From contig JAKBMM010000006.1 in assembly GCA_021831565.1 (NCBI GenBank), forward strand, positions 1 to 64,000: DNA of 64,000 nt, in the 5' to 3' direction. Below the pieces are notes generated by a model. The model worked only from the letters and a program-made list of their open reading frames with translations, made no database searches and was not told where the DNA came from. Shown here in pieces: positions 1 to 64,000 of this stretch; positions within the stretch are counted from its first letter, which is position 1; the number at the start of each line of letters is the position of its first letter. This DNA comes from Planctomycetota bacterium. GTDB lineage: Bacteria; Planctomycetota; Phycisphaerae; WQYP01. A program made the translations under genes and the position numbers.

Positions 1-314
1 CTTGCGCGGCCGCGCGGAGGCCAGAAACACTCTGGCACAACCACTATTTACCACATCATTTTAAAATGCGCAAATTTCGCGGACGCGAATTATTTGGTGA
101 GAATCTACATGCAATTGCCCTGGCCGATCCCCAGGATTCAGTTGCCAGGCAGCGCCCCCGGCCGCCAAGCGGATCTCGTTGCGGGCATCGCCTCTCATGG
201 AGAGCGCCGATGAGCGCCCGCCCCGGCCCCACCCACCCGACCGTATGACTGCCGAGGAGCGTGTACGGAGCGGCGATCCCCTTGAAATGGTGACACGGCC
301 CAACGTGGGCGCCG
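1..314. other. no recognisable gene at left edge
   Basis: Short open frames occur on both strands, but none resembles a known protein or has a convincing ribosome-binding site. The stretch contains one copy (141-162) of a 22-bp sequence repeated exactly at 3810-3831. It could be the tail of a region that continues outside the window. Confidence 0.4.
141..162. repeat. 22-bp direct repeat, left copy
   Basis: The 22 bases beginning gttgccaggc occur identically, in the same orientation, at 3810-3831. The two copies bracket the pRiA4b-like gene, the transposase remnant and the AbiE pair. Confidence 0.7.
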
Positions 315-884
315 CTACGCGCGCAGCTTCCCGAGTGCGTCGTTCACCGCCTGCAGATCAAACTCTTCCGGGTCGAATTTTCTCCCTACCCACTCGGCGA
401 CTTCGGCATGTTCCGGGTGTTTCTCGTCGGCGAGGATGCGCAGATTACTGTAATGGCCCCACAGGCCCCCGCAATCTTCTACGGGACAGCACAATTTTCC
501 GCCCGTACATACGATACCCCGCGCGCCTGCCAGCGGAGGCATGATCTTTTCCACCACGATGTCGTGTACCCAATCGTCACCAAAGTCGTATTCGTAGCGG
601 AACTTCATCTTTTCCCGCGGCAGCAGTTCGGCGAGGCGGTGGCGGCGTTCATCCTCGAATTCATTCTCGTCATCCACATATCCGTAGGGGCCGGGGCCGG
701 AGTAAGTGGTGCCCGCGATCTCGAAAGCGTGCAGGTGGCAATCCAGCCAGCCCATGGTGATCTGGATAACCTCGTGCAGCCGTCCCAAGGTGATGTGCCC
801 CGGCACGATTACCCGCCGCCAGATCGGTGGCTTGCTGCCATGGAGAGTTATTTTGAGCTGATACGCACGGTCAGTTCGGGCCAT
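315..884 (-). CDS. plasmid pRiA4b ORF-3 family protein
   Basis: The 189-residue product resembles the pRiA4b ORF-3 family, a small globular fold of unknown biochemical role often found on plasmids and near transposons. The N-terminus (about residues 8-55) has the family pattern: IWRRVIVPG, an LHEVIQITMGW helix and HLHAFEI. A second conserved block, YDFGDDWVHDI, lies near residues 98-108. The ATG follows a GGAG ribosome-binding site by about six bases. It stands alone, next to a transposase remnant, which fits a mobile-DNA setting. No catalytic residues can be named. The family call is firm; the function is unknown. Confidence 0.85.
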   Translation of the reverse strand: MARTDRAYQLKITLHGSKPPIWRRVIVPGHITLGRLHEVIQITMGWLDCHLHAFEIAGTTYSGPGPYGYVDDENEFEDERRHRLAELLPREKMKFRYEYDFGDDWVHDIVVEKIMPPLAGARGIVCTGGKLCCPVEDCGGLWGHYSNLRILADEKHPEHAEVAEWVGRKFDPEEFDLQAVNDALGKLRA

Positions 885-1030
885 CGTTAGCTCCCAGGCT
901 AAACCTTTCGTAGCAACTTAGCACAGCCCCACAGGGCTTTCATCGGCATGCAATGATGCACGGCAATCGGTTGGTCGCCGTTAGCACAAATGGCCGACCG
1001 TCACAGCCATTCTACCCCGAAAACCGGTAG

Positions 1031-1237
1031 TTAACAGATAGAGGATTCCATCATCTTCGGGGGATACTGGGCACTGCCCGTACCGCGGCGATTGAGCCGT
1101 AACGTCGTCAGCCGCATCTCCTCGACTGATTCAATCACAAAATGCACCATATCGTCCGCAGCCACCCAGTCACGCAGATCCGGGAGCAACAGCATTGGTG
1201 TGTTCCGATCTACATTGACCATTCGTTTCGTACTCAT
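1031..1237 (-). pseudogene. truncated IS1182-like transposase, N-terminal fragment
   Basis: About 60 residues match the start of IS1182/IS5-group transposases: a VDR(N)TPxLLLPDLRDWV opening, then DDMVHFVIE and NRRGTGSAQYPPKMM. After PPKMM the similarity ends and a stop follows within a few codons, so the catalytic DDE domain is missing. No partner 3' fragment or terminal inverted repeats were seen nearby. The ATG at 1237 gives MSTKRMVNVDR. This is a dead insertion-sequence remnant and supports past mobile-element activity in the 0-5 kb block. Confidence 0.8.
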
Positions 1238-1260
1238 GCCTACTACGTTAGCATTGCTGG

Positions 1261-1395
1261 CAAGCATGTCCTAAGTCCGACAGGCTGCTAAGGCGTCAAT
1301 TGGTGTGGAAGTTCACCAAGAACTTCCATAAGCAGTGGACAAAGAAGGGCTTTCAGGAGGGGCTGGGTGGCATGGGGATGAAAGGCAAGCCATAG
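1261..1395 (+). other. possible C-terminal gene fragment
   Basis: One frame stays open from about 1261 and stops with TAG at 1395. It reads ...VWKFTKNFHKQW, then GFQEGLGG, then MGMKGKP at the end. The basic and aromatic composition looks coding rather than random, but no start, ribosome-binding site or family can be assigned. It may be the tail of a gene broken when the neighbouring transposase remnant was left. Confidence 0.2.
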
Positions 1396-1464
1396 TACTC
1401 GACGAACGCATCTGACCTGCGGGCGCCACCGCACGTTGACATAGCCCCCCGACCTGGCCAAACG

Positions 1465-1680
1465 TCAGCCATATCGTGTATCAATAAGATAACCGCTACG
1501 ACCCGCGCAGCGATAACCGTGCTTGTCCTTGTGGGCGCGCAGAAAGGTGCTCGGTGCGCGCTGATAAAACCGCTTACCGCACGAGGTGCATTCGATCACA
1601 TAGGTTTCTGCCACCCCGTATTGGGTATTGCGCAATGTCGTGGGCGCTCTAATTGGACCTGTGGCAGCACAGCTCCACCC
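1465..1680 (-). pseudogene. out-of-frame zinc-ribbon tail of the AbiEii toxin
   Basis: Just past the toxin stop codon, a different minus-strand frame encodes GPIRAPTTLRNTQYG, then YVIECTSCGKRF and HKDKHGYRC. That is a CxxC...C zinc-ribbon-like segment ending in GYLIDTRYG. This kind of tail follows WYL-like domains in some proteins, so a single-base frameshift between about 1660 and 1685 has probably detached it from the toxin. No start codon or ribosome-binding site belongs to this segment itself. The junction sequence has no obvious slippery run, so mutation is more likely than programmed frameshifting, and a base-call error must also be excluded. Confidence 0.6.
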
Positions 1681-2830
1681 TATGGCGCGGTGTAAATGGC
1701 TGTGGGGAAACTTCAAGGCTCTGCATACGGTCAACACGGTACGCACGCAAATCGCCATCCTCTACTCGGACCGCGTAAAGGATAAGATGGCCGTCACGGG
1801 TTCGACGCAATGAATATGGTTCGATGAGGCGCTTGGTGTCTGCGTACTCAAGTGTAATGCAAAGATGGTTTGCTGCGGCGAAGCGAATGGTCTCCAGCGG
1901 CACACCCGATCGCCAGGTCCAGATTGTTGGGGGCGGAGCCCACTGCGCGGTCGTCTCTTCATTGGGTCCCAATCGAATCGCGCTCGGCGCCGCAGCCACG
2001 ACTTTACCCTCAAGCCAAGTGAATAGAGCCGGCAACTCATTCCAGAAGTGCTCGAAGGGCGGCAGTGCCTGAAGCTGGTGGGAAAGCATATTGGACCATT
2101 CCGCCTCGACCTGTGCCCGAAGATCAGCCGATTTGAAAGTTTCTGCGGTCGGCAGAGGTACGTTTTTCGACAGACACTTCTTTTCCAATACTTGCCGGAT
2201 TAATTGTGGATGATCCTGAAGGTCCGAACGCCAATATAGATTCACCACGTCGTATAGATCGCGTGGCCGTGCACGCTCCCCCATGGCGCGAAGTTTCTCG
2301 GCGAAAACCTCCTCGAATGAATAGCAGCGTACGGTGCCTGGTTGTGGAAGTTCATCCGCAAACGAATGCGCGATGGGGCGCAGCACTGTTGGCTGCACAA
2401 CGCGTTCGGAGGCACTCAGATCGAGTCGAACTGATGCCACCTCCGGAGCATTACGCGGTCCTCGGTAGTAAACACGTCCTTCGGTGTACTTGCCAGAAGA
2501 ATGGGTTTTAAATAGCGGTGGTCGGCCGCTGAAATCTATGCCAGACCGATCCGCAACGGTTTGCAGCATGGCACGGAAGATTGGTTCGAGATCCGACTGC
2601 CGGATTGGCCCATCTGGCAAGATTGTAAAATCCAGATCTTCAGAAAACCGATAGGTTTCTAGGTAACACTTCTTGAGACAAGTTCCACCTTTGAATGCCC
2701 AATGGGTCGAAAGCGATGGATGGGCTCCGATGCCCCAAAGAACCCATCCCAGGACATAATCCTTTTCAATAATGTCTTCGCGCAGACCCCATTCGCGGAC
2801 ACGCTCTTCAATAACCAGCCGGTTTATCAT
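1649..2830 (-). CDS. AbiEii/AbiGii-family nucleotidyltransferase toxin with WYL-like C-terminal domain
   Basis: This is the predicted toxin of a type IV abortive-infection pair. AbiEii-family enzymes are nucleotidyltransferase-fold toxins neutralised by AbiEi. Residues about 45-75 carry the diagnostic FKGGTCLKK and RFSEDLDF motifs (the GG and DxD metal-binding site), and VRLDLS supplies a further acidic residue. Residues about 295-390 look like a WYL-type ligand-binding domain: LETIRFAAANH, LIEPYSLRRTRDG, LYAVRV and YRVDRMQSLEV. The ATG at 2830 overlaps the antitoxin stop codon by four bases (ATGA), typical of translational coupling. At 393 residues it exceeds usual AbiEii size because of the extra domain, and a zinc-ribbon continuation is out of frame downstream, so the product may be damaged. 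Confidence 0.8.
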   Translation of the reverse strand: MINRLVIEERVREWGLREDIIEKDYVLGWVLWGIGAHPSLSTHWAFKGGTCLKKCYLETYRFSEDLDFTILPDGPIRQSDLEPIFRAMLQTVADRSGIDFSGRPPLFKTHSSGKYTEGRVYYRGPRNAPEVASVRLDLSASERVVQPTVLRPIAHSFADELPQPGTVRCYSFEEVFAEKLRAMGERARPRDLYDVVNLYWRSDLQDHPQLIRQVLEKKCLSKNVPLPTAETFKSADLRAQVEAEWSNMLSHQLQALPPFEHFWNELPALFTWLEGKVVAAAPSAIRLGPNEETTAQWAPPPTIWTWRSGVPLETIRFAAANHLCITLEYADTKRLIEPYSLRRTRDGHLILYAVRVEDGDLRAYRVDRMQSLEVSPQPFTPRHRVELCCHRSN

Positions 2831-3660
2831 GGATTCTCGTTTCTGGGCTGGACGGTCGCGTTGACGCGCAGTCCCCACCGCTTCGTAATCCGTCCCGGGA
2901 TATTGCTTGATGGGTCCAGTTTGGCTAAACCCGCACTGCGACGATCAAGGCATGCTTTCATCAGCGCCGTCGCGTCAATATGGAACATCTCCAGGAGATA
3001 TCCCAGGCGTTTCATTACAGTACGGTTACCCAACCGGTCGGCATAAGTGATGATTTTGTCGTCGTCGCGATGCTCGCCTTTCAAGTAGTCATGGAGGATT
3101 TCGGCGACGTGTACTATGCCGCCTCCCATGGCGGGATTATCCAGTATGTCGATCACAGTGCGTGTCGGATCGGATACCTGCACCCGAGTTTGCGCCCGCC
3201 AAACAACGGCCAGGCCGAAATGGTAACTTTCTTTGCGGTGGTGTAAGAGGAATGGTGTGTCCTGGATGGTTATATGTGCCCTGCGGATTGGCGCCGCTGT
3301 GATCACCATGATGTCGCGGAAAATCTGTTCGGTAAGATGCCAGTGCTCTGCAGCGCTCCAGCCTGCTATATAGCACGGGGCAAAGCTCGTGGCCGCAACA
3401 ATCCACGGATCTTCACGCCACTGGGCGGGGGTACTGGCACCCAGCGGAACGGTGGTATATAAACCACTGCGGATTCGGGACAGCCAGCCGCGCGCAGCAA
3501 GGTAGGCGAGTAACTTTCGGGCGCGCACCGTGTCGGTAGCTAATAACCTTCCAGCCTCCGCGGGCGTAAATGGGCCGTGGACCGAGCGTACCAGCTCATC
3601 AAGCAACGCACGGTTCGGAGTGTCGATCCCTTTCGGCCTATTGGTATATCGTATAATCAT
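2827..3660 (-). CDS. AbiEi-family antitoxin / transcriptional repressor
   Basis: This is the predicted antitoxin and autorepressor of the AbiE pair. Residues about 8-70 form a winged-helix segment (RALLDELVRSVHGPFTPAEAGRLL, then LAARGWLSRIRSGLYTTVP) matching AbiEi N-terminal DNA-binding domains. The middle has the expected APCYIAGWSAAEHWHLTEQI block and the VSDPTRTVIDILDNP block. The ATG at 3660 is preceded by AGGAGAG at a good distance; an upstream in-frame ATG would lie within the promoter. A TTGCTT-17-TATCAT promoter lies just upstream, and the stop codon overlaps the toxin start. AbiEi proteins usually repress their own operon; that is assumed here, and no operator was identified. Confidence 0.83.
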   Translation of the reverse strand: MIIRYTNRPKGIDTPNRALLDELVRSVHGPFTPAEAGRLLATDTVRARKLLAYLAARGWLSRIRSGLYTTVPLGASTPAQWREDPWIVAATSFAPCYIAGWSAAEHWHLTEQIFRDIMVITAAPIRRAHITIQDTPFLLHHRKESYHFGLAVVWRAQTRVQVSDPTRTVIDILDNPAMGGGIVHVAEILHDYLKGEHRDDDKIITYADRLGNRTVMKRLGYLLEMFHIDATALMKACLDRRSAGLAKLDPSSNIPGRITKRWGLRVNATVQPRNENP

Positions 3661-3691
3661 AATATCTCTCCTGGCGGGAAATATCGCTGTA

Positions 3692-3720
3692 ATGATATAC
3701 CCGATGAACACAAAAAGCAA
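3692..3720 (-). promoter_or_regulatory. candidate promoter of the AbiE operon
   Basis: On the minus strand TTGCTT (3720-3715) and TATCAT (3697-3692) are separated by 17 bases. The -10 box lies about 30 bases before the antitoxin ATG. Sequence match only. Confidence 0.4.
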
Positions 3721-3809
3721 GTCGTTTGGCTACCTTCCCTTCGAGCGCTTTCGCACCACCGGAGAACTTGTGCCACATCTCCATGCCCAGTGCCGGTTTC
3801 CCGTATCCC

Positions 3810-3831
3810 GTTGCCAGGCAGCGCCCCCGGC
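3810..3831. repeat. 22-bp direct repeat, right copy
   Basis: Exact same-orientation copy of 141-162. It lies just upstream of the AT-richer PEP-CTERM gene region. Confidence 0.7.
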
Positions 3832-3944
3832 TGACAATGTACCTTAAATCTGCCTCCGGCGTGCCTTGACAATGGGGAGCACCCCTTATTATACATTATA
3901 CTTCCGCTGAGTGTGTTTACTAATGCTTTTCTTGGAGGCAAGCT

Positions 3945-4934
3945 ATGTTACAGGAAACTAAAATCATATTTGGTGCAGGCTTATCCTTAGTCGGGTGTAT
4001 CGCGATGGTAGGAAACTCCCGCGCAACATCGATCACCCCGAGCATTAACATTACGATTAATGGTATGCCGAATTCGGGAAACTACGATCTCAATGTGGCA
4101 TCCAAGGAAACACTTTATGATCCTGCCTTGGGAGCAACGGCGGATTTAACTTATGCGGTTTCAGGCTCGAGCTATGGCTTATCATTTACGAAGAGCGGCA
4201 ACGCTTTTGGTGGGATTGCCATCATGCCACAGGCCCCGCAGCTCAGCGCAGGCAGTTATTCACTCTTGATTCCGGCTGAGAGTTTGTACAATGGCTTGGT
4301 CAATATAGCCAAGTCTTACGTTCAATCTATTGATACATCCAATACAATAATTACTTCGGCCACAATAGCCGTAAGCCATTTTAATTATTCATTCGGAGGG
4401 CTTTATCAGAATCCTTCCATAACTTCGTCGCCCGGCGTTGCGCTTGGCCTGTCGAACAGTATTGCGAGTTCGGCCATCAGCCACTCACAAACCTTCGCCC
4501 AAGTTGTTGATTCCGGCGCCGCTCCTCCTTACTCCAGCGGCGGACAATCACCCGTCACCGAATCACAGATGAGCCAGGATATCCAATCGCTCTTTGCTGG
4601 CACATCGATAGTTGGCAAGGTAAGTGGCGTACTTATCCCCTACAATTTTTCACAAACTTATAATGGTCACAGTTTTAATTGGCGCATGGTGATTGACTTA
4701 ACCGATCCATCTTCACTCCAGAGCTTGGATGTTCCTTACGTCTCCAATTCCTTGGGCTCGCCGCTTGGAACCAGCGAAACACTTGTGAATTTTACCAATG
4801 CCACTTCGGGTGGAACAGCCGATCTCAGCATGGTTGCAACGCCCGAACCAGCATCCTTGCTTATTTTTCTGGTTGGACTTGGCGGTCTTGCCTTGCTTCA
4901 ACGTCGGTCACGGCGAATGGCGGCGCGATTGTAG
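3945..4934 (+). CDS. PEP-CTERM sorting domain protein
   Basis: This is a predicted exported surface or matrix protein. An N-terminal signal-like segment (residues about 8-28) leads into a low-complexity Ser/Thr/Asn-rich body. The last 35 residues hold the PEP-CTERM signal: ATPEPASLL, a hydrophobic LIFLVGLGGLALL helix, then the basic RRSRRMAARL tail. In other bacteria exosortase removes this signal; no exosortase gene is in the window. GGAGG stands seven bases before the ATG. The gene is visibly AT-richer than its neighbours, suggesting a different origin. Its last two codons and stop lie inside a tRNA-like T-arm (4931-4955). The body domain is not recognisable. Confidence 0.85.
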   Translation: MLQETKIIFGAGLSLVGCIAMVGNSRATSITPSINITINGMPNSGNYDLNVASKETLYDPALGATADLTYAVSGSSYGLSFTKSGNAFGGIAIMPQAPQLSAGSYSLLIPAESLYNGLVNIAKSYVQSIDTSNTIITSATIAVSHFNYSFGGLYQNPSITSSPGVALGLSNSIASSAISHSQTFAQVVDSGAAPPYSSGGQSPVTESQMSQDIQSLFAGTSIVGKVSGVLIPYNFSQTYNGHSFNWRMVIDLTDPSSLQSLDVPYVSNSLGSPLGTSETLVNFTNATSGGTADLSMVATPEPASLLIFLVGLGGLALLQRRSRRMAARL

Positions 4935-4955
4935 GTTCGAATCCTACCCGCGGAG
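4931..4955 (+). other. tRNA 3'-end fragment (T-arm plus acceptor strand)
   Basis: The sequence shows a perfect T-stem/loop, GTAGG-TTCGAAT-CCTAC (4931-4947). It is followed by a 7-base acceptor-like strand, CCGCGGA, and a G discriminator, as at the end of a tRNA (a G discriminator would suit Gln). No matching 5' acceptor TCCGCGG, D-arm or anticodon arm exists upstream; that space is occupied by the PEP-CTERM gene, whose TAG lies in the T-stem. This is the form left by site-specific integration into, or recombination at, a tRNA 3' end. Confidence 0.6.
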
Positions 4956-4961
4956 TTTTCA

Positions 4962-6311
4962 TCACAAACGCTCCACCGCCGCCGCCAGGCGGCGCAAGCC
5001 GCCGAGGGCTTCATCCTCCAGCGGTGTGAACGTCCACCGCCCCGGCCAGCGACGGTGCATGATGCGGGCCAATTCCACCTGGCCGCCCATCGTGAATATT
5101 TCCCGGCGAACGGGATGCAGCCGCCGCAGGCGGTTGAACCTCTCCCGGCTCGCCTGGGCGAGCGATTCGACGACCGCCCGCAGCATGTCGAGTCGGGTGT
5201 CGGCCAGGGTGAGGTTTTCAAAGGCCGCGGTTTTTACTTCCAGACTGGTTCTATCACCGGCCAGATAAGGCTGGAAAACCGGGGGCGACGCGGAGGAATT
5301 ATCTTGATCGTCCCCGGGAACGGCGGCCGGTTCTTCGCCGATTTGTTCGACGAGTTTATTGAATTTTCCGGCCGAGTAATCGGCAAACAGGTTCGCGCGC
5401 ACCCAGTGCATGGTGGATCCGCCGGCGGCGATGGTGCTTACCGCCAGCCAGCGGCGCGGCAGCGAGGCCCCCGGCCCCAGCGGGCGGGTGAGAATGTCCG
5501 GCGCCGGTTTGGCCCGGGGCAAACACAGCGCCAGCACATCGGTCGAACCGGCGCTATGCACAAGCTGGCCGGGATGGCCGGGGGTGGCCAGCATCGCCGC
5601 GCTTGTATCCACCAGCGATGCCAGCACGGGGCAGCCTTCCGGCAAGCCAAGCCGGTCCGCCGCCGCCCGGGTAACCCGGCCCGCCACTTCGTCGGCGAAT
5701 TTGATTTGCGGCAATTGTTTCGCCTCGACTCCCACCGCCGCGCAGATTTCCGCCACCCAGCCGCCAAGCTTTACTCCGTCATAGAGGCCCAGAAACGCCG
5801 CCTGGGATGGATCAATCACCCATTGGCCGCTCAGGTGGTGCACCAGCAAGGTGGTCGGCTGGCCGATGCGGTGAATCCGCCGGAACAGTTCCGGCTGGTT
5901 CTGGCGCACCCACAGCAGCGAAGTCGAAGCGATGCCGCCCGGGAAGGGCCGGTTGCCAGTGAGTTCCAGATGCCGTTGCATTCCGATTGTTTTTTCCAGT
6001 TGCCCGGCCTGGCGCAGGCTCCGGCGGTCCTGGTGCGTAATGCAGCCCAGCAGCGGGCGATTGTTTTTATCCAGCGCCACCAACCCGGGCGAAAAAGTGT
6101 CGATGCCGATGGCGTCAAGTTTTCGCCGGCCCGCCGTGGTTTGGCGGATCGCTTCTTCAAAAGAGGCGAGTAAATTCCCAGCCGGAATCTCGGCCGCGTG
6201 GCCGGCAAGATGCGATTGCACCGGCACATGCCGGAGCGATTTGAGTTTTCCGTTCTTGTAGTACCCCGCCTTAATTGAAGAGGAACCCACGTCAATCGCC
6301 AGAATTCTCAT
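4962..6311 (-). CDS. FGGY-family carbohydrate kinase
   Basis: This is an ATP-dependent sugar kinase of the FGGY family (xylulokinase, gluconokinase and related enzymes); the substrate cannot be told from sequence alone. Residues 4-18 (LAIDVGSSSIKAGYY) form the N-terminal phosphate-binding loop. IGIDTFSPGLVALD and the central VDTSAAMLATPG...HSAGSTDVLAL segment correspond to the hinge and second ATPase motifs. At 449 residues it is a little shorter than typical members (about 490-520). It starts 12 bases after the miaA stop, with an AAAGGA ribosome-binding site, so the two are probably one transcript. The 3' end lies beside the tRNA fragment that borders the accessory block. Confidence 0.8.
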   Translation of the reverse strand: MRILAIDVGSSSIKAGYYKNGKLKSLRHVPVQSHLAGHAAEIPAGNLLASFEEAIRQTTAGRRKLDAIGIDTFSPGLVALDKNNRPLLGCITHQDRRSLRQAGQLEKTIGMQRHLELTGNRPFPGGIASTSLLWVRQNQPELFRRIHRIGQPTTLLVHHLSGQWVIDPSQAAFLGLYDGVKLGGWVAEICAAVGVEAKQLPQIKFADEVAGRVTRAAADRLGLPEGCPVLASLVDTSAAMLATPGHPGQLVHSAGSTDVLALCLPRAKPAPDILTRPLGPGASLPRRWLAVSTIAAGGSTMHWVRANLFADYSAGKFNKLVEQIGEEPAAVPGDDQDNSSASPPVFQPYLAGDRTSLEVKTAAFENLTLADTRLDMLRAVVESLAQASRERFNRLRRLHPVRREIFTMGGQVELARIMHRRWPGRWTFTPLEDEALGGLRRLAAAVERL

Positions 6312-6323
6312 GATATCGTCCTT

Positions 6324-7319
6324 TCATGGTCCCGCCGCGCGGGATGCGGCTGTTCGATCCCGATGGTCATCGGGATTTTGAGAAATTATTTCTTCCAGCA
6401 CGGTTCCGACGAGGTCCCCCGCCGCCTGATCCGCCGCCAGGTTCAGCCAGCGAACCTGCGGGAACCGCCGGAGCCAGGTTCGCTGGAGCTTGGCCAGATG
6501 GCGGGTGTGAATTTTGATCTGCTCGCCGGCCTGCTCCAATGTAACGCGCCCCTCCAGATATTCCAGAATTTCCTTGTAACCGACGCCTTCCCGCGCCTGC
6601 ATGGAAAGCGGACGCGGCCCCGCCGCCAGGCGTTGCACCTCCTCCACCAGGCCAGTTTGAATCATCATCCGCACCCGGCGGTTGATGCGCTGATTTAAAT
6701 CATCTTTTTCCCGCCTCATGCCCACCATGCGGCAGGCGATTCGCGGCCGGCCCGCCCGCCACTGGGTTTGCAGCCGGCTGATCGGCTCGCCGGTCAGGTG
6801 AAAAACCTCCAGCGCCCGCACGATGCGCCGCAGGTCGTGGGGATGGATTCGCGCGGCGGCCACGGCATCCACATCGGCCAGTTCGCGGTGCAGGCTCGCC
6901 GCGCCCTGCCGGGCGGCCCTTTGCGCCAGCTCCTGGCGCAGCGCCGGATCGGCCGCCGGCCCTTCAAAAAGACCTTCCAGAACGGCCCGCAGATACAGCA
7001 CGGTTCCGGCCACCAGAATCAGCGGCCGCCCGGACTGTTGATGCTCCCGGATCAGCGGTTCGGCCATGGCCGCGAACCGCGCCGCCGAAAACGATTCCCA
7101 GGGATCGGCCACATCAATCATCCAATGCGCAAAACGCCGCTGTGTGGGCGCATCCGGCTTGGCCGTGCCGATGTCCATGCCGCGGTACACCTGCATGGCG
7201 TCAACCGCCATGATGGACGCGCACCGGCCCGCGGCGTCTTTCCATTGCGCCGCGACCGCCTCGGCCAATTCGGATTTTCCGCTGGCCGTGCAGCCGAGGA
7301 TTACAAGCGGTTCCTTCAT
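6324..7319 (-). CDS. miaA: tRNA dimethylallyltransferase
   Basis: MiaA transfers a dimethylallyl group to N6 of A37 in tRNAs that read codons starting with U. The product (331 residues) begins MKEPLVILGCTASGKSELAEAV, with the P-loop GCTASGKS. It continues with AVDAMQVYRGMDIGTAKP, the HWMIDV region and a late GVGYKEILEYLEG motif, all diagnostic. The ATG at 7319 is chosen because GGGAAG precedes it by four bases; two upstream in-frame ATGs lack such a site. It probably forms a two-gene transcript with the FGGY kinase. A CCCGATGGTCATCGGG palindrome is embedded in the last codons (6359-6374), giving the unusual PDDHRD tail. Confidence 0.95.
   Translation of the reverse strand: MKEPLVILGCTASGKSELAEAVAAQWKDAAGRCASIMAVDAMQVYRGMDIGTAKPDAPTQRRFAHWMIDVADPWESFSAARFAAMAEPLIREHQQSGRPLILVAGTVLYLRAVLEGLFEGPAADPALRQELAQRAARQGAASLHRELADVDAVAAARIHPHDLRRIVRALEVFHLTGEPISRLQTQWRAGRPRIACRMVGMRREKDDLNQRINRRVRMMIQTGLVEEVQRLAAGPRPLSMQAREGVGYKEILEYLEGRVTLEQAGEQIKIHTRHLAKLQRTWLRRFPQVRWLNLAADQAAGDLVGTVLEEIISQNPDDHRDRTAASRAAGP
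6359..6374. repeat. CCCGAT...ATCGGG palindrome, copy 1
   Basis: CCCGATGGTCATCGGG, a perfect 6-bp-arm palindrome inside the 3' end of miaA. Related copies lie at 7596-7611 and 42555-42579. Confidence 0.5.
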
Positions 7320-7407
7320 GACGCTTCCCATGATAACCGGCGAGGCCGTTTGATCGGCAGCCGCCGGAAAATTCTGACAGACGCCGGGACCGGCGCGCCG
7401 TCCCGGC

Positions 7408-7463
7408 GGCAACATTCATGTTGCCGGGTGCACGCGGACATTCCCCGCCTGCCGGCGGGCGGG
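7408..7463. repeat. composite intergenic palindromes
   Basis: Two palindromes lie close together in the miaA/citrate synthase intergenic region: GGCAACATTCATGTTGCC (7408-7425) and CCCGCC...GGCGGG (7444-7463). The first matches GCAACATAGATGTTGC at 45126-45141. The second resembles CCTGCCGGTAGGCAGG at 45066-45081 and the 59300-59317 element. They look like members of dispersed non-coding repeats. Confidence 0.5.
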
Positions 7464-7595
7464 CCGAAAAAAACGCCGCGCCGATGATAACCGGATTCCG
7501 GGGAACGCCGCGCCATTTTTTCACCAATTTTCCAGCCGGCAAAATTTTTGAGCCTGCCTATACGATCCGCCGGTGAACGTGTATGATTAAGGTGA

Positions 7596-7611
7596 CCCGA
7601 TGGTCGTCGGG
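7596..7611. repeat. CCCGAT...TCGGG palindrome, copy 2
   Basis: CCCGATGGTCGTCGGG, one mismatch from copy 1, lies directly before the citrate synthase ribosome-binding site and could fold in the mRNA leader. Confidence 0.45.
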
Positions 7612-7627
7612 TTGTGAGGAGTCCGGC

Positions 7628-8761
7628 ATGACCGAACCATCGCCCCCGCCCGCTCCCGGCAGCGGATTAAGGGATGTCATTGCACTAAGTTCCGATATAT
7701 GTTCAATCGAGAATGGTGTGCTGACGTACCGCGGGATCAATATTGATGAACTGGCCGGGAACGGAACCTTTGAGGAAATCGTTCACCTGCTCTGGTACGG
7801 CCGCCTGCCGCGCCGGGAGGAGCTGGCGGCGTTTCGCCGGGCCATCGTCCTGGAGACCCGCCTGCCCGACGCCCTGGTGGCGATCATGAAAAGTTTTCCG
7901 CGCCGCGCCCAATCCATGGAGGCGCTGCGCACCGCCGCCAGCGCCATGGCCATCTACGACCCCGAATCGGAAGACATGTCGCCGGCCGCCAATCGCCGCA
8001 AGGCCATCCGCATTCTGGGCCGGATGGCCGGCATCGTCGCCGCTTATGACCGCATCCGCAACGATCGCGAACCGCTGGCGCCGCGCGACGATTTGAGCCT
8101 GGCGGCCAATTTTCTTTACCTGCGCACCGGCGAGGTTCCCGATCCGCTGGCCGCCAGCGCCCTGGACAAAGCCTATATTCTCCACGCCGATCACGAGCTT
8201 AACGCCAGCACTTTTACCGCACGCGTCGCCGCCGCCACTCTCACCGATATGCACTCGGCCGTCATTGCGGCCATCTGCGCGCTCAAGGGGCCGCTGCACG
8301 GCGGCGCCAACGAGCAGGTGATGAAAATGCTCAACGAAATCGGATCCACCGCCAAAGTGGAACCTTACCTCCGCAACAAGTTCGAACATCACGAAAAAAT
8401 CATGGGATTTGGACATGCCGTTTATAAGAACGGCGATCCCCGGGCCAAACATCTCAAGGAAATGTCGCGCCAGCTCGGAGAGCTTACCCGCCAGAAACAC
8501 TGGTACGAGATGTCAGCCAAAATTGAAGATCTGGTCGGGCAAACCAAGGGGCTTAAAGCGAATGTGGACTTCTACAGCGCGTCGGTCTATCACTACCTGA
8601 ACATTCCCGCGGACCTTTTCACGCCGATTTTCGCCGTCAGCCGCACCAGCGGCTGGATCGCCCACATTCTGGAGCAGTACGCCCGCAACAAACTGATTCG
8701 GCCGCGCGCCGAATACATCGGGCCGCGGGATCAGCATTGGACGCCGCGGGATCAGCGGTAA
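7628..8761 (+). CDS. citrate synthase
   Basis: This enzyme condenses acetyl-CoA with oxaloacetate to citrate, the entry step of the TCA cycle; a 2-methylcitrate synthase role cannot be excluded. The 377-residue product has the family landmarks: SIENGVLTYRGINIDELA at the N-terminus; HADHELNASTFTARV with a conserved His (about residue 187); GPLHGGANE; GFGHAVYKNGDPRA with the second His; and VDFYSASVYH with the catalytic Asp. The ATG at 7628 is favoured by GAGGAG nine bases upstream; an in-frame upstream ATG at 7583 would include the palindrome at 7596. Size fits short bacterial CitZ-type enzymes. The PIG-L gene follows closely and may be cotranscribed. Confidence 0.93.
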   Translation: MTEPSPPPAPGSGLRDVIALSSDICSIENGVLTYRGINIDELAGNGTFEEIVHLLWYGRLPRREELAAFRRAIVLETRLPDALVAIMKSFPRRAQSMEALRTAASAMAIYDPESEDMSPAANRRKAIRILGRMAGIVAAYDRIRNDREPLAPRDDLSLAANFLYLRTGEVPDPLAASALDKAYILHADHELNASTFTARVAAATLTDMHSAVIAAICALKGPLHGGANEQVMKMLNEIGSTAKVEPYLRNKFEHHEKIMGFGHAVYKNGDPRAKHLKEMSRQLGELTRQKHWYEMSAKIEDLVGQTKGLKANVDFYSASVYHYLNIPADLFTPIFAVSRTSGWIAHILEQYARNKLIRPRAEYIGPRDQHWTPRDQR

Positions 8762-8792
8762 TTACGGTTTGTTTCGGACGGAGTCAAACGCC

Positions 8793-9482
8793 ATGCGCGT
8801 GCTGGTGGTCGGGCCGCATCCGGATGATCAGGAGTTGGCGATGGGAGGAACCATCGCCCTGCTGGTTCATGCCGGCCACCAGGTTACGCTGTTGGACGTA
8901 ACGGATGGCGAACCGACCCCGCATGGGTCGCGGGAAATCCGCTCCGCGGAGGCCGCCGCCGCCGCCGCGGTTTTGGGAGTACACCGCCGCGGGGCGGGGT
9001 TGGTGAATCGCGAGGTTCTCTATTCGTTGCCCGCCCGCCATCTTTTGGCGGCGATATACCGGGAACTGCGACCCGACATCATCTTTTTACCCTATCCCCA
9101 GGACGCCCACCCCGATCACCAGCAGACCACCCGCATTGCGCAGGACGCCCGTTTTGACGCCAAACTCACCAAGTCCGACATCCCCGGCGAGCCGTTCTAT
9201 CCGCCCCGGATGATTTACTATTTCTGCACCCATCTGCGCCTGAATTTCCCGGCTTCTTTCTGCGTGGATGTTTCGGGGGTGATGGACGTGAAAATCAAGG
9301 CCGTTCGCTGTTATGAATCGCAGTTTGCCCGCGCGGGTCCGGCCGGCGAGCCCTGGGCGACGCTGGACTACGTATGCCACATCAACAAGTACTTTGGCGG
9401 CACGATTCGCCGCCCCTGGGCCGAGCCGTTCCACGTTCAGGAGATGCTCGGCCTGGCGAACCTGGAAGGCCTGGCGATATAA
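8793..9482 (+). CDS. PIG-L family N-acetylglucosamine deacetylase (BshB-like)
   Basis: The family comprises zinc-dependent LmbE/PIG-L deacetylases that remove acetyl groups from N-acetylglucosaminyl conjugates; BshB acts in bacillithiol synthesis. Residues 6-20 (GPHPDDQELAMGGTI) contain the zinc-binding PHPDD motif and AHPDH (about residue 106) supplies the second histidine motif. Length is 229 residues, normal for BshB1-type enzymes. The ATG at 8793 follows a GGAG by about nine bases and gives a clean MRVLVVGPHPDD start. The gene begins 31 bases after citrate synthase, probably one operon. No bshA or bshC is in the window, so the bacillithiol link is only a possibility. Confidence 0.85.
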   Translation: MRVLVVGPHPDDQELAMGGTIALLVHAGHQVTLLDVTDGEPTPHGSREIRSAEAAAAAAVLGVHRRGAGLVNREVLYSLPARHLLAAIYRELRPDIIFLPYPQDAHPDHQQTTRIAQDARFDAKLTKSDIPGEPFYPPRMIYYFCTHLRLNFPASFCVDVSGVMDVKIKAVRCYESQFARAGPAGEPWATLDYVCHINKYFGGTIRRPWAEPFHVQEMLGLANLEGLAI

Positions 9483-9777
9483 GGGCCCGAGCCGTTCCAT
9501 GCGTTGGCCAACGCACGGCTATTCACAACGACCCCTTCAGGATCGCCGCGGGCCGATTAGGCGCTGATGTGGCGGCCCACCGGAACGGGCGTTCAGTGGT
9601 TGGGCCTCCCACGGAATCCTATGGAGTGTGGAATCCTATGGAGTTACTGACACAGACTGTGGTATGATTCGTTGGGGAAGGTCAGTGCTCCCAACGGTCA
9701 GCGCCCGGTTTTATCCGAATCTGGCGCGATTAATGTCATTTACGATTTCGGTCAAATCGAACGAGGAAAAATTAACG
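9483..9777. other. intergenic stretch with small repeats
   Basis: No gene is supported. A 15-base sequence (GGAATCCTATGGAGT) occurs twice in tandem with a 17-bp period (9613-9627 and 9630-9644), and GCGTTGGCCAACGC near 9500 is a perfect palindrome. GC content drops relative to the preceding genes. Confidence 0.4.
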
Positions 9778-10356
9778 ATGAACGAAATGAACTTATCGCC
9801 AACGCAGATAGCCCTGGTGGCTATTGACCTGCAAAATATGATCGTCTCGCGCGCTACGCAACCGCATGAAGCCCGCTCAGTGGTGGAACGGACCGCCCAA
9901 CTCGCCGTGGCGCTCCGCGCCAAAGGCGGATTCATCGTCTGGGTCCGCGTCGCCGGCTCGGCCGACGGCAAAGACCGGCTCTATCCGGTCTGCGACCAGC
10001 CTTGGACACCGCCGCGCGAGTTGCCGTCGGATGCCAACGAATACGCTCCGGGTTTGTCCATCCAGCCATCAGACCATTTAGTCACCAAGCGCCAATGGGG
10101 CGCCTTTTACGGCACCGACCTCGACCTGCAATTGCGCCGGCGCCGGCTGACGACCATCCTGCTTACCGGCATCGCCACCAACATCGGCGTTGAAAGCACG
10201 GCGCGGGCGGCGTTCGAGCTGGGCTACGAACAAATCTTCGTTGAAGACGCGATGTCCGCGCTCGCGGTGGGGCAGCACGAGCACACCGTGACGAATATTT
10301 TCCCGCGGATAGGCCGGGTGCGCCGCACCGCCGATGTGCTGGCCGCCCTCCGATAA
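9778..10356 (+). CDS. yecD: isochorismatase-family hydrolase, YecD-like
   Basis: This is a cysteine-hydrolase-fold protein of the isochorismatase superfamily. The segment KRQWGAFYGTDLDLQLRRR, followed by TNIGVESTARAAFELGY and FPRIGRVR, closely matches what I recall of E. coli YecD, whose substrate I do not know. The usual Asp (VAIDLQN, residue about 16) and Lys (TKRQWG) are present, but the position that is Cys in most family members is Gly (TNIGVES). That also holds for YecD-type proteins, so it is a subfamily trait and not an error. The ATG at 9778 follows GAGGAAAA. The gene stands alone at the left edge of a patchy, lower-GC region. Confidence 0.8.
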   Translation: MNEMNLSPTQIALVAIDLQNMIVSRATQPHEARSVVERTAQLAVALRAKGGFIVWVRVAGSADGKDRLYPVCDQPWTPPRELPSDANEYAPGLSIQPSDHLVTKRQWGAFYGTDLDLQLRRRRLTTILLTGIATNIGVESTARAAFELGYEQIFVEDAMSALAVGQHEHTVTNIFPRIGRVRRTADVLAALR

Positions 10357-10442
10357 TGTCGTGGTCGTAGGCGCGTGAGCTTATGAACACGGTTGCCCCC
10401 GCGGAGCTTTGATTCGGTGTGCGGAACTGCCGTACCCACCAG

Positions 10443-10703
10443 TTAACGGAAAAACCCGCCGCCCAGAGGTCGCGAGGTTTTCACTTTAATTCCATTCACC
10501 TGGGCTTGCAGCGTCACCGAGGCAACGCTTTGCACCAAAGCTATATTGCTAAGTTCTACCGGAATATTTTCCTGCTTGGCCAAAACTACATTTACCGGCG
10601 GAGGTGTCGCCTTCGAGGTTGCAGCGGGTTTGGAGCACGCGGGAAGCACGGCCAAAACGAATAGGACAATAGCGGACGAAAAGGCCAGTCGTTTTTTACA
10701 AAT
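10443..10703 (-). pseudogene. remnant of an RND efflux periplasmic adaptor (N-terminus only)
   Basis: The frame encodes a lipoprotein-type signal (KKRLAFSSAIVLFVLAVLPAC), then PPPVNVVLAKQENIPVELSN and VTLQAQVNG. This matches the first 70-80 residues of MdtA/AcrA-type adaptors, just up to the lipoyl-hairpin start. It then ends with KTSRPLGGGFFR and a stop, so the hairpin, barrel and membrane-proximal domains are absent. No ATG, GTG or TTG lies between the upstream in-frame stop and the signal peptide, so the start is lost as well. No permease neighbours it. A decayed gene fragment. Confidence 0.65.
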
Positions 10704-10856
10704 TCGTGCAGCGACTCAAACAATGTCAAAACCCATACTCCAGATAAAAGGCCGGCCAGTAGCTCGTCACAAAATACTCATCCCGCCAAGGTGACCGTCA
10801 GTAAACCCGTGCAGCCATGTGTGTCCATAACGTAATACGATGCGGAAGCGTGGTAA

Positions 10857-12038
10857 TCATGTTTTGTAGGTCTCCATGTTTGTTTTTGGAACGAAATCGA
10901 ATATTTCGGTTGCCGTCGGCGTTCGCAACGCTGCCGGCGTGGATGCGAAATGCCCGTCCTTCTCTGCTTTTTCAGAGGAAGGCTCCACGACGTGATTGTC
11001 CCGCCCCGGGAGCGGTTTCCACGCCCGATTCCTGAAATAGGTGGCTATCGAGCGGTAGACTTTGCGGGTTTCCCCGTTGCGGAGTAGCAGCTCTGTGGCG
11101 ATCAACCATAGTCGGCGGTGAATCGGACAGCCGGATAAGGAATGATCGTCGTAATCGAACGCCTTTAGAGACCGCCCGATCGTGCAGTTCAGTGCCCACT
11201 GTTCCTCAAGCGTAAACTCGCGCCGCCATTGTCCGCAACGGCCCGAATCCATGTGCTGGAATACGCGAGACTTCCATGGCAGTTCCCATTGGGGCACGGT
11301 CTCGGTCAGAATGGACATGTCAAGTTGCCTGGATTCGTATTGGATTCCGCAGAATTGATCGATTCGACGAACTTCATTCTCCGTGTGTGAGACAATATCT
11401 TCGTATTGAACGCAAAGGAATCGATCTGGAAACCGATGTTGCATTCTCCGGGCCATCTGGATGCTATGTCGCCATGAGACAGCGTGGAGGCGCAATATAT
11501 CATGGCCCCGCCAAGGTGTTTTCAACAACGAAGAGATCGCATCGCGCCCGTCGCGCACTACGTATATCATCTTGGCCTGGGGATACCAATTCAGCAGCGT
11601 ATCTGCCTGCATGATATGCGACGGGGTTTTCTCTCCAACCCGCGTCTTACACCGAGGCCGTTGATAGGCGGTCAACACCGCTTGAAAGATATGCTGCGGG
11701 GTAATTGGAGGCGAAGATAGAAGTGTATAAATATCCGCCACGTTCAGGGACAGGTCGCGCATGCGGGGCGCGTGTAACAACCGATACACAAAACACATGT
11801 CGTAGCGGGCGGAGATTAAGTCTTGCACGGCTTGGAGGGTCTCGAAAAAGTGCGTTTCGGGAGTGACGGTGACAGAGCTGTGTCGGTCAAGGATAGCGGC
11901 GACCAAGGTTGTCCCTGAGCGTGGAAAGCCCGTGATAAATATGGGCCGAAATGGCACCTCTGGCATGACCATATTTAGTTTTCCTTTACGAAGTATTTGT
12001 GGTGCGAGAGCCTCAAGGGCGCCGGTGCGATATAGCAT
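10857..12038 (-). CDS. sulfotransferase family protein
   Basis: The product should transfer sulfate from PAPS to a hydroxyl or amine acceptor; the acceptor is unknown. Residues about 33-52 (IFITGFPRSGTTLVAAILDRH) form the 5'-phosphosulfate-binding loop. MIYVVRDGRDAISS (about 157-170) is the 3'-phosphate-binding motif. LHAVSWRHSIQMARRM and FLCVQYEDIV follow as in the family. Length is 393 residues including a basic C-terminal extension. The first ATG (12038) is used but has no clear Shine-Dalgarno; later ATGs at MVMPEVPFRP are possible. The gene is isolated, AT-richer than core neighbours, and flanked by gene remnants, which suggests acquisition by transfer. Confidence 0.82.
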   Translation of the reverse strand: MLYRTGALEALAPQILRKGKLNMVMPEVPFRPIFITGFPRSGTTLVAAILDRHSSVTVTPETHFFETLQAVQDLISARYDMCFVYRLLHAPRMRDLSLNVADIYTLLSSPPITPQHIFQAVLTAYQRPRCKTRVGEKTPSHIMQADTLLNWYPQAKMIYVVRDGRDAISSLLKTPWRGHDILRLHAVSWRHSIQMARRMQHRFPDRFLCVQYEDIVSHTENEVRRIDQFCGIQYESRQLDMSILTETVPQWELPWKSRVFQHMDSGRCGQWRREFTLEEQWALNCTIGRSLKAFDYDDHSLSGCPIHRRLWLIATELLLRNGETRKVYRSIATYFRNRAWKPLPGRDNHVVEPSSEKAEKDGHFASTPAALRTPTATEIFDFVPKTNMETYKT

Positions 12039-12061
12039 GATATCGCCCGCATATCACTACT

Positions 12062-12532
12062 TTATACCATGCAATTCGATCGCATGATGCCGCGCGACAA
12101 CGCACCTTCCTTTCTACCTTTATAACGCGAGAACGACATGATCGTTGCGTGATGCAAATAAAATTCAGGTGCTTTCGGTCGATTGAAACTGTTACTGAAT
12201 ATCGGAAATCCGACCAAGACGGCCTTGAGCATGTCAAAGCTGCTATTTCCTGATGCTCGCTTGGCCTTCGCCCACACTGTTTCGTCTTTGCTGTTATCCA
12301 AGAATTCATGTCCCGCCCACGTTGTGGATCGTGGAATCGCACAAGGTGACGACGAACCGCAGTGAGTGACGTCCGTCACTCGCAGTAGCCCAGCATCCCC
12401 CGCTATATGGACGTGATAATCGATTTCGTCATCGGTGTACCCGTCGATTTTTAATTCCTGTGGAGCAAATCCGTGAGGGTGATCTTCGCACGCCAGGAGA
12501 ATCTTGCGCACCAACTCCAAGTCGCTCTTCAT
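12062..12532 (-). CDS. DUF2513 domain protein
   Basis: The family has unknown function and is frequent on prophages and genomic islands. The N-terminus MKSDLELVRKILLACEDHP and the blocks YTDDEIDYHVHIAGDAGLL, TWAGHEFLDNSKDETVWAKAK and SFDMLKAVL match DUF2513 closely; the fold is probably winged-helix-like. The ATG at 12532 gives the typical family start; an upstream in-frame ATG would add unrelated residues. The last 40 residues (from about NRPKAPEF) do not look like the family and may come from a frameshift or read-through. It lies between the sulfotransferase and tRNA-Lys, supporting an island in this area. Confidence 0.75.
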   Translation of the reverse strand: MKSDLELVRKILLACEDHPHGFAPQELKIDGYTDDEIDYHVHIAGDAGLLRVTDVTHCGSSSPCAIPRSTTWAGHEFLDNSKDETVWAKAKRASGNSSFDMLKAVLVGFPIFSNSFNRPKAPEFYLHHATIMSFSRYKGRKEGALSRGIMRSNCMV

Positions 12533-12890
12533 GATCGAATTTCTGTTTTGCTCTATTCGAGTCCGAACATTAACCGAACAAGGTATTCTCATCACCAACG
12601 GCAGTCAATTCACACTCACGATATCCGGCGAGAGGTGCACCTTCGCCCGTGGTCAGCTCCTACCAAACCCCAGCCTTCAAGAATAATCGGCGAAAACGAC
12701 GGCTGCTGGGTTACGCCGCTGACCCGGTACAAGGCTTCTCAGCCGGTTGTTTTTGATGAGAATAGGCTAAGGATCCATGTGCCCGGATCGCCTCTGGCCC
12801 GTAGCACGGGCGTAGCACCGAGAGATGTGCCCTAAGGCGATGGTTGGTGTGGCATTGACAAAATGGGCGTAAAATTTGCCTTTTCCCAAT

Positions 12891-12962
12891 GAGGCCGCTG
12901 GGGATCGAACCCAGGACCCACAGATTAAAAGTCTGTTGCTCTACCAACTGAGCTACGGCCTC
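12891..12962 (-). tRNA. tRNA-Lys (UUU)
   Basis: A full cloverleaf can be drawn on the minus strand: acceptor GAGGCCG/CGGCCTC with A discriminator; D-arm with the tagctcagttggtagagc pattern; anticodon stem ACAGA/TCTGT with loop CTTTTAA, giving anticodon UUU; T-arm CTGGG-TTCGATC-CCCAG. No CCA is encoded. It marks the right side of a region rich in gene remnants, although no integrase is present. Confidence 0.95.
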
Positions 12963-13319
12963 AAAAATTATCCGCCCTATTTTTCCCCGGAACGGACAAG
13001 CTTATTCTACGTCCCCCACCGCCACCGGCAAGCGGATCGGGGCCGGAACAGTCGGGAAGAGGCGGCATTTTTTCGGGAAGCACGCGAAATGGGCCGGCGA
13101 TCGGACAAGCCCGCGCCGGTTCATGGGTATGATAATCTCCCGGCTGGGTGAGTGGCGCGGGGGGGAGTTTCGACAAGGTCATCTTGACGTTGCGTAGTGT
13201 ATCGGACCTTCACCAATGGCTATATTTGCACTGGCGATATTGTTCGCGGCTGTGTTAACCGGTGTGTCTGTATGGGCTGTTGCTTATTTCAAATTTCGTA
13301 ACCAGCCACGATGATAGAA
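12963..13319. other. intergenic region with one tiny ORF
   Basis: Apart from a 32-codon frame at 13216-13314, nothing recognisable is present: no ribosome-binding site for longer frames and no terminator with a T-run. It separates tRNA-Lys from a glycosidase remnant. Confidence 0.4.
13216..13314 (+). CDS. possible 32-residue single-span membrane peptide
   Basis: MAIFALAILFAAVLTGVSVW is followed by a short basic end (YFKFRNQPR). That is one predicted transmembrane helix with a positively charged tail, a plausible small membrane protein. The upstream sequence has no strong Shine-Dalgarno. Without conservation data this may be chance. Confidence 0.2.
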   Translation: MAIFALAILFAAVLTGVSVWAVAYFKFRNQPR

Positions 13320-14030
13320 TCAGGTGCGGAAATGCTCGCGCTTGAACGCTTCCAGATATTCGAGGCGGAACTTTTCCTCCGCCGCGGAACTGGTCAAACA
13401 CGCATCCCACGGCAACTCCGGACGGGGGCCGATCCGGCCCAGCGGCACTGGCGGCAGATTCCTGCGGTAGTCAAGCGATATTTGTCCAAAACGCTTCCCC
13501 CAGTCTTTCAGTTTCCCTTCGGCGGTGAACAACCCGCTGCAACGCGTAACGTCACTGGCCACAGGATCATCGTACATGACCCAATTCAACCACCCGCAGG
13601 CCAGCGGGGTGCTGGTGCAAATTACCTGGGCCAGAAAATGGGCCTGCTGCTGCTGGGTGGCCGGCGGTGAAAGTTGTTTTGATCCCATTGGAACTCTGCC
13701 GCCTCCGTACCAACCGAACTCTCCAATGACCGTCGGCAACCCGGCTAACGCCGTCTCGTACAGCACCGATTCCAGATATGCCAAGTTCGCCAGCTTAATC
13801 GCGCCGGAGTTGTACCAATATCCGCACTCCGCCATCGGGTAGAAATGGATTTCCATAAAATCGAGAATCTTGGCTAGCCGCGCCGGACGCAGGCCCGTAT
13901 AAGTTTGTGGCGGCATTGGATATGCGGGTACCGACTCTGTAATCTGACCAACGGTTGCGAGTGCCTCCGGGTCAACTTTTTTGATCGCCCCAACCAGCCG
14001 CCGTGTCCAGCGTTGCCATCGCGCAACCGT
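13320..14030 (-). pseudogene. 3' remnant of a GH5-like glycoside hydrolase
   Basis: The frame is open from a stop at 14031-14033 to 13320. It encodes RWTRRLVGAIKKVDPEALATVGQ, then DFMEIHFYPM, PTVIGEFGWYGGG and LACGWLNWVMYD. This is the C-terminal half of a clan-A (cellulase-like) beta-glycosidase. GEFGWYG would hold the nucleophile Glu, but the region with the acid/base Glu and the N-terminus are missing and no start codon with a ribosome-binding site is visible. I read it as a gene truncated at its 5' end, not a complete enzyme. Confidence 0.6.
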
Positions 14031-14212
14031 TTACAGATTAAGATCAAGGATGGATTAACGATGTTCAACACCCTTAACCCGGTCACACCGGGTACGTTAA
14101 TTTGTCCCGGCAAAGACGGGGGGGGAGTTGCACCCCCGCGCCGCCACGGCGCATCGGGAATTAGCTTCGAGAAGCGGCGGGAAGCTCCCGCCCGGAAAAG
14201 GTCGAACCCGTA

Positions 14213-14244
14213 CCAAAAAAGAACCGGGGATGTTTTTCCCCGGT
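14213..14244 (-). terminator. intrinsic terminator of the porin gene
   Basis: Read on the minus strand: ACCGGGG, a short A-rich loop, CCCCGGT, then TCTTTTTT. It lies about 60 bases past the porin stop codon. Confidence 0.75.
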
Positions 14245-14301
14245 CCCGGCGGCATTCCACCAATCAATCCGCATACGAAAGTAAATATTTCCGCCGCCGG
14301 C

Positions 14302-15840
14302 TTAAAACTTCACCTGCAGTTGCACCTGCCCGATGATGTCTTGGGTGTTGGCCTCCGATCCGATATTCGGGCTGCTGTAAGCGGCGTTTGGAAGATACGT
14401 CAGAGCGGTCTGAATCTTGGCGTTCTCGCCGAAGATGTAGTAATTCAATCCGAGGGTATATTCAAACTGGCTTTTGCCCGCGCCATCGGTGCTAAGTTGA
14501 CCGAAACGGCCGGCGATTTCCCAGCGATGCGGCACCAGGAAATAACCGGCTTCGGCGTAATAACCAAGCTGCCAGAAGCTGTTGGTCCCAAAGATAGTGT
14601 TGAGGTTGGCGGTCGTGGTGGGAGCGGCGCCACCCGGTGTGGCGTTGATCTGTTGGTAATACACGGCTCCATTAAGAGCCAGACCACGATACTTCATGTG
14701 CCCGTCGATGGTGGCGCGGTACAAACCGCCATTGACCACATAATTGGGGGACAGGAAGCCCGCGCCGCTGGGAACCGCGATTCCGGGTATCGACAGGGTA
14801 GTCTGGGGTGCGGGGAGGGAGCCGGGGGTGGAATTTTGTTCTTCATAACCGGCGGCGGCGCCGATGGCCCAGACCAGATGTTTGTGCCAGGAAACATCCG
14901 GCGAATCCGTGAAATCATTGTTGGTGCCGGCGCCGGCGAATTGCACGCGACCATAGAAGCCCATGCGGTTATCGAGATACTGCGCATGGACAACGCCCTG
15001 TGACTGCGAACCATTGTTGATCTGAAAGTCGTAGAACAACTTGTTGTGGTCCACGTTGCCCGAGAAGTCCAGGGCCAGGGAGCGGACCGGATCAAAGGGA
15101 GCTTCGGCGGCCGCGAATTCCGGGAACTCCGTGCCGGAGGAGTAATACTCGACGTGCGTGAAGGGCACCAGCATGGAACCGGCGCGTATCATCAAGGCGT
15201 TGCTGAATTTATAGCCCGCCCAGGTATCCAGAATCTGAAAGGAACCGTCCGGGCCGCCCGCGAAATCTCCAGATATTGAATAAATGATATGTGTAAAGGC
15301 ATTGCCGGTGAGAATCAAGCGGGCGCGGCGCGCGTCAAAACCGTTCACGTCGATCGGGTTGATGGCGGCGCCCGTCGGCAGACCCGTTGTGGAACTCACG
15401 TTCTGATTGTTGCCCGCTTGATCATGAGCGTAGGTGTACCGGAACTGAAGGTACCCGTTGATAAGAAGCTGGAAAGCCTTGTTCGGCGTGCGGATGAAAA
15501 AACCGTTGTCGTAGCCGGCCTGAAGCTGCGAGCTAAGGTAATGCGAGTGGGCTTTGGCGTTCGCGAGCACTTCGCGCGCGATCTGGCGAACCTGCCGGGC
15601 CTCCTGCTGGCTCATCCATTTACGATCGCTCCGGGCCTGCAAAGCGGAGACTTGGGCCTTAAGGGCCCGAATCTCCTTCTGCAATTGGGCGTTGCTCACC
15701 TTGCCGCCGGGGAGCGTGCTTGTCGTCGTGGCGACGCCGGCGCCCCAGGCCGCGCCGGCGCCGCTCGTCACCGCGAAGGCGGCGGCCAGAACAGCTTGTC
15801 GTGCCCATCTCATCGCCAATTTTTCAGCGAGGTTCCGCAT
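14302..15840 (-). CDS. phosphate-selective porin O/P family outer-membrane protein
   Basis: This is a predicted 16-strand outer-membrane porin of the OprO/OprP family; anion selectivity is assumed from the family only. An N-terminal signal peptide (residues about 12-35, ending near AWGA) is followed by a short coiled coil (NAQLQKEIRALKAQVSALQAR). The rest is rich in aromatic, alternating beta strands such as LINGYLQFRYTYAHDQ, EIAGRFGQLS and FEYTLGLNYYIFGENAKIQ, and ends with a terminal Phe (VQLQVKF) as expected for BAM-dependent assembly. AAGGAG lies eight bases before the ATG. It is monocistronic with its own terminator. It is evidence for an outer membrane. Confidence 0.88.
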   Translation of the reverse strand: MRNLAEKLAMRWARQAVLAAAFAVTSGAGAAWGAGVATTTSTLPGGKVSNAQLQKEIRALKAQVSALQARSDRKWMSQQEARQVRQIAREVLANAKAHSHYLSSQLQAGYDNGFFIRTPNKAFQLLINGYLQFRYTYAHDQAGNNQNVSSTTGLPTGAAINPIDVNGFDARRARLILTGNAFTHIIYSISGDFAGGPDGSFQILDTWAGYKFSNALMIRAGSMLVPFTHVEYYSSGTEFPEFAAAEAPFDPVRSLALDFSGNVDHNKLFYDFQINNGSQSQGVVHAQYLDNRMGFYGRVQFAGAGTNNDFTDSPDVSWHKHLVWAIGAAAGYEEQNSTPGSLPAPQTTLSIPGIAVPSGAGFLSPNYVVNGGLYRATIDGHMKYRGLALNGAVYYQQINATPGGAAPTTTANLNTIFGTNSFWQLGYYAEAGYFLVPHRWEIAGRFGQLSTDGAGKSQFEYTLGLNYYIFGENAKIQTALTYLPNAAYSSPNIGSEANTQDIIGQVQLQVKF

Positions 15841-16059
15841 GATGATTCTCCTTAAAAGCAGGTAAAAACGTTACGCAACACGTTGGCGTCATCGCCATGC
15901 AACGCGGTTGATTATTTACCGGCGGAGTTGAGAATTTATGAGGACATTGCTAAGTGTTTGATAATTCCGGCGATTGGGAGCAAAGCACGCGCATTGCCAG
16001 CGCCAGGCTCATGCCGTCTTAACATTCCATCCATGCGTCAATCGATGGAATTGGGCGGG

Positions 16060-17418
16060 TTATTTTCCAATACAGAAACTGCCGAAGATTCGCCCCAGCA
16101 CGTCGTCGGCGGTGATGGTTCCGGAAATAGAGCCCAGAGCGTCCAACGCCGCGCGGAGATCTCCGGCCACCAGTTCCGGGAAACGCTCCGCGCCGGCGTT
16201 GCGCGTCATAGCGAAGCCGCGCCGCAACGCCGCGGCGGCCTGCTCCAGCGAGTGTCGATGTCGCGCATTGAGAGTCAAAGACTCCTCGGCCAGGGAAGAT
16301 TCTTCTTTGCACCGGCGGCCGATCAGGCGTAACAAGTCGGCCAAATTTTCGCCGGTACGCGCCGAAACCGCCACGAACTCCAGCCCGGTCTCCCGCGGCG
16401 CAGCGCCAAGTCCACCCGGAATATCCATTTTGTTTCGGACCAGTATTTTCCACGCGCTGCTATCGGAGACTTCCTCCAGGAGCCGCTGCACCGAATCAGG
16501 CGCGTCCCGTTCGTCGATAACCAGCAGCACCCCGTCCGCCGCCAGCAGGGCGTGTCGTCGCGCTTGATTCATCCGAAGCGTCAGCTCCCGGCCCTGAGCC
16601 TCCACACCCGCCGCATCCAGCAAGCGAACCGGACCATCGGGTGTAGGCGCGGTCACCGCCAGAGAATCGCGGGTGGCGCCGGCTTGGGGGGAAACAATCG
16701 CCCTCTCCTGACCGCTCAGGGCGTTGAGCAACGAACTTTTCCCCACATTGGGCCGGCCCAGCAGCACCACCGTCGGCAGCGTATCAAGCGATTCCCAGCG
16801 CAGGGCATGATCGCGAAGTTCTGCGATGTCCCGGAGCATGTCCGAAATCCGCCGGCATAAATCTTCGGACCCAATAAGCGATATTTCCGGCTCATCGCTG
16901 AAATCAATTCCCGCTTCCACTAAAGCCAGTAAATCGGCCAAGCTCTCGCTCTGCCGCTTCGTCCACCGATGCAGCGCCCCTTCCCGCAGGCCGGCTGCGG
17001 CGCGCAACTGGCGGGCATTCCGCGCCGCAATGGTGGCGGCAATTCCTTCCGCCTCGGTCAGATCGCATTTCCCATTGAGAAATGCCCGGGCCGAAAATTC
17101 ACCCGCTTGCGCCTGCCGGGCGCCGGCCGCGAGCAGGGTCTGCAGAACCATATTGAGCAACGGCGGCGATCCCGGCAGATGGAGTTCGAGCATGTCCTGG
17201 CCGGTGAAGCTGCGCGGCGCACGAAAGAAAATCAGGCCCGCCGGTACCGGTGGGTGGGGAAGTAATATATCGCGCCAGTGGTGCGATATCGGTTCAAAAT
17301 CGGCGCGCAATATTTTTTGGGCCAGCAGCCAAGTCTCCGGCCCGGAAATGCGCACAATTCCACGCCATCCCCTTCCCGGTGGTGAACTGATTGCCGCGAT
17401 GGTGTCCGCCGTATTCAT
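16060..17418 (-). CDS. mnmE: tRNA uridine-5-carboxymethylaminomethyl modification GTPase
   Basis: MnmE, with MnmG, modifies the wobble uridine of certain tRNAs. The N-terminal folate-binding domain starts MNTADTIAAISSPPGRGWRGIVRISG. The G domain (about residues 210-375) carries GRPNVGKSS (G1), GATRDS (G2), DAAG (G3) and NKMD (G4). The C-terminus ends FGSFCIGK with the catalytic Cys of the FCIGK motif. Length (452) is normal. There is no Shine-Dalgarno; instead a -10-like TAAACT ends six bases before the ATG, suggesting a leaderless mRNA. mnmG is not in the window. Confidence 0.95.
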   Translation of the reverse strand: MNTADTIAAISSPPGRGWRGIVRISGPETWLLAQKILRADFEPISHHWRDILLPHPPVPAGLIFFRAPRSFTGQDMLELHLPGSPPLLNMVLQTLLAAGARQAQAGEFSARAFLNGKCDLTEAEGIAATIAARNARQLRAAAGLREGALHRWTKRQSESLADLLALVEAGIDFSDEPEISLIGSEDLCRRISDMLRDIAELRDHALRWESLDTLPTVVLLGRPNVGKSSLLNALSGQERAIVSPQAGATRDSLAVTAPTPDGPVRLLDAAGVEAQGRELTLRMNQARRHALLAADGVLLVIDERDAPDSVQRLLEEVSDSSAWKILVRNKMDIPGGLGAAPRETGLEFVAVSARTGENLADLLRLIGRRCKEESSLAEESLTLNARHRHSLEQAAAALRRGFAMTRNAGAERFPELVAGDLRAALDALGSISGTITADDVLGRIFGSFCIGK

Positions 17419-17517
17419 GCCGCCAGTTTAGAGCTTGCGGGAGATGATATCGAGATCGCTATCTTCTCACGCACGCACCGCCCCCGGCGCGCGGTGGAAA
17501 AAGCCCGTTCGGCAATG

Positions 17518-18003
17518 TCATTTTCCCGCTCCGGCAGCGCGTATGAATCTCAATGTTTGCCGCCGGTTCATGGTCCAGGCGACCCGGCGCAGCGCCCCCG
17601 TTGCACTGACGATCAGTATGGTGGGCAGAGCCAGGACTTTATACCGCCGCACCAGCCGTTTTCCGGCGGGTGTATCAACATCGGCGCGCAGCGGTATGAA
17701 ACGCCGATGCACCGCGCGGTCCACCTTTTGGTCCGACCAAACGTCGCGCTCCATCCGGCGGCACGGCGTACACCATGCGGCGTAAAAATCGATCAGAATC
17801 CGCCGCTTCTGATTTTTCGCTCGCCGCGCGGCGGTCTGAAAATCCGTCAGCCAGCCCATGCGGTCCACCGGTGATTTCCAACCCACCGTCGAACGCAACA
17901 CGGATCGCCAAAAGGAGAGGTTCGCCATGGTCAGCCCCAGGATAAACAGCGCCAGCACCACCAGGGAAACTTTCCACTTTCCGCGCCGCTGATTGGTTGA
18001 CAT
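17518..18003 (-). CDS. membrane-anchored thioredoxin-like protein
   Basis: A cytoplasmic start (MSTNQRRGKWK) and one transmembrane helix (VSLVVLALFILGLTMANLSFW) place a thioredoxin domain in the periplasm. The domain shows RILIDFYAAWCTPCRRMERDVW with the WCxPC redox motif, and LALPTILIVSATG with the cis-Pro. It resembles DsbD C-terminal domains and DUF255/TlpA-type reductases, so a role in periplasmic disulfide reduction or metal-protein maturation is likely; the partner is unknown. The ATG at 18003 has GGAG nine bases upstream. It follows the DedA-PAP2 gene by 73 bases on the same strand and may share its transcript. Confidence 0.82.
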   Translation of the reverse strand: MSTNQRRGKWKVSLVVLALFILGLTMANLSFWRSVLRSTVGWKSPVDRMGWLTDFQTAARRAKNQKRRILIDFYAAWCTPCRRMERDVWSDQKVDRAVHRRFIPLRADVDTPAGKRLVRRYKVLALPTILIVSATGALRRVAWTMNRRQTLRFIRAAGAGK

Positions 18004-18076
18004 TGGCGTATGCTCCAGTCCGACTATAATATGGATCGTACAATATCTATCTGAAACGGCATAATATAGGGAGGGG

Positions 18077-19486
18077 CTAGTCAAGTTCGCCGGGAGTCTG
18101 CTTGGCCGAAAGGCCGTGAACGGTTACCAACCGGTCGCGGCGGAACTTTTCCAGAGCCGTAAAACAAAGTGTCAGCCAAGCCAAGCCACCCGTGTAAGCG
18201 CCGAGCACGTCGCTCAGGTAATGAACTCCCAGCGCCACACGAGCCAATCCAACGAGTAAAATCAACGTCACGGATAGTAAGATTGCCAAAACGCGCCAAC
18301 GCCAGGCCTTGAACTTGCCTGCGGCGAAAAACGCCAGCAAGCCATAAAACAAAGTCGCCGCCGAGGCGTGGCCGCATGGAATACTAAAGCTGCTGAGCGC
18401 CTGAACCGCTTGGACGAAATCGGGTTGCCGGTGTTGGAAAGCACTTTTGAAAAGCAGGTTCGCCACTAACCCGCCCGGGACCGTCAAAGCCACGGCAACC
18501 AGCCGATACCATTCCTTTCGCCAGAGCAGCAACAGAGTAAAAACCAAGATGGCCGGACCAATGACGACCAGGGATCCAAAGCAACTGATCATCCGCGCCA
18601 CCGCATCTGTTGGGATGGTGGCGTGCGCTCGGAGCCACAGGCTCACGCCCCGGTCGATTTTGGTCAATGGCTCTCCCTTGAGAATATTGTTGACAATTTC
18701 TCCAAAAATCCAGGAAGCAAGAACGAGAAATGCGAATCCGAGAGTCAGATGAAGAGCGATATATTCCTGCGGTGTAAAACGTGCCGCCAGAAACTGAATT
18801 GGCCGGGCAAACCGGCGTCGAAAATCCGCCAGGCGCGGACGTTGAAGAAGAGCCTGCCAGCCGCCTCTGATTTCCGCTTCATGCCGACTCACCCACCGTC
18901 CAAGCCAGGCCAGCCCGATGACCAGAGCCAGCGCGCCGCCGGTAATCGCGCTGGCGCGGCCAATCCAATGTTCCGCCACTTTCCAGCTTTCGCCCAGGCC
19001 GTAACCCACCAGCACAAAGGTGGCGGCCCAGAGAATACAGCCCATGGTGTTGTAAAATAAAAAACGCAAATAGCGCATCTGCGACGAACCGGCCATAAAT
19101 GGCATAAGAGAGCGCAGCAGATGGAGAAAGTGGCTGGCGAAAACACTTTTCCCGCCGTGGCTCGCCAGAAATCCCTGGACGCGCTGGAGCTTCTCTTCAT
19201 TCAGCCCCGCCCAGCGTCCATGCCGCAACAGCCAGGCGGTCCCGACCCGCCGGCCTAATTCGTAGCCGATGCTGTCGCCGACGATTGCCCCCGCAGCAAC
19301 GGTGATGATCAGCGCCTTGAGATCGAACAGCCCCTGACCCGCAAGGAAGCCGCTGGCCAGCACCAACGTTTCGCCGGGCATGAATAGTCCGAGAAAAGCC
19401 TGGCATTCCAGCGCCACGACGACAAATATGATAAGATAACTTCCTTGCCCTAGGCGTTCCGTGAGCTTGACCAGATCATCTATCAT
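18077..19486 (-). CDS. DedA family-PAP2 phosphatase fusion protein
   Basis: This is an integral membrane protein. The N-terminal half (residues about 1-205) is a DedA/SNARE-associated domain, with LFMPGETLVLASGFLAGQG, GAIVGDSIGYELGRRVG and SLMPFMAGSSQMRY; DedA proteins are linked to undecaprenyl-phosphate or phospholipid translocation. The C-terminal half is PAP2-like, with KSAFQHRQPD, IPCGHAS and ARVALGVHYLSDVLG. Two PAP2 motif positions deviate: the usual KX6RP ends QP, and PSGH reads PCGH. The core His and the GxHxxxDV motif remain, so phosphatase activity is uncertain. The start is ambiguous: ATG 19486 (used) or GTG 19522; neither has a clear Shine-Dalgarno. Confidence 0.82.
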   Translation of the reverse strand: MIDDLVKLTERLGQGSYLIIFVVVALECQAFLGLFMPGETLVLASGFLAGQGLFDLKALIITVAAGAIVGDSIGYELGRRVGTAWLLRHGRWAGLNEEKLQRVQGFLASHGGKSVFASHFLHLLRSLMPFMAGSSQMRYLRFLFYNTMGCILWAATFVLVGYGLGESWKVAEHWIGRASAITGGALALVIGLAWLGRWVSRHEAEIRGGWQALLQRPRLADFRRRFARPIQFLAARFTPQEYIALHLTLGFAFLVLASWIFGEIVNNILKGEPLTKIDRGVSLWLRAHATIPTDAVARMISCFGSLVVIGPAILVFTLLLLWRKEWYRLVAVALTVPGGLVANLLFKSAFQHRQPDFVQAVQALSSFSIPCGHASAATLFYGLLAFFAAGKFKAWRWRVLAILLSVTLILLVGLARVALGVHYLSDVLGAYTGGLAWLTLCFTALEKFRRDRLVTVHGLSAKQTPGELD

Positions 19487-19659
19487 CAGATCGCCGACGC
19501 CTGCGATGGAACATGCCGCCACGAATAATGGTTTTCCATTTCATTGTGCGCCGGGTGGAGGCGCCCGTCAATCCAAGATGTATGGTGTATGGTGTGATTT
19601 TTAGAGCCGCGGGATATAAACTGGCTAAGCGGGTGGCGGACGTCTAGGATGTTCGCGAA

Positions 19660-19733
19660 GCGCCCGTAGCGCAATTGGATAGAGCACGTGGCTTCGAACC
19701 ACGGGGTTGCAGGTTCGAGTCCTGCCGGGCGCA
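19660..19733 (+). tRNA. tRNA-Arg (UCG)
   Basis: The cloverleaf is complete: acceptor GCGCCCG/CGGGCGC with A discriminator, anticodon stem CGTGG/CCACG around loop CTTCGAA (anticodon UCG, reading CGA), and T-arm GCAGG-TTCGAGT-CCTGC. No CCA is encoded. The acyltransferase ATG begins only 11 bases after the tRNA end, so the two could share a primary transcript. Confidence 0.95.
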
Positions 19734-19744
19734 GTTGGGAACCC

Positions 19745-20671
19745 ATGAAAAAGCAGTCGCCCACCCTGGATTTGACGACTTATCTGGCGGCCCGCTGGGC
19801 CGCGATGATGCTCGGCATTTTTCCGGTTAACGCCAACTTGCGCACCGCGCGGACGTTTGGTTCGCTGCTTTGGACTCTGGACGGCAAACACCGGGCCAGA
19901 GCGATCGAAAATCTCAGCCGGAGCTTTCCCGAACTGCCGCGCGACCAGATCGAAAGGATCGGACGGCAATCCATCGAGCACTTCTGTGAACTGGCGATGG
20001 ATGTGCTTTTCACCACGCGCATTATCAACGTGGAAACGTGGCACCGATACGTGCATCTGAATAACATGCGAGCAGCCCTGAACGTCGCCCTGCGGGGAGG
20101 CGGGGCCATTGTGCTCACCGGCCATTACGGCAATTGGGAGATTCTGGGCTTTACGCTCGCGACGCTGGGATTTCGCACCTACAGCATCGCCCGACCGATC
20201 GACAATCCCCACATCGATTCCTGGCTTCTGGGAGTGCGGGAAAAGCGGGGACAGATCATTTTGTCCAAGCGGGGCGTCACCACCACCGCGCAGGAAGTGC
20301 TCCAGAACAAGGGAATTCTCGGATTCATCGCCGATCAGAACGCGGGACCCAAGGGCCTGTTCGTACCGTTTTTCGGCCGATTGGCCAGCACCTACAAAAG
20401 CATCGGGTTGTTGGCGATTCAATACCGTGTGCCGGTGATAATCGGCTACGCCCGGCGGCGCGGCGACCGTTTTGAATTCGACCTGGGCGTGACGGACATC
20501 ATCCAGCCGGAAGATTGGGACGGGCAACCGGACGAGTTGCGGTATATCACCGAGCGCTATACGCGGGCGATTGAAACGTTCGTTCGCGAAGATCCGTCGC
20601 AATATCTATGGATTCACCGGCGGTGGAAGACGCGCCCGAAATGGGAAACGCCGCCGGCGTTGTCTGCATAA
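19745..20671 (+). CDS. LpxL/HtrB-family lipid acyltransferase
   Basis: This is a lysophospholipid/lipid A acyltransferase-like enzyme that would add acyl chains to a lipid A or glycolipid precursor at the inner membrane. Residues about 118-126 (VLTGHYGNWE) carry the HX4E catalytic motif, and FIADQNAGPKGLFVPFFG is the second conserved block; QYLWIHRRWKTRP near the end is also typical. At 308 residues it has normal length. The ATG at 19745 has GGGAA five bases upstream. It lies 11 bases after tRNA-Arg and is followed by dnaX. The acyl donor and substrate are unknown; lipid A is inferred from the family. Confidence 0.88.
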   Translation: MKKQSPTLDLTTYLAARWAAMMLGIFPVNANLRTARTFGSLLWTLDGKHRARAIENLSRSFPELPRDQIERIGRQSIEHFCELAMDVLFTTRIINVETWHRYVHLNNMRAALNVALRGGGAIVLTGHYGNWEILGFTLATLGFRTYSIARPIDNPHIDSWLLGVREKRGQIILSKRGVTTTAQEVLQNKGILGFIADQNAGPKGLFVPFFGRLASTYKSIGLLAIQYRVPVIIGYARRRGDRFEFDLGVTDIIQPEDWDGQPDELRYITERYTRAIETFVREDPSQYLWIHRRWKTRPKWETPPALSA

Positions 20672-20734
20672 CGCCCCGCCATCGATCACGGCGCGGCTCT
20701 GGCCGCGGGACGGACTCAAAGTTATAGTGTTCGC

Positions 20735-22495
20735 ATGTCCGATGGATACACAGTGCTGGCGCGGCGCTACCGGTCGCTGAATTTCGACGAATTGATCGGT
20801 CAGGAAGCTATCGCCCAGACGCTCAAAAACGCCGTGGCGGGGAAGCGGCTGGCCCATGCCTTTCTCTTTACCGGCACGCGGGGGGTGGGAAAAACGTCCT
20901 CGGCCCGCATTCTGGCCAAGGCGATCAACTGTCCTAAAACCAGCGCGGGAGAGCCTTGCTGTACTTGTTCGACCTGTCTGGCCATCGGTCGCGGCGAGGA
21001 TATCGATGTCATTGAAATTGATGGAGCCTCGAATAACGGCGTAGAGCAGATACGCGACCTGCGCCAGAACGCGGGCGTCATGCCGAGCCGTTCGCCCTAT
21101 AAAATTTACATCATCGACGAAGTTCACATGCTCTCAACGCCGGCGTTCAATGCCCTGCTCAAGACACTGGAGGAACCCCCGGCCCATGTAAAGTTCATCT
21201 TCGCCACCACCGACGTTCACAAGGTTCCGCCGACGATTCTGAGCCGTTGCCAGCGGTATGACTTTAAGAGCATCCCCACGGTCCGCATCGCCGGGCATTT
21301 GGGAAAAATTTGCGAACAAGAAAAGGTCCGGGCCGAACCGGCGGCCCTGCATCGTATCGCTCTGCTGGCTTTCGGATCGATGCGCGACGCGCTTTCGCTG
21401 CTGGATCGCGTCCTGTCACTGGGGGCGGGGCACATCACCGAAACGTTGCTGGATGAATTGCTCGGTAAGCCATCCGTGGCGGCTCTGGCCGGCCTGGTGG
21501 GGGCCATGGCCGATGGCGACGCGGCCCTGGCTCTGCGGCTGATACACGCCATGCTCGCCGAGGGCATGGCTCCCGAACAGGCGTTGGCGGAGTTGATGGA
21601 ATTCTTTCGCAATCTGATGATTCTCCGCGTGTGCGGCGACAAGACCGATCTGCTGGACGTGCCGGCGGAATGGCGCGGGATGCTCTCGAAACTGGCCCCG
21701 CACTTTGACCCGCCCACGCTGGTGCATCACATCGCCCTGGGTGATCAGACGCTGCGCTCCCTGCGCGGCAGCACCATGCAGCGTCCGCTTTTCGACGCCC
21801 TGATTGTTCGCCTGGCCCTCTCGCCACAGTTCACCTCGCTGCGGGAAACATTGGAAAATATTCCACCGGCGGGCGAACCGATCGCCCCGCAAAAAAAAAA
21901 TGAATCCGTGATGGCCCGGCCGAAAGCAATCCCCGCCACGCCCGCCCCGGCGTTTTCCAGCGCAGTGGCGCCGCCCCCGGTTTACCAACCGTCCCGCGAA
22001 GAGCCGCCGACGCCGCTTCACGAGTCGGTTGAGGTACAAGCCCCCGGCGGCCATTTGGAAACGCTTTGGGAAAAGGTGGAGAAACATTTACTGGAAAACA
22101 AAGGTGCCGTCATTGTAAAGATGCTCGGCGGGCGTGCCCGGTTGAGCCATCTGGATGCCGCCGCCGGGACAGCTCAGCTCGCAGTGCCGGCTCGGCTGGT
22201 AAACATGGGCGCCGGCGAGAAATATCGGCAATCACTGGAGGCGGCATTGGGGGCTGTTGTGGGCCGACCGATTCGCCTGCGGATCATTCCGGCGCCTGGC
22301 GAGCAAGGCCGCCCGGCGGAAATGGAATCGCCGCCAAACACCGCGGCTCCTGTTCCCGTGGCGCGCCGGGTGGCGCCGCCGGAATTGATTCGCCGCGCCC
22401 AGGCCATTCCCACCGTGCGGAGGTTGATCGATCAATTCGGCGCCCAGGTGGTGGATGTCGAAAGTCCGGCTGCTGATCCGCCGGGTGAATCCTGA
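20735..22495 (+). CDS. dnaX: DNA polymerase III subunit gamma/tau
   Basis: This is the clamp-loader ATPase. Residues about 10-370 hold the AAA+ domains: GTRGVGKTSSAR (Walker A), the zinc cysteines in CPKTSAGEPCCTCSTC, IIDEVHML (Walker B) and LSRCQRYDF (sensor 1). A Pro-rich linker and a C-terminal tau region follow, for 586 residues in all. In the linker lies a run of ten A (21891-21900). A +1A or -1 shift gives TGA at 21901 and the other frame gives TGA at 21909, so slippage would yield a 389-residue gamma form containing just domains I-III. TATAGT ends six bases before the ATG with no Shine-Dalgarno, suggesting a leaderless start. recR follows. Confidence 0.95.
   Translation: MSDGYTVLARRYRSLNFDELIGQEAIAQTLKNAVAGKRLAHAFLFTGTRGVGKTSSARILAKAINCPKTSAGEPCCTCSTCLAIGRGEDIDVIEIDGASNNGVEQIRDLRQNAGVMPSRSPYKIYIIDEVHMLSTPAFNALLKTLEEPPAHVKFIFATTDVHKVPPTILSRCQRYDFKSIPTVRIAGHLGKICEQEKVRAEPAALHRIALLAFGSMRDALSLLDRVLSLGAGHITETLLDELLGKPSVAALAGLVGAMADGDAALALRLIHAMLAEGMAPEQALAELMEFFRNLMILRVCGDKTDLLDVPAEWRGMLSKLAPHFDPPTLVHHIALGDQTLRSLRGSTMQRPLFDALIVRLALSPQFTSLRETLENIPPAGEPIAPQKKNESVMARPKAIPATPAPAFSSAVAPPPVYQPSREEPPTPLHESVEVQAPGGHLETLWEKVEKHLLENKGAVIVKMLGGRARLSHLDAAAGTAQLAVPARLVNMGAGEKYRQSLEAALGAVVGRPIRLRIIPAPGEQGRPAEMESPPNTAAPVPVARRVAPPELIRRAQAIPTVRRLIDQFGAQVVDVESPAADPPGES
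21891..21911 (+). promoter_or_regulatory. candidate slippage site in dnaX (A10 run with two out-of-frame stops)
   Basis: Ten consecutive A are read CAA AAA AAA AAT in frame 0. Frame -1 meets TGA at 21901-21903; frame +1 meets TGA at 21909-21911. The position is directly after clamp-loader domain III. Confidence 0.6.
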
Positions 22496-22596
22496 TAGGC
22501 CGCGGAACGGCGCGATCGCCCGTCTTTCCCAGGCGGTCGAAAAAACCGTGAACACCCGCGGCCGTTGTTCCGGCAAATGTGAAGAAAGCTCGGTTT

Positions 22597-23226
22597 ATGG
22601 GCGACTCCAAGGCGGGTTACAGTACTCTGGTACGGCGGCTCATGGAACTGTTCGGACGCCTGCCGGGAGTTGGCGCCCGCTCGGCCGAACGAATGGTGTT
22701 TCACATTCTCAAGAGCAGCCCGGAAGAAGCTCTGGCTCTGGCGGACGCCATCCGAGCCGTTAAGGAGCGGGTGCGTCACTGCCAAATATGCTTCCATCTG
22801 ACGGAGAACGATCCCTGTGAAATTTGCGCCGATGCCACGCGCGATCATGGCGTGATTTGCGTGGTGGAGCAGTCCAAGGATCTTTTCCAGATCGAAGCGA
22901 CGGGCGCATACCACGGCGTATATCACGTTCTACTGGGTCGCCTGGCGCCACTGGAGGGAATCGGGCCGGAAAATCTCACGGTCGACGCCCTGCTGGAGCG
23001 GCTGCGGCGGCGCGATGAAAGGGGCGAACCGGCGGCGCGGGAAGTCATCCTGGCGACCAACCCCACCATGGAAGGCGACGGCACCGCGCTGTACCTGCAA
23101 AGCCGGCTGCGGGAAACCGGCGTTACCGTCACGCGCCTGGCGCGCGGTCTGCCCGCGGGGGCGCAGATCGAACACTCCAACAAAGCCATTCTCTCCGACG
23201 CTTTGACTTGGCGCACGCGGATGTAA
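22597..23226 (+). CDS. recR: recombination protein RecR
   Basis: RecR works with RecO/RecF to load RecA at gaps. The product shows an N-terminal helix-hairpin-helix (LFGRLPGVGARSAERMVFHIL), a four-Cys zinc finger (CQICFHLTENDPCEIC) and a Toprim domain (VICVVEQSKDL, then EVILATNPTMEGDGTALYL). Length is about 209 residues, close to the usual 200. The ATG at 22597 is preferred; a GTG at 22579 is also possible and neither ribosome-binding site is strong. It follows dnaX by about 100 bases. The ybaB gene that often sits between dnaX and recR is absent here. Confidence 0.94.
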   Translation: MGDSKAGYSTLVRRLMELFGRLPGVGARSAERMVFHILKSSPEEALALADAIRAVKERVRHCQICFHLTENDPCEICADATRDHGVICVVEQSKDLFQIEATGAYHGVYHVLLGRLAPLEGIGPENLTVDALLERLRRRDERGEPAAREVILATNPTMEGDGTALYLQSRLRETGVTVTRLARGLPAGAQIEHSNKAILSDALTWRTRM

Positions 23227-23319
23227 TTTATATAATGTCACATAATAGTAGTTTTATATATATGTCGTGCGTGTTTCTTCGCTTTCCGCCGGCGCTCGGG
23301 AGGCGGACCAGGCCCGGGA

Positions 23320-24477
23320 TCATTTTTTTAACTCCGGATCATGATAATCAGGATCCAGCAGGTATACCGGATACGCCACCAGTTCCCGCAACAGCGCGTA
23401 GGGATTGGTCTGGCGCCATTGGCGGGAAACGCTCGGCGCCGTCCAGGCGCGCACGCCGAGTTGGGCGAACGCCAGCCGTATTCGCGGAAGGTGATAGTCC
23501 GAACTCACCGCCACCACCGTTTTCCAGCGGCGCCGGCGCATCAGGTTCACGGCGTCGTACACGCTGGTGCGGGTATTATCGCCGTGAAAATCCTTGATCA
23601 GATTCCGGGCTGGAACTCCCGCGGCCCGGCACAGGTTGTACATCGCCAGGGTTTCATTTTGCCGCGGATCGCCGGCGCCATGGGGCGCTCTTCCACTGAG
23701 CATCAGGTAGCGCACCCGCCGGCGTTCATAGAGCCCAATGGCCGCCAGCGTGCGATTCTCCATGGTTCGCCCGCAAACGTCGTGCGGCAGCACGGCGTTA
23801 CCGAAAACCACCGCCAGGTCGGCCCGCATGTTCTTCGGCGGCGGGTTGGACCGGAAGGCAAAGCCAAATATCCACACCATCAGCAGGATGACGCATCCCT
23901 CCGCCGCCTGATCATACCAGGCGTGTGGTGGTATCAACCGGCAGTACTTGACCGGCGGCGGCAGCAGCGATTCCGGCTTCGCCGCGAGTATTCGCCCCGG
24001 CCATTGGCCCATCCATGCCGCCAGAACCAGCAGCACCGGTAAACACATCGGTATGAAGAACGCCAGGTCGCCGTCCCGTTGGTTCCATATTTCGTAATAG
24101 GTAACCGTGTTCAGAAACAATACCAGCATGATCAACCATGACGGCAGCAGCAGCAGGCGGTTCCATCGCAATCGCCGCCGCAGCCGCTCCGGCGTGATCG
24201 GCCCGCGCCGGGGAAAATCCACGCGCCGCGCCACCGCCAGCGCCATCAGCGACGCCAGCCACAATCCCGGCAGGAAAGTCTGCATCGACCCGCCGGCGAA
24301 ACGCAGATCGATCCAACGCCAGCTCTGTCCGGTCAGGATACTTACACCCGCGCCCCAGTAAACCAATTCGTCAAGAAGGCGCAGCGCGAAACCCGCCTTC
24401 GGCCAGGCGGCGGAAGGGACCGAACCGCCGGCCTGGTGGGAGGCGGCCCGGCTCGTATGGATTCTTTTCATATCCAT
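23320..24477 (-). CDS. YdcF/ElyC-family (DUF218) membrane protein
   Basis: The N-terminal 210 residues contain about four transmembrane helices (e.g. MQTFLPGLWLASLMALAVA and LLLPSWLIMLVLFL). The C-terminal part is a DUF218 domain: DLAVVFGNAV, GRTMENRTLAAIGLYERRRVRYLMLSGR, NETLAMYNLCRAAGVP, NTRTSVYDAV and VSSDYHLPRIRLAFAQLGV. Related proteins such as SanA and ElyC affect envelope integrity and peptidoglycan or undecaprenyl metabolism, but the reaction is unknown. The start is placed at an ATG (24477) shortly after a TATAAT; a second ATG lies six bases on, and a longer upstream frame seems untranslated. The gene is divergent from the potassium channel. Confidence 0.78.
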   Translation of the reverse strand: MDMKRIHTSRAASHQAGGSVPSAAWPKAGFALRLLDELVYWGAGVSILTGQSWRWIDLRFAGGSMQTFLPGLWLASLMALAVARRVDFPRRGPITPERLRRRLRWNRLLLLPSWLIMLVLFLNTVTYYEIWNQRDGDLAFFIPMCLPVLLVLAAWMGQWPGRILAAKPESLLPPPVKYCRLIPPHAWYDQAAEGCVILLMVWIFGFAFRSNPPPKNMRADLAVVFGNAVLPHDVCGRTMENRTLAAIGLYERRRVRYLMLSGRAPHGAGDPRQNETLAMYNLCRAAGVPARNLIKDFHGDNTRTSVYDAVNLMRRRRWKTVVAVSSDYHLPRIRLAFAQLGVRAWTAPSVSRQWRQTNPYALLRELVAYPVYLLDPDYHDPELKK

Positions 24478-24760
24478 AGGCTTGCTTCCATTATACAATA
24501 TATGAAATATGACCGCCGGAGTCGTGCGGGGATCATAGCCGGACGATTCTTCATTCCTTCTACTATCGCATGGACGGTCGGGGGGTTCAAACATCGTATG
24601 GCGTCGGCGCTTCGCCACATGCTCGCTAGTGCTCTGTGAGCCATCCGCAACGGCTGGCGGGATTGGTCCGGCGTCATCCCCGCCGGGGGGTACGTGGCGA
24701 TATCCGGCGGTTTAAAATACGATGTTTTCTGAAATTTAAGCTCCTTCGGAAAGGTTCTAA

Positions 24761-26008
24761 ATGCCGCGCGTATTCTCAAGCCTGCCGTTTTCTTTTCACC
24801 GGCGGTGGCGGCAATGGGCCCGGCAAACGCGGCACAGAGTGTATTGGGATAGCTGGTTTCCGCACGTTGTGGTGGCGGTTGCGGTTGGTCTTTTGGGGCT
24901 TGCCAATCTACTGGACGGCATCATGCGGGGCGCGCCGGGGTTTCCCGCCCTTGTGCATTTCAAGCCCATGTTGCCTATCGGGCAGGTACTGAAATTGCGC
25001 GGCCTGGCTGGTATTCCACAAGCTGCGGCGGGCGCGGTTATTCTGGTGATGTCTTTGGGATTGGCGTTTCGCTCGCGATTCGCCTGGGCGGTCGCTTTGC
25101 TGTTATCCGCGGCGACACTGGCTTTGATTCTGCATCAAAGCAATTTGCGGTGGGGGACGCTCACCGTTTTCAACGCGTTGCTGCTGATTGTGCTGTTGGT
25201 ATTTCACCGTTCGTTTTCGCGTTCCAGTCTGGCCGCGGGCACCCTTTTCTCCGTGGTCAGCGTGCTTCTGCTGCTGGGGTATTCAGTTTTCGGTTCTTAT
25301 GTGCTGGGCCAGGATTTTTCGCCGCACATCAATACCCTGGCAACCGCTCTGTATTTTTCCGTGGTCACGTTATCCACCGTCGGCTATGGAGACATTGTTC
25401 CCAAGAGCGATGACGCCCGCTTTTTTGTGATATCCGTTATTATTCTGGGCATCACCGTATTTGCAACTTCCATCTCGGCTATTATTGTGCCGCTGGTGAA
25501 TAATCGTATGCAACGCCTCCTGGCCGGAGAAAAAAAACGTATGAAGCAGGATCATTACATTATCATCGGGGACAACGCGCTGGCGCACAACACCTATCGG
25601 GAACTTAAGGCCAGGCATCTGCCGGTGGCGGTGATTGTTTCGACCAAGCCGGAAAATCTGTGGATGCAAGACGGTGATTGGATCGTTGGCGATGCTTCGG
25701 ATATCGAAGTGCTGCGCCAGGCCGGCGGCGAACGGGCGTTGGCCATCCTGGCGCTTCGTGCCGATGATAGTGAAAACGCCTTTATCGTGATGGCGGCCAA
25801 GGAATTGGGAGGCAAGGCCCGCACCGTGGCCGCGGTGAAAAACAGCAAGAATTTCCCGCGTGTGCATCGCGTCGGGCCGGATCTGATCATTGCCCCGGAT
25901 GTGCTTGGCGGCGAATTGCTGGCGATGGCGCTGAGCGGCGAAGAGCTCAACAGCGATCATATCCTCCGGAAATTGTTTATCCCGCATGATGCTCAGAAAG
26001 CCAAATAA
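24761..26008 (+). CDS. kch: Kch-type potassium channel with RCK (TrkA-N) domain
   Basis: This is a predicted voltage-gated-like K+ channel. The N-terminal 215 residues hold several transmembrane helices; the pore region reads ATALYFSVVTLSTVGYGDIVPKSD with the TVGYGD selectivity filter. After the inner helix a cytoplasmic RCK domain follows: DHYIIIGDNALAHNTYRELKARHLPVAVI, VGDASDIEVLRQAG, LALRADDSENAFIVMAAKELG. Length (415) and domain order match E. coli Kch (about 417). GGAAAGG lies six bases before the ATG. The gene is divergent from the DUF218 gene and convergent with the PEGA lipoprotein gene. No further operon partner. Confidence 0.88.
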   Translation: MPRVFSSLPFSFHRRWRQWARQTRHRVYWDSWFPHVVVAVAVGLLGLANLLDGIMRGAPGFPALVHFKPMLPIGQVLKLRGLAGIPQAAAGAVILVMSLGLAFRSRFAWAVALLLSAATLALILHQSNLRWGTLTVFNALLLIVLLVFHRSFSRSSLAAGTLFSVVSVLLLLGYSVFGSYVLGQDFSPHINTLATALYFSVVTLSTVGYGDIVPKSDDARFFVISVIILGITVFATSISAIIVPLVNNRMQRLLAGEKKRMKQDHYIIIGDNALAHNTYRELKARHLPVAVIVSTKPENLWMQDGDWIVGDASDIEVLRQAGGERALAILALRADDSENAFIVMAAKELGGKARTVAAVKNSKNFPRVHRVGPDLIIAPDVLGGELLAMALSGEELNSDHILRKLFIPHDAQKAK

Positions 26009-26055
26009 ACCCCGCCGCGAAGCGACGTCCTCGTGCTCTCTTGGGAGATGGATTC

Positions 26056-26526
26056 TTATTCGCCGCCACTTTTCGGAAGCTGTGCTTTAAGCCGCCGGGC
26101 ATTCTGGATCAGCTGGTCGCTGTTTTCCCGCGGAACCGGCGGTACGGTGAAAGCCCAAATCTCGTGGTCCCGGAATTGTATCGGTAGAAGGCTCGCGACC
26201 AGATCCATGCCGTACCACTCGAACCAGGGCCGGACCGTGGTGCGATGGGTATGCAGGTAATAGTAGTCGTACTTGGGCTTCTGCAGTGTTCCGATGTTCT
26301 TTCGACCCCGCAGGCGCACGCCATACGTGCCGTACCATTTGAAATCAATCGTGCAGGGAGAACGGCCCTTTTCCACATCGTTCAAATACACCAGTGAGCC
26401 GGGAGGATCGGTCACCACGGTGATGGACCGTTCCACGCAACCGCCAACGGCTGAAAACAGCGCCAGCCCCAGAAATATTCCCGCCGATCGAACCGCGCGC
26501 CGTACCGGAAGATTCGCAACATTCAT
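26056..26526 (-). CDS. PEGA-domain lipoprotein
   Basis: The N-terminus (residues 1-30) is a lipoprotein signal ending in a lipobox-like SAVGGC with Cys at about residue 30. A PEGA domain follows: RSITVVTDPPGSLVYLNDVEKGRSPCTIDFKWYGTYGVRLRGR. This type of beta domain is common in surface and envelope proteins. The rest is rich in aromatic residues and unassigned. TAGAAT lies six bases before the ATG and no Shine-Dalgarno is visible, suggesting a leaderless mRNA. It converges on the kch gene with a 47-bp gap and is divergent from trpF with only about 110 bp between starts. Confidence 0.78.
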   Translation of the reverse strand: MNVANLPVRRAVRSAGIFLGLALFSAVGGCVERSITVVTDPPGSLVYLNDVEKGRSPCTIDFKWYGTYGVRLRGRKNIGTLQKPKYDYYYLHTHRTTVRPWFEWYGMDLVASLLPIQFRDHEIWAFTVPPVPRENSDQLIQNARRLKAQLPKSGGE

Positions 26527-26634
26527 ATCGGGATTCTATCCTCGTCTCTTTGGCCAGACCAGTTCCCGACCTCGGATAAGTGGCGCGGGGGAGGCAGCGC
26601 CCCGCCGCCGGCCAATGGAGTTACAATATCGCCC

Positions 26635-27306
26635 ATGGAACGCACGCGTGTGAAAATCTGCGGTATCACCCGTCCCCAGGACGCCGTGCTCGCCGCCGCG
26701 GCCGGCGCCGATGCGATCGGTCTGAATTTCGTCGGCGGTCCGCGTAAAATCGACATCAAAACCGCCGACGCAATTCTCCGGGTTCTGCCGCCGCTGGTTG
26801 GTACGGTGGCCTTGATCAACATGGATCCCGAACAGCGCGGCGATGATTTTTATACGCTCCGCGAGCGTCTGACGATTCGCTATTTTCAGCTTTACGGCTC
26901 TTGGGACGAGATCGGGTTTAGCGACGGCATCATCGCCGCCACCGGACTTTGGCCGGTGGTGCGCGTGGCTGCCAAAGCGGATGTGATGAACCTGGCAATC
27001 CACGTGCGGCAGTGGAATTTTCCGCCCGCGGCAATTGTGCTAGACGCTTTTTCTCCGGAAAAACAGGGTGGCGCCGGTATGGCGTTTGATTGGAATTGGA
27101 TCGCCGAAGCCCGTGCCGCGGGCATCCTGGACCAACTACCGCCGCTGGTGCTGGGCGGAGGGTTGAATCCTGATAATGTCGGGGAAGCCATTCGCATTGC
27201 CCGCCCTTGGGCGGTGGATGTATCCAGCGGCGTCGAAATACCATCCCAGCCGGGGAAAAAGGATCCGGTTCGCTTGCAAGCGTTCATGCAGGCGGTGGTG
27301 GCGTAG
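26635..27306 (+). CDS. trpF: phosphoribosylanthranilate isomerase
   Basis: TrpF converts N-(5-phosphoribosyl)anthranilate to CdRP in tryptophan synthesis. The TIM barrel shows the landmarks RVKICGITRPQDAVLAAAAGADAIGLNF (catalytic Cys in KICGIT), YFQLYG, AIVLDAFSPEKQGGAGMAFDW (catalytic Asp), LVLGGGLNPDNVGEAI and AVDVSSGVE. The 223-residue size is normal. TACAAT ends seven bases before the ATG and there is no Shine-Dalgarno, so it may be leaderless. It is not with other trp genes. Its 3' end overlaps the convergent cobA-hemD gene by 23 bases. Confidence 0.94.
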   Translation: MERTRVKICGITRPQDAVLAAAAGADAIGLNFVGGPRKIDIKTADAILRVLPPLVGTVALINMDPEQRGDDFYTLRERLTIRYFQLYGSWDEIGFSDGIIAATGLWPVVRVAAKADVMNLAIHVRQWNFPPAAIVLDAFSPEKQGGAGMAFDWNWIAEARAAGILDQLPPLVLGGGLNPDNVGEAIRIARPWAVDVSSGVEIPSQPGKKDPVRLQAFMQAVVA

Positions 27307-28906
27307 GCGATCCTGCCTGAACCGTTAGCGCCTGAATCATGCCGGGAATGTCATGCCGTGCCGCTTCCGCCGTGGGCGGCCAGCCGAGCCGGCGTAGCGC
27401 CGCCGAAGTGATCGGGCCGATCGAAAGCCGGTTGGTGCGTGCGACCCGGTCCCTTAGTTCCGGCGGGAGCAGGGCGTGCAGATTAGTTGCCGTCGAAGCG
27501 CTGGTGAAGGTAATCCAGTCGACCATGCCGTTCCGGAGCGCCTCAATCGCCTCGGCGCAGAGCGTTTTAGGCGCGACGGTTTGGTAAATCGCCATATCTT
27601 CCACCACGGCGCCGGCACGGATCAATTCCCGCCGCAACTCTCCGCGGGCGATATCGGCGCGAAGCAGGAGGAATTGTTGTCCCTTCAGGTCACCTTTGTC
27701 TCCCAACCGCTCAATCAATTCAGCAGCAAGTTTTTCGCCTATGAATTCTTCGGGTACCAAGTCCGCCGTGATGCCGACGGTGCGCAATACCTCGGCGGTG
27801 GCTGGTCCGATGGCTGCTACGCGGCGGGGGAAAGCCCGCGCATCCAAGTGAAGCTCTCCCATGCGCCGCCATGCGGCTTCCACGCCATTGGGACTGGAGA
27901 AGACTACGCAGTCATATCGGTTCAGTTGCGCCAGCGCCTGATCGATGGCGAATTCGTCGGCTGCGGGGGCCAGTTCTATGACGGGCGATTCAATGACGTT
28001 GGCGCCCAAGTCCGCAAGCCGCGTCGATAACCGCCCGGCTTGCGGGCGGGTACGCGTTACCAGCACGGTTTTACCGAAGAGCGGGCGGCTTTCAAACCAG
28101 TTGAGTTCTGCCCGCAGATTCACAACCTGCCCGATGATGGTAATCGCCGGGGCCTGGATTCCGGCTTTTCGGGCCGCCTCGGCAAGACCGGCCAGCGTGC
28201 TGACAATCGTCCGCTGGCGGGGGTAAGTGGCCCACTGAATCACCGCCGCCGGCATATCCGCAGCCATACCCGCGGCATGGAGCCGGCGGGTGATTTCCGG
28301 CAGGGCCTGGACGCCCATGTAAAACACCAGTGTTCCGCCAAGGGCCGCCAGGGATTCATAGTTTAAGCCGGAATCCGGGATCTCTTCATGATCGTACGCG
28401 GCCTGCTTCCGATGGCCGGTGATAAAAGTCACCGTGCGGGTAAAATCGCGGTGGGTGACGGGGATACCGGCATACGCGGGTCCGGCAATTCCCGCCGTAA
28501 TTCCGGGAATAACGGCAAAATGAATGCCCTGCGTCCGCAGGTATTGGGCCTCTTCACCCCCGCGCCCGAACACGTAAGGATCGCCGCCCTTGAGCCGGAC
28601 CACCACGCGTTCCGTTCGAGCAATGTCACCGGCTGTTTGCCGGGCCTTTTGCACCAGCAGAGCGTTGATCCGGTCCTGGTCCAGCGTGTGCCGCGCGGCT
28701 GATTTTCCGGCGTATATCTTCTCGGTGTCCGGTGGACACAAATCCAGCAGGGCGGGATTGACCAGGGCGTCATAAACCACAACCGCCGCCCGCTTAAGAA
28801 CCGCCGCGCCGGCTTGCGTGAGCAAACCGGGATCGCCGGCGCCGCCGCCGACAAGATAAACCATGGGGCGGGTCCCGGCGGCGGTTGATTTCGTCTTGCG
28901 CGACAT
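27284..28906 (-). CDS. cobA-hemD: uroporphyrinogen-III C-methyltransferase / uroporphyrinogen-III synthase fusion
   Basis: This is a two-domain enzyme. The N-terminal half (about residues 12-255) is a SAM-dependent uroporphyrinogen-III methyltransferase: VYLVGGGAGDPGLLTQAG, VVVYDALVNPALLDLCP, VRLKGGDPYVFGRGGEEA, GIPVTHRD. The C-terminal half is a HemD-type synthase: TVLVTRTRPQAGRLSTRLADLGANVIESPVIELAP, VVFSSPNGVEAAW, and ITFTSASTATNLHALL. It would close the tetrapyrrole ring and direct it to siroheme or cobalamin. TACAAT stands seven bases before ATG 28906 with no Shine-Dalgarno; ATG 28915 is an alternative. It converges on trpF with a 23-bp overlap. Confidence 0.92.
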   Translation of the reverse strand: MSRKTKSTAAGTRPMVYLVGGGAGDPGLLTQAGAAVLKRAAVVVYDALVNPALLDLCPPDTEKIYAGKSAARHTLDQDRINALLVQKARQTAGDIARTERVVVRLKGGDPYVFGRGGEEAQYLRTQGIHFAVIPGITAGIAGPAYAGIPVTHRDFTRTVTFITGHRKQAAYDHEEIPDSGLNYESLAALGGTLVFYMGVQALPEITRRLHAAGMAADMPAAVIQWATYPRQRTIVSTLAGLAEAARKAGIQAPAITIIGQVVNLRAELNWFESRPLFGKTVLVTRTRPQAGRLSTRLADLGANVIESPVIELAPAADEFAIDQALAQLNRYDCVVFSSPNGVEAAWRRMGELHLDARAFPRRVAAIGPATAEVLRTVGITADLVPEEFIGEKLAAELIERLGDKGDLKGQQFLLLRADIARGELRRELIRAGAVVEDMAIYQTVAPKTLCAEAIEALRNGMVDWITFTSASTATNLHALLPPELRDRVARTNRLSIGPITSAALRRLGWPPTAEAARHDIPGMIQALTVQAGSPTPPPPA

Positions 28907-28997
28907 GCGAGGCATTGTATAACAATTACAAAAATTCAACCTTTGGCCGACTATGGTCGATAGATATAACGGTAGTCGTAGTTTCCTCCCATAATCT

Positions 28998-29040
28998 GGG
29001 CCGCCTGTTGTGCGTTGCAGTGGGCGGCCCCGTTTTTTTT
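28998..29040 (+). terminator. orphan plus-strand intrinsic terminator
   Basis: GGGCCGCC (28998-29005), a 17-base loop, GGCGGCCC (29023-29030), C, G, then eight T (29033-29040). It points along the plus strand although the flanking genes are both minus-strand, so it could end a small plus-strand RNA or block antisense transcription. The T-run touches the stop codon of the metallo-hydrolase. Confidence 0.6.
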
Positions 29041-29722
29041 AGAGTAGATCGAAGCTTTCGCCCGGCTGGAGGATCGCCGGCTTGATGTCCTTCTGCCGCA
29101 AAGACCGGCCAAACGCCGCGGCATCCTGCCTGATCGGCGGGAAAGTGTTGTAATGGATCGGCAACACACAGCGGGCCTGGAGCATTTCCGCGGCCAGCAG
29201 GGCATGGTCCGGCCCCATGGTGAAGCAATCGCCGATGGGCAGGCAGGCCAGATCAATTTTCCATAACCGACCGATTAAAGCCATGTCGCCGAACAGAGCC
29301 GTGTCGCCGGCGAAATAGATGTTCCGTTCGCCGATCTGCACCATCCAGCCCCCCGGCACACCACCGGGCGTTCCGTCCTGAAACGTACTGGTATGAATGG
29401 CAAAAGTGAGCGCGGCCCGCCCGAAAGGAAAATTCATTCCTCCGCCGATGTTCATCCCCGCGGTTTTCAGACCCTGCCTGGAATAATACTGGCTGATTTC
29501 AAAATTGGCGGCGATGGTGGCACCGGTCCGTTTGGCGATCCGCACCGTGTCGTCCACGTGGTCAAAATGCGCGTGGCTCAGAAGAATGTATTGTGGATTT
29601 ACCTGGTCTGATTTCACATCCGCCAACGGATTCTGATCGTAAAAGGGATCAAGTTGCACGCGCTGCCCGCCGGAATGTATCTCCAGACACGCATGGCCGT
29701 GATAGATGATTTTAACCGCCAT
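29039..29722 (-). CDS. UPF0173 metal-dependent hydrolase
   Basis: This is a metallo-beta-lactamase-fold hydrolase of the UPF0173 family, substrate unknown. Residues about 1-60 read MAVKIIYHGHACLEIHSGG, LDPFYDQNPLA and YILLSHAHFDHVDDTV, with the zinc ligands in HAHFDH. Further ligands occur in FAGDTALFGDM and LPIHYNTFPP. Length (227) matches the family. GGAGG precedes the ATG by five bases. It lies between cobA-hemD and cysK on the same strand, but gaps of over 100 bp on each side make a common operon unsure. Confidence 0.9.
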   Translation of the reverse strand: MAVKIIYHGHACLEIHSGGQRVQLDPFYDQNPLADVKSDQVNPQYILLSHAHFDHVDDTVRIAKRTGATIAANFEISQYYSRQGLKTAGMNIGGGMNFPFGRAALTFAIHTSTFQDGTPGGVPGGWMVQIGERNIYFAGDTALFGDMALIGRLWKIDLACLPIGDCFTMGPDHALLAAEMLQARCVLPIHYNTFPPIRQDAAAFGRSLRQKDIKPAILQPGESFDLL

Positions 29723-29882
29723 CAGTCGCCTCCGAATATTAACCTATCCAGATAACTAAGGCTACGGCGCTGCTTTCCCGCGTTCTTGGGTTTTGGTGCA
29801 TCGGTTTCGTGTTTATCCTGTCGGCCCCGCCATGGTCATGATCTTCTCTTGGATGGAATGCCCGACTCCCGTTTAGCGCCGA

Positions 29883-30836
29883 TCAGACGTCAAGTCCTTC
29901 AAACATGGCGGTGCTGATGTAGCGTTCGCCCGTCGAGGCCATGACGGTCACGATGATTTTCCCCTTCATTTCCGGGCGTGCCGCCACTTGCGCCGCCGCC
30001 CACATGTTGGCCCCGGAACTGATGCCCGCGAGAATTCCCTCTTTCTTCGCCAGCCTTTTGGCCCATTCAAACGCATCCTCGTTGCTAACCTGGATCACTT
30101 CGTCCACCAGGTTTACGTAAAGATTCTTCGGGATAAATCCCGCTCCCGCCCCCTGGATTTTGTGCGGCCCCGGCTTGAGCGGCTGATTCGCCTTGCATTG
30201 CGTGATGACGGGCGAACCGCTCGGCTCAACGGCAATCGCCTTGAAATTGGGATTGCGTTTCTTGATCACGCCGGCCACTCCGCTGATGGTGCCTCCGGTA
30301 CCCACTGCGGCGACGAGACAATCCACTTTTCCGTCGGTGTCATTCCAGATTTCCTCGGCCGTGGTGGTCCTGTGAATTTCCACATTGGCGGGATTGTCGA
30401 ACTGTTTGGCGACGAGCGCATTTTTGTCCATCGTCGCCGCTTCGTTGCAGCGACGGATGGCGCCCGGCATACCCTCCGCAGCCGGGGTTAGCACCAGGTC
30501 CGCGCCTAAAATTCGCAGCAATTTACGCCGCTCCAGCGACATGCTCTCCGGCATGTACAGGGTCAGTTTGTAACCTTTGGCCGCGCATACATACGCCAGG
30601 GCAATACCGGTGTTGCCGCTGGTGGCTTCCATGATGTGCGTGTTCTTGTTGATTTGTCCTTCGCGCTCGGCGGCTTCAATCATCGCCACGCCGATACGGT
30701 CTTTCACGCTGCCGAGTGGATTGAAAAACTCGCATTTGGCGTAGACCGTGGCCTGCCCGGGCGGTATCAGCCGGTTGATTTTCACGAGGGGAGTGTTGCC
30801 CATTGTTTTGGTGATGTCGGAATAAAGTTTGGACAT
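29883..30836 (-). CDS. cysK: cysteine synthase A (O-acetylserine sulfhydrylase)
   Basis: This PLP enzyme makes cysteine from O-acetylserine and sulfide. NPLGSVKDRIGVAMI contains the PLP lysine (about residue 43); MEATSGNTGIALAYV is the substrate-binding TSGNTG loop; VAAVGTGGTISGV binds the PLP phosphate; AGISSGANMWAA follows. At 317 residues the length is typical. AAGGAG precedes the ATG, and a TTGACA-17-TAGTCT promoter lies about 30 bases upstream. It is a single gene facing away from sucA; the partner cysE is not in the window. Confidence 0.95.
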   Translation of the reverse strand: MSKLYSDITKTMGNTPLVKINRLIPPGQATVYAKCEFFNPLGSVKDRIGVAMIEAAEREGQINKNTHIMEATSGNTGIALAYVCAAKGYKLTLYMPESMSLERRKLLRILGADLVLTPAAEGMPGAIRRCNEAATMDKNALVAKQFDNPANVEIHRTTTAEEIWNDTDGKVDCLVAAVGTGGTISGVAGVIKKRNPNFKAIAVEPSGSPVITQCKANQPLKPGPHKIQGAGAGFIPKNLYVNLVDEVIQVSNEDAFEWAKRLAKKEGILAGISSGANMWAAAQVAARPEMKGKIIVTVMASTGERYISTAMFEGLDV

Positions 30837-31176
30837 GGAATCTCCTTTTTTTCTAATATGTATTGTAGACTAGGACGCTACGCCAGTCATGTCAATATGC
30901 GCCGGGGGATGATTCCGATAATCTCATTGGTGTATTTCTCCAATATAATATATACGGTTTGGTTTGGTCCGGCGGCATTTTATTCCAAAGGGGTCTCAAC
31001 TCCAACCCAAACCGGCGCGGTATTAAGATTATAGAAGAGGGGACGATGGCTATTTACGTGTACGCGAAAATGCGGACGCTATTCAGAAGGTGACTTTACC
31101 TACCTGGATCGGCTATGCTTAGGTACAAGAACATGAAAAGGGCCGCGATACCGACCCATCAACCCGGAGATTGGAC
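30837..31176. other. cysK-sucA divergent intergenic region
   Basis: This 340-bp AT-richer spacer carries the cysK promoter. A plus-strand TATAAT (30944-30949), with no good -35, may contribute to sucA transcription. No coding frame or riboswitch-like structure is recognisable. Confidence 0.45.
30867..30895 (-). promoter_or_regulatory. candidate cysK promoter
   Basis: On the minus strand a perfect TTGACA (30895-30890) and TAGTCT (30872-30867) are spaced by 17 bases, about 30 bases before the cysK ATG. Overlapping alternative: TACAAT a few bases further downstream. Confidence 0.5.
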
Positions 31177-34059
31177 GTGGATACCACAGACCCAATGGAG
31201 CCAATGATTGATTCCGTTAATACGCTCAGTGCTGATTTTATCCAGGACCTTTACGAGCGATGGAAAAAGAATCCCCGATCGGTCGATCCACAGTGGCAGT
31301 GGTTCTTCCGCGGTTTTGATCTGGCCGCCGACGGTCAGGCGGTCGGCGCCCGGCGCACCGCAATGGCGGCGGACCAACCGCGCGTAACGTCGGCGGGCGA
31401 ACCGGATCTGCAAATCGCCGACCTGATCCACAGCTATCGCGAACTGGGCCACTTGATCGCCGACCTCGATCCCCTGGGGCACAACCAGGCGGAGCATCCT
31501 CTGCTGGAACTCGCCGAATTCGGGTTGAGCGAAAATGACCTGGACCGCATGGTCAATTCCGGCAGTTTCGGCCGTGCGGCGGTGATGCCGCTGCGCCAGC
31601 TTATTGCGATGCTGCGAACCACGTACAGCGGCACGTTTGCCGTGGAATATATGGACATCCGCGACCCGGCGCAACGGGCGTTTCTCCAGGAGCGGATGGA
31701 ACCGGCACTCAACAAGCCCGAATTAAACACCGAACAGCGCCGCTTTCTCATGTCGCGGTTAATCGCCGCGGAGGATTTTGAACAATTTCTTCAGCGACGC
31801 CATCCGACCGTCAAGCGTTTCTCCATCGAAGGGGCGGAAACGCTCATCCTTCTGCTGGACGAACTGATCGAACACGGCGCACGGCACGGCTTGGACGAAA
31901 TGGTGCTGGGCATGGCGCACCGCGGCCGGCTTAACGTACTGGCCCATATTCTGGAAAAACCCTACGAAATGATCCTGGCCGAAGTGCTCGATCGGCCGCA
32001 AAAATTCGGCGGCGACGGCGATGTGAAATATCACCTTGGTTACGCCTGCGATCACCTGACCGCCCAGGGCAAAGCGGTGCACCTGTCGCTTACCGCCAAT
32101 CCGAGCCACCTGGAAGTTGTGGACCCGGTGGTGGAAGGAATCGTACGGGCCAAGCAGAACCGCAAAGGCGACGCGGAACGGCAGCGCGTGGTTCCCGTAT
32201 TAATCCACGGCGATGCCGCCTTCACCGGTCAGGGCATTGTGGCCGAAACACTATATCTCTCGGAACTCGAAGCGTACCGCACCGGCGGCACGATCCACAT
32301 TATTGTCAACAATCAGATCGGTTTCACCACCGACCCGTCTGACTCCCGTTTTACCCGCTATCCCAGCGATGTGGCCAAAGCCATCCAGTCGCCGGTTTTT
32401 CATGTCAACGGCGACGATCCGGAAGCGGTGGTGCATGCGGCCCGTCTGGCGGTGGAATTCCGCCAACGGTTCAAAGCGGACACCATCATCGACCTGGTTT
32501 GCTACCGCCGCCACGGCCACAACGAAATGGATGATCCGACCATTACCCAGCCTGTGATGTACCGGGAAATCGCCGGGCATCAGACGGTGCGGAATATTTA
32601 CGCCCGCCGCCTTCTGGAAACCGGCCAGATCACCCAGGATCAGCTCGACCAGATGGCCCGCAACGTGCACGAACGGCTGGAAAAAGCCCACGAATACGCC
32701 CAGACGTTCAAACCAACCGACCAGCCGCCGCCCACCCACGGTCCGTGGAAAGACCTGACGAAAGTGCCACGCGACATTCGCGACTGGCGCTGCGACACCG
32801 CCGTGCCCGCCGCCAGGCTCATCGATATCGCCGAAAAAGTTTGCCGACCGCCGGAAGGCTTCCACCTCCACCCCAAGGTAGCCCAGATGTTTCAGCGCCG
32901 CCTGGAATGCGTACGACAAGGCGCCGGCATCGACTGGGGTACGGGTGAGATGCTGGCCCTCGGCTCGCTGCTGGATGAAGGCGTGTGGGTCCGCTTGACC
33001 GGCCAGGATGTATGCCGCGGAACTTTCAGTCACCGCAACGCCGTGCTTTACGACTCCCAGACCGGACGGCCTTTTGTGCCCCTGGCCGCGTTTTGTGAAG
33101 GTCGATCGCGTTTTACCATCATCAATACCATGCTCTCGGAACTGGCGGTGGTGGGTTTTGAATACGGCTTCGCCTCCGCCGATCCGCTGGCACTGGTGAT
33201 ATGGGAAGCGCAGTTCGGCGATTTTGTAAACATGTCCCAGCCGATCATCGACCAGTTCCTGGTCAGTGCGGAAACCAAGTGGGGCAAATGCAACGGCCTG
33301 GTGATGCTCCTGCCGCACGGATACGAGGGCGCGGGGCCCGAACATTCCCACGCCCGCCTGGAACGGTTTCTCCAGCTTGCCGCGGAAGACAACATCCAGG
33401 TATGCAATCCCACCACGCCGGCGCAGTATTTCCACTTGCTGCGCCGGCAGATTCTCCGCGGCTTCCGCAAGCCGCTGATCGTGATGGCGCCCAAGAGCCT
33501 TCTGCGCAGCAAGTTCGCCGTGTCCAGCCTCGATGCTTTCGCCCGTGGCCAGTTTGAGGAAATCATCGACGAAGAACCGCGGATCGACCGTTCGCGCATC
33601 CGCCGCGTGCTGATATGCAGCGGCAAGATTTATTACGAACTTCTCGCCCAGCGCGACAAGCATCGCCTGACGGACATCGCCATTTTGCGCCTGGAGCAGA
33701 TTTACCCGTTCCATGCGGAGCGGCTTACGCAGATCGCCGGCGCCTATCCCAAAGGCGTGGAAATGGTCTGGGTCCAGGAAGAACCGCGCAACAACGGCGT
33801 GTATCCGTTCATCGGCGCCAAGTTGCACTATTATTGGCCGGGTATGCAGAAATTAATCTATATTGGCCGCAAGCCTTCGTGCAGCCCGGCCGCCGGTTCC
33901 TACGAACGGCACACGCGCGAGCAGGCGGAAATCATCGCCCGGGCGCTGAATCTCAATCCGGCGGAGTTGGCCAAACCGCCGTTGGAAACAGCGCCGGATC
34001 TCAAGCCCCCGCCGCCGAGCGAGGTGGAAGTGTCCGAAGGCGTTCCCGTTGCCAAATGA
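31177..34059 (+). CDS. sucA: 2-oxoglutarate dehydrogenase E1 component
   Basis: This is the thiamine-diphosphate decarboxylase of the 2-oxoglutarate dehydrogenase complex. The N-terminus has the E2-binding-type segment (ADFIQDLYERWKKNPRSVDPQWQWFF). Core motifs are GMAHRGRLNVLAHIL, SLTANPSHLEVVDPVVEGIVRAKQ, HGDAAFTGQGIVAETL, IVNNQIGFTTDP, and the C-terminal LPHGYEGAGPEHSHARLERFLQL and PKSLLRSKFAVS. Length of about 960 is normal. The start is uncertain: GTG 31177 lies seven bases after GGAG; TTG 31171 and ATG 31195 are alternatives. sucB follows after about 190 bp. No lpd (E3) gene is near. Confidence 0.95.
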   Translation: MDTTDPMEPMIDSVNTLSADFIQDLYERWKKNPRSVDPQWQWFFRGFDLAADGQAVGARRTAMAADQPRVTSAGEPDLQIADLIHSYRELGHLIADLDPLGHNQAEHPLLELAEFGLSENDLDRMVNSGSFGRAAVMPLRQLIAMLRTTYSGTFAVEYMDIRDPAQRAFLQERMEPALNKPELNTEQRRFLMSRLIAAEDFEQFLQRRHPTVKRFSIEGAETLILLLDELIEHGARHGLDEMVLGMAHRGRLNVLAHILEKPYEMILAEVLDRPQKFGGDGDVKYHLGYACDHLTAQGKAVHLSLTANPSHLEVVDPVVEGIVRAKQNRKGDAERQRVVPVLIHGDAAFTGQGIVAETLYLSELEAYRTGGTIHIIVNNQIGFTTDPSDSRFTRYPSDVAKAIQSPVFHVNGDDPEAVVHAARLAVEFRQRFKADTIIDLVCYRRHGHNEMDDPTITQPVMYREIAGHQTVRNIYARRLLETGQITQDQLDQMARNVHERLEKAHEYAQTFKPTDQPPPTHGPWKDLTKVPRDIRDWRCDTAVPAARLIDIAEKVCRPPEGFHLHPKVAQMFQRRLECVRQGAGIDWGTGEMLALGSLLDEGVWVRLTGQDVCRGTFSHRNAVLYDSQTGRPFVPLAAFCEGRSRFTIINTMLSELAVVGFEYGFASADPLALVIWEAQFGDFVNMSQPIIDQFLVSAETKWGKCNGLVMLLPHGYEGAGPEHSHARLERFLQLAAEDNIQVCNPTTPAQYFHLLRRQILRGFRKPLIVMAPKSLLRSKFAVSSLDAFARGQFEEIIDEEPRIDRSRIRRVLICSGKIYYELLAQRDKHRLTDIAILRLEQIYPFHAERLTQIAGAYPKGVEMVWVQEEPRNNGVYPFIGAKLHYYWPGMQKLIYIGRKPSCSPAAGSYERHTREQAEIIARALNLNPAELAKPPLETAPDLKPPPPSEVEVSEGVPVAK

Positions 34060-34251
34060 GGACTCCAGAGAGATGATCATGACGCGCCGCTTGCCTCGCT
34101 GAGGATGAAAATAACCCCGGGGCGCCAGTGGGGGGGCGCCCGACGCCTGGGCATGAGATTTTTCCGCGGCGCCATCCCGGAGCCTGCGGATTATTCCCGC
34201 CGCGGACCCGGCGGGTAATATTGGACGGCCGTTATTGAAAGAAAGAGTATC

Positions 34252-35529
34252 ATGAGCAACACACTTACACTTGTTGATCTGCCCGTTCCCAGCCTGGGAG
34301 AATCCGTCACCGAGGCCCGCATCGCCAACTGGATCAAAGCCGATGGCCAAGCCGTAGGTCCGGATGACGTGGTAGCCGAGCTGGAAACCGACAAGGCCGC
34401 CGTGGAATTGCCCGCCGGCGCCAGCGGCGTGTTGCACATTGTCAAGGCCAAGGGTCAGACGGTTAACGTGGGCGACGTAATCGCCCGCATCGAGCGGGGC
34501 GCGGGGAGCCCCGCCACGCCGCCGGCGGCGAAAGGCGCCGTTCCTTCCGCCCCGACCCCGGGAGCCTCCGCCCCAACGCCGGCCAAAACGGCGCCGTCCC
34601 CCACGATCGCCCGGGAAAAGCCCGCGAGCCAAACCGCCCGGCCGCTGGCGCCCGCCGTGGAGCGCCTGGTCGCGGAAAACAAACTGGACCCCAGCCATAT
34701 TACCCCGACCGGCCCGGGCGGACGCCTGACCAAGGGCGACGTGATCGATTTCATGCAGGAGCGCACCGTTCCATCGCCCGTGGCGCCGCGCGCCGCCGTG
34801 CTTCCCGCGGCCGCCGCCGGAGCGGATTCATCCGAGGAAACGCGGGTGGAAATATCCAAGCTGCGCGAAACCATCGCCCGCCGCCTGGTGGAAGCCCAGC
34901 ACAGCGCCGCCATCCTGAGCACCTTCAATGAAATTGATATGTCGGCGGTCATGGCCCTGCGTGAAAAATACAAGGAAAAATTTGAAAAAACTTATCAGGT
35001 CGGCCTGGGCTTTCTGTCGTTTTTCGCCCGCGCGCTCTGCGCCGCCGTGAAAACCATACCGATTATCAACGCCCAGATGCACGACCGCGCCATTGTCTAC
35101 AAAAACCACGTGCACCTGGGCGTGGCCGTAGCCACCGAAAAAGGCTTGATTGTGCCGGTGGTCCGTTACGCCGATAAACTATCCATGGCCCAAATTGAAG
35201 CGGAAATCAAGCGCCTGGCCACCCGCGCCCGCGAGGGAAAAATCACGCTGGAGGAACTCGGTGGCGGTACGATCACCATCACCAATGGCGGCGTGTTCGG
35301 CTCGCTTTTCTCCACACCCATTCTCAACCCGCCCCAGAGCGCCATCCTGGCTCTGCACAAAATCGAGAAACGCGCGGTTGTCGTCAACGATCAAATTGTC
35401 ATCCGTCCCATGATGTACGTGGCTCTTTCCTACGACCATCGACTGATTGACGGCCAGCAGGCGGTCACTTTCCTGGGGAACATCAAGGATGCACTGGAAG
35501 ACCCGGCGCGGCTGTTGCTGGAAGTGTAA
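34252..35529 (+). CDS. sucB: dihydrolipoyllysine succinyltransferase (E2) of 2-oxoglutarate dehydrogenase
   Basis: The E2 core of the complex. The N-terminal lipoyl domain (residues about 8-85) has [13 protein letters not shown] with the lipoylated Lys. An Ala/Pro-rich linker leads to a peripheral-subunit-binding domain ([32 protein letters not shown]), and the catalytic domain ends [33 protein letters not shown] with the active-site His/Asp motif. Length is 425. GAAAG precedes the ATG. It forms a unit with sucA; the 192-bp gap is GC-rich and may fold (a weak hairpin followed by five T near 34150-34175), which could set the E1:E2 ratio. Confidence 0.95.
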
Positions 35530-35584
35530 AAGTCCCGGTGCAACGAAATTCAGGCCTTTCCATCAGCGCCCGCCGGAGGGAGCA

Positions 35585-36520
35585 TTATATCTTCACCGAC
35601 TTGATCAGGTCGCGAACGTGCTGAACCGAAGCGTCGAAGAGTTGTTTTTCCCGGTCGGTAAGTTTCACTTTGATGATCTGTTCGACCCCCCCGCCGCCGA
35701 TCTTCACCGGCACGCCCACGAAATAACCGCCTACGCCATATTCCTTGTCGCAATAGGCCGCGCAGGGCAGAACGCGTTTTTTGTCGCGGATGATTGCTTC
35801 GGCCATCTGCACCACCGCCGCCGAGGGCGCATAGTACGCCGAGCCGGTTTTGAGCAGGTTCACGATTTCCGCACCGCCGCCGCGTGTCCGTTTCACAATC
35901 GCTTCGATTCGCTCCAGCGGCATCAATTCCGGCAGCGGGATTCCGCCCACGCTGGTATAACGGGGCAACGGGACCATATCGTCGCCATGGCCGCCGAGTA
36001 AGAGCGCCTGCACATCCTGCACGCTCACGCCCAGTTCGGCGGCGATAAAGTACCGGTAGCGCGCCGTGTCCAGCACCCCGGCCATACCGATCACCCGCCG
36101 CGCCGGAAAGCCGCTGACCTTATGCGCCACGTATACCATGGCGTCGAGTGGATTGGAGACCACCAGCAACACCGCCTGCGGTGACAATTTCGCTATCTGC
36201 CGCGTCACCGCCTGGACGATCTCGGTGTTTTTCATCAGCAGATCGTCCCGGCTCATGCCGGGCTTGCGCGCCAGTCCCGCGGTGATAATCACCACGTTGC
36301 TGCCGACGGTCGGCTCATAAGCGGTCGCGCCGATAATCGACGCGTCAAAACCTTCGATCGGCCCCGCCTGCGACAAATCCAGTGACTTGCCCTGCGGCAC
36401 GCCGTCGAGCTGGGGAATATCCACCAACACGACATCGCCGAGTTCCTTGGCGGCCGCCCAATGCGCCGCCGTCGCGCCGACATTGCCGGCGCCGATAATA
36501 CTGATTTTCGCGCGTGCCAT
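35585..36520 (-). CDS. mdh: malate dehydrogenase
   Basis: An NAD-dependent malate dehydrogenase of the LDH-like (MDH type 3) group. It starts [23 protein letters not shown] with the GxGxxG nucleotide-binding loop. [16 protein letters not shown] supplies an Arg expected for malate specificity. [25 protein letters not shown] and GGHGDDMVP (active-site His) follow. Length (311) is typical. CTGGAG lies upstream of the ATG. It converges on sucB with 55 bp between stop codons, so three TCA enzymes sit together though on opposite strands. Confidence 0.95.
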
Positions 36521-36535
36521 AATTATCTCCAGGTT

Positions 36536-36563
36536 AGAGCCTATCTCAATAGGTATGCTCTTA
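36536..36563. repeat. TAAGAGCC-type palindrome, copy 1
   Basis: AGAGCCTAT...ATAG...GCTCT, an imperfect inverted repeat just upstream of the mdh start. Related elements lie at 49511-49531, 51575-51599, 53091-53123 and 54281-54305. Confidence 0.6.
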
Positions 36564-36806
36564 TTCTCACGTCCGGCAGGCTGGCCAGCTTACCCCAGCT
36601 TCTCTACTTTCATCACTTCGTTGCTCCGCGTGGGTCGGCTGATAGTTTCGCAACCGTCGCATGTTGTAAACCATCGCGCCGCCGCGTGCAATACGTTTGC
36701 AATTCTCTGGAGGACTTTCCCGGGAAAATCGTATTTCCCAGGGGTTCCGGTAAACTTTCAGACCGGATTCGGCGGGCAAACCGCCCCAGGCAGGAGAATT
36801 GCTTTC

Positions 36807-37730
36807 ATGAACGAACGTTTTTATCTCGGTTGGGACGTCGGTGGAACCAAGTGCGCTGCGGTGGTCGGAACAGAGGATGGACAAATTGCGGCCAGAGCGC
36901 AATGGCCGTCGGATGCCCAGCGCGGGCCGGACGCGATGATCGAAGATTTTCTCGCTCAGGCCCAAAAGCTCCGCCGACGGTTTGACGTTACGGCCGCCGG
37001 CGTGGCTATCGGGGGACCCTTGGATGCGGACCAGGGCGTTGTCCTGGGGCCGCCCAATCTTCCCGGCTGGAACCAGATTCCGCTGCGCGAGCGACTCCGG
37101 GAAGCCCTTGACTTGCCCGTCGCGGTTGCACACGACGCCGCGGCCTGCGCGCTGGCTGAGCATCGCTGGGGCGCCGGACGGGGCGCCAATCATCTGGCCT
37201 ATCTGACCTGCGGTACCGGTTTTGGTGTGGGTCTGATTCTGGGTGGAAAGGTCTACCACGGCGCCGGAGGCCTGAATCCCGAGATCGGTCACGTCCGCCT
37301 GCGCGACGACGGTCCGATCGCCTTTGGCGTGCGCGGCAGCGCGGAGGCATTCTGCTCAGCCAAGTCGCTCTCGGCTCTGGCCGGTTGGATGCAGCCTCGG
37401 CGATGGGGTGTGGAACCTCCGACGCCGGCCAGGATCGCCGCGCTGGCCGGCGCGGGCGACACGGACGCGCAAGCGGTTTTGCAACTTAACGCTCATGCCG
37501 TTGGCGACGTGTGCGCGTGGTTATCCGATCTATTGCGGCTGGAGCTGATTCTGATTGGCAGCCTGGCCAGATACCTGGGGGAATCGTGGCTGGAGCGAAT
37601 ACGTAAGCGTTGTGCGGACCAATCGTTGGATAGAGGCGCCACATGCCGCATTCTGCCGGCGGGTCTGGGGGAGCAATTGCAGGATTGCTCAGCATTGGCC
37701 GTGGCCCTCGCCGCAATCCATAACACTTAA
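36807..37730 (+). CDS. ROK-family sugar kinase
   Basis: This is probably a glucokinase or related hexose kinase. LGWDVGGTKCAAVVGTEDG is the N-terminal phosphate loop; VAHDAAACALAEHRWGAGRGANHLAYLTCGTGFGVGLILGG contains the catalytic-Asp region and second phosphate motif; GGLNPEIGHV is the ExGH segment. The CxCGxxGCxE zinc motif of many ROK proteins is not evident: the stretch after EIGHVRL reads DDGPIAFGVRGSAEAFCS, so this is a variant. The ATG at 36807 follows AGGAG. The substrate is not determined. It stands alone between mdh and the RND genes. Confidence 0.82.
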   Translation: MNERFYLGWDVGGTKCAAVVGTEDGQIAARAQWPSDAQRGPDAMIEDFLAQAQKLRRRFDVTAAGVAIGGPLDADQGVVLGPPNLPGWNQIPLRERLREALDLPVAVAHDAAACALAEHRWGAGRGANHLAYLTCGTGFGVGLILGGKVYHGAGGLNPEIGHVRLRDDGPIAFGVRGSAEAFCSAKSLSALAGWMQPRRWGVEPPTPARIAALAGAGDTDAQAVLQLNAHAVGDVCAWLSDLLRLELILIGSLARYLGESWLERIRKRCADQSLDRGATCRILPAGLGEQLQDCSALAVALAAIHNT

Positions 37731-37883
37731 ACCCGCCTGTGGAATCAGCATGACCATGGGGAGCTTTCAGTTGATATAATTCTATTGACGGCATATAAGG
37801 ATATAGGATTTAATGGTTTCATCGAATCGGAGTCCGTGTTACACAGGTGCTCCAGCAATCGCACTCTGGCAATTGGGAGGTGT

Positions 37884-39080
37884 ATGATGACACTGGATGG
37901 GGCGGGCGGTGTTTGCCCTGCGACCGGCGGCGCGGAGAATTCTCCCATGGCAGGCAGGCGATTGATCGGCAACAAGTTATGGCGGTGGCTGCGCAAAGCA
38001 GTTGTTTTTCTCGCTTTGGCGGCGATGGTGGTTCTACTGCTGCTTTGGCTGATCGGCGCGTTGGGGGCGAAAATTCCACCCCAAGTTCTGCCGCCACCTA
38101 CCGCCAAGCTTATTCACCGTCCGCTGTTTACCGCCCATGATGTGTGGCTGCCGATTCGCGTTACCGCCGTCGGCACGGTACGGGCAATTCAGCCGGCGGT
38201 GCTGGCCCCCCGGATCATCGGCCGTGTGGTATTCTGCGCGTTATATGCTGGCGGTCACGTCACCCGGGGGCAGGTGTTGGTGCGGCTGGCCAATACCGAA
38301 CTGCGCGATCGGCTTCATCAGGCCGCGGCCGCCGAAAACATGGCCCGGGCGCAGCTTCACCAGGTGGAAATCAATCAACGGCGGACGGCCAAACTCTTTG
38401 CCACCGGCGATATGACCCAAGCGGCTCTGGATCAGGCCAATACCAATCTCGCTTCCGCGCGGGCGGGCCTGGCCCGCGCCGCCGCCGTACGTCAAAGAGC
38501 CGCCACCGTTCTGGGTTATGCCGTGATTCGCGCGCCGCTCACGGGCCTGGTGATGGATAAGCACGTGAACGTGGGCGATACCGTGCTGCCGGGCCAGGCG
38601 CTGGCCACACTGTATGATCCACGGCGGATGCAATTGGAAGCGGTGGTGCGCGAATCGCTGGTGGGACATTTACGGCTGGGGCAAAAACTACCGGTGCAAC
38701 TGGAGGGCTTTCATCATCTTTTCGCCGCACATATTCGCCAGATCGTGCCGCGGGTGAACGTGCAAAGCCGAAGTTTCATCGTCAAAGTTGCCGCGGATTT
38801 TCCCCCCACCGCCTATCCGGGTATGTTCGGCCGGCTGGTGATTCCCGTCCGTCGGCAGCGAATTCTGGTGATTCCGCAGGCGGCCATTGAATCCATCGGT
38901 CAGTTGGACATGGTGAAACTGCTGCAGCATGGGCGGTTGATCCGTCAAAGCGTGCAACCCGGCCGGCATATCGGTCCGCTGCGGGAAATTCTTTCCGGTC
39001 TGGTCGCCGGCGATCGAGTGGCCATGCCCGTTCCGCTTCCCATCAGGGTTCCCACCGGTCCGGAGAAAAATACGCCATGA
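37884..39080 (+). CDS. RND efflux periplasmic adaptor (membrane fusion protein)
   Basis: This protein would link an inner-membrane RND pump to an outer-membrane channel. An N-terminal helix (LRKAVVFLALAAMVVLLLLWLIG) anchors it. VTAVGTVRAIQPAVLAPRIIGRV and VLGYAVIRAPLTGLVMDKHVNVGDTVLPGQAL are the two halves of the lipoyl domain, around a helical hairpin (about residues 140-205). A beta-barrel (QLEAVVRESLVGHLRLGQKLPVQL) follows. Start: GGGAGG is followed by tandem ATGs at 37884 and 37887. Its stop overlaps the permease start (ATGA), so the pair is translationally coupled. No TolC-like gene is adjacent. Confidence 0.9.
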   Translation: MMTLDGAGGVCPATGGAENSPMAGRRLIGNKLWRWLRKAVVFLALAAMVVLLLLWLIGALGAKIPPQVLPPPTAKLIHRPLFTAHDVWLPIRVTAVGTVRAIQPAVLAPRIIGRVVFCALYAGGHVTRGQVLVRLANTELRDRLHQAAAAENMARAQLHQVEINQRRTAKLFATGDMTQAALDQANTNLASARAGLARAAAVRQRAATVLGYAVIRAPLTGLVMDKHVNVGDTVLPGQALATLYDPRRMQLEAVVRESLVGHLRLGQKLPVQLEGFHHLFAAHIRQIVPRVNVQSRSFIVKVAADFPPTAYPGMFGRLVIPVRRQRILVIPQAAIESIGQLDMVKLLQHGRLIRQSVQPGRHIGPLREILSGLVAGDRVAMPVPLPIRVPTGPEKNTP

Positions 39081-42000
39081 GCGATCCGGCCGATTCCCAT
39101 CATCAAAATCTCCCGCCGATCCAGCGGATCGTGCGCGTTTTCCTGCAATCGAACCTGTCGCTGATTTTCATTCTGCTGGCGGTTCTGCTGGGAATCGCGG
39201 CGCTGCTGCTGACACCGCGCGAGAAAGATCCGCAAATCGTCGTGCCGATGGTGGATATTTATGTAAATTTCCCCGGCCACTCGGCCAAAAGCGTCGCGCA
39301 ACTCGCCACCACTCCGTTGGAGAGGCTTTTGTACCAGATTCACGGCGTGCAGGATGTGTATTCCACCAGCCGGCGCAATCATGCCTTGGTCACGGTCCGC
39401 TTCTACGTAGGCCAGAACATGCAGCGGAGCATCGTCAAAGTTTACCGAAAGATCAATTCCCACTTGAACCTTGTCCCTCCCGGGGTAACCAGTTGGATCA
39501 TCAAGCCGGAAACTATCAACGACGTGCCGATCGTCACCCTGACTCTCACCAGCAAAACCGCGCCCGCCGTGGCGCTGGAACAGGTCGCCCAGGAACTGGC
39601 CGCCCGCCTGGCGGCGGTAAAGAACGTATCGCGCGCTGCTGTGATCGGCGGTCGTCCGAGAGTGGTGCACGTATATCTCAATCCGGCGAAAATGCGGGCG
39701 TTTCACGTGGGCGCGCTGCAGATTCGCCAGGCCATTCAGGCCGCCGATGTTTCCATGACAGCCGGCGATTTCAAACGCCATAACCGCCAGTTCCAGGTGC
39801 TCACCGGCGAGCCATTCAAGAACGCGGCCCAGTTGGGGCGGCTGGTGATTTCGGTATGGCGGGGGCAACCGGTTTTTCTATCGGACGTGGCGCGTATCCA
39901 GGATGGTCCGGCGCAAGTGCATTCTTATGTATGGCACGATTGGGGGCCGGCGCGCGCCATACCGGAAGCACACAATTTTCCCGGCACGGTCCTCGCTGGA
40001 TCCAATCCCGGTGAAGCCCGGCGCGCCGGGGCGCGGCATAGCCGTCCCGCGGTGAGCATCGCCATCGCCAAAAAAGCCGGCAGCAACGCGGTGTGGGTGG
40101 CCGGTGATGTCATCCATCGCGCCCGGACATTGGCCCACGACATAGTCCCGGCGGATATGCGGCTCATTGTTACGCGCAACTACGGCCTGGCCGCCAATGA
40201 AAAGGTTGACAGCCTGATTGAGGCGTTGCTTGTGGCCATTGTGATTGTCATCGCCCTGCTGACCATCGGTCTGGGATGGCGCGAGTCCATGGTGGTGGCC
40301 GTGGCGATACCGGTGGTCTTCGGCGTGACTCTGGCGGTGAACCTGGCGCTGGGATTTACCATCAATCGGGTGACGATGTTCGCTTTAATTCTTTCGCTGG
40401 GCTTACTGGTGGATGACCCGATTGTGGACGTGGAAAACATATCGCGTCATTTCGCGCTGCACGCCCAGGCCACCCGCGCCATTGTGCTTCAGGCGGTAAG
40501 CGAAATACTTCCTCCGCTGATCATCGCCACTTTCGCGGTGATTGTTTCTTTTATTCCGATGTTTTTCATCACCGGCATGATGGGACCTTACATGCGCCCC
40601 ATGTCGCTCAATGTGCCGGTGGCGATGCTTGTGTCCATGCTGGTGGCGTTCACCATCACGCCCTGGTTGAGCTATCACGTGCTCAAGCATAAGTATCGCC
40701 AAACACGCGTGCCGGCTCTGCTGGAAACGGCCGATCCCCATGCGCGCGGCGACGTGAAGCGGACCATTCGCTATCGCCTTTTTCGTCCGCTGATGGGACC
40801 GCTGCTCCAAAACCGCCTGGTCCGCTGGGGCTTTCTGCTGGCGGTGGCCGGCGCCATGGGTGTGGCGGTGGCGTTGCCGGTACTGCGCAAGGTTCCGCTG
40901 AAGATGCTCCCCTTCGCCAATGGCAGCTCGTTATTGCTGGTGATTCACATGCCGCGCGGCTCCACCGTACAGCAGACCGACGCCGCGGCCCGGGGGCTGG
41001 GTGCTTATCTCAAGCGTGTGCCGGAAGTGGTGGATTTCACCAGTTATGTCGGCATCGCGGCGCCGATGGATTTCAACGGCCTGGTGCGGCATTACTATCT
41101 GCGTAATCAGCCCAACGACGCCCAGATTGCCGTGGATCTGGCCGGTAAAAAGTTGCGGGCGCTGCAGAGCCATGTCATTGCCCTACAGATTCGCCATGCC
41201 CTGACGGCTATCGCCGGGGCACACCACGCCCGGTTGCAAATCGTTGAATCGCCGCCGGGACCGCCGGTGCTCGACACCATTGTGGCGGAAATTTATGGTT
41301 CGCCGACGGTCCGTTATCATGCCCTGCAGCAGGCCGCCCGAACGGTTCGCCGGCGGCTGATGATGGAACCGGATGTGGTGGATGTTGACGATAGCGTGCA
41401 GGCGCCGCAGCGGCGTCTGGTATTCGTAACCGACAAGGAAAAGGCCGCACTTAACGGCGTGACCACCTCGCAAATCGCACAGACTTTGCGCCTGGCTCTG
41501 CACGGAGTTGATGCGGGACTGCTCCATGTTCCCCGCCAGCGCCAACCATTGGAAATTCGCCTGCGCTTACCCATCTCCCGCCGTTCCAGCGCCGCGGATC
41601 TTTCGCAGCTTTATGTGCTCGGTACGACCGGCCGGCTGGTGCCCCTGTCAGAACTGGGGCATTGGCGATGGACCACCGCGGGTCAGGCGATTTACCATAA
41701 AAATTTGCGGCGCGTAGTGTACGTATATGCGGATACCGCCGGCCGCCCGCCGGTGAACGCCGTTCTTGATGTGCAGGCCGATCGACTGCCAGACGCGTCC
41801 ATGCCGGACATCGCCGGCATGACGGCCATTACCGGCGTACACACAAGGGGAGGCGGCTGGATACACATCGTTCCGCCGCGACCTCTCAGTCAAAGATCAT
41901 TTCTGCACAATGGTTCAGGTATCGCCTGGCAATTGCCGCCGGGAATTCATGTAAATTTCGCCGGCGAAGGTGAATGGCGCATCACCCTGCATGTATTCCG

Positions 42001-42544
42001 CGATCTGGGCATCGCCTTCGGAGCGGCGCTGGTGGCTATTTACATCCTGCTGGTGGCTCAGACCGGCTCGTTCCAGCTGCCGCTGATTATCATGCTGGCC
42101 ATTCCGCTGACCATTCCGGGCGTGATGCCCGGTTTCTGGTTGTTGAATCTGCTGGTTGCCCACAAGGTCGGCGGTTACGCCAATCCGGTTTTTTTCAGCG
42201 CCACGGCGATGATCGGCATGATTGCACTGGCCGGTATTGTTACCCGCAACGCCGTGATCCTGATCGATTTCATTCACCGCTCGCTGGCCCGCGGCCAGAC
42301 GCTTTTTGACGCCATTCTGGAAAGCTGCGTCGTGCGTTTGCGCCCGATTCTGCTCACTGCGGGTGCGGTCATGTTCTCCGCCATACCAATCCTTCCGGAT
42401 CCCATGTTTTCCGGTTTGGCCTGGGCGCTGATCTTCGGTCTGTTCGCCTCAACGATCTTTACGCTATTTGTCATTCCCGTGACTTATTGGATTCTTTTCG
42501 CCGGCAAACCCGGCCACGGTGTGCCACCAAATTCGCAAGTATGA
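39077..42544 (+). CDS. RND efflux transporter permease
   Basis: A 1155-residue proton-driven pump of the AcrB/HAE superfamily. It has an N-terminal helix (LSLIFILLAVLLGIAALLL), two large periplasmic loops and two blocks of helices. TM4 reads FALILSLGLLVDDPIVDVENI with the conserved Asp pair. The TM10 segment reads MIGMIALAGIVTRNAVILIDFI, where the AcrB Lys940 position is Arg. IVSFIPMFFITGMMGPYMRPM and the C-terminal FALFVIPV-like helix are also typical. The substrate (drugs, lipids or metals) cannot be told. It overlaps the adaptor gene by four bases. A hairpin at 42555-42579 lies just after the stop. Confidence 0.93.
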   Translation: MSDPADSHHQNLPPIQRIVRVFLQSNLSLIFILLAVLLGIAALLLTPREKDPQIVVPMVDIYVNFPGHSAKSVAQLATTPLERLLYQIHGVQDVYSTSRRNHALVTVRFYVGQNMQRSIVKVYRKINSHLNLVPPGVTSWIIKPETINDVPIVTLTLTSKTAPAVALEQVAQELAARLAAVKNVSRAAVIGGRPRVVHVYLNPAKMRAFHVGALQIRQAIQAADVSMTAGDFKRHNRQFQVLTGEPFKNAAQLGRLVISVWRGQPVFLSDVARIQDGPAQVHSYVWHDWGPARAIPEAHNFPGTVLAGSNPGEARRAGARHSRPAVSIAIAKKAGSNAVWVAGDVIHRARTLAHDIVPADMRLIVTRNYGLAANEKVDSLIEALLVAIVIVIALLTIGLGWRESMVVAVAIPVVFGVTLAVNLALGFTINRVTMFALILSLGLLVDDPIVDVENISRHFALHAQATRAIVLQAVSEILPPLIIATFAVIVSFIPMFFITGMMGPYMRPMSLNVPVAMLVSMLVAFTITPWLSYHVLKHKYRQTRVPALLETADPHARGDVKRTIRYRLFRPLMGPLLQNRLVRWGFLLAVAGAMGVAVALPVLRKVPLKMLPFANGSSLLLVIHMPRGSTVQQTDAAARGLGAYLKRVPEVVDFTSYVGIAAPMDFNGLVRHYYLRNQPNDAQIAVDLAGKKLRALQSHVIALQIRHALTAIAGAHHARLQIVESPPGPPVLDTIVAEIYGSPTVRYHALQQAARTVRRRLMMEPDVVDVDDSVQAPQRRLVFVTDKEKAALNGVTTSQIAQTLRLALHGVDAGLLHVPRQRQPLEIRLRLPISRRSSAADLSQLYVLGTTGRLVPLSELGHWRWTTAGQAIYHKNLRRVVYVYADTAGRPPVNAVLDVQADRLPDASMPDIAGMTAITGVHTRGGGWIHIVPPRPLSQRSFLHNGSGIAWQLPPGIHVNFAGEGEWRITLHVFRDLGIAFGAALVAIYILLVAQTGSFQLPLIIMLAIPLTIPGVMPGFWLLNLLVAHKVGGYANPVFFSATAMIGMIALAGIVTRNAVILIDFIHRSLARGQTLFDAILESCVVRLRPILLTAGAVMFSAIPILPDPMFSGLAWALIFGLFASTIFTLFVIPVTYWILFAGKPGHGVPPNSQV

Positions 42545-42554
42545 TACGCAGTGT

Positions 42555-42579
42555 CCCGATAGCCCCGATGGCTATCGGG
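42555..42579. repeat. CCCGATAGCC...GGCTATCGGG palindrome, copy 3
   Basis: A 10-bp perfect stem with a 5-base loop between convergent genes. It lacks a T-run but may act as a bidirectional block or 3'-end stabiliser. It shares the CCCGAT/ATCGGG arms with 6359-6374 and 7596-7611. Confidence 0.55.
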
Positions 42580-42588
42580 AGACTATTC

Positions 42589-43605
42589 TCAACAACTGCG
42601 TTCCAGCACGCGCTCGTATAGCCAGCGCCGGGCGTTGGAGCAGTAGAGTTTCTCCAGAACTTCCACCGGCAGGTCCAGCCCCGCCAATTTCGAGACGCCT
42701 CCCGGTGCATCCGGATCGGCAATGGGCGATTCACCCCGATAATCGGTCTCCCAGAGTTTCTGGTGCACCCAGTATCGGCTGGCGTAGTGATCGAAGTTAT
42801 GCTTCTCGCCCACCACAAGGTCGCTGCCGAACACGATGCGGTCCTGATTGTGGATGATAAACGCGCGCACTTGCTCGAGGGGCTGGAGGGCTACGCTCCG
42901 CACGATCCATTTGGTGGCGCTGGAATCGATGAAATAATGCTCGAACCGGTCCAGCCGTCGCTGGAGATTATCAAGGTCTTCCATGCTTCCGCCCATGTGC
43001 GCACCCAGATGAGCGCGATCGGGAAATTCCTCCAACAGGCGCTCCAGCATGGGGAACTGTTCTTCAAACGACTTGTATCCATCCCGTGGATCATATTTTT
43101 TTCCCGGGCCGAACCACGCCTGAGGATCGCCCACGTGCGTCATAAAGTGATAACCCAATTGGTGGGCATGGCGTATCACCCGGCGAACTTCGGGATGATC
43201 CAGCGTTAATCCCGTGCGGTGCTGCGTACCCGGCGCCATGTGAAATTTAACCAGCCGCGAACCCTTTTCAAAAAATGCATCCAGCCGGTGCAGCCAGTCA
43301 TTGATGAATTCGGCGGTGGAATTCATGTTCCGCCATTGAGGAATAGCTATGAATTCAAAACGGCCGGGAAAGGAACTCCGTAAGGCGTCCACATCTTCCA
43401 GCGGCGCCATGGTCCAGATCGCACCGATGCCGTAAGCGTCCGCGGCGGCAAGAAATTTCCGGGTCAACTCCACATGGTGCACGTGCGTGTGGGCATCGAT
43501 AATCTTTCCCGCGATCTTTCGCCGCGGAATCTGGTGGTAGTGGATTCCCAGCCGGTTATACGGCTCAACTGCTTTACTTGCGGTCGTTGGATCGTGTTCG
43601 GTCAT
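42589..43605 (-). CDS. amidohydrolase family protein (TIM-barrel metal-dependent hydrolase)
   Basis: This resembles the amidohydrolase_2 group (uronate-isomerase/decarboxylase-like TIM barrels). KIIDAHTHVHHVELT carries the N-terminal HxH metal motif; RLVKFHMAPG, YHFMTHVGDP and HLGAHMGGSMEDLDNL provide further His ligands; and DRIVFGSDLVVGEKHN supplies the late Asp. The tail CSNARRWLYERV matches the N-A-x-R-L ending of the group. Length is 338. No reaction can be assigned. The ATG (43605) lacks a strong Shine-Dalgarno. The gene lies 34 bases after the serine protease on the same strand. Confidence 0.82.
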   Translation of the reverse strand: MTEHDPTTASKAVEPYNRLGIHYHQIPRRKIAGKIIDAHTHVHHVELTRKFLAAADAYGIGAIWTMAPLEDVDALRSSFPGRFEFIAIPQWRNMNSTAEFINDWLHRLDAFFEKGSRLVKFHMAPGTQHRTGLTLDHPEVRRVIRHAHQLGYHFMTHVGDPQAWFGPGKKYDPRDGYKSFEEQFPMLERLLEEFPDRAHLGAHMGGSMEDLDNLQRRLDRFEHYFIDSSATKWIVRSVALQPLEQVRAFIIHNQDRIVFGSDLVVGEKHNFDHYASRYWVHQKLWETDYRGESPIADPDAPGGVSKLAGLDLPVEVLEKLYCSNARRWLYERVLERSC

Positions 43606-43639
43606 GGCCGGAGCGTGCCCCTTTGCCTATCCCAGCATA

Positions 43640-44968
43640 TCAAGGGAATCTGAGATATTTCCGGTACGGCCGGTTGTTGCGCACCACCACCGCGCGCACC
43701 TCACCGGCGTGCGGCAACAGCGGCAGCAGAACGCCCAGGTTATGCAGGGTATGGAGGGGATAGGGGCCAAGTTGAACCAATACGTCTCCGGGGCGCAGAC
43801 CGGCATTGGCGGCTACGGAATGAGGGGTGATTTCTCTCACCAACAGGCTGCTTTGCACACCCAACTGATATTTCCAGGCTAGCGCCGGGGTCAACTGTTC
43901 CAGCATGGCACCCATGATTTTTTCCGCCTTGAGAACCACCGGCGACGGTGGAATCCTCGAAACCGGGTATTGGCGGGTGACGCCATCGGCAAAACGAACG
44001 CGCACGGTTTTCATCGCCGGCGTAATCTTGAGCAGCGCCGCGTAGGCATCCACCAGCGTAGGCGTGGGCTGGCCGTCGATGGCGATAACCGCCGGTGTTT
44101 TTGTGCCCGCCACGACCACTTTTTCATGCACGTGCGCCGCTCCGGTCATGGTGCGAATGGCGGTGAGTCGCAACGAAATGTTCACATTATTGACATGGGC
44201 CGGGTTCATCAGTTTGGGAATGAGTTCGCACAAACGGTTTACGCCGATGGCGAAACCAATATTCTGCGCATTGCCGCGAATGGCGGTATTGATACCGATG
44301 ACCTGTCCGTATGCGTTCAGCAGCGGTCCGCCGGAATTGCCGGGATTGATGGCCGCGTCGGTTTGAATCAGATTTTTCAGCGGGATGGGATTGTTCGGCT
44401 CATGAATTTCCCGATGAATCGCCGAAACAATGCCGGAACTGACGCTTTGGCTGTAGCCAAAGGGATTGCCCACGGCTATCGCCGGTTCGCCGATCATCAG
44501 ATCCTTCGAGTCTCCCAGGGGAATGGTGGGAAACGTTTGTTTGGCGTCGATCTTGAGAATAGCCAGATCAGCCTCCGGATCGTTGCCGACCAGGTGGGCG
44601 GAAAACTTGCGCCCATCGGAAAGGGTCACGGAAATGGAACGGGCCTGATCGACCACGTGGTTGTTGGTCACCATATAGCCGTCTTTCTGGATGATAAACC
44701 CACTGCCCAGAAAGTCCGCCGGAACCGCCACCACAGGTCCAATACCGATCGGCCCCCAGAACATGTTGCCAAAAGGATTAATCTGCCGCATGACCAGACG
44801 CTTGGCGGTGATACTGACAATGGCGGGACTGCAATGCCGAACGATCTGCACGGTAATCGTATCGCGTAGATTGTTGGGAACCAGATGCGGCCGCCAGGGG
44901 GCGCCCTGGCCCGCGACGGTGGATACAAGAACCAGAATCGCCGTTAGAATGAATGGTTTGGCCCGCAT
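43640..44968 (-). CDS. S1C (DegP/HtrA-like) serine protease with PDZ domain
   Basis: A predicted periplasmic trypsin-fold protease. A signal peptide (MRAKPFILTAILVLVSTVAGQGA) is followed by the protease domain with YMVTNNHVVDQA (catalytic His), DPEADLAILKID (Asp) and TDAAINPGNSGGPLLN (Ser). A C-terminal PDZ-like part contains LLVREITPHSVAANAGLRPGDVLVQLG; the middle (about 265-340) looks like a degenerate second PDZ (VVAGTKTPAVIAIDGQPTPTLVDAYAALL). GGAG lies nine bases before the ATG. At 442 residues it is like DegP/DegQ. A role in envelope protein quality control is inferred from the family. Confidence 0.9.
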   Translation of the reverse strand: MRAKPFILTAILVLVSTVAGQGAPWRPHLVPNNLRDTITVQIVRHCSPAIVSITAKRLVMRQINPFGNMFWGPIGIGPVVAVPADFLGSGFIIQKDGYMVTNNHVVDQARSISVTLSDGRKFSAHLVGNDPEADLAILKIDAKQTFPTIPLGDSKDLMIGEPAIAVGNPFGYSQSVSSGIVSAIHREIHEPNNPIPLKNLIQTDAAINPGNSGGPLLNAYGQVIGINTAIRGNAQNIGFAIGVNRLCELIPKLMNPAHVNNVNISLRLTAIRTMTGAAHVHEKVVVAGTKTPAVIAIDGQPTPTLVDAYAALLKITPAMKTVRVRFADGVTRQYPVSRIPPSPVVLKAEKIMGAMLEQLTPALAWKYQLGVQSSLLVREITPHSVAANAGLRPGDVLVQLGPYPLHTLHNLGVLLPLLPHAGEVRAVVVRNNRPYRKYLRFP

Positions 44969-45276
44969 AATATGGTCTCCAATCGTATAGTTACGTCATT
45001 GATATTGATAACGTATCTCATGGCCCAATACCATAGCGCATCGGCGTGGTAATTTTTTCGGCCGGCCTGCCGGTAGGCAGGGTGAAGTCAAAGAAGTGGC
45101 GCGGTGTCGGGCAGGCCGTCAGAACGCAACATAGATGTTGCCGGTTTCCCCAAGGTCTTTTGAAAAAATTACCATCCTCTGCGGCCACCCCCACCCGGTG
45201 CGGAAGTAAGGAAACTTGGCGGCGGTGGACGGAGCGGCTAAATTAGTCTCTATTAACGCATCCATTGAGATAAATT
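44969..45276. other. intergenic region mostly occupied by a MITE-like element
   Basis: The 308-bp spacer between two divergent genes contains the inverted-repeat element at 45047-45174. The remainder holds no recognisable gene; promoters for the protease and purU genes are expected here but no clear -35/-10 pairs were found. Confidence 0.5.
45047..45174. repeat. 128-bp MITE-like element with 13-bp perfect terminal inverted repeats
   Basis: TGGTAATTTTTTC (45047-45059) and its exact complement GAAAAAATTACCA (45162-45174) bound an internal region holding two palindromes: CCTGCCGGTAGGCAGG (45066-45081) and GCAACATAGATGTTGC (45126-45141). Relatives of both inner palindromes also lie together at 7408-7463. 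No ORF is inside. A target-site duplication was not evident. Confidence 0.55.
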
Positions 45277-46206
45277 ATGGAACATGACATGCGGAATACC
45301 GGAGAGAACCCGGGAAAAATATTGGCGGTCATATCCGTCCAGGGACGGGACCAGAAAGGCGTGGTGGCCAGATTCGCCACTTATATGGCGGCCAATGGCA
45401 TCAACATTGAAGACACCGAACAGCGGGTGGTGCGGGGCGTGTTCGTGATGGACATGCTGGTGGACCTGCGGGAGATGACCTTCTCCCTGGACCAACTCAT
45501 CACCGGTCTGCTGGACGTGGGCCGGCAGCTGGGCATGGAGGTTCGCATCACGCTGCAACAGGCCCGCAAACCCCGGCGCGTGGTTATTCTGGTCAGCCGG
45601 GAGCCGCACTGTCTGAACTCGCTGCTGGAGATGATGCAACACGGGCAAGTCAACGGCGGAATCACCGCTATTCTCGCCAACCATCCGACGCTGGAACCGG
45701 CGGCCCAGGCGGCGGGTATACCTTTCTTTTATCAGGCGTCCGGGCCGGATCCGGCGCGGAAACAGGCGCATATCCAGTGGCTGGAGGAAAAGCTCGGCGC
45801 GCTGACGCCGGACTTGATCGTGTTGGCGCGGTACATGCAGATTCTTCCCCCGTCGATCGTGCGGTCCTACCGCTGGAAAATCATTAACATCCATCCATCT
45901 CTTTTGCCGCACTTTCCCGGCGCCAATCCCTACCGGCAGGCGTTTGAAAGCGGCGTGCGCGTAACTGGTTGCACCGCCCATTTTGTGACTGAGGCGCTGG
46001 ATGAAGGACCGGTCATTATCCAGGACGTGTTTCACATCAACGTAGGCGTGGACACGGCCCACGACGTGCGCCAACGCGGACTGGAGCTGGAAGCCCAGAC
46101 TCTGGTCAAGGCGGTAAAATTCTTCTTGAACGAAGAGCTGGTGGTGGTGGAAGACAAGGTGGTCTTCAAGCCGGGAATCAGCGGCTTCGCCCGTGCGGCG
46201 GATTAA
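45277..46206 (+). CDS. purU: formyltetrahydrofolate deformylase
   Basis: PurU hydrolyses 10-formyl-THF to formate and THF. An N-terminal ACT domain (residues about 13-90: ILAVISVQGRDQKGVVARFATYMAANGINIEDTEQ) precedes a formyltransferase-fold domain: RRVVILVSREPHCLNSLLEMMQHG, LIVLARYMQIL, IINIHPSLLPHFPGANPYRQAFESGVRVTGCTAHFVTEALDEGPVIIQD. The HPSLLP and late Asp are the catalytic positions. Length (309) is slightly longer than the usual 280. ATGs at 45277, 45289 or near 45291 are possible; no strong Shine-Dalgarno is seen. It stands alone. Confidence 0.92.
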   Translation: MEHDMRNTGENPGKILAVISVQGRDQKGVVARFATYMAANGINIEDTEQRVVRGVFVMDMLVDLREMTFSLDQLITGLLDVGRQLGMEVRITLQQARKPRRVVILVSREPHCLNSLLEMMQHGQVNGGITAILANHPTLEPAAQAAGIPFFYQASGPDPARKQAHIQWLEEKLGALTPDLIVLARYMQILPPSIVRSYRWKIINIHPSLLPHFPGANPYRQAFESGVRVTGCTAHFVTEALDEGPVIIQDVFHINVGVDTAHDVRQRGLELEAQTLVKAVKFFLNEELVVVEDKVVFKPGISGFARAAD

Positions 46207-46210
46207 ATAG

Positions 46211-46265
46211 AAAACAAAAACGGCTCGCCCGTATCCCAAAACGTCGGGGGGAGGGGGGCGAGCCG
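46211..46265 (-). terminator. intrinsic terminator of the pseudopilin gene
   Basis: On the minus strand a 10-bp stem, CGGCTCGCCC/GGGCGAGCCG (46265-46256 and 46230-46221), is followed by TTTTTGTTTT (46220-46211). It begins 35 bases after the pseudopilin stop codon and lies directly after the purU stop on the other strand. Confidence 0.8.
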
Positions 46266-46299
46266 CAAGGTTTACATTGTCGGACAACGCGTCGGGAGG

Positions 46300-47247
46300 T
46301 TACCAGGCGCCCGTCGCAACATCACGCACGGGGGCCATGACCACGTCGAACGGCGGCACCGTGGGTAGATTGCTCGGCGCTGTCGCGGCGGCGCCGGTCG
46401 TAAGCACGGTTCCTCCGCCAGTGGTGCCCGTGGCGCCAAAGGTGAAGATGTTGTCCTGATTCTGGCCGACATAGGGATCCGATACCCAAGTCACGTGATC
46501 GTCGCCGAAGCCCACATTCTGGCCGGCGCCGTTGTGATTACCCGAGTTGTAGATGTACGGGCCGTAGGTGTTGGTCAGAGCCTGGGTCGGATCGCGCTTG
46601 GCGTTGCCCAACGCGGCCGTATCCTTGGTCGGAGCCATGTCGCTCACCAGCGGCAGGTCGCTCGTGGCGTTGTTGGTGTTCCACCATCCGCCGACTTCCG
46701 AGGTGCCGTTGACATAGTTCCACGGAAACGCGATCGAGTAGCTTTCACCCTGGCCGGTGTTGGATACCGCGCCGTTGACCATGCCGAAGTTCGAGTAGTA
46801 GTCATTGTTGACGTCGAACTCCGCGGACGGCTGGTTGGCGATCGGGTCCGACGGGCAGATAAAGCTCTTGGGCGTAATCTGGCCCTGGAGAACCATCAGC
46901 CACATGCACGCCAGGGGCGATCCCCGCTGGTACGGCGTGGCGTATATGGAGTTGACCACCGCCGCCGCGCTGGTGTTGGCGCCGTTGGTCGGCGTTCCCG
47001 GATCGTTCTGATACGTCGTGCTGTTGGGCGTGACCACCGTGGGAAACTGGCTGTTGTTGCTCTGGGCGTAGATGGTCATCGATTGAATGATGCTGCGGAT
47101 GTTCGCGGAGCACACCGCCCGGTTCGCCAGTTCCTTGGCCTTGGCCAGACTCGGCAGCAGGATGGCGATCAACAACGCGATAATGGAGATCACCACCAGC
47201 AATTCGATAAGTGTAAAACCGTACCTACCTATGCGACGCTTCCTCAT
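46300..47247 (-). CDS. prepilin-type N-terminal cleavage/methylation protein (type II pseudopilin-like)
   Basis: The start MRKRRIGRYG|FTLIELLVVISIIALLIAILLPSL is a classic class III prepilin signal with the FTLIE motif, cleaved after Gly by a prepilin peptidase. The C-terminal part has the planctomycete-type block GNHNGAGQNVGFGDDHVTWVSDPYVGQNQDNIFT. The middle is rich in Asn, Ser and Thr. Length is 315 residues. GGAGGA lies seven bases before the ATG. It has a strong dedicated terminator and no secretion-system genes beside it; such proteins occur in many copies in planctomycete genomes and their individual roles are mostly unknown. Confidence 0.88.
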   Translation of the reverse strand: MRKRRIGRYGFTLIELLVVISIIALLIAILLPSLAKAKELANRAVCSANIRSIIQSMTIYAQSNNSQFPTVVTPNSTTYQNDPGTPTNGANTSAAAVVNSIYATPYQRGSPLACMWLMVLQGQITPKSFICPSDPIANQPSAEFDVNNDYYSNFGMVNGAVSNTGQGESYSIAFPWNYVNGTSEVGGWWNTNNATSDLPLVSDMAPTKDTAALGNAKRDPTQALTNTYGPYIYNSGNHNGAGQNVGFGDDHVTWVSDPYVGQNQDNIFTFGATGTTGGGTVLTTGAAATAPSNLPTVPPFDVVMAPVRDVATGAW

Positions 47248-48114
47248 GGGAACGTCCTCCAAACAAAATGCCGGGCTGCGATCGCCTCGTTTAGTCACGG
47301 GCTTTATCTCGCCCGCGGCCGATCCGGGAGAGCCGCGCTGGCGGACGCACCGGATCCGCCCGCCGAAGTCCGAACGACATCGTTCGGAAAAATGCTTCGA
47401 AAGGCCTGGATTGCACGCCTTATTCCACTTTTTCGGGGCGGGTTTCCGATCCGTCGTTTACCCACGCCAATGTGTATCGGACAAAGGACGGCGAAAGATA
47501 AATGAATATGGTTATGGACGAAAAAACCCTCCCGCTGCAGCGGGCGGCGAAAGTCCACAACGTCCCGCGCACCGTGTCGCGGTTCTGATAATCCGGCGGC
47601 TGGCCGTTGGTATTTCGCCAGGCGTTCCGCCCGCGCGGATCGTGCCCTTCTTATCGGTCATGAGGCAGCGCCTGTTTCCTGAAAAATTCCGAAAAATTCC
47701 GGGTTTGACAACGCGGGCGGCGCGGCGTATCTTGAGCGCTGTTCGATGCGGGCGCGAGCAATCGCCAAAGAGTCCGCGGTGCGGTCCTCGTCGCGGGAAA
47801 AATCCCCAAGCGCGGCTTTTTCCCGGTGGCGATGCGGCTGGTTTAGGCGCCGCGGCTTTATCTGACAGCAGGATGCTTGAAACTTAAACAGAAGACGTAT
47901 GATCGTGACAACGTTCGTTTACCCAACAACTTGTTTTGCGACCGGCGGTGCAGTCGCCGCGCGGTCTTCGTCGGACTCCAACGCTCGGTAAGCAGGACGC
48001 GGCCCCATCCCTTGTGCGTATTGTTGACATCCTGAACCAAGGCGCAAGTCGCCGACGTGGATGCGGGGATATGTTGCGCCCGCGGCGCGCCGCCGGAAGG
48101 AGGATCACGTCCAA
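47248..48114. other. long region upstream of dnaA without a supported gene
   Basis: About 870 bp. Open frames here look non-coding: shifting composition, no ribosome-binding sites, no recognised domains. A TTGACA-17-TATCTT promoter occurs at 47705-47733. A short plus-strand frame near 47502-47587 reads TLPLQRAAKVHNVPRTVSRF and resembles a broken helix-turn-helix segment, but this is weak. No clear TTATCCACA-type DnaA boxes were found, so an origin here is not supported. Confidence 0.45.
47705..47733 (+). promoter_or_regulatory. strong candidate promoter, possibly for dnaA
   Basis: Perfect TTGACA (47705-47710), 17-base spacer, TATCTT (47728-47733). If it drives dnaA, the leader is about 375 bases long. 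Confidence 0.5.
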
Positions 48115-49503
48115 ATGGTTACGCTTGACGCCGCCGGCCATGCCAAGGCCATCTGGGAGGAAATGCTCGTCTATATCCAGCGCTTCCAATCCGCGCTGGT
48201 TCGACAGTGGTTTACGGATCTCAAGCCGGTGGAGTTGTCCGCCGGTGTATTGACCATTCGCTGCAATACCTCCATTCAGCAGCAATATTTGGCGATCAAG
48301 TGCCGGGAGGTGTTCAACGAAGCCGCCCAGGCGGTGACCAGCAAACTCATCAGCGTGAATTTCACCTGTGCCGGGGCGGCTGGAGGCGAGTGCCATGCGA
48401 ACATTTATAACGACGTGATTCTCTCGCCCGATTATGTCTTTGAGAACTTTGTGGTCGGTCCGACGAACAATCTTGCTTATGTTTCGTGTCTGGCGGTGGT
48501 CGAACGGCCGGGAAAAACCTACAACCCCCTGTTCATTCACGGCGCGCCGGGGCTGGGCAAAACGCACCTGCTCCAGGCCACCTCGCAGGGATTGCTCGCG
48601 CGCCAGTCGGACACCCGTATTCTCTATATTTCCTGCGATCACTTCATCAACCATTTCATGGAATGTGTCCAGTCCGGCAACATGAGCCGGTTCCGCAATC
48701 TGTATCGGCACAACATCGACGTTCTGGTGGTGGACGACATCCATTTTCTGGCCGGGCGCGAGCGCTCGCAGGAGGAGTTCTTTCACACTTTCAACGCCCT
48801 GTTTCAGCAGAGCCGGCAGATTATTCTCAGCAGCGACAGCCAGCCTTCGGAAATTCCGGAAATGGCCGAACGGTTGGTGTCGCGTTTTTCCAACGGCATG
48901 CTCGCCCGCATTGAGCGCCCCACTTTTGAAACCCGGTTGGTAATCGTGCAGAAAAAGGCTTCTCTTCGGGGAGTCGTGCTGCCGAACGAGGTGGCGGCGT
49001 ATGTCGCCCGGCGATTCGAAAACAACATTCGCGAGTTGGAAGGCGCGATTACCAAGCTCCAGGGCTATGCCATGCTCAACGGTGGAAAATACGATCTGGA
49101 CATGGCCAAAATAGCGCTCGGCGACATGCTGGCGCCCTCCGAACGGGTCACGAGCATCCAGCAGATCATCGGGCAGGTCACGCGTTTTTACAATGTCCGC
49201 CTGCCGGATCTGCAAAGCAAGAAACGGCATCAGTCCATCACGCTGCCACGCCATGTGTGCATGTATCTGGCGCGCAAGTTCACTGCCCATTCGCTGGAGG
49301 AAATCGGCGGCTTTTTTGGCGGGCGCGACCATACCACCGTGATGCACGCCGTACGAACCGTGGAGGAATATCGCCGCCGCGACCCCGCCATTGCCAGCCA
49401 CCTCGACCAGATCGAGGCGAATCTGCAAATGGATCCGATCCGGTCCCGGCCGGCCTTGCATTCCACCGACCGCTCTCCGGCGGCCGGTCACTCGCAATCA
49501 TGA
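48115..49503 (+). CDS. dnaA: chromosomal replication initiator protein
   Basis: DnaA binds and opens the replication origin. Domain I occupies the start (AKAIWEEMLVYIQRFQ...VRQWFTDLKPVEL). The AAA+ domain (about 105-320) has FIHGAPGLGKTHLLQA (Walker A) and VLVVDDIHFLAGRERSQEEFFHTFNAL (Walker B). Domain IV carries the DNA-binding signature HSLEEIGGFFGGRDHTTVMHAVRTVEE. Length is 462. An unusually strong AAGGAGG Shine-Dalgarno lies 11-12 bases before ATG 48115. Domain II is short. dnaN and gyrB, the common neighbours, are absent; a flippase-like gene converges on its 3' end. Confidence 0.95.
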   Translation: MVTLDAAGHAKAIWEEMLVYIQRFQSALVRQWFTDLKPVELSAGVLTIRCNTSIQQQYLAIKCREVFNEAAQAVTSKLISVNFTCAGAAGGECHANIYNDVILSPDYVFENFVVGPTNNLAYVSCLAVVERPGKTYNPLFIHGAPGLGKTHLLQATSQGLLARQSDTRILYISCDHFINHFMECVQSGNMSRFRNLYRHNIDVLVVDDIHFLAGRERSQEEFFHTFNALFQQSRQIILSSDSQPSEIPEMAERLVSRFSNGMLARIERPTFETRLVIVQKKASLRGVVLPNEVAAYVARRFENNIRELEGAITKLQGYAMLNGGKYDLDMAKIALGDMLAPSERVTSIQQIIGQVTRFYNVRLPDLQSKKRHQSITLPRHVCMYLARKFTAHSLEEIGGFFGGRDHTTVMHAVRTVEEYRRRDPAIASHLDQIEANLQMDPIRSRPALHSTDRSPAAGHSQS

Positions 49504-49510
49504 GCTCAAT

Positions 49511-49531
49511 GCCTGTCCGAATAGGCTCTTA
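49511..49531. repeat. TAAGAGCC-type palindrome, copy 2
   Basis: GCCT...AGGC followed by TCTTA, lying in the 25-bp gap between the convergent dnaA and flippase-like genes and overlapping the latter's stop. Confidence 0.5.
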
Positions 49532-50494
49532 CAGGGGTATGCCGCCGGGATCGGAGGCCGCGGTGGCCGGCGCGTGTTTGGAGGTTAAGCGGGCGTTGAT
49601 CGCTCCCCCCAGGCCGGCAAGGGTCAACTCCACCATAATCTGAAAAACCCGCGGAAGAGCGACCACCGCCACAACAATGGCGGGCGAACTGACCAGCGGG
49701 GCCAAAAACAACGCCTGTACCGCTTCCCGCACGCCCAGCCCGCCGGGAAGAAGACTGAACATTCCCAGGCTTACCGAAAGAGCAAAGACGCCGCAGAGCC
49801 GCGGCCAGTCGTAAAGCGCGATCGGCTGCATGGCGCGTACCGACGCCCACAGGGCCAGGCCGCCGAATATCCAGCAGGGTAGAAACATGATGACCGCGCC
49901 GACCATGTGGGCAAGACGGAAACGTCGGCCGGGCGCAATCGGCCCGCGTTTGATCGATTTAAGAGCCATGTTGAGCAGAGGGAAAAACACGCGCGGATGA
50001 AAAACGCCCAGCAGCAGCAGGATCAGCAGCGCGCAAAGTCCGAGGTATAGAGGATGATCTCGCGCCACCACCAGCAGCGCCACCGCGCCGACCAGAGCGC
50101 CGGAAAGCGTGTACATGGCGTTTTCCAGCAGAGTGGAAAGCACACAGGTTTCACGCGACATGCCGGCCCGATGGGTTCGGTCCACGCGCATCAAGACCAG
50201 GAACACCTTGCCCGGCGCATATTTGCCCGCCTGGCTGAACGTGTACGCGCCCAGCAGAGGAACCGTCGGACTGCGGTCTCCCATGCGCCGCGCCAGCCAT
50301 AACCAGGTCAGGGCGCCGGCGGTCATGATTCCCAGGAACGCCAGGGGAATCAACGGTTCGAATCGCCAGTCGAGTCGAAGATGTTGCAATCCCACGTTAT
50401 GCCAGGCGCTGGCGAGCTTGACCCCGACGAACGCAAAAATCGCCGCCATGACCGCCAGCTTGATCATCCATATGATGTTTTTTTTCATCAACAT
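49529..50494 (-). CDS. lysylphosphatidylglycerol synthase TM-domain (UPF0104/YbhN-like) membrane protein
   Basis: An integral membrane protein with about eight helices, of the family formed by the membrane part of MprF and by stand-alone UPF0104 proteins. Typical segments are LLGAYTFSQAGKYAPGKVFLVLMRVDR, LSTLLENAMYTLSGALVGAVALLV and MFSLLPGGLGVREAVQALFLAPLV, the last resembling the PGGLGxxE loop of the family. Length is 321. A lipid flippase-like role is inferred. Tandem starts (ATG 50494 or 50488) are possible. It converges on dnaA, with a dispersed palindrome in the gap. Confidence 0.85.
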   Translation of the reverse strand: MLMKKNIIWMIKLAVMAAIFAFVGVKLASAWHNVGLQHLRLDWRFEPLIPLAFLGIMTAGALTWLWLARRMGDRSPTVPLLGAYTFSQAGKYAPGKVFLVLMRVDRTHRAGMSRETCVLSTLLENAMYTLSGALVGAVALLVVARDHPLYLGLCALLILLLLGVFHPRVFFPLLNMALKSIKRGPIAPGRRFRLAHMVGAVIMFLPCWIFGGLALWASVRAMQPIALYDWPRLCGVFALSVSLGMFSLLPGGLGVREAVQALFLAPLVSSPAIVVAVVALPRVFQIMVELTLAGLGGAINARLTSKHAPATAASDPGGIPL

Positions 50495-50713
50495 CAGGCT
50501 CGGTTCGCAACGGAACTAAAATCCCGGCGGAGTAACCCCCGGCGCACGGGGAGGAACGCATGACCATACGCGTCACGGACAAGACCATTCTAACAACGAA
50601 CGGACCGCAGCGTATCCCAGGCTTGTCTGAAAAACGGCGACGGGAGGTTCTTTTGCCTGGAGAACCGCCTTGGTTTACACTGTTCCTGCGTAACGTACAA
50701 GGCGAATCCAAGC

Positions 50714-51577
50714 ATGAGCAAAATGGTCTGGATAGACGGCCGCTTGACGCCGCGGGATCAAGCGCGAATCAGCGTGTTCGATCATGGGCTTCTCTATGGC
50801 GACGGCGTATTCGAAGGACTGCGGCAGTACAATGGGCGGGTGTTTCGCCAGGAGGCGCATCTGCATCGGTTATTCGCCTCGGCGCACGCGATTCGTCTGG
50901 AGATACCGCTCAATCGCCAAGAGCTTTCGCGGGCCATTGACCAGACGATCGCCGCCAATGCTCTCACGGAATGTTATGTCCGCCTGATCGTGACGCGGGG
51001 TGTCGGCGCGCTGGGCGTTTCGCCGGCCAAGTGCGACAAACCATCCGTTATTATTATTGCGGACGGCATAGAACTTTATCCGCCGGAAACTTACCGATCG
51101 GGTCTGGAAATAATCACCGCCAGCACCATTCGCACTCCGCCGGCGGCGCTTTCTCCGAAGATTAAGAGCCTGAATTATCTCAACAACATTCTGGGCAAAT
51201 GGGAAGCCATCGATGCGGGTGTACCGGAAGCGGTGATGCTCAATCATCTCGGCTACGTGTGTGAATGCACCGCGGTCAACATCTTCATCGTTTGCGGCGG
51301 AGAACTGGTAACTCCGCCGGAGGAAAGTGGGATTCTGCTCGGAGTCACCCGCGGCGTGGTTCTTGAACTGGCCGGCGCGTGCGGACTGCCCGCGCGGGAA
51401 AGAAACCTGACCCGCTACGATCTATACAATGCGGATGAATGTTTCCTGACCGGCACGGGCGCGGAAGTGGCGCCGGTCATTGGCATCGATCGACGGATCA
51501 TCGGTAACGGCGCCGTCGGACCTATCACGAAAAAACTCATGGCTATGTTCCACGAGTATGTACGCCGCGCCTCATAA
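50714..51577 (+). CDS. ilvE: branched-chain amino acid aminotransferase
   Basis: This class IV PLP aminotransferase transfers amino groups between glutamate and branched 2-oxo acids. MVWIDGRLTPRDQARISVFDHGLLYGDGVFEGLRQYNG is the typical N-terminus; SPKIKSLNYLNNILGKWEAIDAG carries the PLP Lys; EAVMLNHLGYVCECTAVNIFIV and GILLGVTRGVVLELA follow, and ADECFLTGTGAEVAPV is the late family block. Length is 287. AAGGCGAA precedes the ATG. The stop TAA is the first part of a dispersed palindrome, and an intrinsic terminator follows. A D-amino-acid aminotransferase role cannot be wholly excluded. Confidence 0.92.
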   Translation: MSKMVWIDGRLTPRDQARISVFDHGLLYGDGVFEGLRQYNGRVFRQEAHLHRLFASAHAIRLEIPLNRQELSRAIDQTIAANALTECYVRLIVTRGVGALGVSPAKCDKPSVIIIADGIELYPPETYRSGLEIITASTIRTPPAALSPKIKSLNYLNNILGKWEAIDAGVPEAVMLNHLGYVCECTAVNIFIVCGGELVTPPEESGILLGVTRGVVLELAGACGLPARERNLTRYDLYNADECFLTGTGAEVAPVIGIDRRIIGNGAVGPITKKLMAMFHEYVRRAS

Positions 51578-51599
51578 GAGCATATCGAATAGGCGCTCA
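51575..51599. repeat. TAAGAGCC-type palindrome, copy 3
   Basis: TAAGAGCATATCGAATAGG then CGCTC: an imperfect inverted repeat whose TAA is the ilvE stop codon. Confidence 0.55.
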
Positions 51600-51992
51600 G
51601 GGTAAACGATTACCCCGAAGCGGGGTTTTATAGATCCCTAAATTCATTTTTCGAATAGTAGAATATGGGACGTTGCCGTACCCAGCAAGAATGAAAATGG
51701 CCCTAAGGCTCAAACTTGGGGCATTCAACGCTCAGGCATTGGGCTTCTTCCCTGTGCACGCCTGAACCCCAACCCCCGCAGGCTATTTTTGAGGCAGATT
51801 GTAACGCAAAGACGAAATAGTATTGCCGTCTCCAGTTTTTACTGGACTTTTTTCTTCTTTCTGTACGAATATCAATGTAAAGGAACTGCCACCAGAGATT
51901 CCTTGATCCTGCTTGGAACTTGGAACCGCTGGTGTGTGGGTTTCTTGACACCTCGTTCGCAAAACGAACGCAAGCAAAGGAGTGCAGCGACT
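51578..51992. other. ilvE-fliW intergenic region
   Basis: About 415 bp. The first 55 bases hold a palindrome copy and an intrinsic terminator. The rest has no recognised gene or promoter; it presumably contains the fliW promoter. AAAGGAG near the end is the fliW ribosome-binding site. Confidence 0.45.
51612..51631 (+). terminator. intrinsic terminator after ilvE
   Basis: ACCCCG-AAG-CGGGGT followed by TTTAT, 35 bases after the ilvE stop. Confidence 0.7.
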
Positions 51993-52631
51993 ATGGTTAT
52001 TCGTACCAGGGCATTCGGGTCCGTTGAATTGGCGGCCGACCAGGTGGTTTTGTTCTACGGAGAATTGGCCGGTTGCCGACAATATCAGCCGTTTGCTCTG
52101 CTGGAGGACAAACCGCGCCATTTGACGTTGCTGATGAGCCTTGAAGATACGGACAATGCTTTACGATTGGTGGATGCCGCAACCTGTTGGCCGGAGTATA
52201 TCATTCCCAGGTGCCACCCGACATTCAAACGACTCCGCGCGAACTCGGATCGCAACTTGTGTGTTTTTTTTGCATTGGAGGAAGACGGCCAGAATTTAAT
52301 CGCAAATATGAATCAGCCGATTTTAGTCGATTTCCGAGCCGGCATCGGTTTGCGGTTATCGACAAGCGACGCGGCACTATCGCTGGCCGCCAGTCGCGAA
52401 TGGATGGAGATTTTACCCGCGCGGGAATTTTCCGCGGCGGATACGGCCGTAAACCCCGCACAGTCGCCGATGGGGTTGCATAACCGCAACGAGATCGCTC
52501 CCCATGTCTCAACATCAGGCGGGAGCGTTTCTCCCGCTGTCGCACTGCGGCGGGGACTCAGGCGTCTCCAGGAAAAGAAAAGACCGTACGATGCGGAAGC
52601 GGCCGGCGATCCGCAGCTACTCAAAGCGTAA
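51993..52631 (+). CDS. fliW: FliW-like CsrA antagonist
   Basis: FliW binds CsrA and frees its mRNA targets; classically it couples flagellin level to translation. The N-terminal 140 residues follow the FliW pattern: TRAFGSVELAADQVVLFYGELAGCRQYQPFALLED, LMSLEDTDNALRLVDAATCWPEY, then CVFFALEEDGQNLIANMNQPILVDFRAGIGLRL. The C-terminal 60 residues are an unusual low-complexity extension. AGGAG precedes ATG 51993. The assignment is supported by csrA lying 180 bp downstream, the usual pairing. No flagellin or other flagellar gene is in the window. Confidence 0.78.
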   Translation: MVIRTRAFGSVELAADQVVLFYGELAGCRQYQPFALLEDKPRHLTLLMSLEDTDNALRLVDAATCWPEYIIPRCHPTFKRLRANSDRNLCVFFALEEDGQNLIANMNQPILVDFRAGIGLRLSTSDAALSLAASREWMEILPAREFSAADTAVNPAQSPMGLHNRNEIAPHVSTSGGSVSPAVALRRGLRRLQEKKRPYDAEAAGDPQLLKA

Positions 52632-52770
52632 GGCTAAGGTATCGGACGATATTTGCCGGAACCGGAATAGACCGCAACACCGGCGCCTCAGGGCGCCATT
52701 GCCGCCTAGAATAAAGCGGGGCAAATTGATTTCGCCGCTTTAGTTTATGCGAGGTTATCAGGTGGTTCTG

Positions 52771-52814
52771 GGAGAGAAACAAAGCCTGGCGGGACGCACA
52801 AGGAGTAAAGGATG
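52771..52814 (+). promoter_or_regulatory. csrA leader with repeated GGA motifs
   Basis: GGA occurs at 52771-52773, 52792-52794, 52802-52804 and 52810-52812. The third lies in the Shine-Dalgarno and the last overlaps the csrA start codon. CsrA dimers bind paired GGA sites, so autorepression of csrA translation is plausible. Confidence 0.4.
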
Positions 52815-53093
52815 TTGGTTCTTTCACGCCAACGCAACGAAAGCATTATTATCGGCAACGATATTGTGATCACCGTGGTCGATATTCGCGGAGACAAAGT
52901 GCGCCTGGGGATCAACGCTCCGAACACGGTCTCCGTACACCGGGAGGAAATTTACCAGGCCATTCAACGCGAACGTGCCGGCGGGGCCGCAAAACCACCG
53001 GCGCCCACCGAAGTACAATCCGGCGAAGCGCCAAACCCCTTCCCGGAGGCGGCGAACCATTCGCATCTTTCCGCTCCTGCTCCCGCTGATTAA
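52812..53093 (+). CDS. csrA: carbon storage regulator CsrA
   Basis: CsrA is an RNA-binding dimer that blocks or exposes ribosome-binding sites. Residues 1-55 are canonical: [51 protein letters not shown], with the RNA-contacting L4/R6 strand and the VHREEI (R44-type) region. The total of 93 residues exceeds the usual 60-75 because of a Pro/Ala-rich C-terminal tail, for which no role is known. AAGGAG precedes the ATG. It forms a pair with fliW. The TAA stop is the start of a dispersed palindrome. Confidence 0.92.
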
Positions 53094-53123
53094 GAGCCTA
53101 TCTCAATAGAAGATAGGCTCTCA
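53091..53123. repeat. TAAGAGCC-type palindrome, copy 4 (best stem)
   Basis: GAGCCTATCT and AGATAGGCTC form a perfect 10-bp stem with a short A-rich loop. The leading TAA is the csrA stop codon. It lies between convergent genes and has no T-run. Confidence 0.65.
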
Positions 53124-53135
53124 CTCGCCCCATGA

Positions 53136-53738
53136 TTATGCGCCGGCCATCCCCGTCTGAGGTACAACACCGGCGCGTTCGGCCGGCGGCGCCGCACCGC
53201 CGGGCGCCGCGGTCTTCAGATTTTCACCGTGGTTTTCCAACACCAGAAAATCATCCGCGCCGATCCGTGCGATTCGCAAGAGCGTTTCCGACGAAGCTTT
53301 TTCCATGCGCGCGTAAATTTTGATCGCCCGGCTGACCCCGGCCTTTTGCAACGCTTCCATTCGCATCAGAGTCTCATGTCCCAATGCCTCGTGTTGAAAG
53401 GCCGCGCGAAAATTCCGTGACACAATCCGGCAGAGTTCCTCGTGGCCGTGAATACGGTGAAGGTCTTTGGTCAGACCCGCCGCGCCCAGGATGCTCTGCG
53501 CCTCGGCCTGGTTCAAGCGCGGTAAAGTGCCCACCGCCCTCTCCAGTTTGCGATGGAAACGTCCCATGCAGACGGCGAATGATTCCGCCATCGCCTTTGC
53601 GTCACCCAGGCTTACCTTCGTACCACAGCAAGAGCACCTGAGAGGAAGACGCAGCAGCGACTTGAGCACGCCGACCAAGCCGCCTTCCGCCGATAACGGC
53701 GCCAAGCAATGCACACAACGCGGAAAATGGCTTCCCAT
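53136..53738 (-). CDS. uncharacterised protein with two CxxC zinc-knuckle pairs
   Basis: I do not recognise the family. The 200-residue product starts MGSHFPRCVHCLAPLSAEGG and continues LRCSCCGTKVSLGDA, so a four-Cys (CxxC...CxxC) zinc ribbon occupies residues 8-40. The middle (about 45-165) is mostly helical and basic, with LNQAEAQSILGAAGLTKDLHRIHGHEEL. The Pro/Ala-rich tail looks disordered. AGGAG lies eight bases before ATG 53738. It converges on csrA across a palindrome. Whether it binds nucleic acid cannot be said from sequence alone. Confidence 0.6.
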   Translation of the reverse strand: MGSHFPRCVHCLAPLSAEGGLVGVLKSLLRLPLRCSCCGTKVSLGDAKAMAESFAVCMGRFHRKLERAVGTLPRLNQAEAQSILGAAGLTKDLHRIHGHEELCRIVSRNFRAAFQHEALGHETLMRMEALQKAGVSRAIKIYARMEKASSETLLRIARIGADDFLVLENHGENLKTAAPGGAAPPAERAGVVPQTGMAGA

Positions 53739-53926
53739 GCAGCTTCTCCTGTCCACTTGCTCCCGGCCCCCATTCCGGAAATGTTTCGGAGAGGGCCATT
53801 CCATACGCAAGAATTGTGCCGCCGGCGGTAAGATATTGAACCATACCGGCACTACCTGTTAGATTCTATACCTACCCGGCGCATCATGCAAGCGAATTAC
53901 GAAAAAATTACGAAAAAATATCCGCT

Positions 53927-54211
53927 TCAATGCTCTGGAACCGGCCCAAAGATAAAGTGACCCGGCTTGGATGGAGAGCCGAAGCTTGAATCGGAATTGC
54001 CCCCTTGTCCACCCTGTACGATAAAGCCTCCGCCGCTTCTTGTGCTCCGCTCAATCTGCGCGCGAATGCTGTCATTTTTGATGACGCGCCGCTCGACACA
54101 GCCGGCCAGAAGAAAAAATACTATGCCGGTGAATATAACAATCCACTTCGGCGCATCGCGCCGGGAAGCGCCGCGGAAAGGATAACGGTCGCAACTTTTT
54201 TTGAGGCTCAA
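53927..54211 (-). CDS. small putative lipoprotein, start uncertain
   Basis: The frame contains a basic segment, a hydrophobic stretch WIVIFTGIVFFLLAGC that looks like a lipobox ending in Cys, then VERRVIKNDSIRAQIERS and a Gly/Ser-rich end (GGGFIVQGGQGGNSDSS). I place the start at TTG 54211 because it gives a signal of plausible length; an ATG at 54280 would start inside the dispersed palindrome. No clear Shine-Dalgarno is present. It lies downstream of rnr on the same strand. Function unknown. Confidence 0.4.
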   Translation of the reverse strand: MSLKKSCDRYPFRGASRRDAPKWIVIFTGIVFFLLAGCVERRVIKNDSIRAQIERSTRSGGGFIVQGGQGGNSDSSFGSPSKPGHFIFGPVPEH

Positions 54212-54280
54212 TCCAGATCCGTCCCTGCCGCAATCCCGCGTCTTTGTATTGAAAATAAATGACGTTGGATTCCAAGGCAT

Positions 54281-54305
54281 TAAGAGTCTATCCGGATAGG
54301 CTCTA
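54281..54305. repeat. TAAGAGCC-type palindrome, copy 5
   Basis: TAAGAGTCTATCC followed by GGATAGGCTCTA: an almost perfect inverted repeat. Its end supplies the rnr stop codon on the minus strand. Confidence 0.6.
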
Positions 54306-56843
54306 GGAACGCCCTCGACGAGAGTGTCGGCCATGTTTTTTGCCTTTACCATTATATTCTTTCAAGCGCCGGCCGGAGCGGCGTTGCTGCGAAGTTCCAC
54401 GGGGCGCCACGGCGCCATGCCCGGCAGGCGTAGGGGGCCTTCCGGCCGGTTCCATCCGCCGCAGCGTGTGTTCCCCGCGAATTGTAGAACCATGCTCCAG
54501 CAGGCGCAGGTCCATGCGCCGCGCGGGTACGTTCACACAAACAATTTGCACCCGCGCCGCATCACCCAGGCTAATCCGCCGGCCGCTGCGCCGGCCGCGG
54601 AGCGAACCGGTTCTTTCGTCGAATACCCAGCAATCATTAGGCAGGTCGCCGGTGCGGATGAGGCCTTCCACCAGAAAGCGCGTGGACTGCACAAACACGC
54701 CGAAATTGTTCACCCCGGTCACCACGCCGTCTATGATGTCGCCGGTATGTTCGGCAAGAAGTTGAAGAACTTTAACCGTCCGAAGCTCGCGTTCGGCGTC
54801 CTGAGCGCGGCGTTCGGTAAAACTCAGATGGCGGCCCAGGCGAAGCAGGGTGTCGTAATCGGGCATGTCGCCCAACCGTCGGGGCATCAGGGCGAAAACT
54901 TCCGGGGAACTCCCGCCGTGCTTCCGGCGGTCCGAATGGGCCGAACCGGTGGAAGCCGATGGATCACCAGAGGGTCCTTTTCGCCGCACCGGACCCGCCA
55001 GCACGCCTTGCAGACAACGATGAATCACCAGGTCCGCATAACGGCGGATAGGCGAGGTGAAGTGCGCGTAGTTTTCGCTCGCCAGGGCGTAATGACCCAG
55101 CGGCAGCGGCGAGTATTCCGCCGTGCTGAATGTTTTCAGCACGCTTAGATGAACCGCATAGGCAATGGGAGTACCGCGCACCGAATCCAGCAATTCCTGG
55201 AGCACGTGCCGGTCCAGTTGCCGGGGCAGCCGCCGACCCGTTACCGAGACGAATTGACGAACTTTCTCGGCGGCCTGGGTGTCGGGATCAGGATGAATGC
55301 GGCGCAAAACATTCAGTCCCTTGTGGGTCAGAACGCGGGCCACCGCTTCATTGGCCTCAACCATGAACATTTCAATAATCTTGTGCGTGTACGAATCGTC
55401 CTGACGGCGCGCGTCGATGACGTGCCCCAGCGGGTCCATGACCAACTCCACCTCCGGCAGGTCGAGCGAGATCATACCTTGCGCCCGCCGCCGCTGCTGG
55501 ATGGCGCCGGCGAGGCGGTCCATGTTCACAAGCAATTCCCGGATTTCGGAAGATACCTCCGGAACGTTCGGATTGGGGGGAGAATCCAACAACCCTTTGC
55601 TGTAAGGGGCGCCTTGCCCTTTGGCGTCGTCGATAATGGCTTGGGCCTGGCGGTACGTAAGCCGGCGGTGGGAACAAATAATAGTGTTGGCCACCCGCGA
55701 TGAAACCACGCGGCCATGGCGGTCGTAGCGAATGAACGCGCTCTTGGTCAGGCGGGGATGACCTTCCTGCAGTGAGCAGACGCCGTTGGAAAGGACCTCC
55801 GGCAGCATGGGAACGACATGGCGGGGAAAGTAAACACTATTGCCGCGCCGGCGGGCTTCCATGTCCATCGAAGTTTCCACCGGCACAAAACTCGCCACGT
55901 CCGCAATGTGCACGCCGAGTTCATACACGGCCGGCCCGGCGCCGTCGGTTGGAACGCTCAGCGGGGAACGATCCATGGCGGCGTCCGAATTTTCCGATTC
56001 TTTCAGAATACGCAGACTGATGGCGTCGTCGAAATCGCGGGCGTCGTCCGGATCAATGGTGATGGTAGGCGTGCCGCTCAAATCCTCGCGATTGCGGCAC
56101 TCTTGCGGATGAAAATCAGCGGCCGCTCGACGGGCCTGTTCCAGAACCTCGTCGGGAAAGCGCCGGGGCAAATCAAACTGGCAAATAACCGACTCCAGTT
56201 CCACCTCCGGCTCGCCGCCGGGACCGAGTACTTCCGTGATGACTCCCTCGGCCGGTTGGCCCGCCCGTGGATATTGGATCAACTCCACGAGAACCTTATC
56301 ACCGATAGCAGCGTTCTTGGCGGTGATGTCCTGGACCTGCACCGGCTGCTTGAACGTGGCGCCGTCGGGAACAACCACCCAATTTTTCAGTTGGCGCTGA
56401 ACTGTTCCGACACAGCGGTTCACGCCGCGACGAAGAATGCGAATGATCCGGGCCGTCCGGCTGCGCCGTGCTGACTCGCGCCGACTCATCGCCGAGAGAC
56501 GCGCCACCACCAGGTCGCCGGTCAGGGCGTCCATGGTGTCGGCGGCGGCGATGAACAGATCGCCCCGGGGGTCCTGTCGTAGAGGAACCACAAAACCGAA
56601 ACCCCGGCCGGTTCCATGGAATATCCCCGTGCATAGATCGTCGGCCACTGGCAGCGACACACGGCGACCCTTGTTGGCGGATACAATATGCTCAATGGAA
56701 ATAAGCCTTTCCAAGACCTGGCGGAAGTGTTCCATCTGATCCTGGACAATACCCAGAATACGGGCCACTTCCCGCACGGGCAGCGGGCCACCTTCAGCGC
56801 CAGCCAGAACATCCATTATTTGTGCAGGAAGATTTTCCGCCAA
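54303..56843 (-). CDS. rnr: ribonuclease R
   Basis: A processive 3'-5' exoribonuclease of the RNB family. An N-terminal winged helix (QIMDVLAGAEGGPLPVREVARIL) and cold-shock-type domains (GTGRGFGFVVPL) lead to the RNB domain, with TITIDPDDARDFDDAISL holding the catalytic Asp residues and SPIRRYADLVIHR near its end. A C-terminal S1 domain follows (DIIDGVVTGVNNFGVFVQSTRFLVEGLI). Length is about 846. The start is taken as TTG 56843, seven bases after AGGAG; an upstream ATG at 56891 lacks such a site. The basic, Arg-rich C-terminal tail is typical of RNase R. Confidence 0.93.
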   Translation of the reverse strand: MAENLPAQIMDVLAGAEGGPLPVREVARILGIVQDQMEHFRQVLERLISIEHIVSANKGRRVSLPVADDLCTGIFHGTGRGFGFVVPLRQDPRGDLFIAAADTMDALTGDLVVARLSAMSRRESARRSRTARIIRILRRGVNRCVGTVQRQLKNWVVVPDGATFKQPVQVQDITAKNAAIGDKVLVELIQYPRAGQPAEGVITEVLGPGGEPEVELESVICQFDLPRRFPDEVLEQARRAAADFHPQECRNREDLSGTPTITIDPDDARDFDDAISLRILKESENSDAAMDRSPLSVPTDGAGPAVYELGVHIADVASFVPVETSMDMEARRRGNSVYFPRHVVPMLPEVLSNGVCSLQEGHPRLTKSAFIRYDRHGRVVSSRVANTIICSHRRLTYRQAQAIIDDAKGQGAPYSKGLLDSPPNPNVPEVSSEIRELLVNMDRLAGAIQQRRRAQGMISLDLPEVELVMDPLGHVIDARRQDDSYTHKIIEMFMVEANEAVARVLTHKGLNVLRRIHPDPDTQAAEKVRQFVSVTGRRLPRQLDRHVLQELLDSVRGTPIAYAVHLSVLKTFSTAEYSPLPLGHYALASENYAHFTSPIRRYADLVIHRCLQGVLAGPVRRKGPSGDPSASTGSAHSDRRKHGGSSPEVFALMPRRLGDMPDYDTLLRLGRHLSFTERRAQDAERELRTVKVLQLLAEHTGDIIDGVVTGVNNFGVFVQSTRFLVEGLIRTGDLPNDCWVFDERTGSLRGRRSGRRISLGDAARVQIVCVNVPARRMDLRLLEHGSTIRGEHTLRRMEPAGRPPTPAGHGAVAPRGTSQQRRSGRRLKEYNGKGKKHGRHSRRGRS

Positions 56844-57137
56844 GGCAGGCTCCTTTGCTTCGCGTCGCCGTGTCGCGTGCGATTTTAACACGGCGTCCTA
56901 GCACAAAAAACCCTTTTCGCCCCCGGCGTAAACAATCCCAGGCCGATAGTCAAGAATGACGACGAAGGGATTGCAATCCCCATAGACATCGGGACCGCCC
57001 CACAACCGCAAATTCCCAACTCGCAGCCGAGAGTTGGAACCGCGGCTATTCGGGTGCGCGGGAAAAGTAAGGAAAAAGGCAAGATGACATCGGTTGGGCG
57101 AAACGTTCCGCCGGGCCATTTCCGGGGAATGGAAAAA

Positions 57138-58004
57138 TCAGAGAATCCCATCGCGGCGAATGGTTTCCATGTAGGGCTGAAGATGCGCGCCGGGGCATAA
57201 AGTCGCCACCAGTTCCTGGTGAGTATAACAATGGTAGATGGGAATGCCGTAAAGCCGGCGCAAGAGCCGGCCGAACTTGACCACTTTCTGTTTCTGCTGC
57301 GGCGTGGGCTGCTGGATCATAAAGTTGCCCACCGAAACCACTCCGATATTGTGCGCATTCCAGACGTAGCGGCCATGAACCGGCTGCGTCGGACTGTTGG
57401 CCCGCTGTACATAGCGATCGAGCCAGCGCGGCGGCGCAAAACCGTCGCGTACGTGTTCGCCGCGGTATTGCAGGGGACGCAACTGCCATACCCGCCCCAT
57501 GCGGTCTATCCCGAAGTGATAGGCAATGTCTTCAAACCCAACCCGGCGCTGATATTCACGGATCAGTTCCCAGTAGCGGGCCGTTCCCTCGTAACTGTCG
57601 TCATAAAACGGCTTGGGATCGCCGGTGTGGTGGAACGTGATCAGCTTGACACCATCCATAGGTTGAATGGTCTGCATATCCGGCCCGGCCAGCGCCCAGG
57701 CGGAACGGGGGATGATGCCCATGACCCCCTGGGGGGCGATAGGGTGCGGTGTCGGCGGGTGATAGGTGGGCACTTGAAAATTCGCCGGCGGTGCATAACC
57801 GGTATCCGGCGGACCACTGGCTAGATCCGTCCGCTCGGGTAGAAATCCGTTGGGCAGATGGGAGATGCTATCCGCCGCCTGTTGCTGATTCGCCGCGCAT
57901 CCGGCAAGCCCCATAAGGGCGCCTCCCGCCACCACACCGAGAAAACCACGGCGGCTGACGGATGGCACAGCGCGGTGAGGTAAGGAATTTTTAGTTTCGT
58001 CCAT
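57138..58004 (-). CDS. Tat-exported N-acetylmuramoyl-L-alanine amidase (PGRP/amidase_2)
   Basis: A predicted envelope amidase that cuts the lactyl-peptide bond of peptidoglycan. The N-terminus shows a Tat motif (SRRGFLGVVAGGALMGLAGC) that also ends in a lipobox-like LAGC. A Pro-rich linker (about 55-95) precedes the amidase_2/PGRP domain: IIPRSAWALAGP, LITFHHTGDPKPF (zinc His), IAYHFGIDRMGRVWQLRP, NAHNIGVVSVGNF and THQELVATLCPGAHLQ (late zinc Cys). Length is 288. The ATG lies after AAGGAG-like sequence. It has no obvious operon partner. Whether it remodels its own wall or attacks other cells is open. Confidence 0.87.
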   Translation of the reverse strand: MDETKNSLPHRAVPSVSRRGFLGVVAGGALMGLAGCAANQQQAADSISHLPNGFLPERTDLASGPPDTGYAPPANFQVPTYHPPTPHPIAPQGVMGIIPRSAWALAGPDMQTIQPMDGVKLITFHHTGDPKPFYDDSYEGTARYWELIREYQRRVGFEDIAYHFGIDRMGRVWQLRPLQYRGEHVRDGFAPPRWLDRYVQRANSPTQPVHGRYVWNAHNIGVVSVGNFMIQQPTPQQKQKVVKFGRLLRRLYGIPIYHCYTHQELVATLCPGAHLQPYMETIRRDGIL

Positions 58005-58420
58005 GATGAGAACTCCTTACGTGTAATGAACGCCAACTCGGCCTGCTATTGGCCAAACTCCTCCCTGGCTGATCCAAACCATATTCCAAATACGTCTACG
58101 ATAAGGAAACGGTTCTAAATTTTTTTCGCCAACCATGGCGGGAACATTCGACGTTCACCGAACGGTAGACAAACCATACCCCTCCACTTCTCTCACTGGC
58201 CAACGACGCGGGGCGGGCGCCTGGATGTTGGCAATGGCCTGATTAACATGTTATCGGCACACCGGTTATGCGGCCTTAAGATAAACTTGAGGATGATATT
58301 TTTCTGGATAAGGCGCACGGCACACTGTTGAGTAAGAAAGGATTGCTCGTGCTTGTTCTCTTGTCCGGTCGGTGCGGAAGTCGTATCCTCAAAAGCGCCA
58401 TTTGTGAAAGGATAGTCCTT
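58005..58420. other. amidase-PPK2 divergent intergenic region
   Basis: About 415 bp, AT-richer than its surroundings. A frame open from TTG 58328 to the PPK2 coding region reads MSKKGLLVLVLLSGRCG but lacks a ribosome-binding site, so I treat it as untranslated or at best an alternative N-terminus. No RNA gene or repeat was recognised. Confidence 0.4.
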
Positions 58421-59260
58421 TTGGACCGCAACCCGCCGCTTTTGCCGGTCAGACCCAGCGGAACCGTCGATTTAAGAAAACTCGACCCTGGTTCAAAATC
58501 CGGCCTGGCGGATGAAACCACGACACGGGACCTGATTGAGGAACACACCCAGGCTATCGGCAGGCTCCAGGACTTGCTTTACGCCGACGGCACACAGGCT
58601 CTGCTGGTGATACTCCAAGGTATGGATGCCTCCGGTAAGGATGGAACCGTCCGCAAGGTGTTCGATCATGTCAACCCGATGGGCGTACATGCCGTGGCGT
58701 TCAAAAGCCCCAGCGCGCTGGAACGGCAACACGATTTTCTCTGGCGGGTTCACAAGGCGGCGCCGCCGCTCGGCTCGATCGGGATTTTCAATCGTTCGCA
58801 CTATGAAGAGGTGCTCGTGGTGCGGGTGCACGCCGCGAAGCTTCTGCCGCCGGAGTGTCACGGACGCAAACATATCTGGAAGCTGCGCTACCGGCGAATT
58901 AACGAATGGGAAAGTCTGCTTAGTCAGACCGGAACGCGAATTCTAAAATTTTTTCTGCATATTTCCAAAGATGAACAGAAAAAGCGTTTTCAGGAACGGC
59001 AAAAGGATCCGCAAAAGCATTGGAAGCTGGCCGCGTCGGATTTCGCCGAGCGTCCCTTCTGGGATCATTATCAGGACGCTTATGAACAAATGCTGCGGCG
59101 CACTTCGACGGACCGGGCGCCGTGGTACGTGGTTCCCGCCGATCACAAGTGGGTCCGCGATTATCATGTCGCCCGGGTCGTGCATGAGACTCTGCTGGCT
59201 ATGCGGCTGCGACCGCGCGGGGCGGCCCAGCGGCGGTTGCTCCACATGACATTCAAATAA
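58421..59260 (+). CDS. ppk2: polyphosphate kinase 2 family protein
   Basis: PPK2 enzymes phosphorylate nucleotides with polyphosphate, or the reverse. ALLVILQGMDASGKDGTVRKVFDHVNPMGVHAVAFKSPS contains the Walker A loop, and SIGIFNRSHYEEVLVVRVH is the Walker B segment; FFLHISKDEQKKRFQERQKDPQKHWKLAASDFAERPFWDHYQDAYEQML forms the lid and adjoining helices. WYVVPADHKWVRDYHVA near the end is also diagnostic. The start is set at TTG 58421, seven bases after AAAGGA; TTG 58328 would add about 30 residues not seen in the family. The subclass (I, II or III) is not resolved. Confidence 0.88.
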   Translation: MDRNPPLLPVRPSGTVDLRKLDPGSKSGLADETTTRDLIEEHTQAIGRLQDLLYADGTQALLVILQGMDASGKDGTVRKVFDHVNPMGVHAVAFKSPSALERQHDFLWRVHKAAPPLGSIGIFNRSHYEEVLVVRVHAAKLLPPECHGRKHIWKLRYRRINEWESLLSQTGTRILKFFLHISKDEQKKRFQERQKDPQKHWKLAASDFAERPFWDHYQDAYEQMLRRTSTDRAPWYVVPADHKWVRDYHVARVVHETLLAMRLRPRGAAQRRLLHMTFK

Positions 59261-59299
59261 ATATATTTTTCGGCTGGGCCTGACTCTCGATGTTTCCAC

Positions 59300-59317
59300 C
59301 CGCCTACCGGCAGGCGG
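59300..59317. repeat. CCGCCT...AGGCGG palindrome
   Basis: CCGCCTACCGGCAGGCGG, related to the palindromes at 7444-7463 and 45066-45081. It lies between convergent genes. Confidence 0.45.
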
Positions 59318-59444
59318 AGAATTGGTTTTTACGCCTGGAAGAGCGCGCCCAGCGACGGTCGGAGGATGCCCGCCATGTACGGCAACGCCGGTGCTCAGCC
59401 GCCCGCCCCATCCACCGACGGAAAATAACGATATGCGAGTAGAT

Positions 59445-60722
59445 CTACACCCAATGAAAATAGAGCACAGCCAGCAGCGTGCTGGCCAGCGTCAGCGGTA
59501 CGCCGACCTTCAGATATTCCAGAAAACTCATCCGGACGGAACATTGCGCCGCCCGTTCGGCCACGATCAGGTTGGCGATGGAACCCAGGAGCGTCAAATT
59601 TCCGGCGAACGTGCTGACCACCGCCAGGAGATACCACGTGCCGGTGGCGGAGACGGGAATGGCGGGTTTGAGCAGCAGCACGGCGGGTACATTGCTCACC
59701 ACGTTGGACAGCGCGAGCGTCACCGCCGCCAACGGACCGTGTGACTGGAGCGAAAAGCCGGCATGGGCGACGGCCCGGATCGCCGGCTCCAGAAGCTGAT
59801 GTCGCCGGGCGTCGCCGATCACAATGAACAATCCGATAAACAGCAGAATCAATGGCCAATCGACCAGGGCGAATAGGTCGCGCGGGTGGGTCTTGCGCGA
59901 GATCAAAATCAAGCCGGCGGCGGCCATCGCCGCGATCGGCCGCGCGACGTGGAGCACCCCGCCGAGCAACATGGCCGCCAGCAGCACCACCATGATGGCC
60001 AGTGTTTTATAAATCAGGTCCCATTGGGCCGGCGCCGCGGCGGGGACAGCGGGAAGCGGCGCGGACGCCGCTGGATCAGGCGTCGCGAAAAGGCGGCGGC
60101 GGTAAATCATGCCAACGGCGAGAAAATTCAGAACCAGGCAGACCAAAATCAGCGGCAAAACCGCCAGGGAATAAGCGGCAAAGGAAAGATGCGCCGTCTG
60201 CCCGATCAGCATATTTTGCGGATTGCCGATCAAAGTCGCGGCGGAGCCGATGTTGGATGCCGTCGCCAGCGCCACCAGATAGGGAATCGGGTCACGGCCA
60301 GCGCGGCGCAGAGCCACGCAGAGAACGGGCGTAAAGATGAGGCAGATCACGTCATTGGCGAAAAGGGCCGAGAGAATCGCGGCCCAAATGATCACGCCGG
60401 CGAGCAAAGTCTGCGGGTTGTGCGCCACCTCGAGAATGCGATGCACCACCCAATCATAGAATCCGGCCAGGCGGAGCTGGGCGGAAATAACCATCAGACT
60501 CACCAGAAGCACAAGCGTGGCGTAATCCACTTCCTTCATGGCCTGGGGAAAACTCAGGCGGTGGAGAAGCAGCACCGCCACCGCGCCAAGAAGGGCGATG
60601 CCGGAGCGGTCCAGTCGCGTGCCCGGAATGTCACCGAGAGCCAACCCCACATAAGTGGCCAAAAAAATTACCAGGTCCGGCCACCGAATGTGATAGACGG
60701 CGGCGATAAGGGATGTTGTCAC
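59445..60722 (-). CDS. ArsB/NhaD-superfamily (SLC13-like) anion transporter
   Basis: An inner-membrane transporter with about 11-12 helices in two repeats. [27 protein letters not shown] and [22 protein letters not shown] form the first re-entrant/substrate motif; [17 protein letters not shown] and [19 protein letters not shown] form the second. This resembles YbiR-type proteins of the ion transporter superfamily. The substrate (anion or Na+/H+) is not determined. Its GTG start overlaps the hisF stop by four bases, indicating coupling, although no functional link is obvious. Length is 425. Confidence 0.85.
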
Positions 60723-61534
60723 TTGCCGCCTCCGCTGGACCGGCTCGTCGAGGGAGGGTCTACGACAGGCCGGATATTCACACCATGCTCAGCTAAAAAC
60801 TCCTTAACCTGCCGGATCGACCACTTGCGGAAATGAAAGATGGATGCGGCCAGCGCGGCATCGGCTTTGCCGACGGTAAGCACCGCGAGCATATCCTCCG
60901 GACCGCCCGCCCCACCGCTGGCCACCACCGGAATGCGGACGGCTTCACTCACGGCGCGAGTCATTTGAATATCGTAACCCTCCAGCGTGCCATCACTGTT
61001 CATGACATTGAGCACGATTTCGCCGGCGCCTCGTTCCTGCGCTTCCCGAGCCCAGGCCAGAACATCGCGCCCGGTTCCCACGCGCCCGCCGTTGACGAAA
61101 ACTTCCCACGATTCCAAACCATCGGAGCGTTTGACCCGGTTGGCATCAAGTCCCAGAACAGTGGCGCAGCGTCCGAATTTGCGGGCGATCTGATTGATCA
61201 GACCGGGATTTTGCACCGCCGCCGAGTTGATGCTCACCTTTTCCGCCCCGGCCTGGATCAGTTGCGTCGCGTCGTCGATCGTGCGGATTCCGCCCCCCAC
61301 CGTAATCGGCATGAACACGCTATCGGCAACACGGCGCACGACATCGGCCATCATGCGCCGGTCCTCGTGGCTGGCGGTAATATCGTAGAAAACCAGCTCG
61401 TCCGCACCGCTCTGGTCGTAAAACAGGGCTTGCTCGACAGGGTCACCCGCATCGACGTGGTTGAAAAACCGAACACCCTTCACCACGCGGCCGCGGTCCA
61501 CATCCAGACAGGGAATAATCCGCTTGGTTAACAT
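60719..61534 (-). CDS. hisF: imidazole glycerol phosphate synthase, cyclase subunit
   Basis: HisF, with HisH, forms IGP and AICAR in histidine synthesis. The TIM barrel shows [33 protein letters not shown] (catalytic Asp in CLDV), [42 protein letters not shown] and the [21 protein letters not shown] segment with the second Asp. One variation: the usual ELL-TSMDRDGT reads [18 protein letters not shown] follows. TATAAT ends eight bases before the ATG with no Shine-Dalgarno, suggesting a leaderless mRNA. Other his genes are absent. A transporter gene overlaps downstream. Confidence 0.95.
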
Positions 61535-61650
61535 AAGCCATGATTATACTTGGCGCCATCGCGAACGAGAAAAACAGGACGTGGTGCATCGTAACGTGGG
61601 GCATCGGAAAGCTCAGGCTCGCGTTGGGCGACCCGAAATTCAGGTAAAGT

Positions 61651-63030
61651 TTATGGCTTAAAGGCGGGGCGGCAGGGTGTGGCCTCTTCGCCGCGGGCGT
61701 GGCAGCGCCGCAGAATGTATCGCGTGATAAAAATTCCCGCCGTGCCGGCTAAAAGCCCGCAAAGAATTCCACCCACGATGATGGGGGCAAGCAGGTCGGT
61801 CAAGGCGAGTCGCCAGGTAAGCTCGTGCCATCGCCCGCTGTTGAGGAAATGCCCGTAAAGAACCAAGCTGCCCACTTCGGCGCTGGCCAGCAGGCACAAT
61901 GGCGTCAAAGGAAAAATAGAAACCTGCGATGCCAGAATGGTGATCAGCACATTCAGATGCAGGCGGCGGGCGACGTAAATCGCCAACAGCGTTTGCAAGC
62001 CGTAAATCGGCAAAAAGGCGATCAGAATGCCCACCCCCACCGCCGTACTCAGCAGGGAGTCGGAGAGGTTTTCCTTCACCAGCCGGCCGATCGCCCACCG
62101 CCAGGCGGTAACACGCCAGAAGTGCCGCGCGCCGCGCGGCGGCCGCGGCAGGTAAACGGGCCGACATCGCCGGCACGGGACGAAGAACAGGCGCAGAATA
62201 ACCAGAAGCACATTGAGACGCACACCCCGCACCGTGTCGCGGAACGGCCGGTAATGCGTGATCCGTTCGCCGGGTGAAAAGTAGATGCAGGTGATCGGCG
62301 CCGAGCGAATTTGCAAGCCGGCCCAGGCGTGACGGGCCAAGGTTTCGGTTTCAAAATCGAAGCGTTTAAACCAATGCCACAGCCGCAGGGTATGCGTCAG
62401 CGGGTAAACCCGCAGTCCGCACTGCGTGTCCGGAACGTCCTGCCCGGTCTCGATCCACATCCAGTAACGCGAGAGAGCGCACCCACGTTTGCTGGCCGGC
62501 GGCGCCGGAACGTGATCCATCTGGCGATTGCCGATGATCAAATCATCCGGAAACAGTCGGGCGATCCGCAGGATCCGCAAGACATCCGAAATCAGATGCT
62601 GTCCGTCGGCGTCGATCGTCAGAGCGTGCGTACCGCCAGCCGCGCGAGCGCCGCGGAATCCGGTCCATAACGCCGCGCCCTTGCCCCGGTTGCGGCGATG
62701 CCGTATCACGCGCAGCCGATCGGCGCGGTCCGGGGCGCCGAGCTTTACCTGTTTCTCAAGCCGCGCCAAAACATCTGCGGTTTGATCGGTGCTGCCGTCG
62801 TCGATCACCAGCACCCGCGTGTCGGGCAGGCGCCCCAGCACCTCTTGCACCACGGGTCCGACGCTGGCGCCATGGTTATAAACCGGAATAACGACAACAA
62901 AGCACTGTCCCGGTGCATCGACCCCGCCACCCGGTTGGCGGGGATTCGCAACGGGGCGCATCGCCGGCGTCGGCGAAACATCAGCGGCGGTGCGAAGCGT
63001 GTGAATCACCGTCAATTTCCCGTAACGCAC
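61651..63030 (-). CDS. family 2 glycosyltransferase fused to a DUF2062 membrane domain
   Basis: Residues about 40-275 are a GT-A fold glycosyltransferase resembling polyprenyl-phosphate sugar transferases: FVVVIPVYNHGASVGPVVQEVL, VLVIDDGSTDQTADVL, RHRRNRGKGAALWTGFRGA, HALTIDADGQH (metal-binding Asp region). Residues about 320-450 form a DUF2062 domain with several helices: LSDSLLSTAVGVGILIAFLPIYGLQTLLAIYVARRLHLN and ILASQVSIFPLTPLCLLASAEVGSLVLYG. The product is probably anchored in the inner membrane and makes a glycolipid or polyprenyl-P-sugar. The start appears to be GTG 63030, without a strong Shine-Dalgarno. The acceptor is unknown. Confidence 0.85.
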   Translation of the reverse strand: MRYGKLTVIHTLRTAADVSPTPAMRPVANPRQPGGGVDAPGQCFVVVIPVYNHGASVGPVVQEVLGRLPDTRVLVIDDGSTDQTADVLARLEKQVKLGAPDRADRLRVIRHRRNRGKGAALWTGFRGARAAGGTHALTIDADGQHLISDVLRILRIARLFPDDLIIGNRQMDHVPAPPASKRGCALSRYWMWIETGQDVPDTQCGLRVYPLTHTLRLWHWFKRFDFETETLARHAWAGLQIRSAPITCIYFSPGERITHYRPFRDTVRGVRLNVLLVILRLFFVPCRRCRPVYLPRPPRGARHFWRVTAWRWAIGRLVKENLSDSLLSTAVGVGILIAFLPIYGLQTLLAIYVARRLHLNVLITILASQVSIFPLTPLCLLASAEVGSLVLYGHFLNSGRWHELTWRLALTDLLAPIIVGGILCGLLAGTAGIFITRYILRRCHARGEEATPCRPAFKP

Positions 63031-63261
63031 ATGAGACCCTTGCGGGTTTTGGCTATGGCCTATACTTTACAAAGCGGCGCTCGGGAAGGATAGTACCGGC
63101 ATCGTTTCGCCGCGGGAAGCGCGGCGCGGATCGCGGGGCATGCGCCAGAGGCGGGCCGGAGAGCCCCGGGGGCGTATTTTGGCGCCGCGCGCGGGGATCG
63201 GCGTCCCGGGCGGCGGCGCGCGGCCCGGCGGCTGGTTGTTATCGGCATTTGGCATATAGTT

Positions 63262-64000
63262 ATGAATAACATTAGATATTTACTGATCTATTTGTTGCTG
63301 TTGGCGGCGCCGTTCGTCGGCCGCGCCGGCGCGGCGGCGCCGGCGGCGACCAGGCCGACCGCGCCGGCGGCGGGCAATCCCTTTTTTAATCCCGACCCGC
63401 GCAAGTATATGTTCGAGAACCAGGTCAAACCGGGCATGACCGGTTACGGCCTGACCGTGATGCACGGGGCAACCATTGAAAAGTTTCATGTGCGGGTGCT
63501 CGATGTCATAGAGAATTTCGGTCCCGCCATGAACGTGATCATTGTTCGCTGCCGGGGTCTGGGACTGCGTAATTCCGGCGTGATCGAAGGCATGAGCGGA
63601 TCGCCCGTGTTTATCGACGGGCGAATGATCGGCGCGATCGCCTATGGCTGGCCTTTTGCCAAGGAACCGATCGCCGGCGTTCAGCCGATCCGCCAGATGC
63701 TCCATATCCCGCTGCCCCAACCGGGCAAGCCTCGCTCCGGCGAAGCGGCGGCGGGAGGAGGGCCTTCCTGGATGGAGCGATCGGCCGTTTCCGACCGGAT
63801 GGCCGGATGGTCCACGTTGGTTCGTAATATCTTTAAGTTTCGGGGGCATCCGCGCCGCTATTTTTCCCATGGAGCACGGCCTGGCCCCCTTGCCGCGGGA
63901 CTGGTTCCTCTGGCCTCGCCGCTGGAAGTGAGCAACTCTTCGCCCGCGGTGCTGCGTTTTCTGCGACGCGCCTGGAGCGACCAGGGGCTTACTCCCGTCG
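63262..64000 (+). CDS. SpoIVB peptidase S55 domain protein (partial, runs off window)
   Basis: The frame is open from ATG 63262 to the window end (246 codons). A signal peptide (MNNIRYLLIYLLLLAAPFVGRAGA) is followed by FENQVKPGMTGYGLTVMHGATIEKFHVRVLDVIENFGP and RNSGVIEGMSGSPVFIDGRMIGAIAYGWPFAKEPIAGVQPI. The GMSGSPVFIDGRMIGA segment is the S55/SpoIVB peptidase signature with the presumed nucleophile Ser in SGSP. In Firmicutes SpoIVB is a sporulation protease; in planctomycetes related proteins are common but uncharacterised. There is no Shine-Dalgarno; TATAGT lies just before the ATG. The C-terminus is not in the window. Confidence 0.82.
   Translation, partial: MNNIRYLLIYLLLLAAPFVGRAGAAAPAATRPTAPAAGNPFFNPDPRKYMFENQVKPGMTGYGLTVMHGATIEKFHVRVLDVIENFGPAMNVIIVRCRGLGLRNSGVIEGMSGSPVFIDGRMIGAIAYGWPFAKEPIAGVQPIRQMLHIPLPQPGKPRSGEAAAGGGPSWMERSAVSDRMAGWSTLVRNIFKFRGHPRRYFSHGARPGPLAAGLVPLASPLEVSNSSPAVLRFLRRAWSDQGLTPV

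Follow-up and report, generated by a model that had tools for sequence, protein, structure and literature searches.

The dnaX gene within the 64-kb stretch of DNA analyzed here (64,000 nucleotides, in the following called the window) carries a run of ten A, which very probably serves as a site of transcriptional slippage comparable to that of Thermus, by which one gene would supply both the gamma (389 aa) and the tau subunit (586 aa) of the clamp loader. In the mechanism proposed, RNA polymerase would stutter at the run and release mRNAs with ten A together with a sizeable fraction in which the run is longer or shorter by at least one A. Messages with ten A (or ten ±3) would be translated into full-length tau, and all others would run into a TGA no more than three codons beyond the A stretch and thereby yield gamma, the motor part of the clamp loader lacking the tau tail. 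We infer slippage itself, the ratio of the two products, and the entry of both into the clamp loader. This reading is favored by features directly seen in the genes: the anatomy of the site, a conserved run length of nine to ten A lying in three codon phases, closure of both other frames, a repeatedly reversed polarity, and the absence of a hairpin and of other ribosomal stimulators.

The encoded protein matched the dnaX profile TIGR02397 (E 3.7e-124), the E. coli gamma/tau chains of the PDB (E 3e-73), and the Pfam families AAA/delta2, lid, and domain III, which together span residues 22-366. The run starts in codon 386, is flanked by C at 21890 and T at 21901, and is read in frame as CAA AAA AAA AAT GAA (QKKNE). 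A first-pass annotation of the same DNA had placed the ten A at 21891-21900 and two TGA codons at 21901 (extra A or -1 shift) and 21909 (lost A or +1 shift), and direct reading bears out all of these positions (Table 1). It had further located the run directly after domain III of the clamp loader; the run does lie in the linker following this domain, but not directly after it, as the Pfam match ends at residue 366, about 20 residues earlier. Within the window, no other run of nine or more A or T exists, and a pattern search of the 2.81-Mb genome returned four A10/T10 runs, the one in dnaX among them.

Table 1. Features of the window dnaX gene and its putative slippage cassette (window positions).
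Feature	Position	Strand	Basis
dnaX, gene for gamma/tau of the clamp loader; tau (586 aa) in the zero frame	20735..22495	+	ORF, TIGR02397, Pfam, PDB
Part common to gamma and tau: domains I-III and linker start (residues 1-385 and first base of codon 386)	20735..21890	+	Pfam 22-366
Putative A10 slippage run, in frame CAA AAA AAA AAT	21891..21900	+	direct reading; class conservation
TGA met after gain of one A or a -1 shift; predicted gamma of 389 aa ending PQKKK	21901..21903	+	direct reading; family alignment
TGA met after loss of one A or a +1 shift; predicted product of 391 aa with C-terminus PQKKMNP	21909..21911	+	direct reading; third-frame closure conserved
Tau-only tail: remaining linker and C-terminal domains	21901..22495	+	zero frame open to 22495; tau-tail profile

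Considered for the window gene alone, a run of at least ten A in the linker has a probability of 0.08 (protein fixed, gene-specific synonymous codons), and codon shuffles closed both frames this near with p 0.019. As a single sequence, the gene makes a modest and only suggestive case for a slippage cassette. Such values leave some room for a homopolymer that arose by chance or simply encodes lysines, yields no dual product, and is followed by near stops coincidentally. The first-pass view that stops so close are hard to put down to chance is thus weaker than stated as far as one sequence is concerned (p about 0.02), and holds once relatives are considered.

We extended the analysis to dnaX from 110 genomes of the window's class, the window's own included, of which 109 genes were assessable. 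Without any choice for the presence of a run, nine or ten A were found in 92 of the 109 genes (~85%), or in 71 of 84 genera if counted per genus; these counts refer to related genes and hence do not represent independent trials. In detail, run lengths were distributed as A10 in 77, A9 in 15, A8 in one, and A7 in four genes, with no run in 12 and eleven or more A in none. A synonymous-codon model predicted runs of at least ten in 6.7 of 75 one-ORF relatives compared with 75 found, these relatives having been picked for the run. When ten genes of the window's family were aligned, the run and the abutting TGA proved invariant at a mean column identity of 55%, and in 21 of the 77 genomes with an A10 dnaX run it is the only A10 of the genome. 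Most of the relatives are represented by draft assemblies, many of which probably derive from metagenomes, and long homopolymers can be misread in such data; the recurrence of ten A in 77 genomes from many assemblies, however, speaks against an error. The same constancy bears on the idea of a phase-variable switch, in which replication slippage would let lineages differ in run length and hence in the form of DnaX produced. A10 runs are mutable in general, as such a switch would need, yet ten A are present in all eight genomes of genus g3 and nine to ten across the class, and, tau being expected to be essential, a lineage fixed in a form lacking it should not be viable. We therefore regard phase variation as extremely unlikely.

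Outside the class, nine or more A were found in 10 of 59 dnaX genes sampled within the phylum, and scattered cases occur in records titled Bacteroidetes, Ignavibacteria, Spirochaetales, and Clostridia. Within the class, ~8% of the members have no run and a single open frame (e.g., L022 from the window's own family), so that a run-based route to gamma is not universal. The relatives with one open frame and a linker without a homopolymer of at least nine are L022, L031, L035, L046, L060, L062, L065, L067, and L070; a search for slip motifs in the genes lacking the A run turned up no stretch of nine or more identical bases. If these relatives make gamma at all, it may arise by proteolysis, as in Caulobacter. 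The tau frame of run-less genes (e.g., L060, L070, L108, L111, and L112) was left out of the evaluation, and the genes of genus g14 were re-read separately.

The position of the run relative to the reading frame indicates that selection acts on the nucleotides rather than on the encoded lysines. The run is found in all three codon phases (0/1/2 in 5/58/29 genes), and as a result the encoded residues differ between genes (QKKN, KKKT, AKKK, EKKN) while the run length stays. In addition, lysine is encoded at the run by AAA 161 times and by AAG 21 times, compared with 756 and 829 times elsewhere in these genes, an excess of AAA which in part follows from how the run is defined. The comparison of linkers suggested by the first-pass annotation yielded a conserved run together with conserved near stops: both non-tau frames are closed within 10 codons in 75 of 90 A9/A10 genes (83%) versus 8% in shuffles, and no more than 16 genes were closed in any of 1000 shuffles. 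Closure of both frames is what is needed if mRNAs gain and also lose A; -1 ribosomal shifting would require the closure of one frame only.

The run also occurs with reversed polarity. In 15 genes of the class, three of which belong to the window's family, the zero frame ends just past the run and encodes gamma; for tau, one A has to be gained (12 genes) or lost (L028, L029, and L059). All 15 out-of-frame tails match a profile built from in-frame tau tails (E 1.7e-35 to 1.5e-6), by which their homology to tau is recognized. Provided that these 15 relatives depend on tau, they must change frame at the run. On a maximum-likelihood tree of the part common to gamma and tau, we counted at least nine changes of polarity and ten of run presence, numbers that are approximate as the tree came from a quick search and has several open forks. 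For a chance or lysine-encoding homopolymer, neither the class-wide conservation of its length in three phases nor the closure of both frames would be expected, nor the 15 genes in which tau is impossible without a frame change, making this explanation very unlikely. Together with the run and near stops in relatives, the use of all phases and the polarity reversals support the first-pass proposal that a 389-residue gamma and a 586-residue tau would be made by slippage.

That proposal had left open whether polymerase or ribosome slips, and the comparative data favor a transcriptional mechanism. E. coli dnaX is recoded by ribosomal frameshifting on A AAA AAG with the aid of a Shine-Dalgarno-like stimulator and a hairpin. 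By analogy, programmed -1 frameshifting on A AAA AAA might produce gamma in the window from uniform mRNA. The run indeed contains this heptamer, on which ribosomes can shift -1, which is a point against slippage; it is available in frame, the -1 stop follows immediately, gamma would end about one codon past the slip site as in E. coli, and two-ORF genes of the class with A7 or GGA AAA plus a downstream hairpin have that look. However, seven A would suffice for a heptamer, yet ten are kept. Closure is as sharp in the +1 as in the -1 frame, and the three relatives L028, L029, and L059 need a +1 change to reach tau. The elements of the E. coli signal were not detected: the heptamer A AAA AAG is absent in the window, where A AAA AAA lies inside the A10 and is followed by T; a hairpin following the run is lacking in the A9/A10 genes (mean z -0.05, n=90; window z +0.7); no clear Shine-Dalgarno-like stimulator is present upstream in the window (cgaaccgatcgccccgc), and internal sites of this type, found in 17 of 92 A9/A10 genes versus 11 expected, are only mildly above background and show no clear enrichment. 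An Rfam scan of 15000-30000 returned a single tRNA and nothing else. Considering all of this, ribosomal frameshifting at the window site appears unlikely.

Some relatives, a minority, show a layout resembling that of E. coli, with A7 or A4 and a hairpin, which in these genes serves tau. Twelve two-ORF genes have short sites, being A7 or A8 or, in genus g14, GGA AAA GCC TGA. Strong structure right past the stop was computed for 8 of these 12 (60- or 40-nt z below -2), and their +1 (third) frame is open for at least 32 codons in 12 of 12. In the A10 two-ORF genes, the third frame is closed within 13 codons in 14 of 15 (Fisher 7e-7 versus short-site genes with relatedness ignored), a contrast which was spotted during data reading rather than planned and in which the twelve short-site genes are mutually related. 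Because of the downstream structure in most of them and the open third frame, the short-site genes fit ribosomal frameshifting. The simplest account would be that short-site lineages use -1 ribosomal frameshifting for tau and that A9/A10 genes use transcriptional slippage.

Genus g14 (L108, L111, L112, and L212) has lost the A run and kept two ORFs, the first dnaX ORF ending at residues 377-380. Its site is followed by a strong hairpin in most of the genes, and the short -1-frame tail holds a conserved DHALVRRARELF-like motif. A ribosomal frameshift signal is likely here, its A AAA site being unusually short.

Slippage in dnaX as such is of a kind already known from Thermus. In Thermus thermophilus it occurs on nine A (Larsen et al. 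2000, as cited in PMC1088944 and PMC5009743). As far as described in these sources, the window gene agrees with that system in having a coding-strand run of at least nine A past the motor domains I-III and ahead of the tau tail, tau as one ORF, near stops in both other frames, and gamma as the short product. It differs from T. thermophilus, with its nine A at seven eighths of the gene, by having ten A at two thirds. Unlike in Thermus, the arrangement is kept across a class and in both polarities, and slippage is putative here. A second point of comparison is the survey of Antonov et al. 2013 (PMC3711429), which reports 17 two-ORF dnaX genes, nine of them with ten A, in which the zero frame encodes gamma and tau arises by recoding. 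The 15 class relatives with gamma in the zero frame resemble this type. The window does not belong to it, as tau is one ORF that needs no recoding, a type which a search for disrupted frames misses; a further difference from the 2013 survey is that both directions of change are found here, alternating within one class. In the accessible literature, no link between dnaX slippage and planctomycetes was found beyond the table of that survey (PMC3711429). Class-wide conservation, repeated reversal, and the contrast with ribosomal-type genes were not found in the literature either, which is weak evidence considering that most subscription papers and a key supplement were out of reach.

Taken over the class, we consider it probable that dnaX recoding represents an ancestral system in which slippage and frameshifting, as well as tau and gamma in frame, are freely exchangeable, with selection keeping both products while the polarity flips repeatedly and, in some lineages, recoding switches between the transcriptional and the ribosomal level. 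The in vivo importance of gamma has long been disputed in E. coli (PMC5009743), and a two-product layout that has survived an apparent change of mechanism as well as at least nine reversals of polarity provides strong comparative evidence of selection for both. In parallel, the class offers many natural A9/A10 cassettes in which tau is reached either with or without a slip, plus matched relatives of ribosomal type, for measuring the determinants of slippage efficiency. In terms of annotation, ~14% of the dnaX genes (15/109) and the short-site two-ORF genes resemble frameshifted pseudogenes and are probably intact.

Some further observations concern other loci and the gene neighborhood. The other three A10/T10 runs of the genome were read as well; one lies very near the start of an apparent ileS gene (MAVHDEKKNPAANG...; L004 at ~1501-1510, minus strand, G000:C77:8271-8280). 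In a motif scan of relatives, the start of ileS was recognized in the window genome and its congener only, the latter showing A8 at this position. The ybaB/ebfC gene is found near dnaX in many relatives; PF02575 is present in most of the window's family, with no match in the window genome or the congener (G000, G001). In the window, recR directly follows dnaX, the intervening stretch being 22495-22579.
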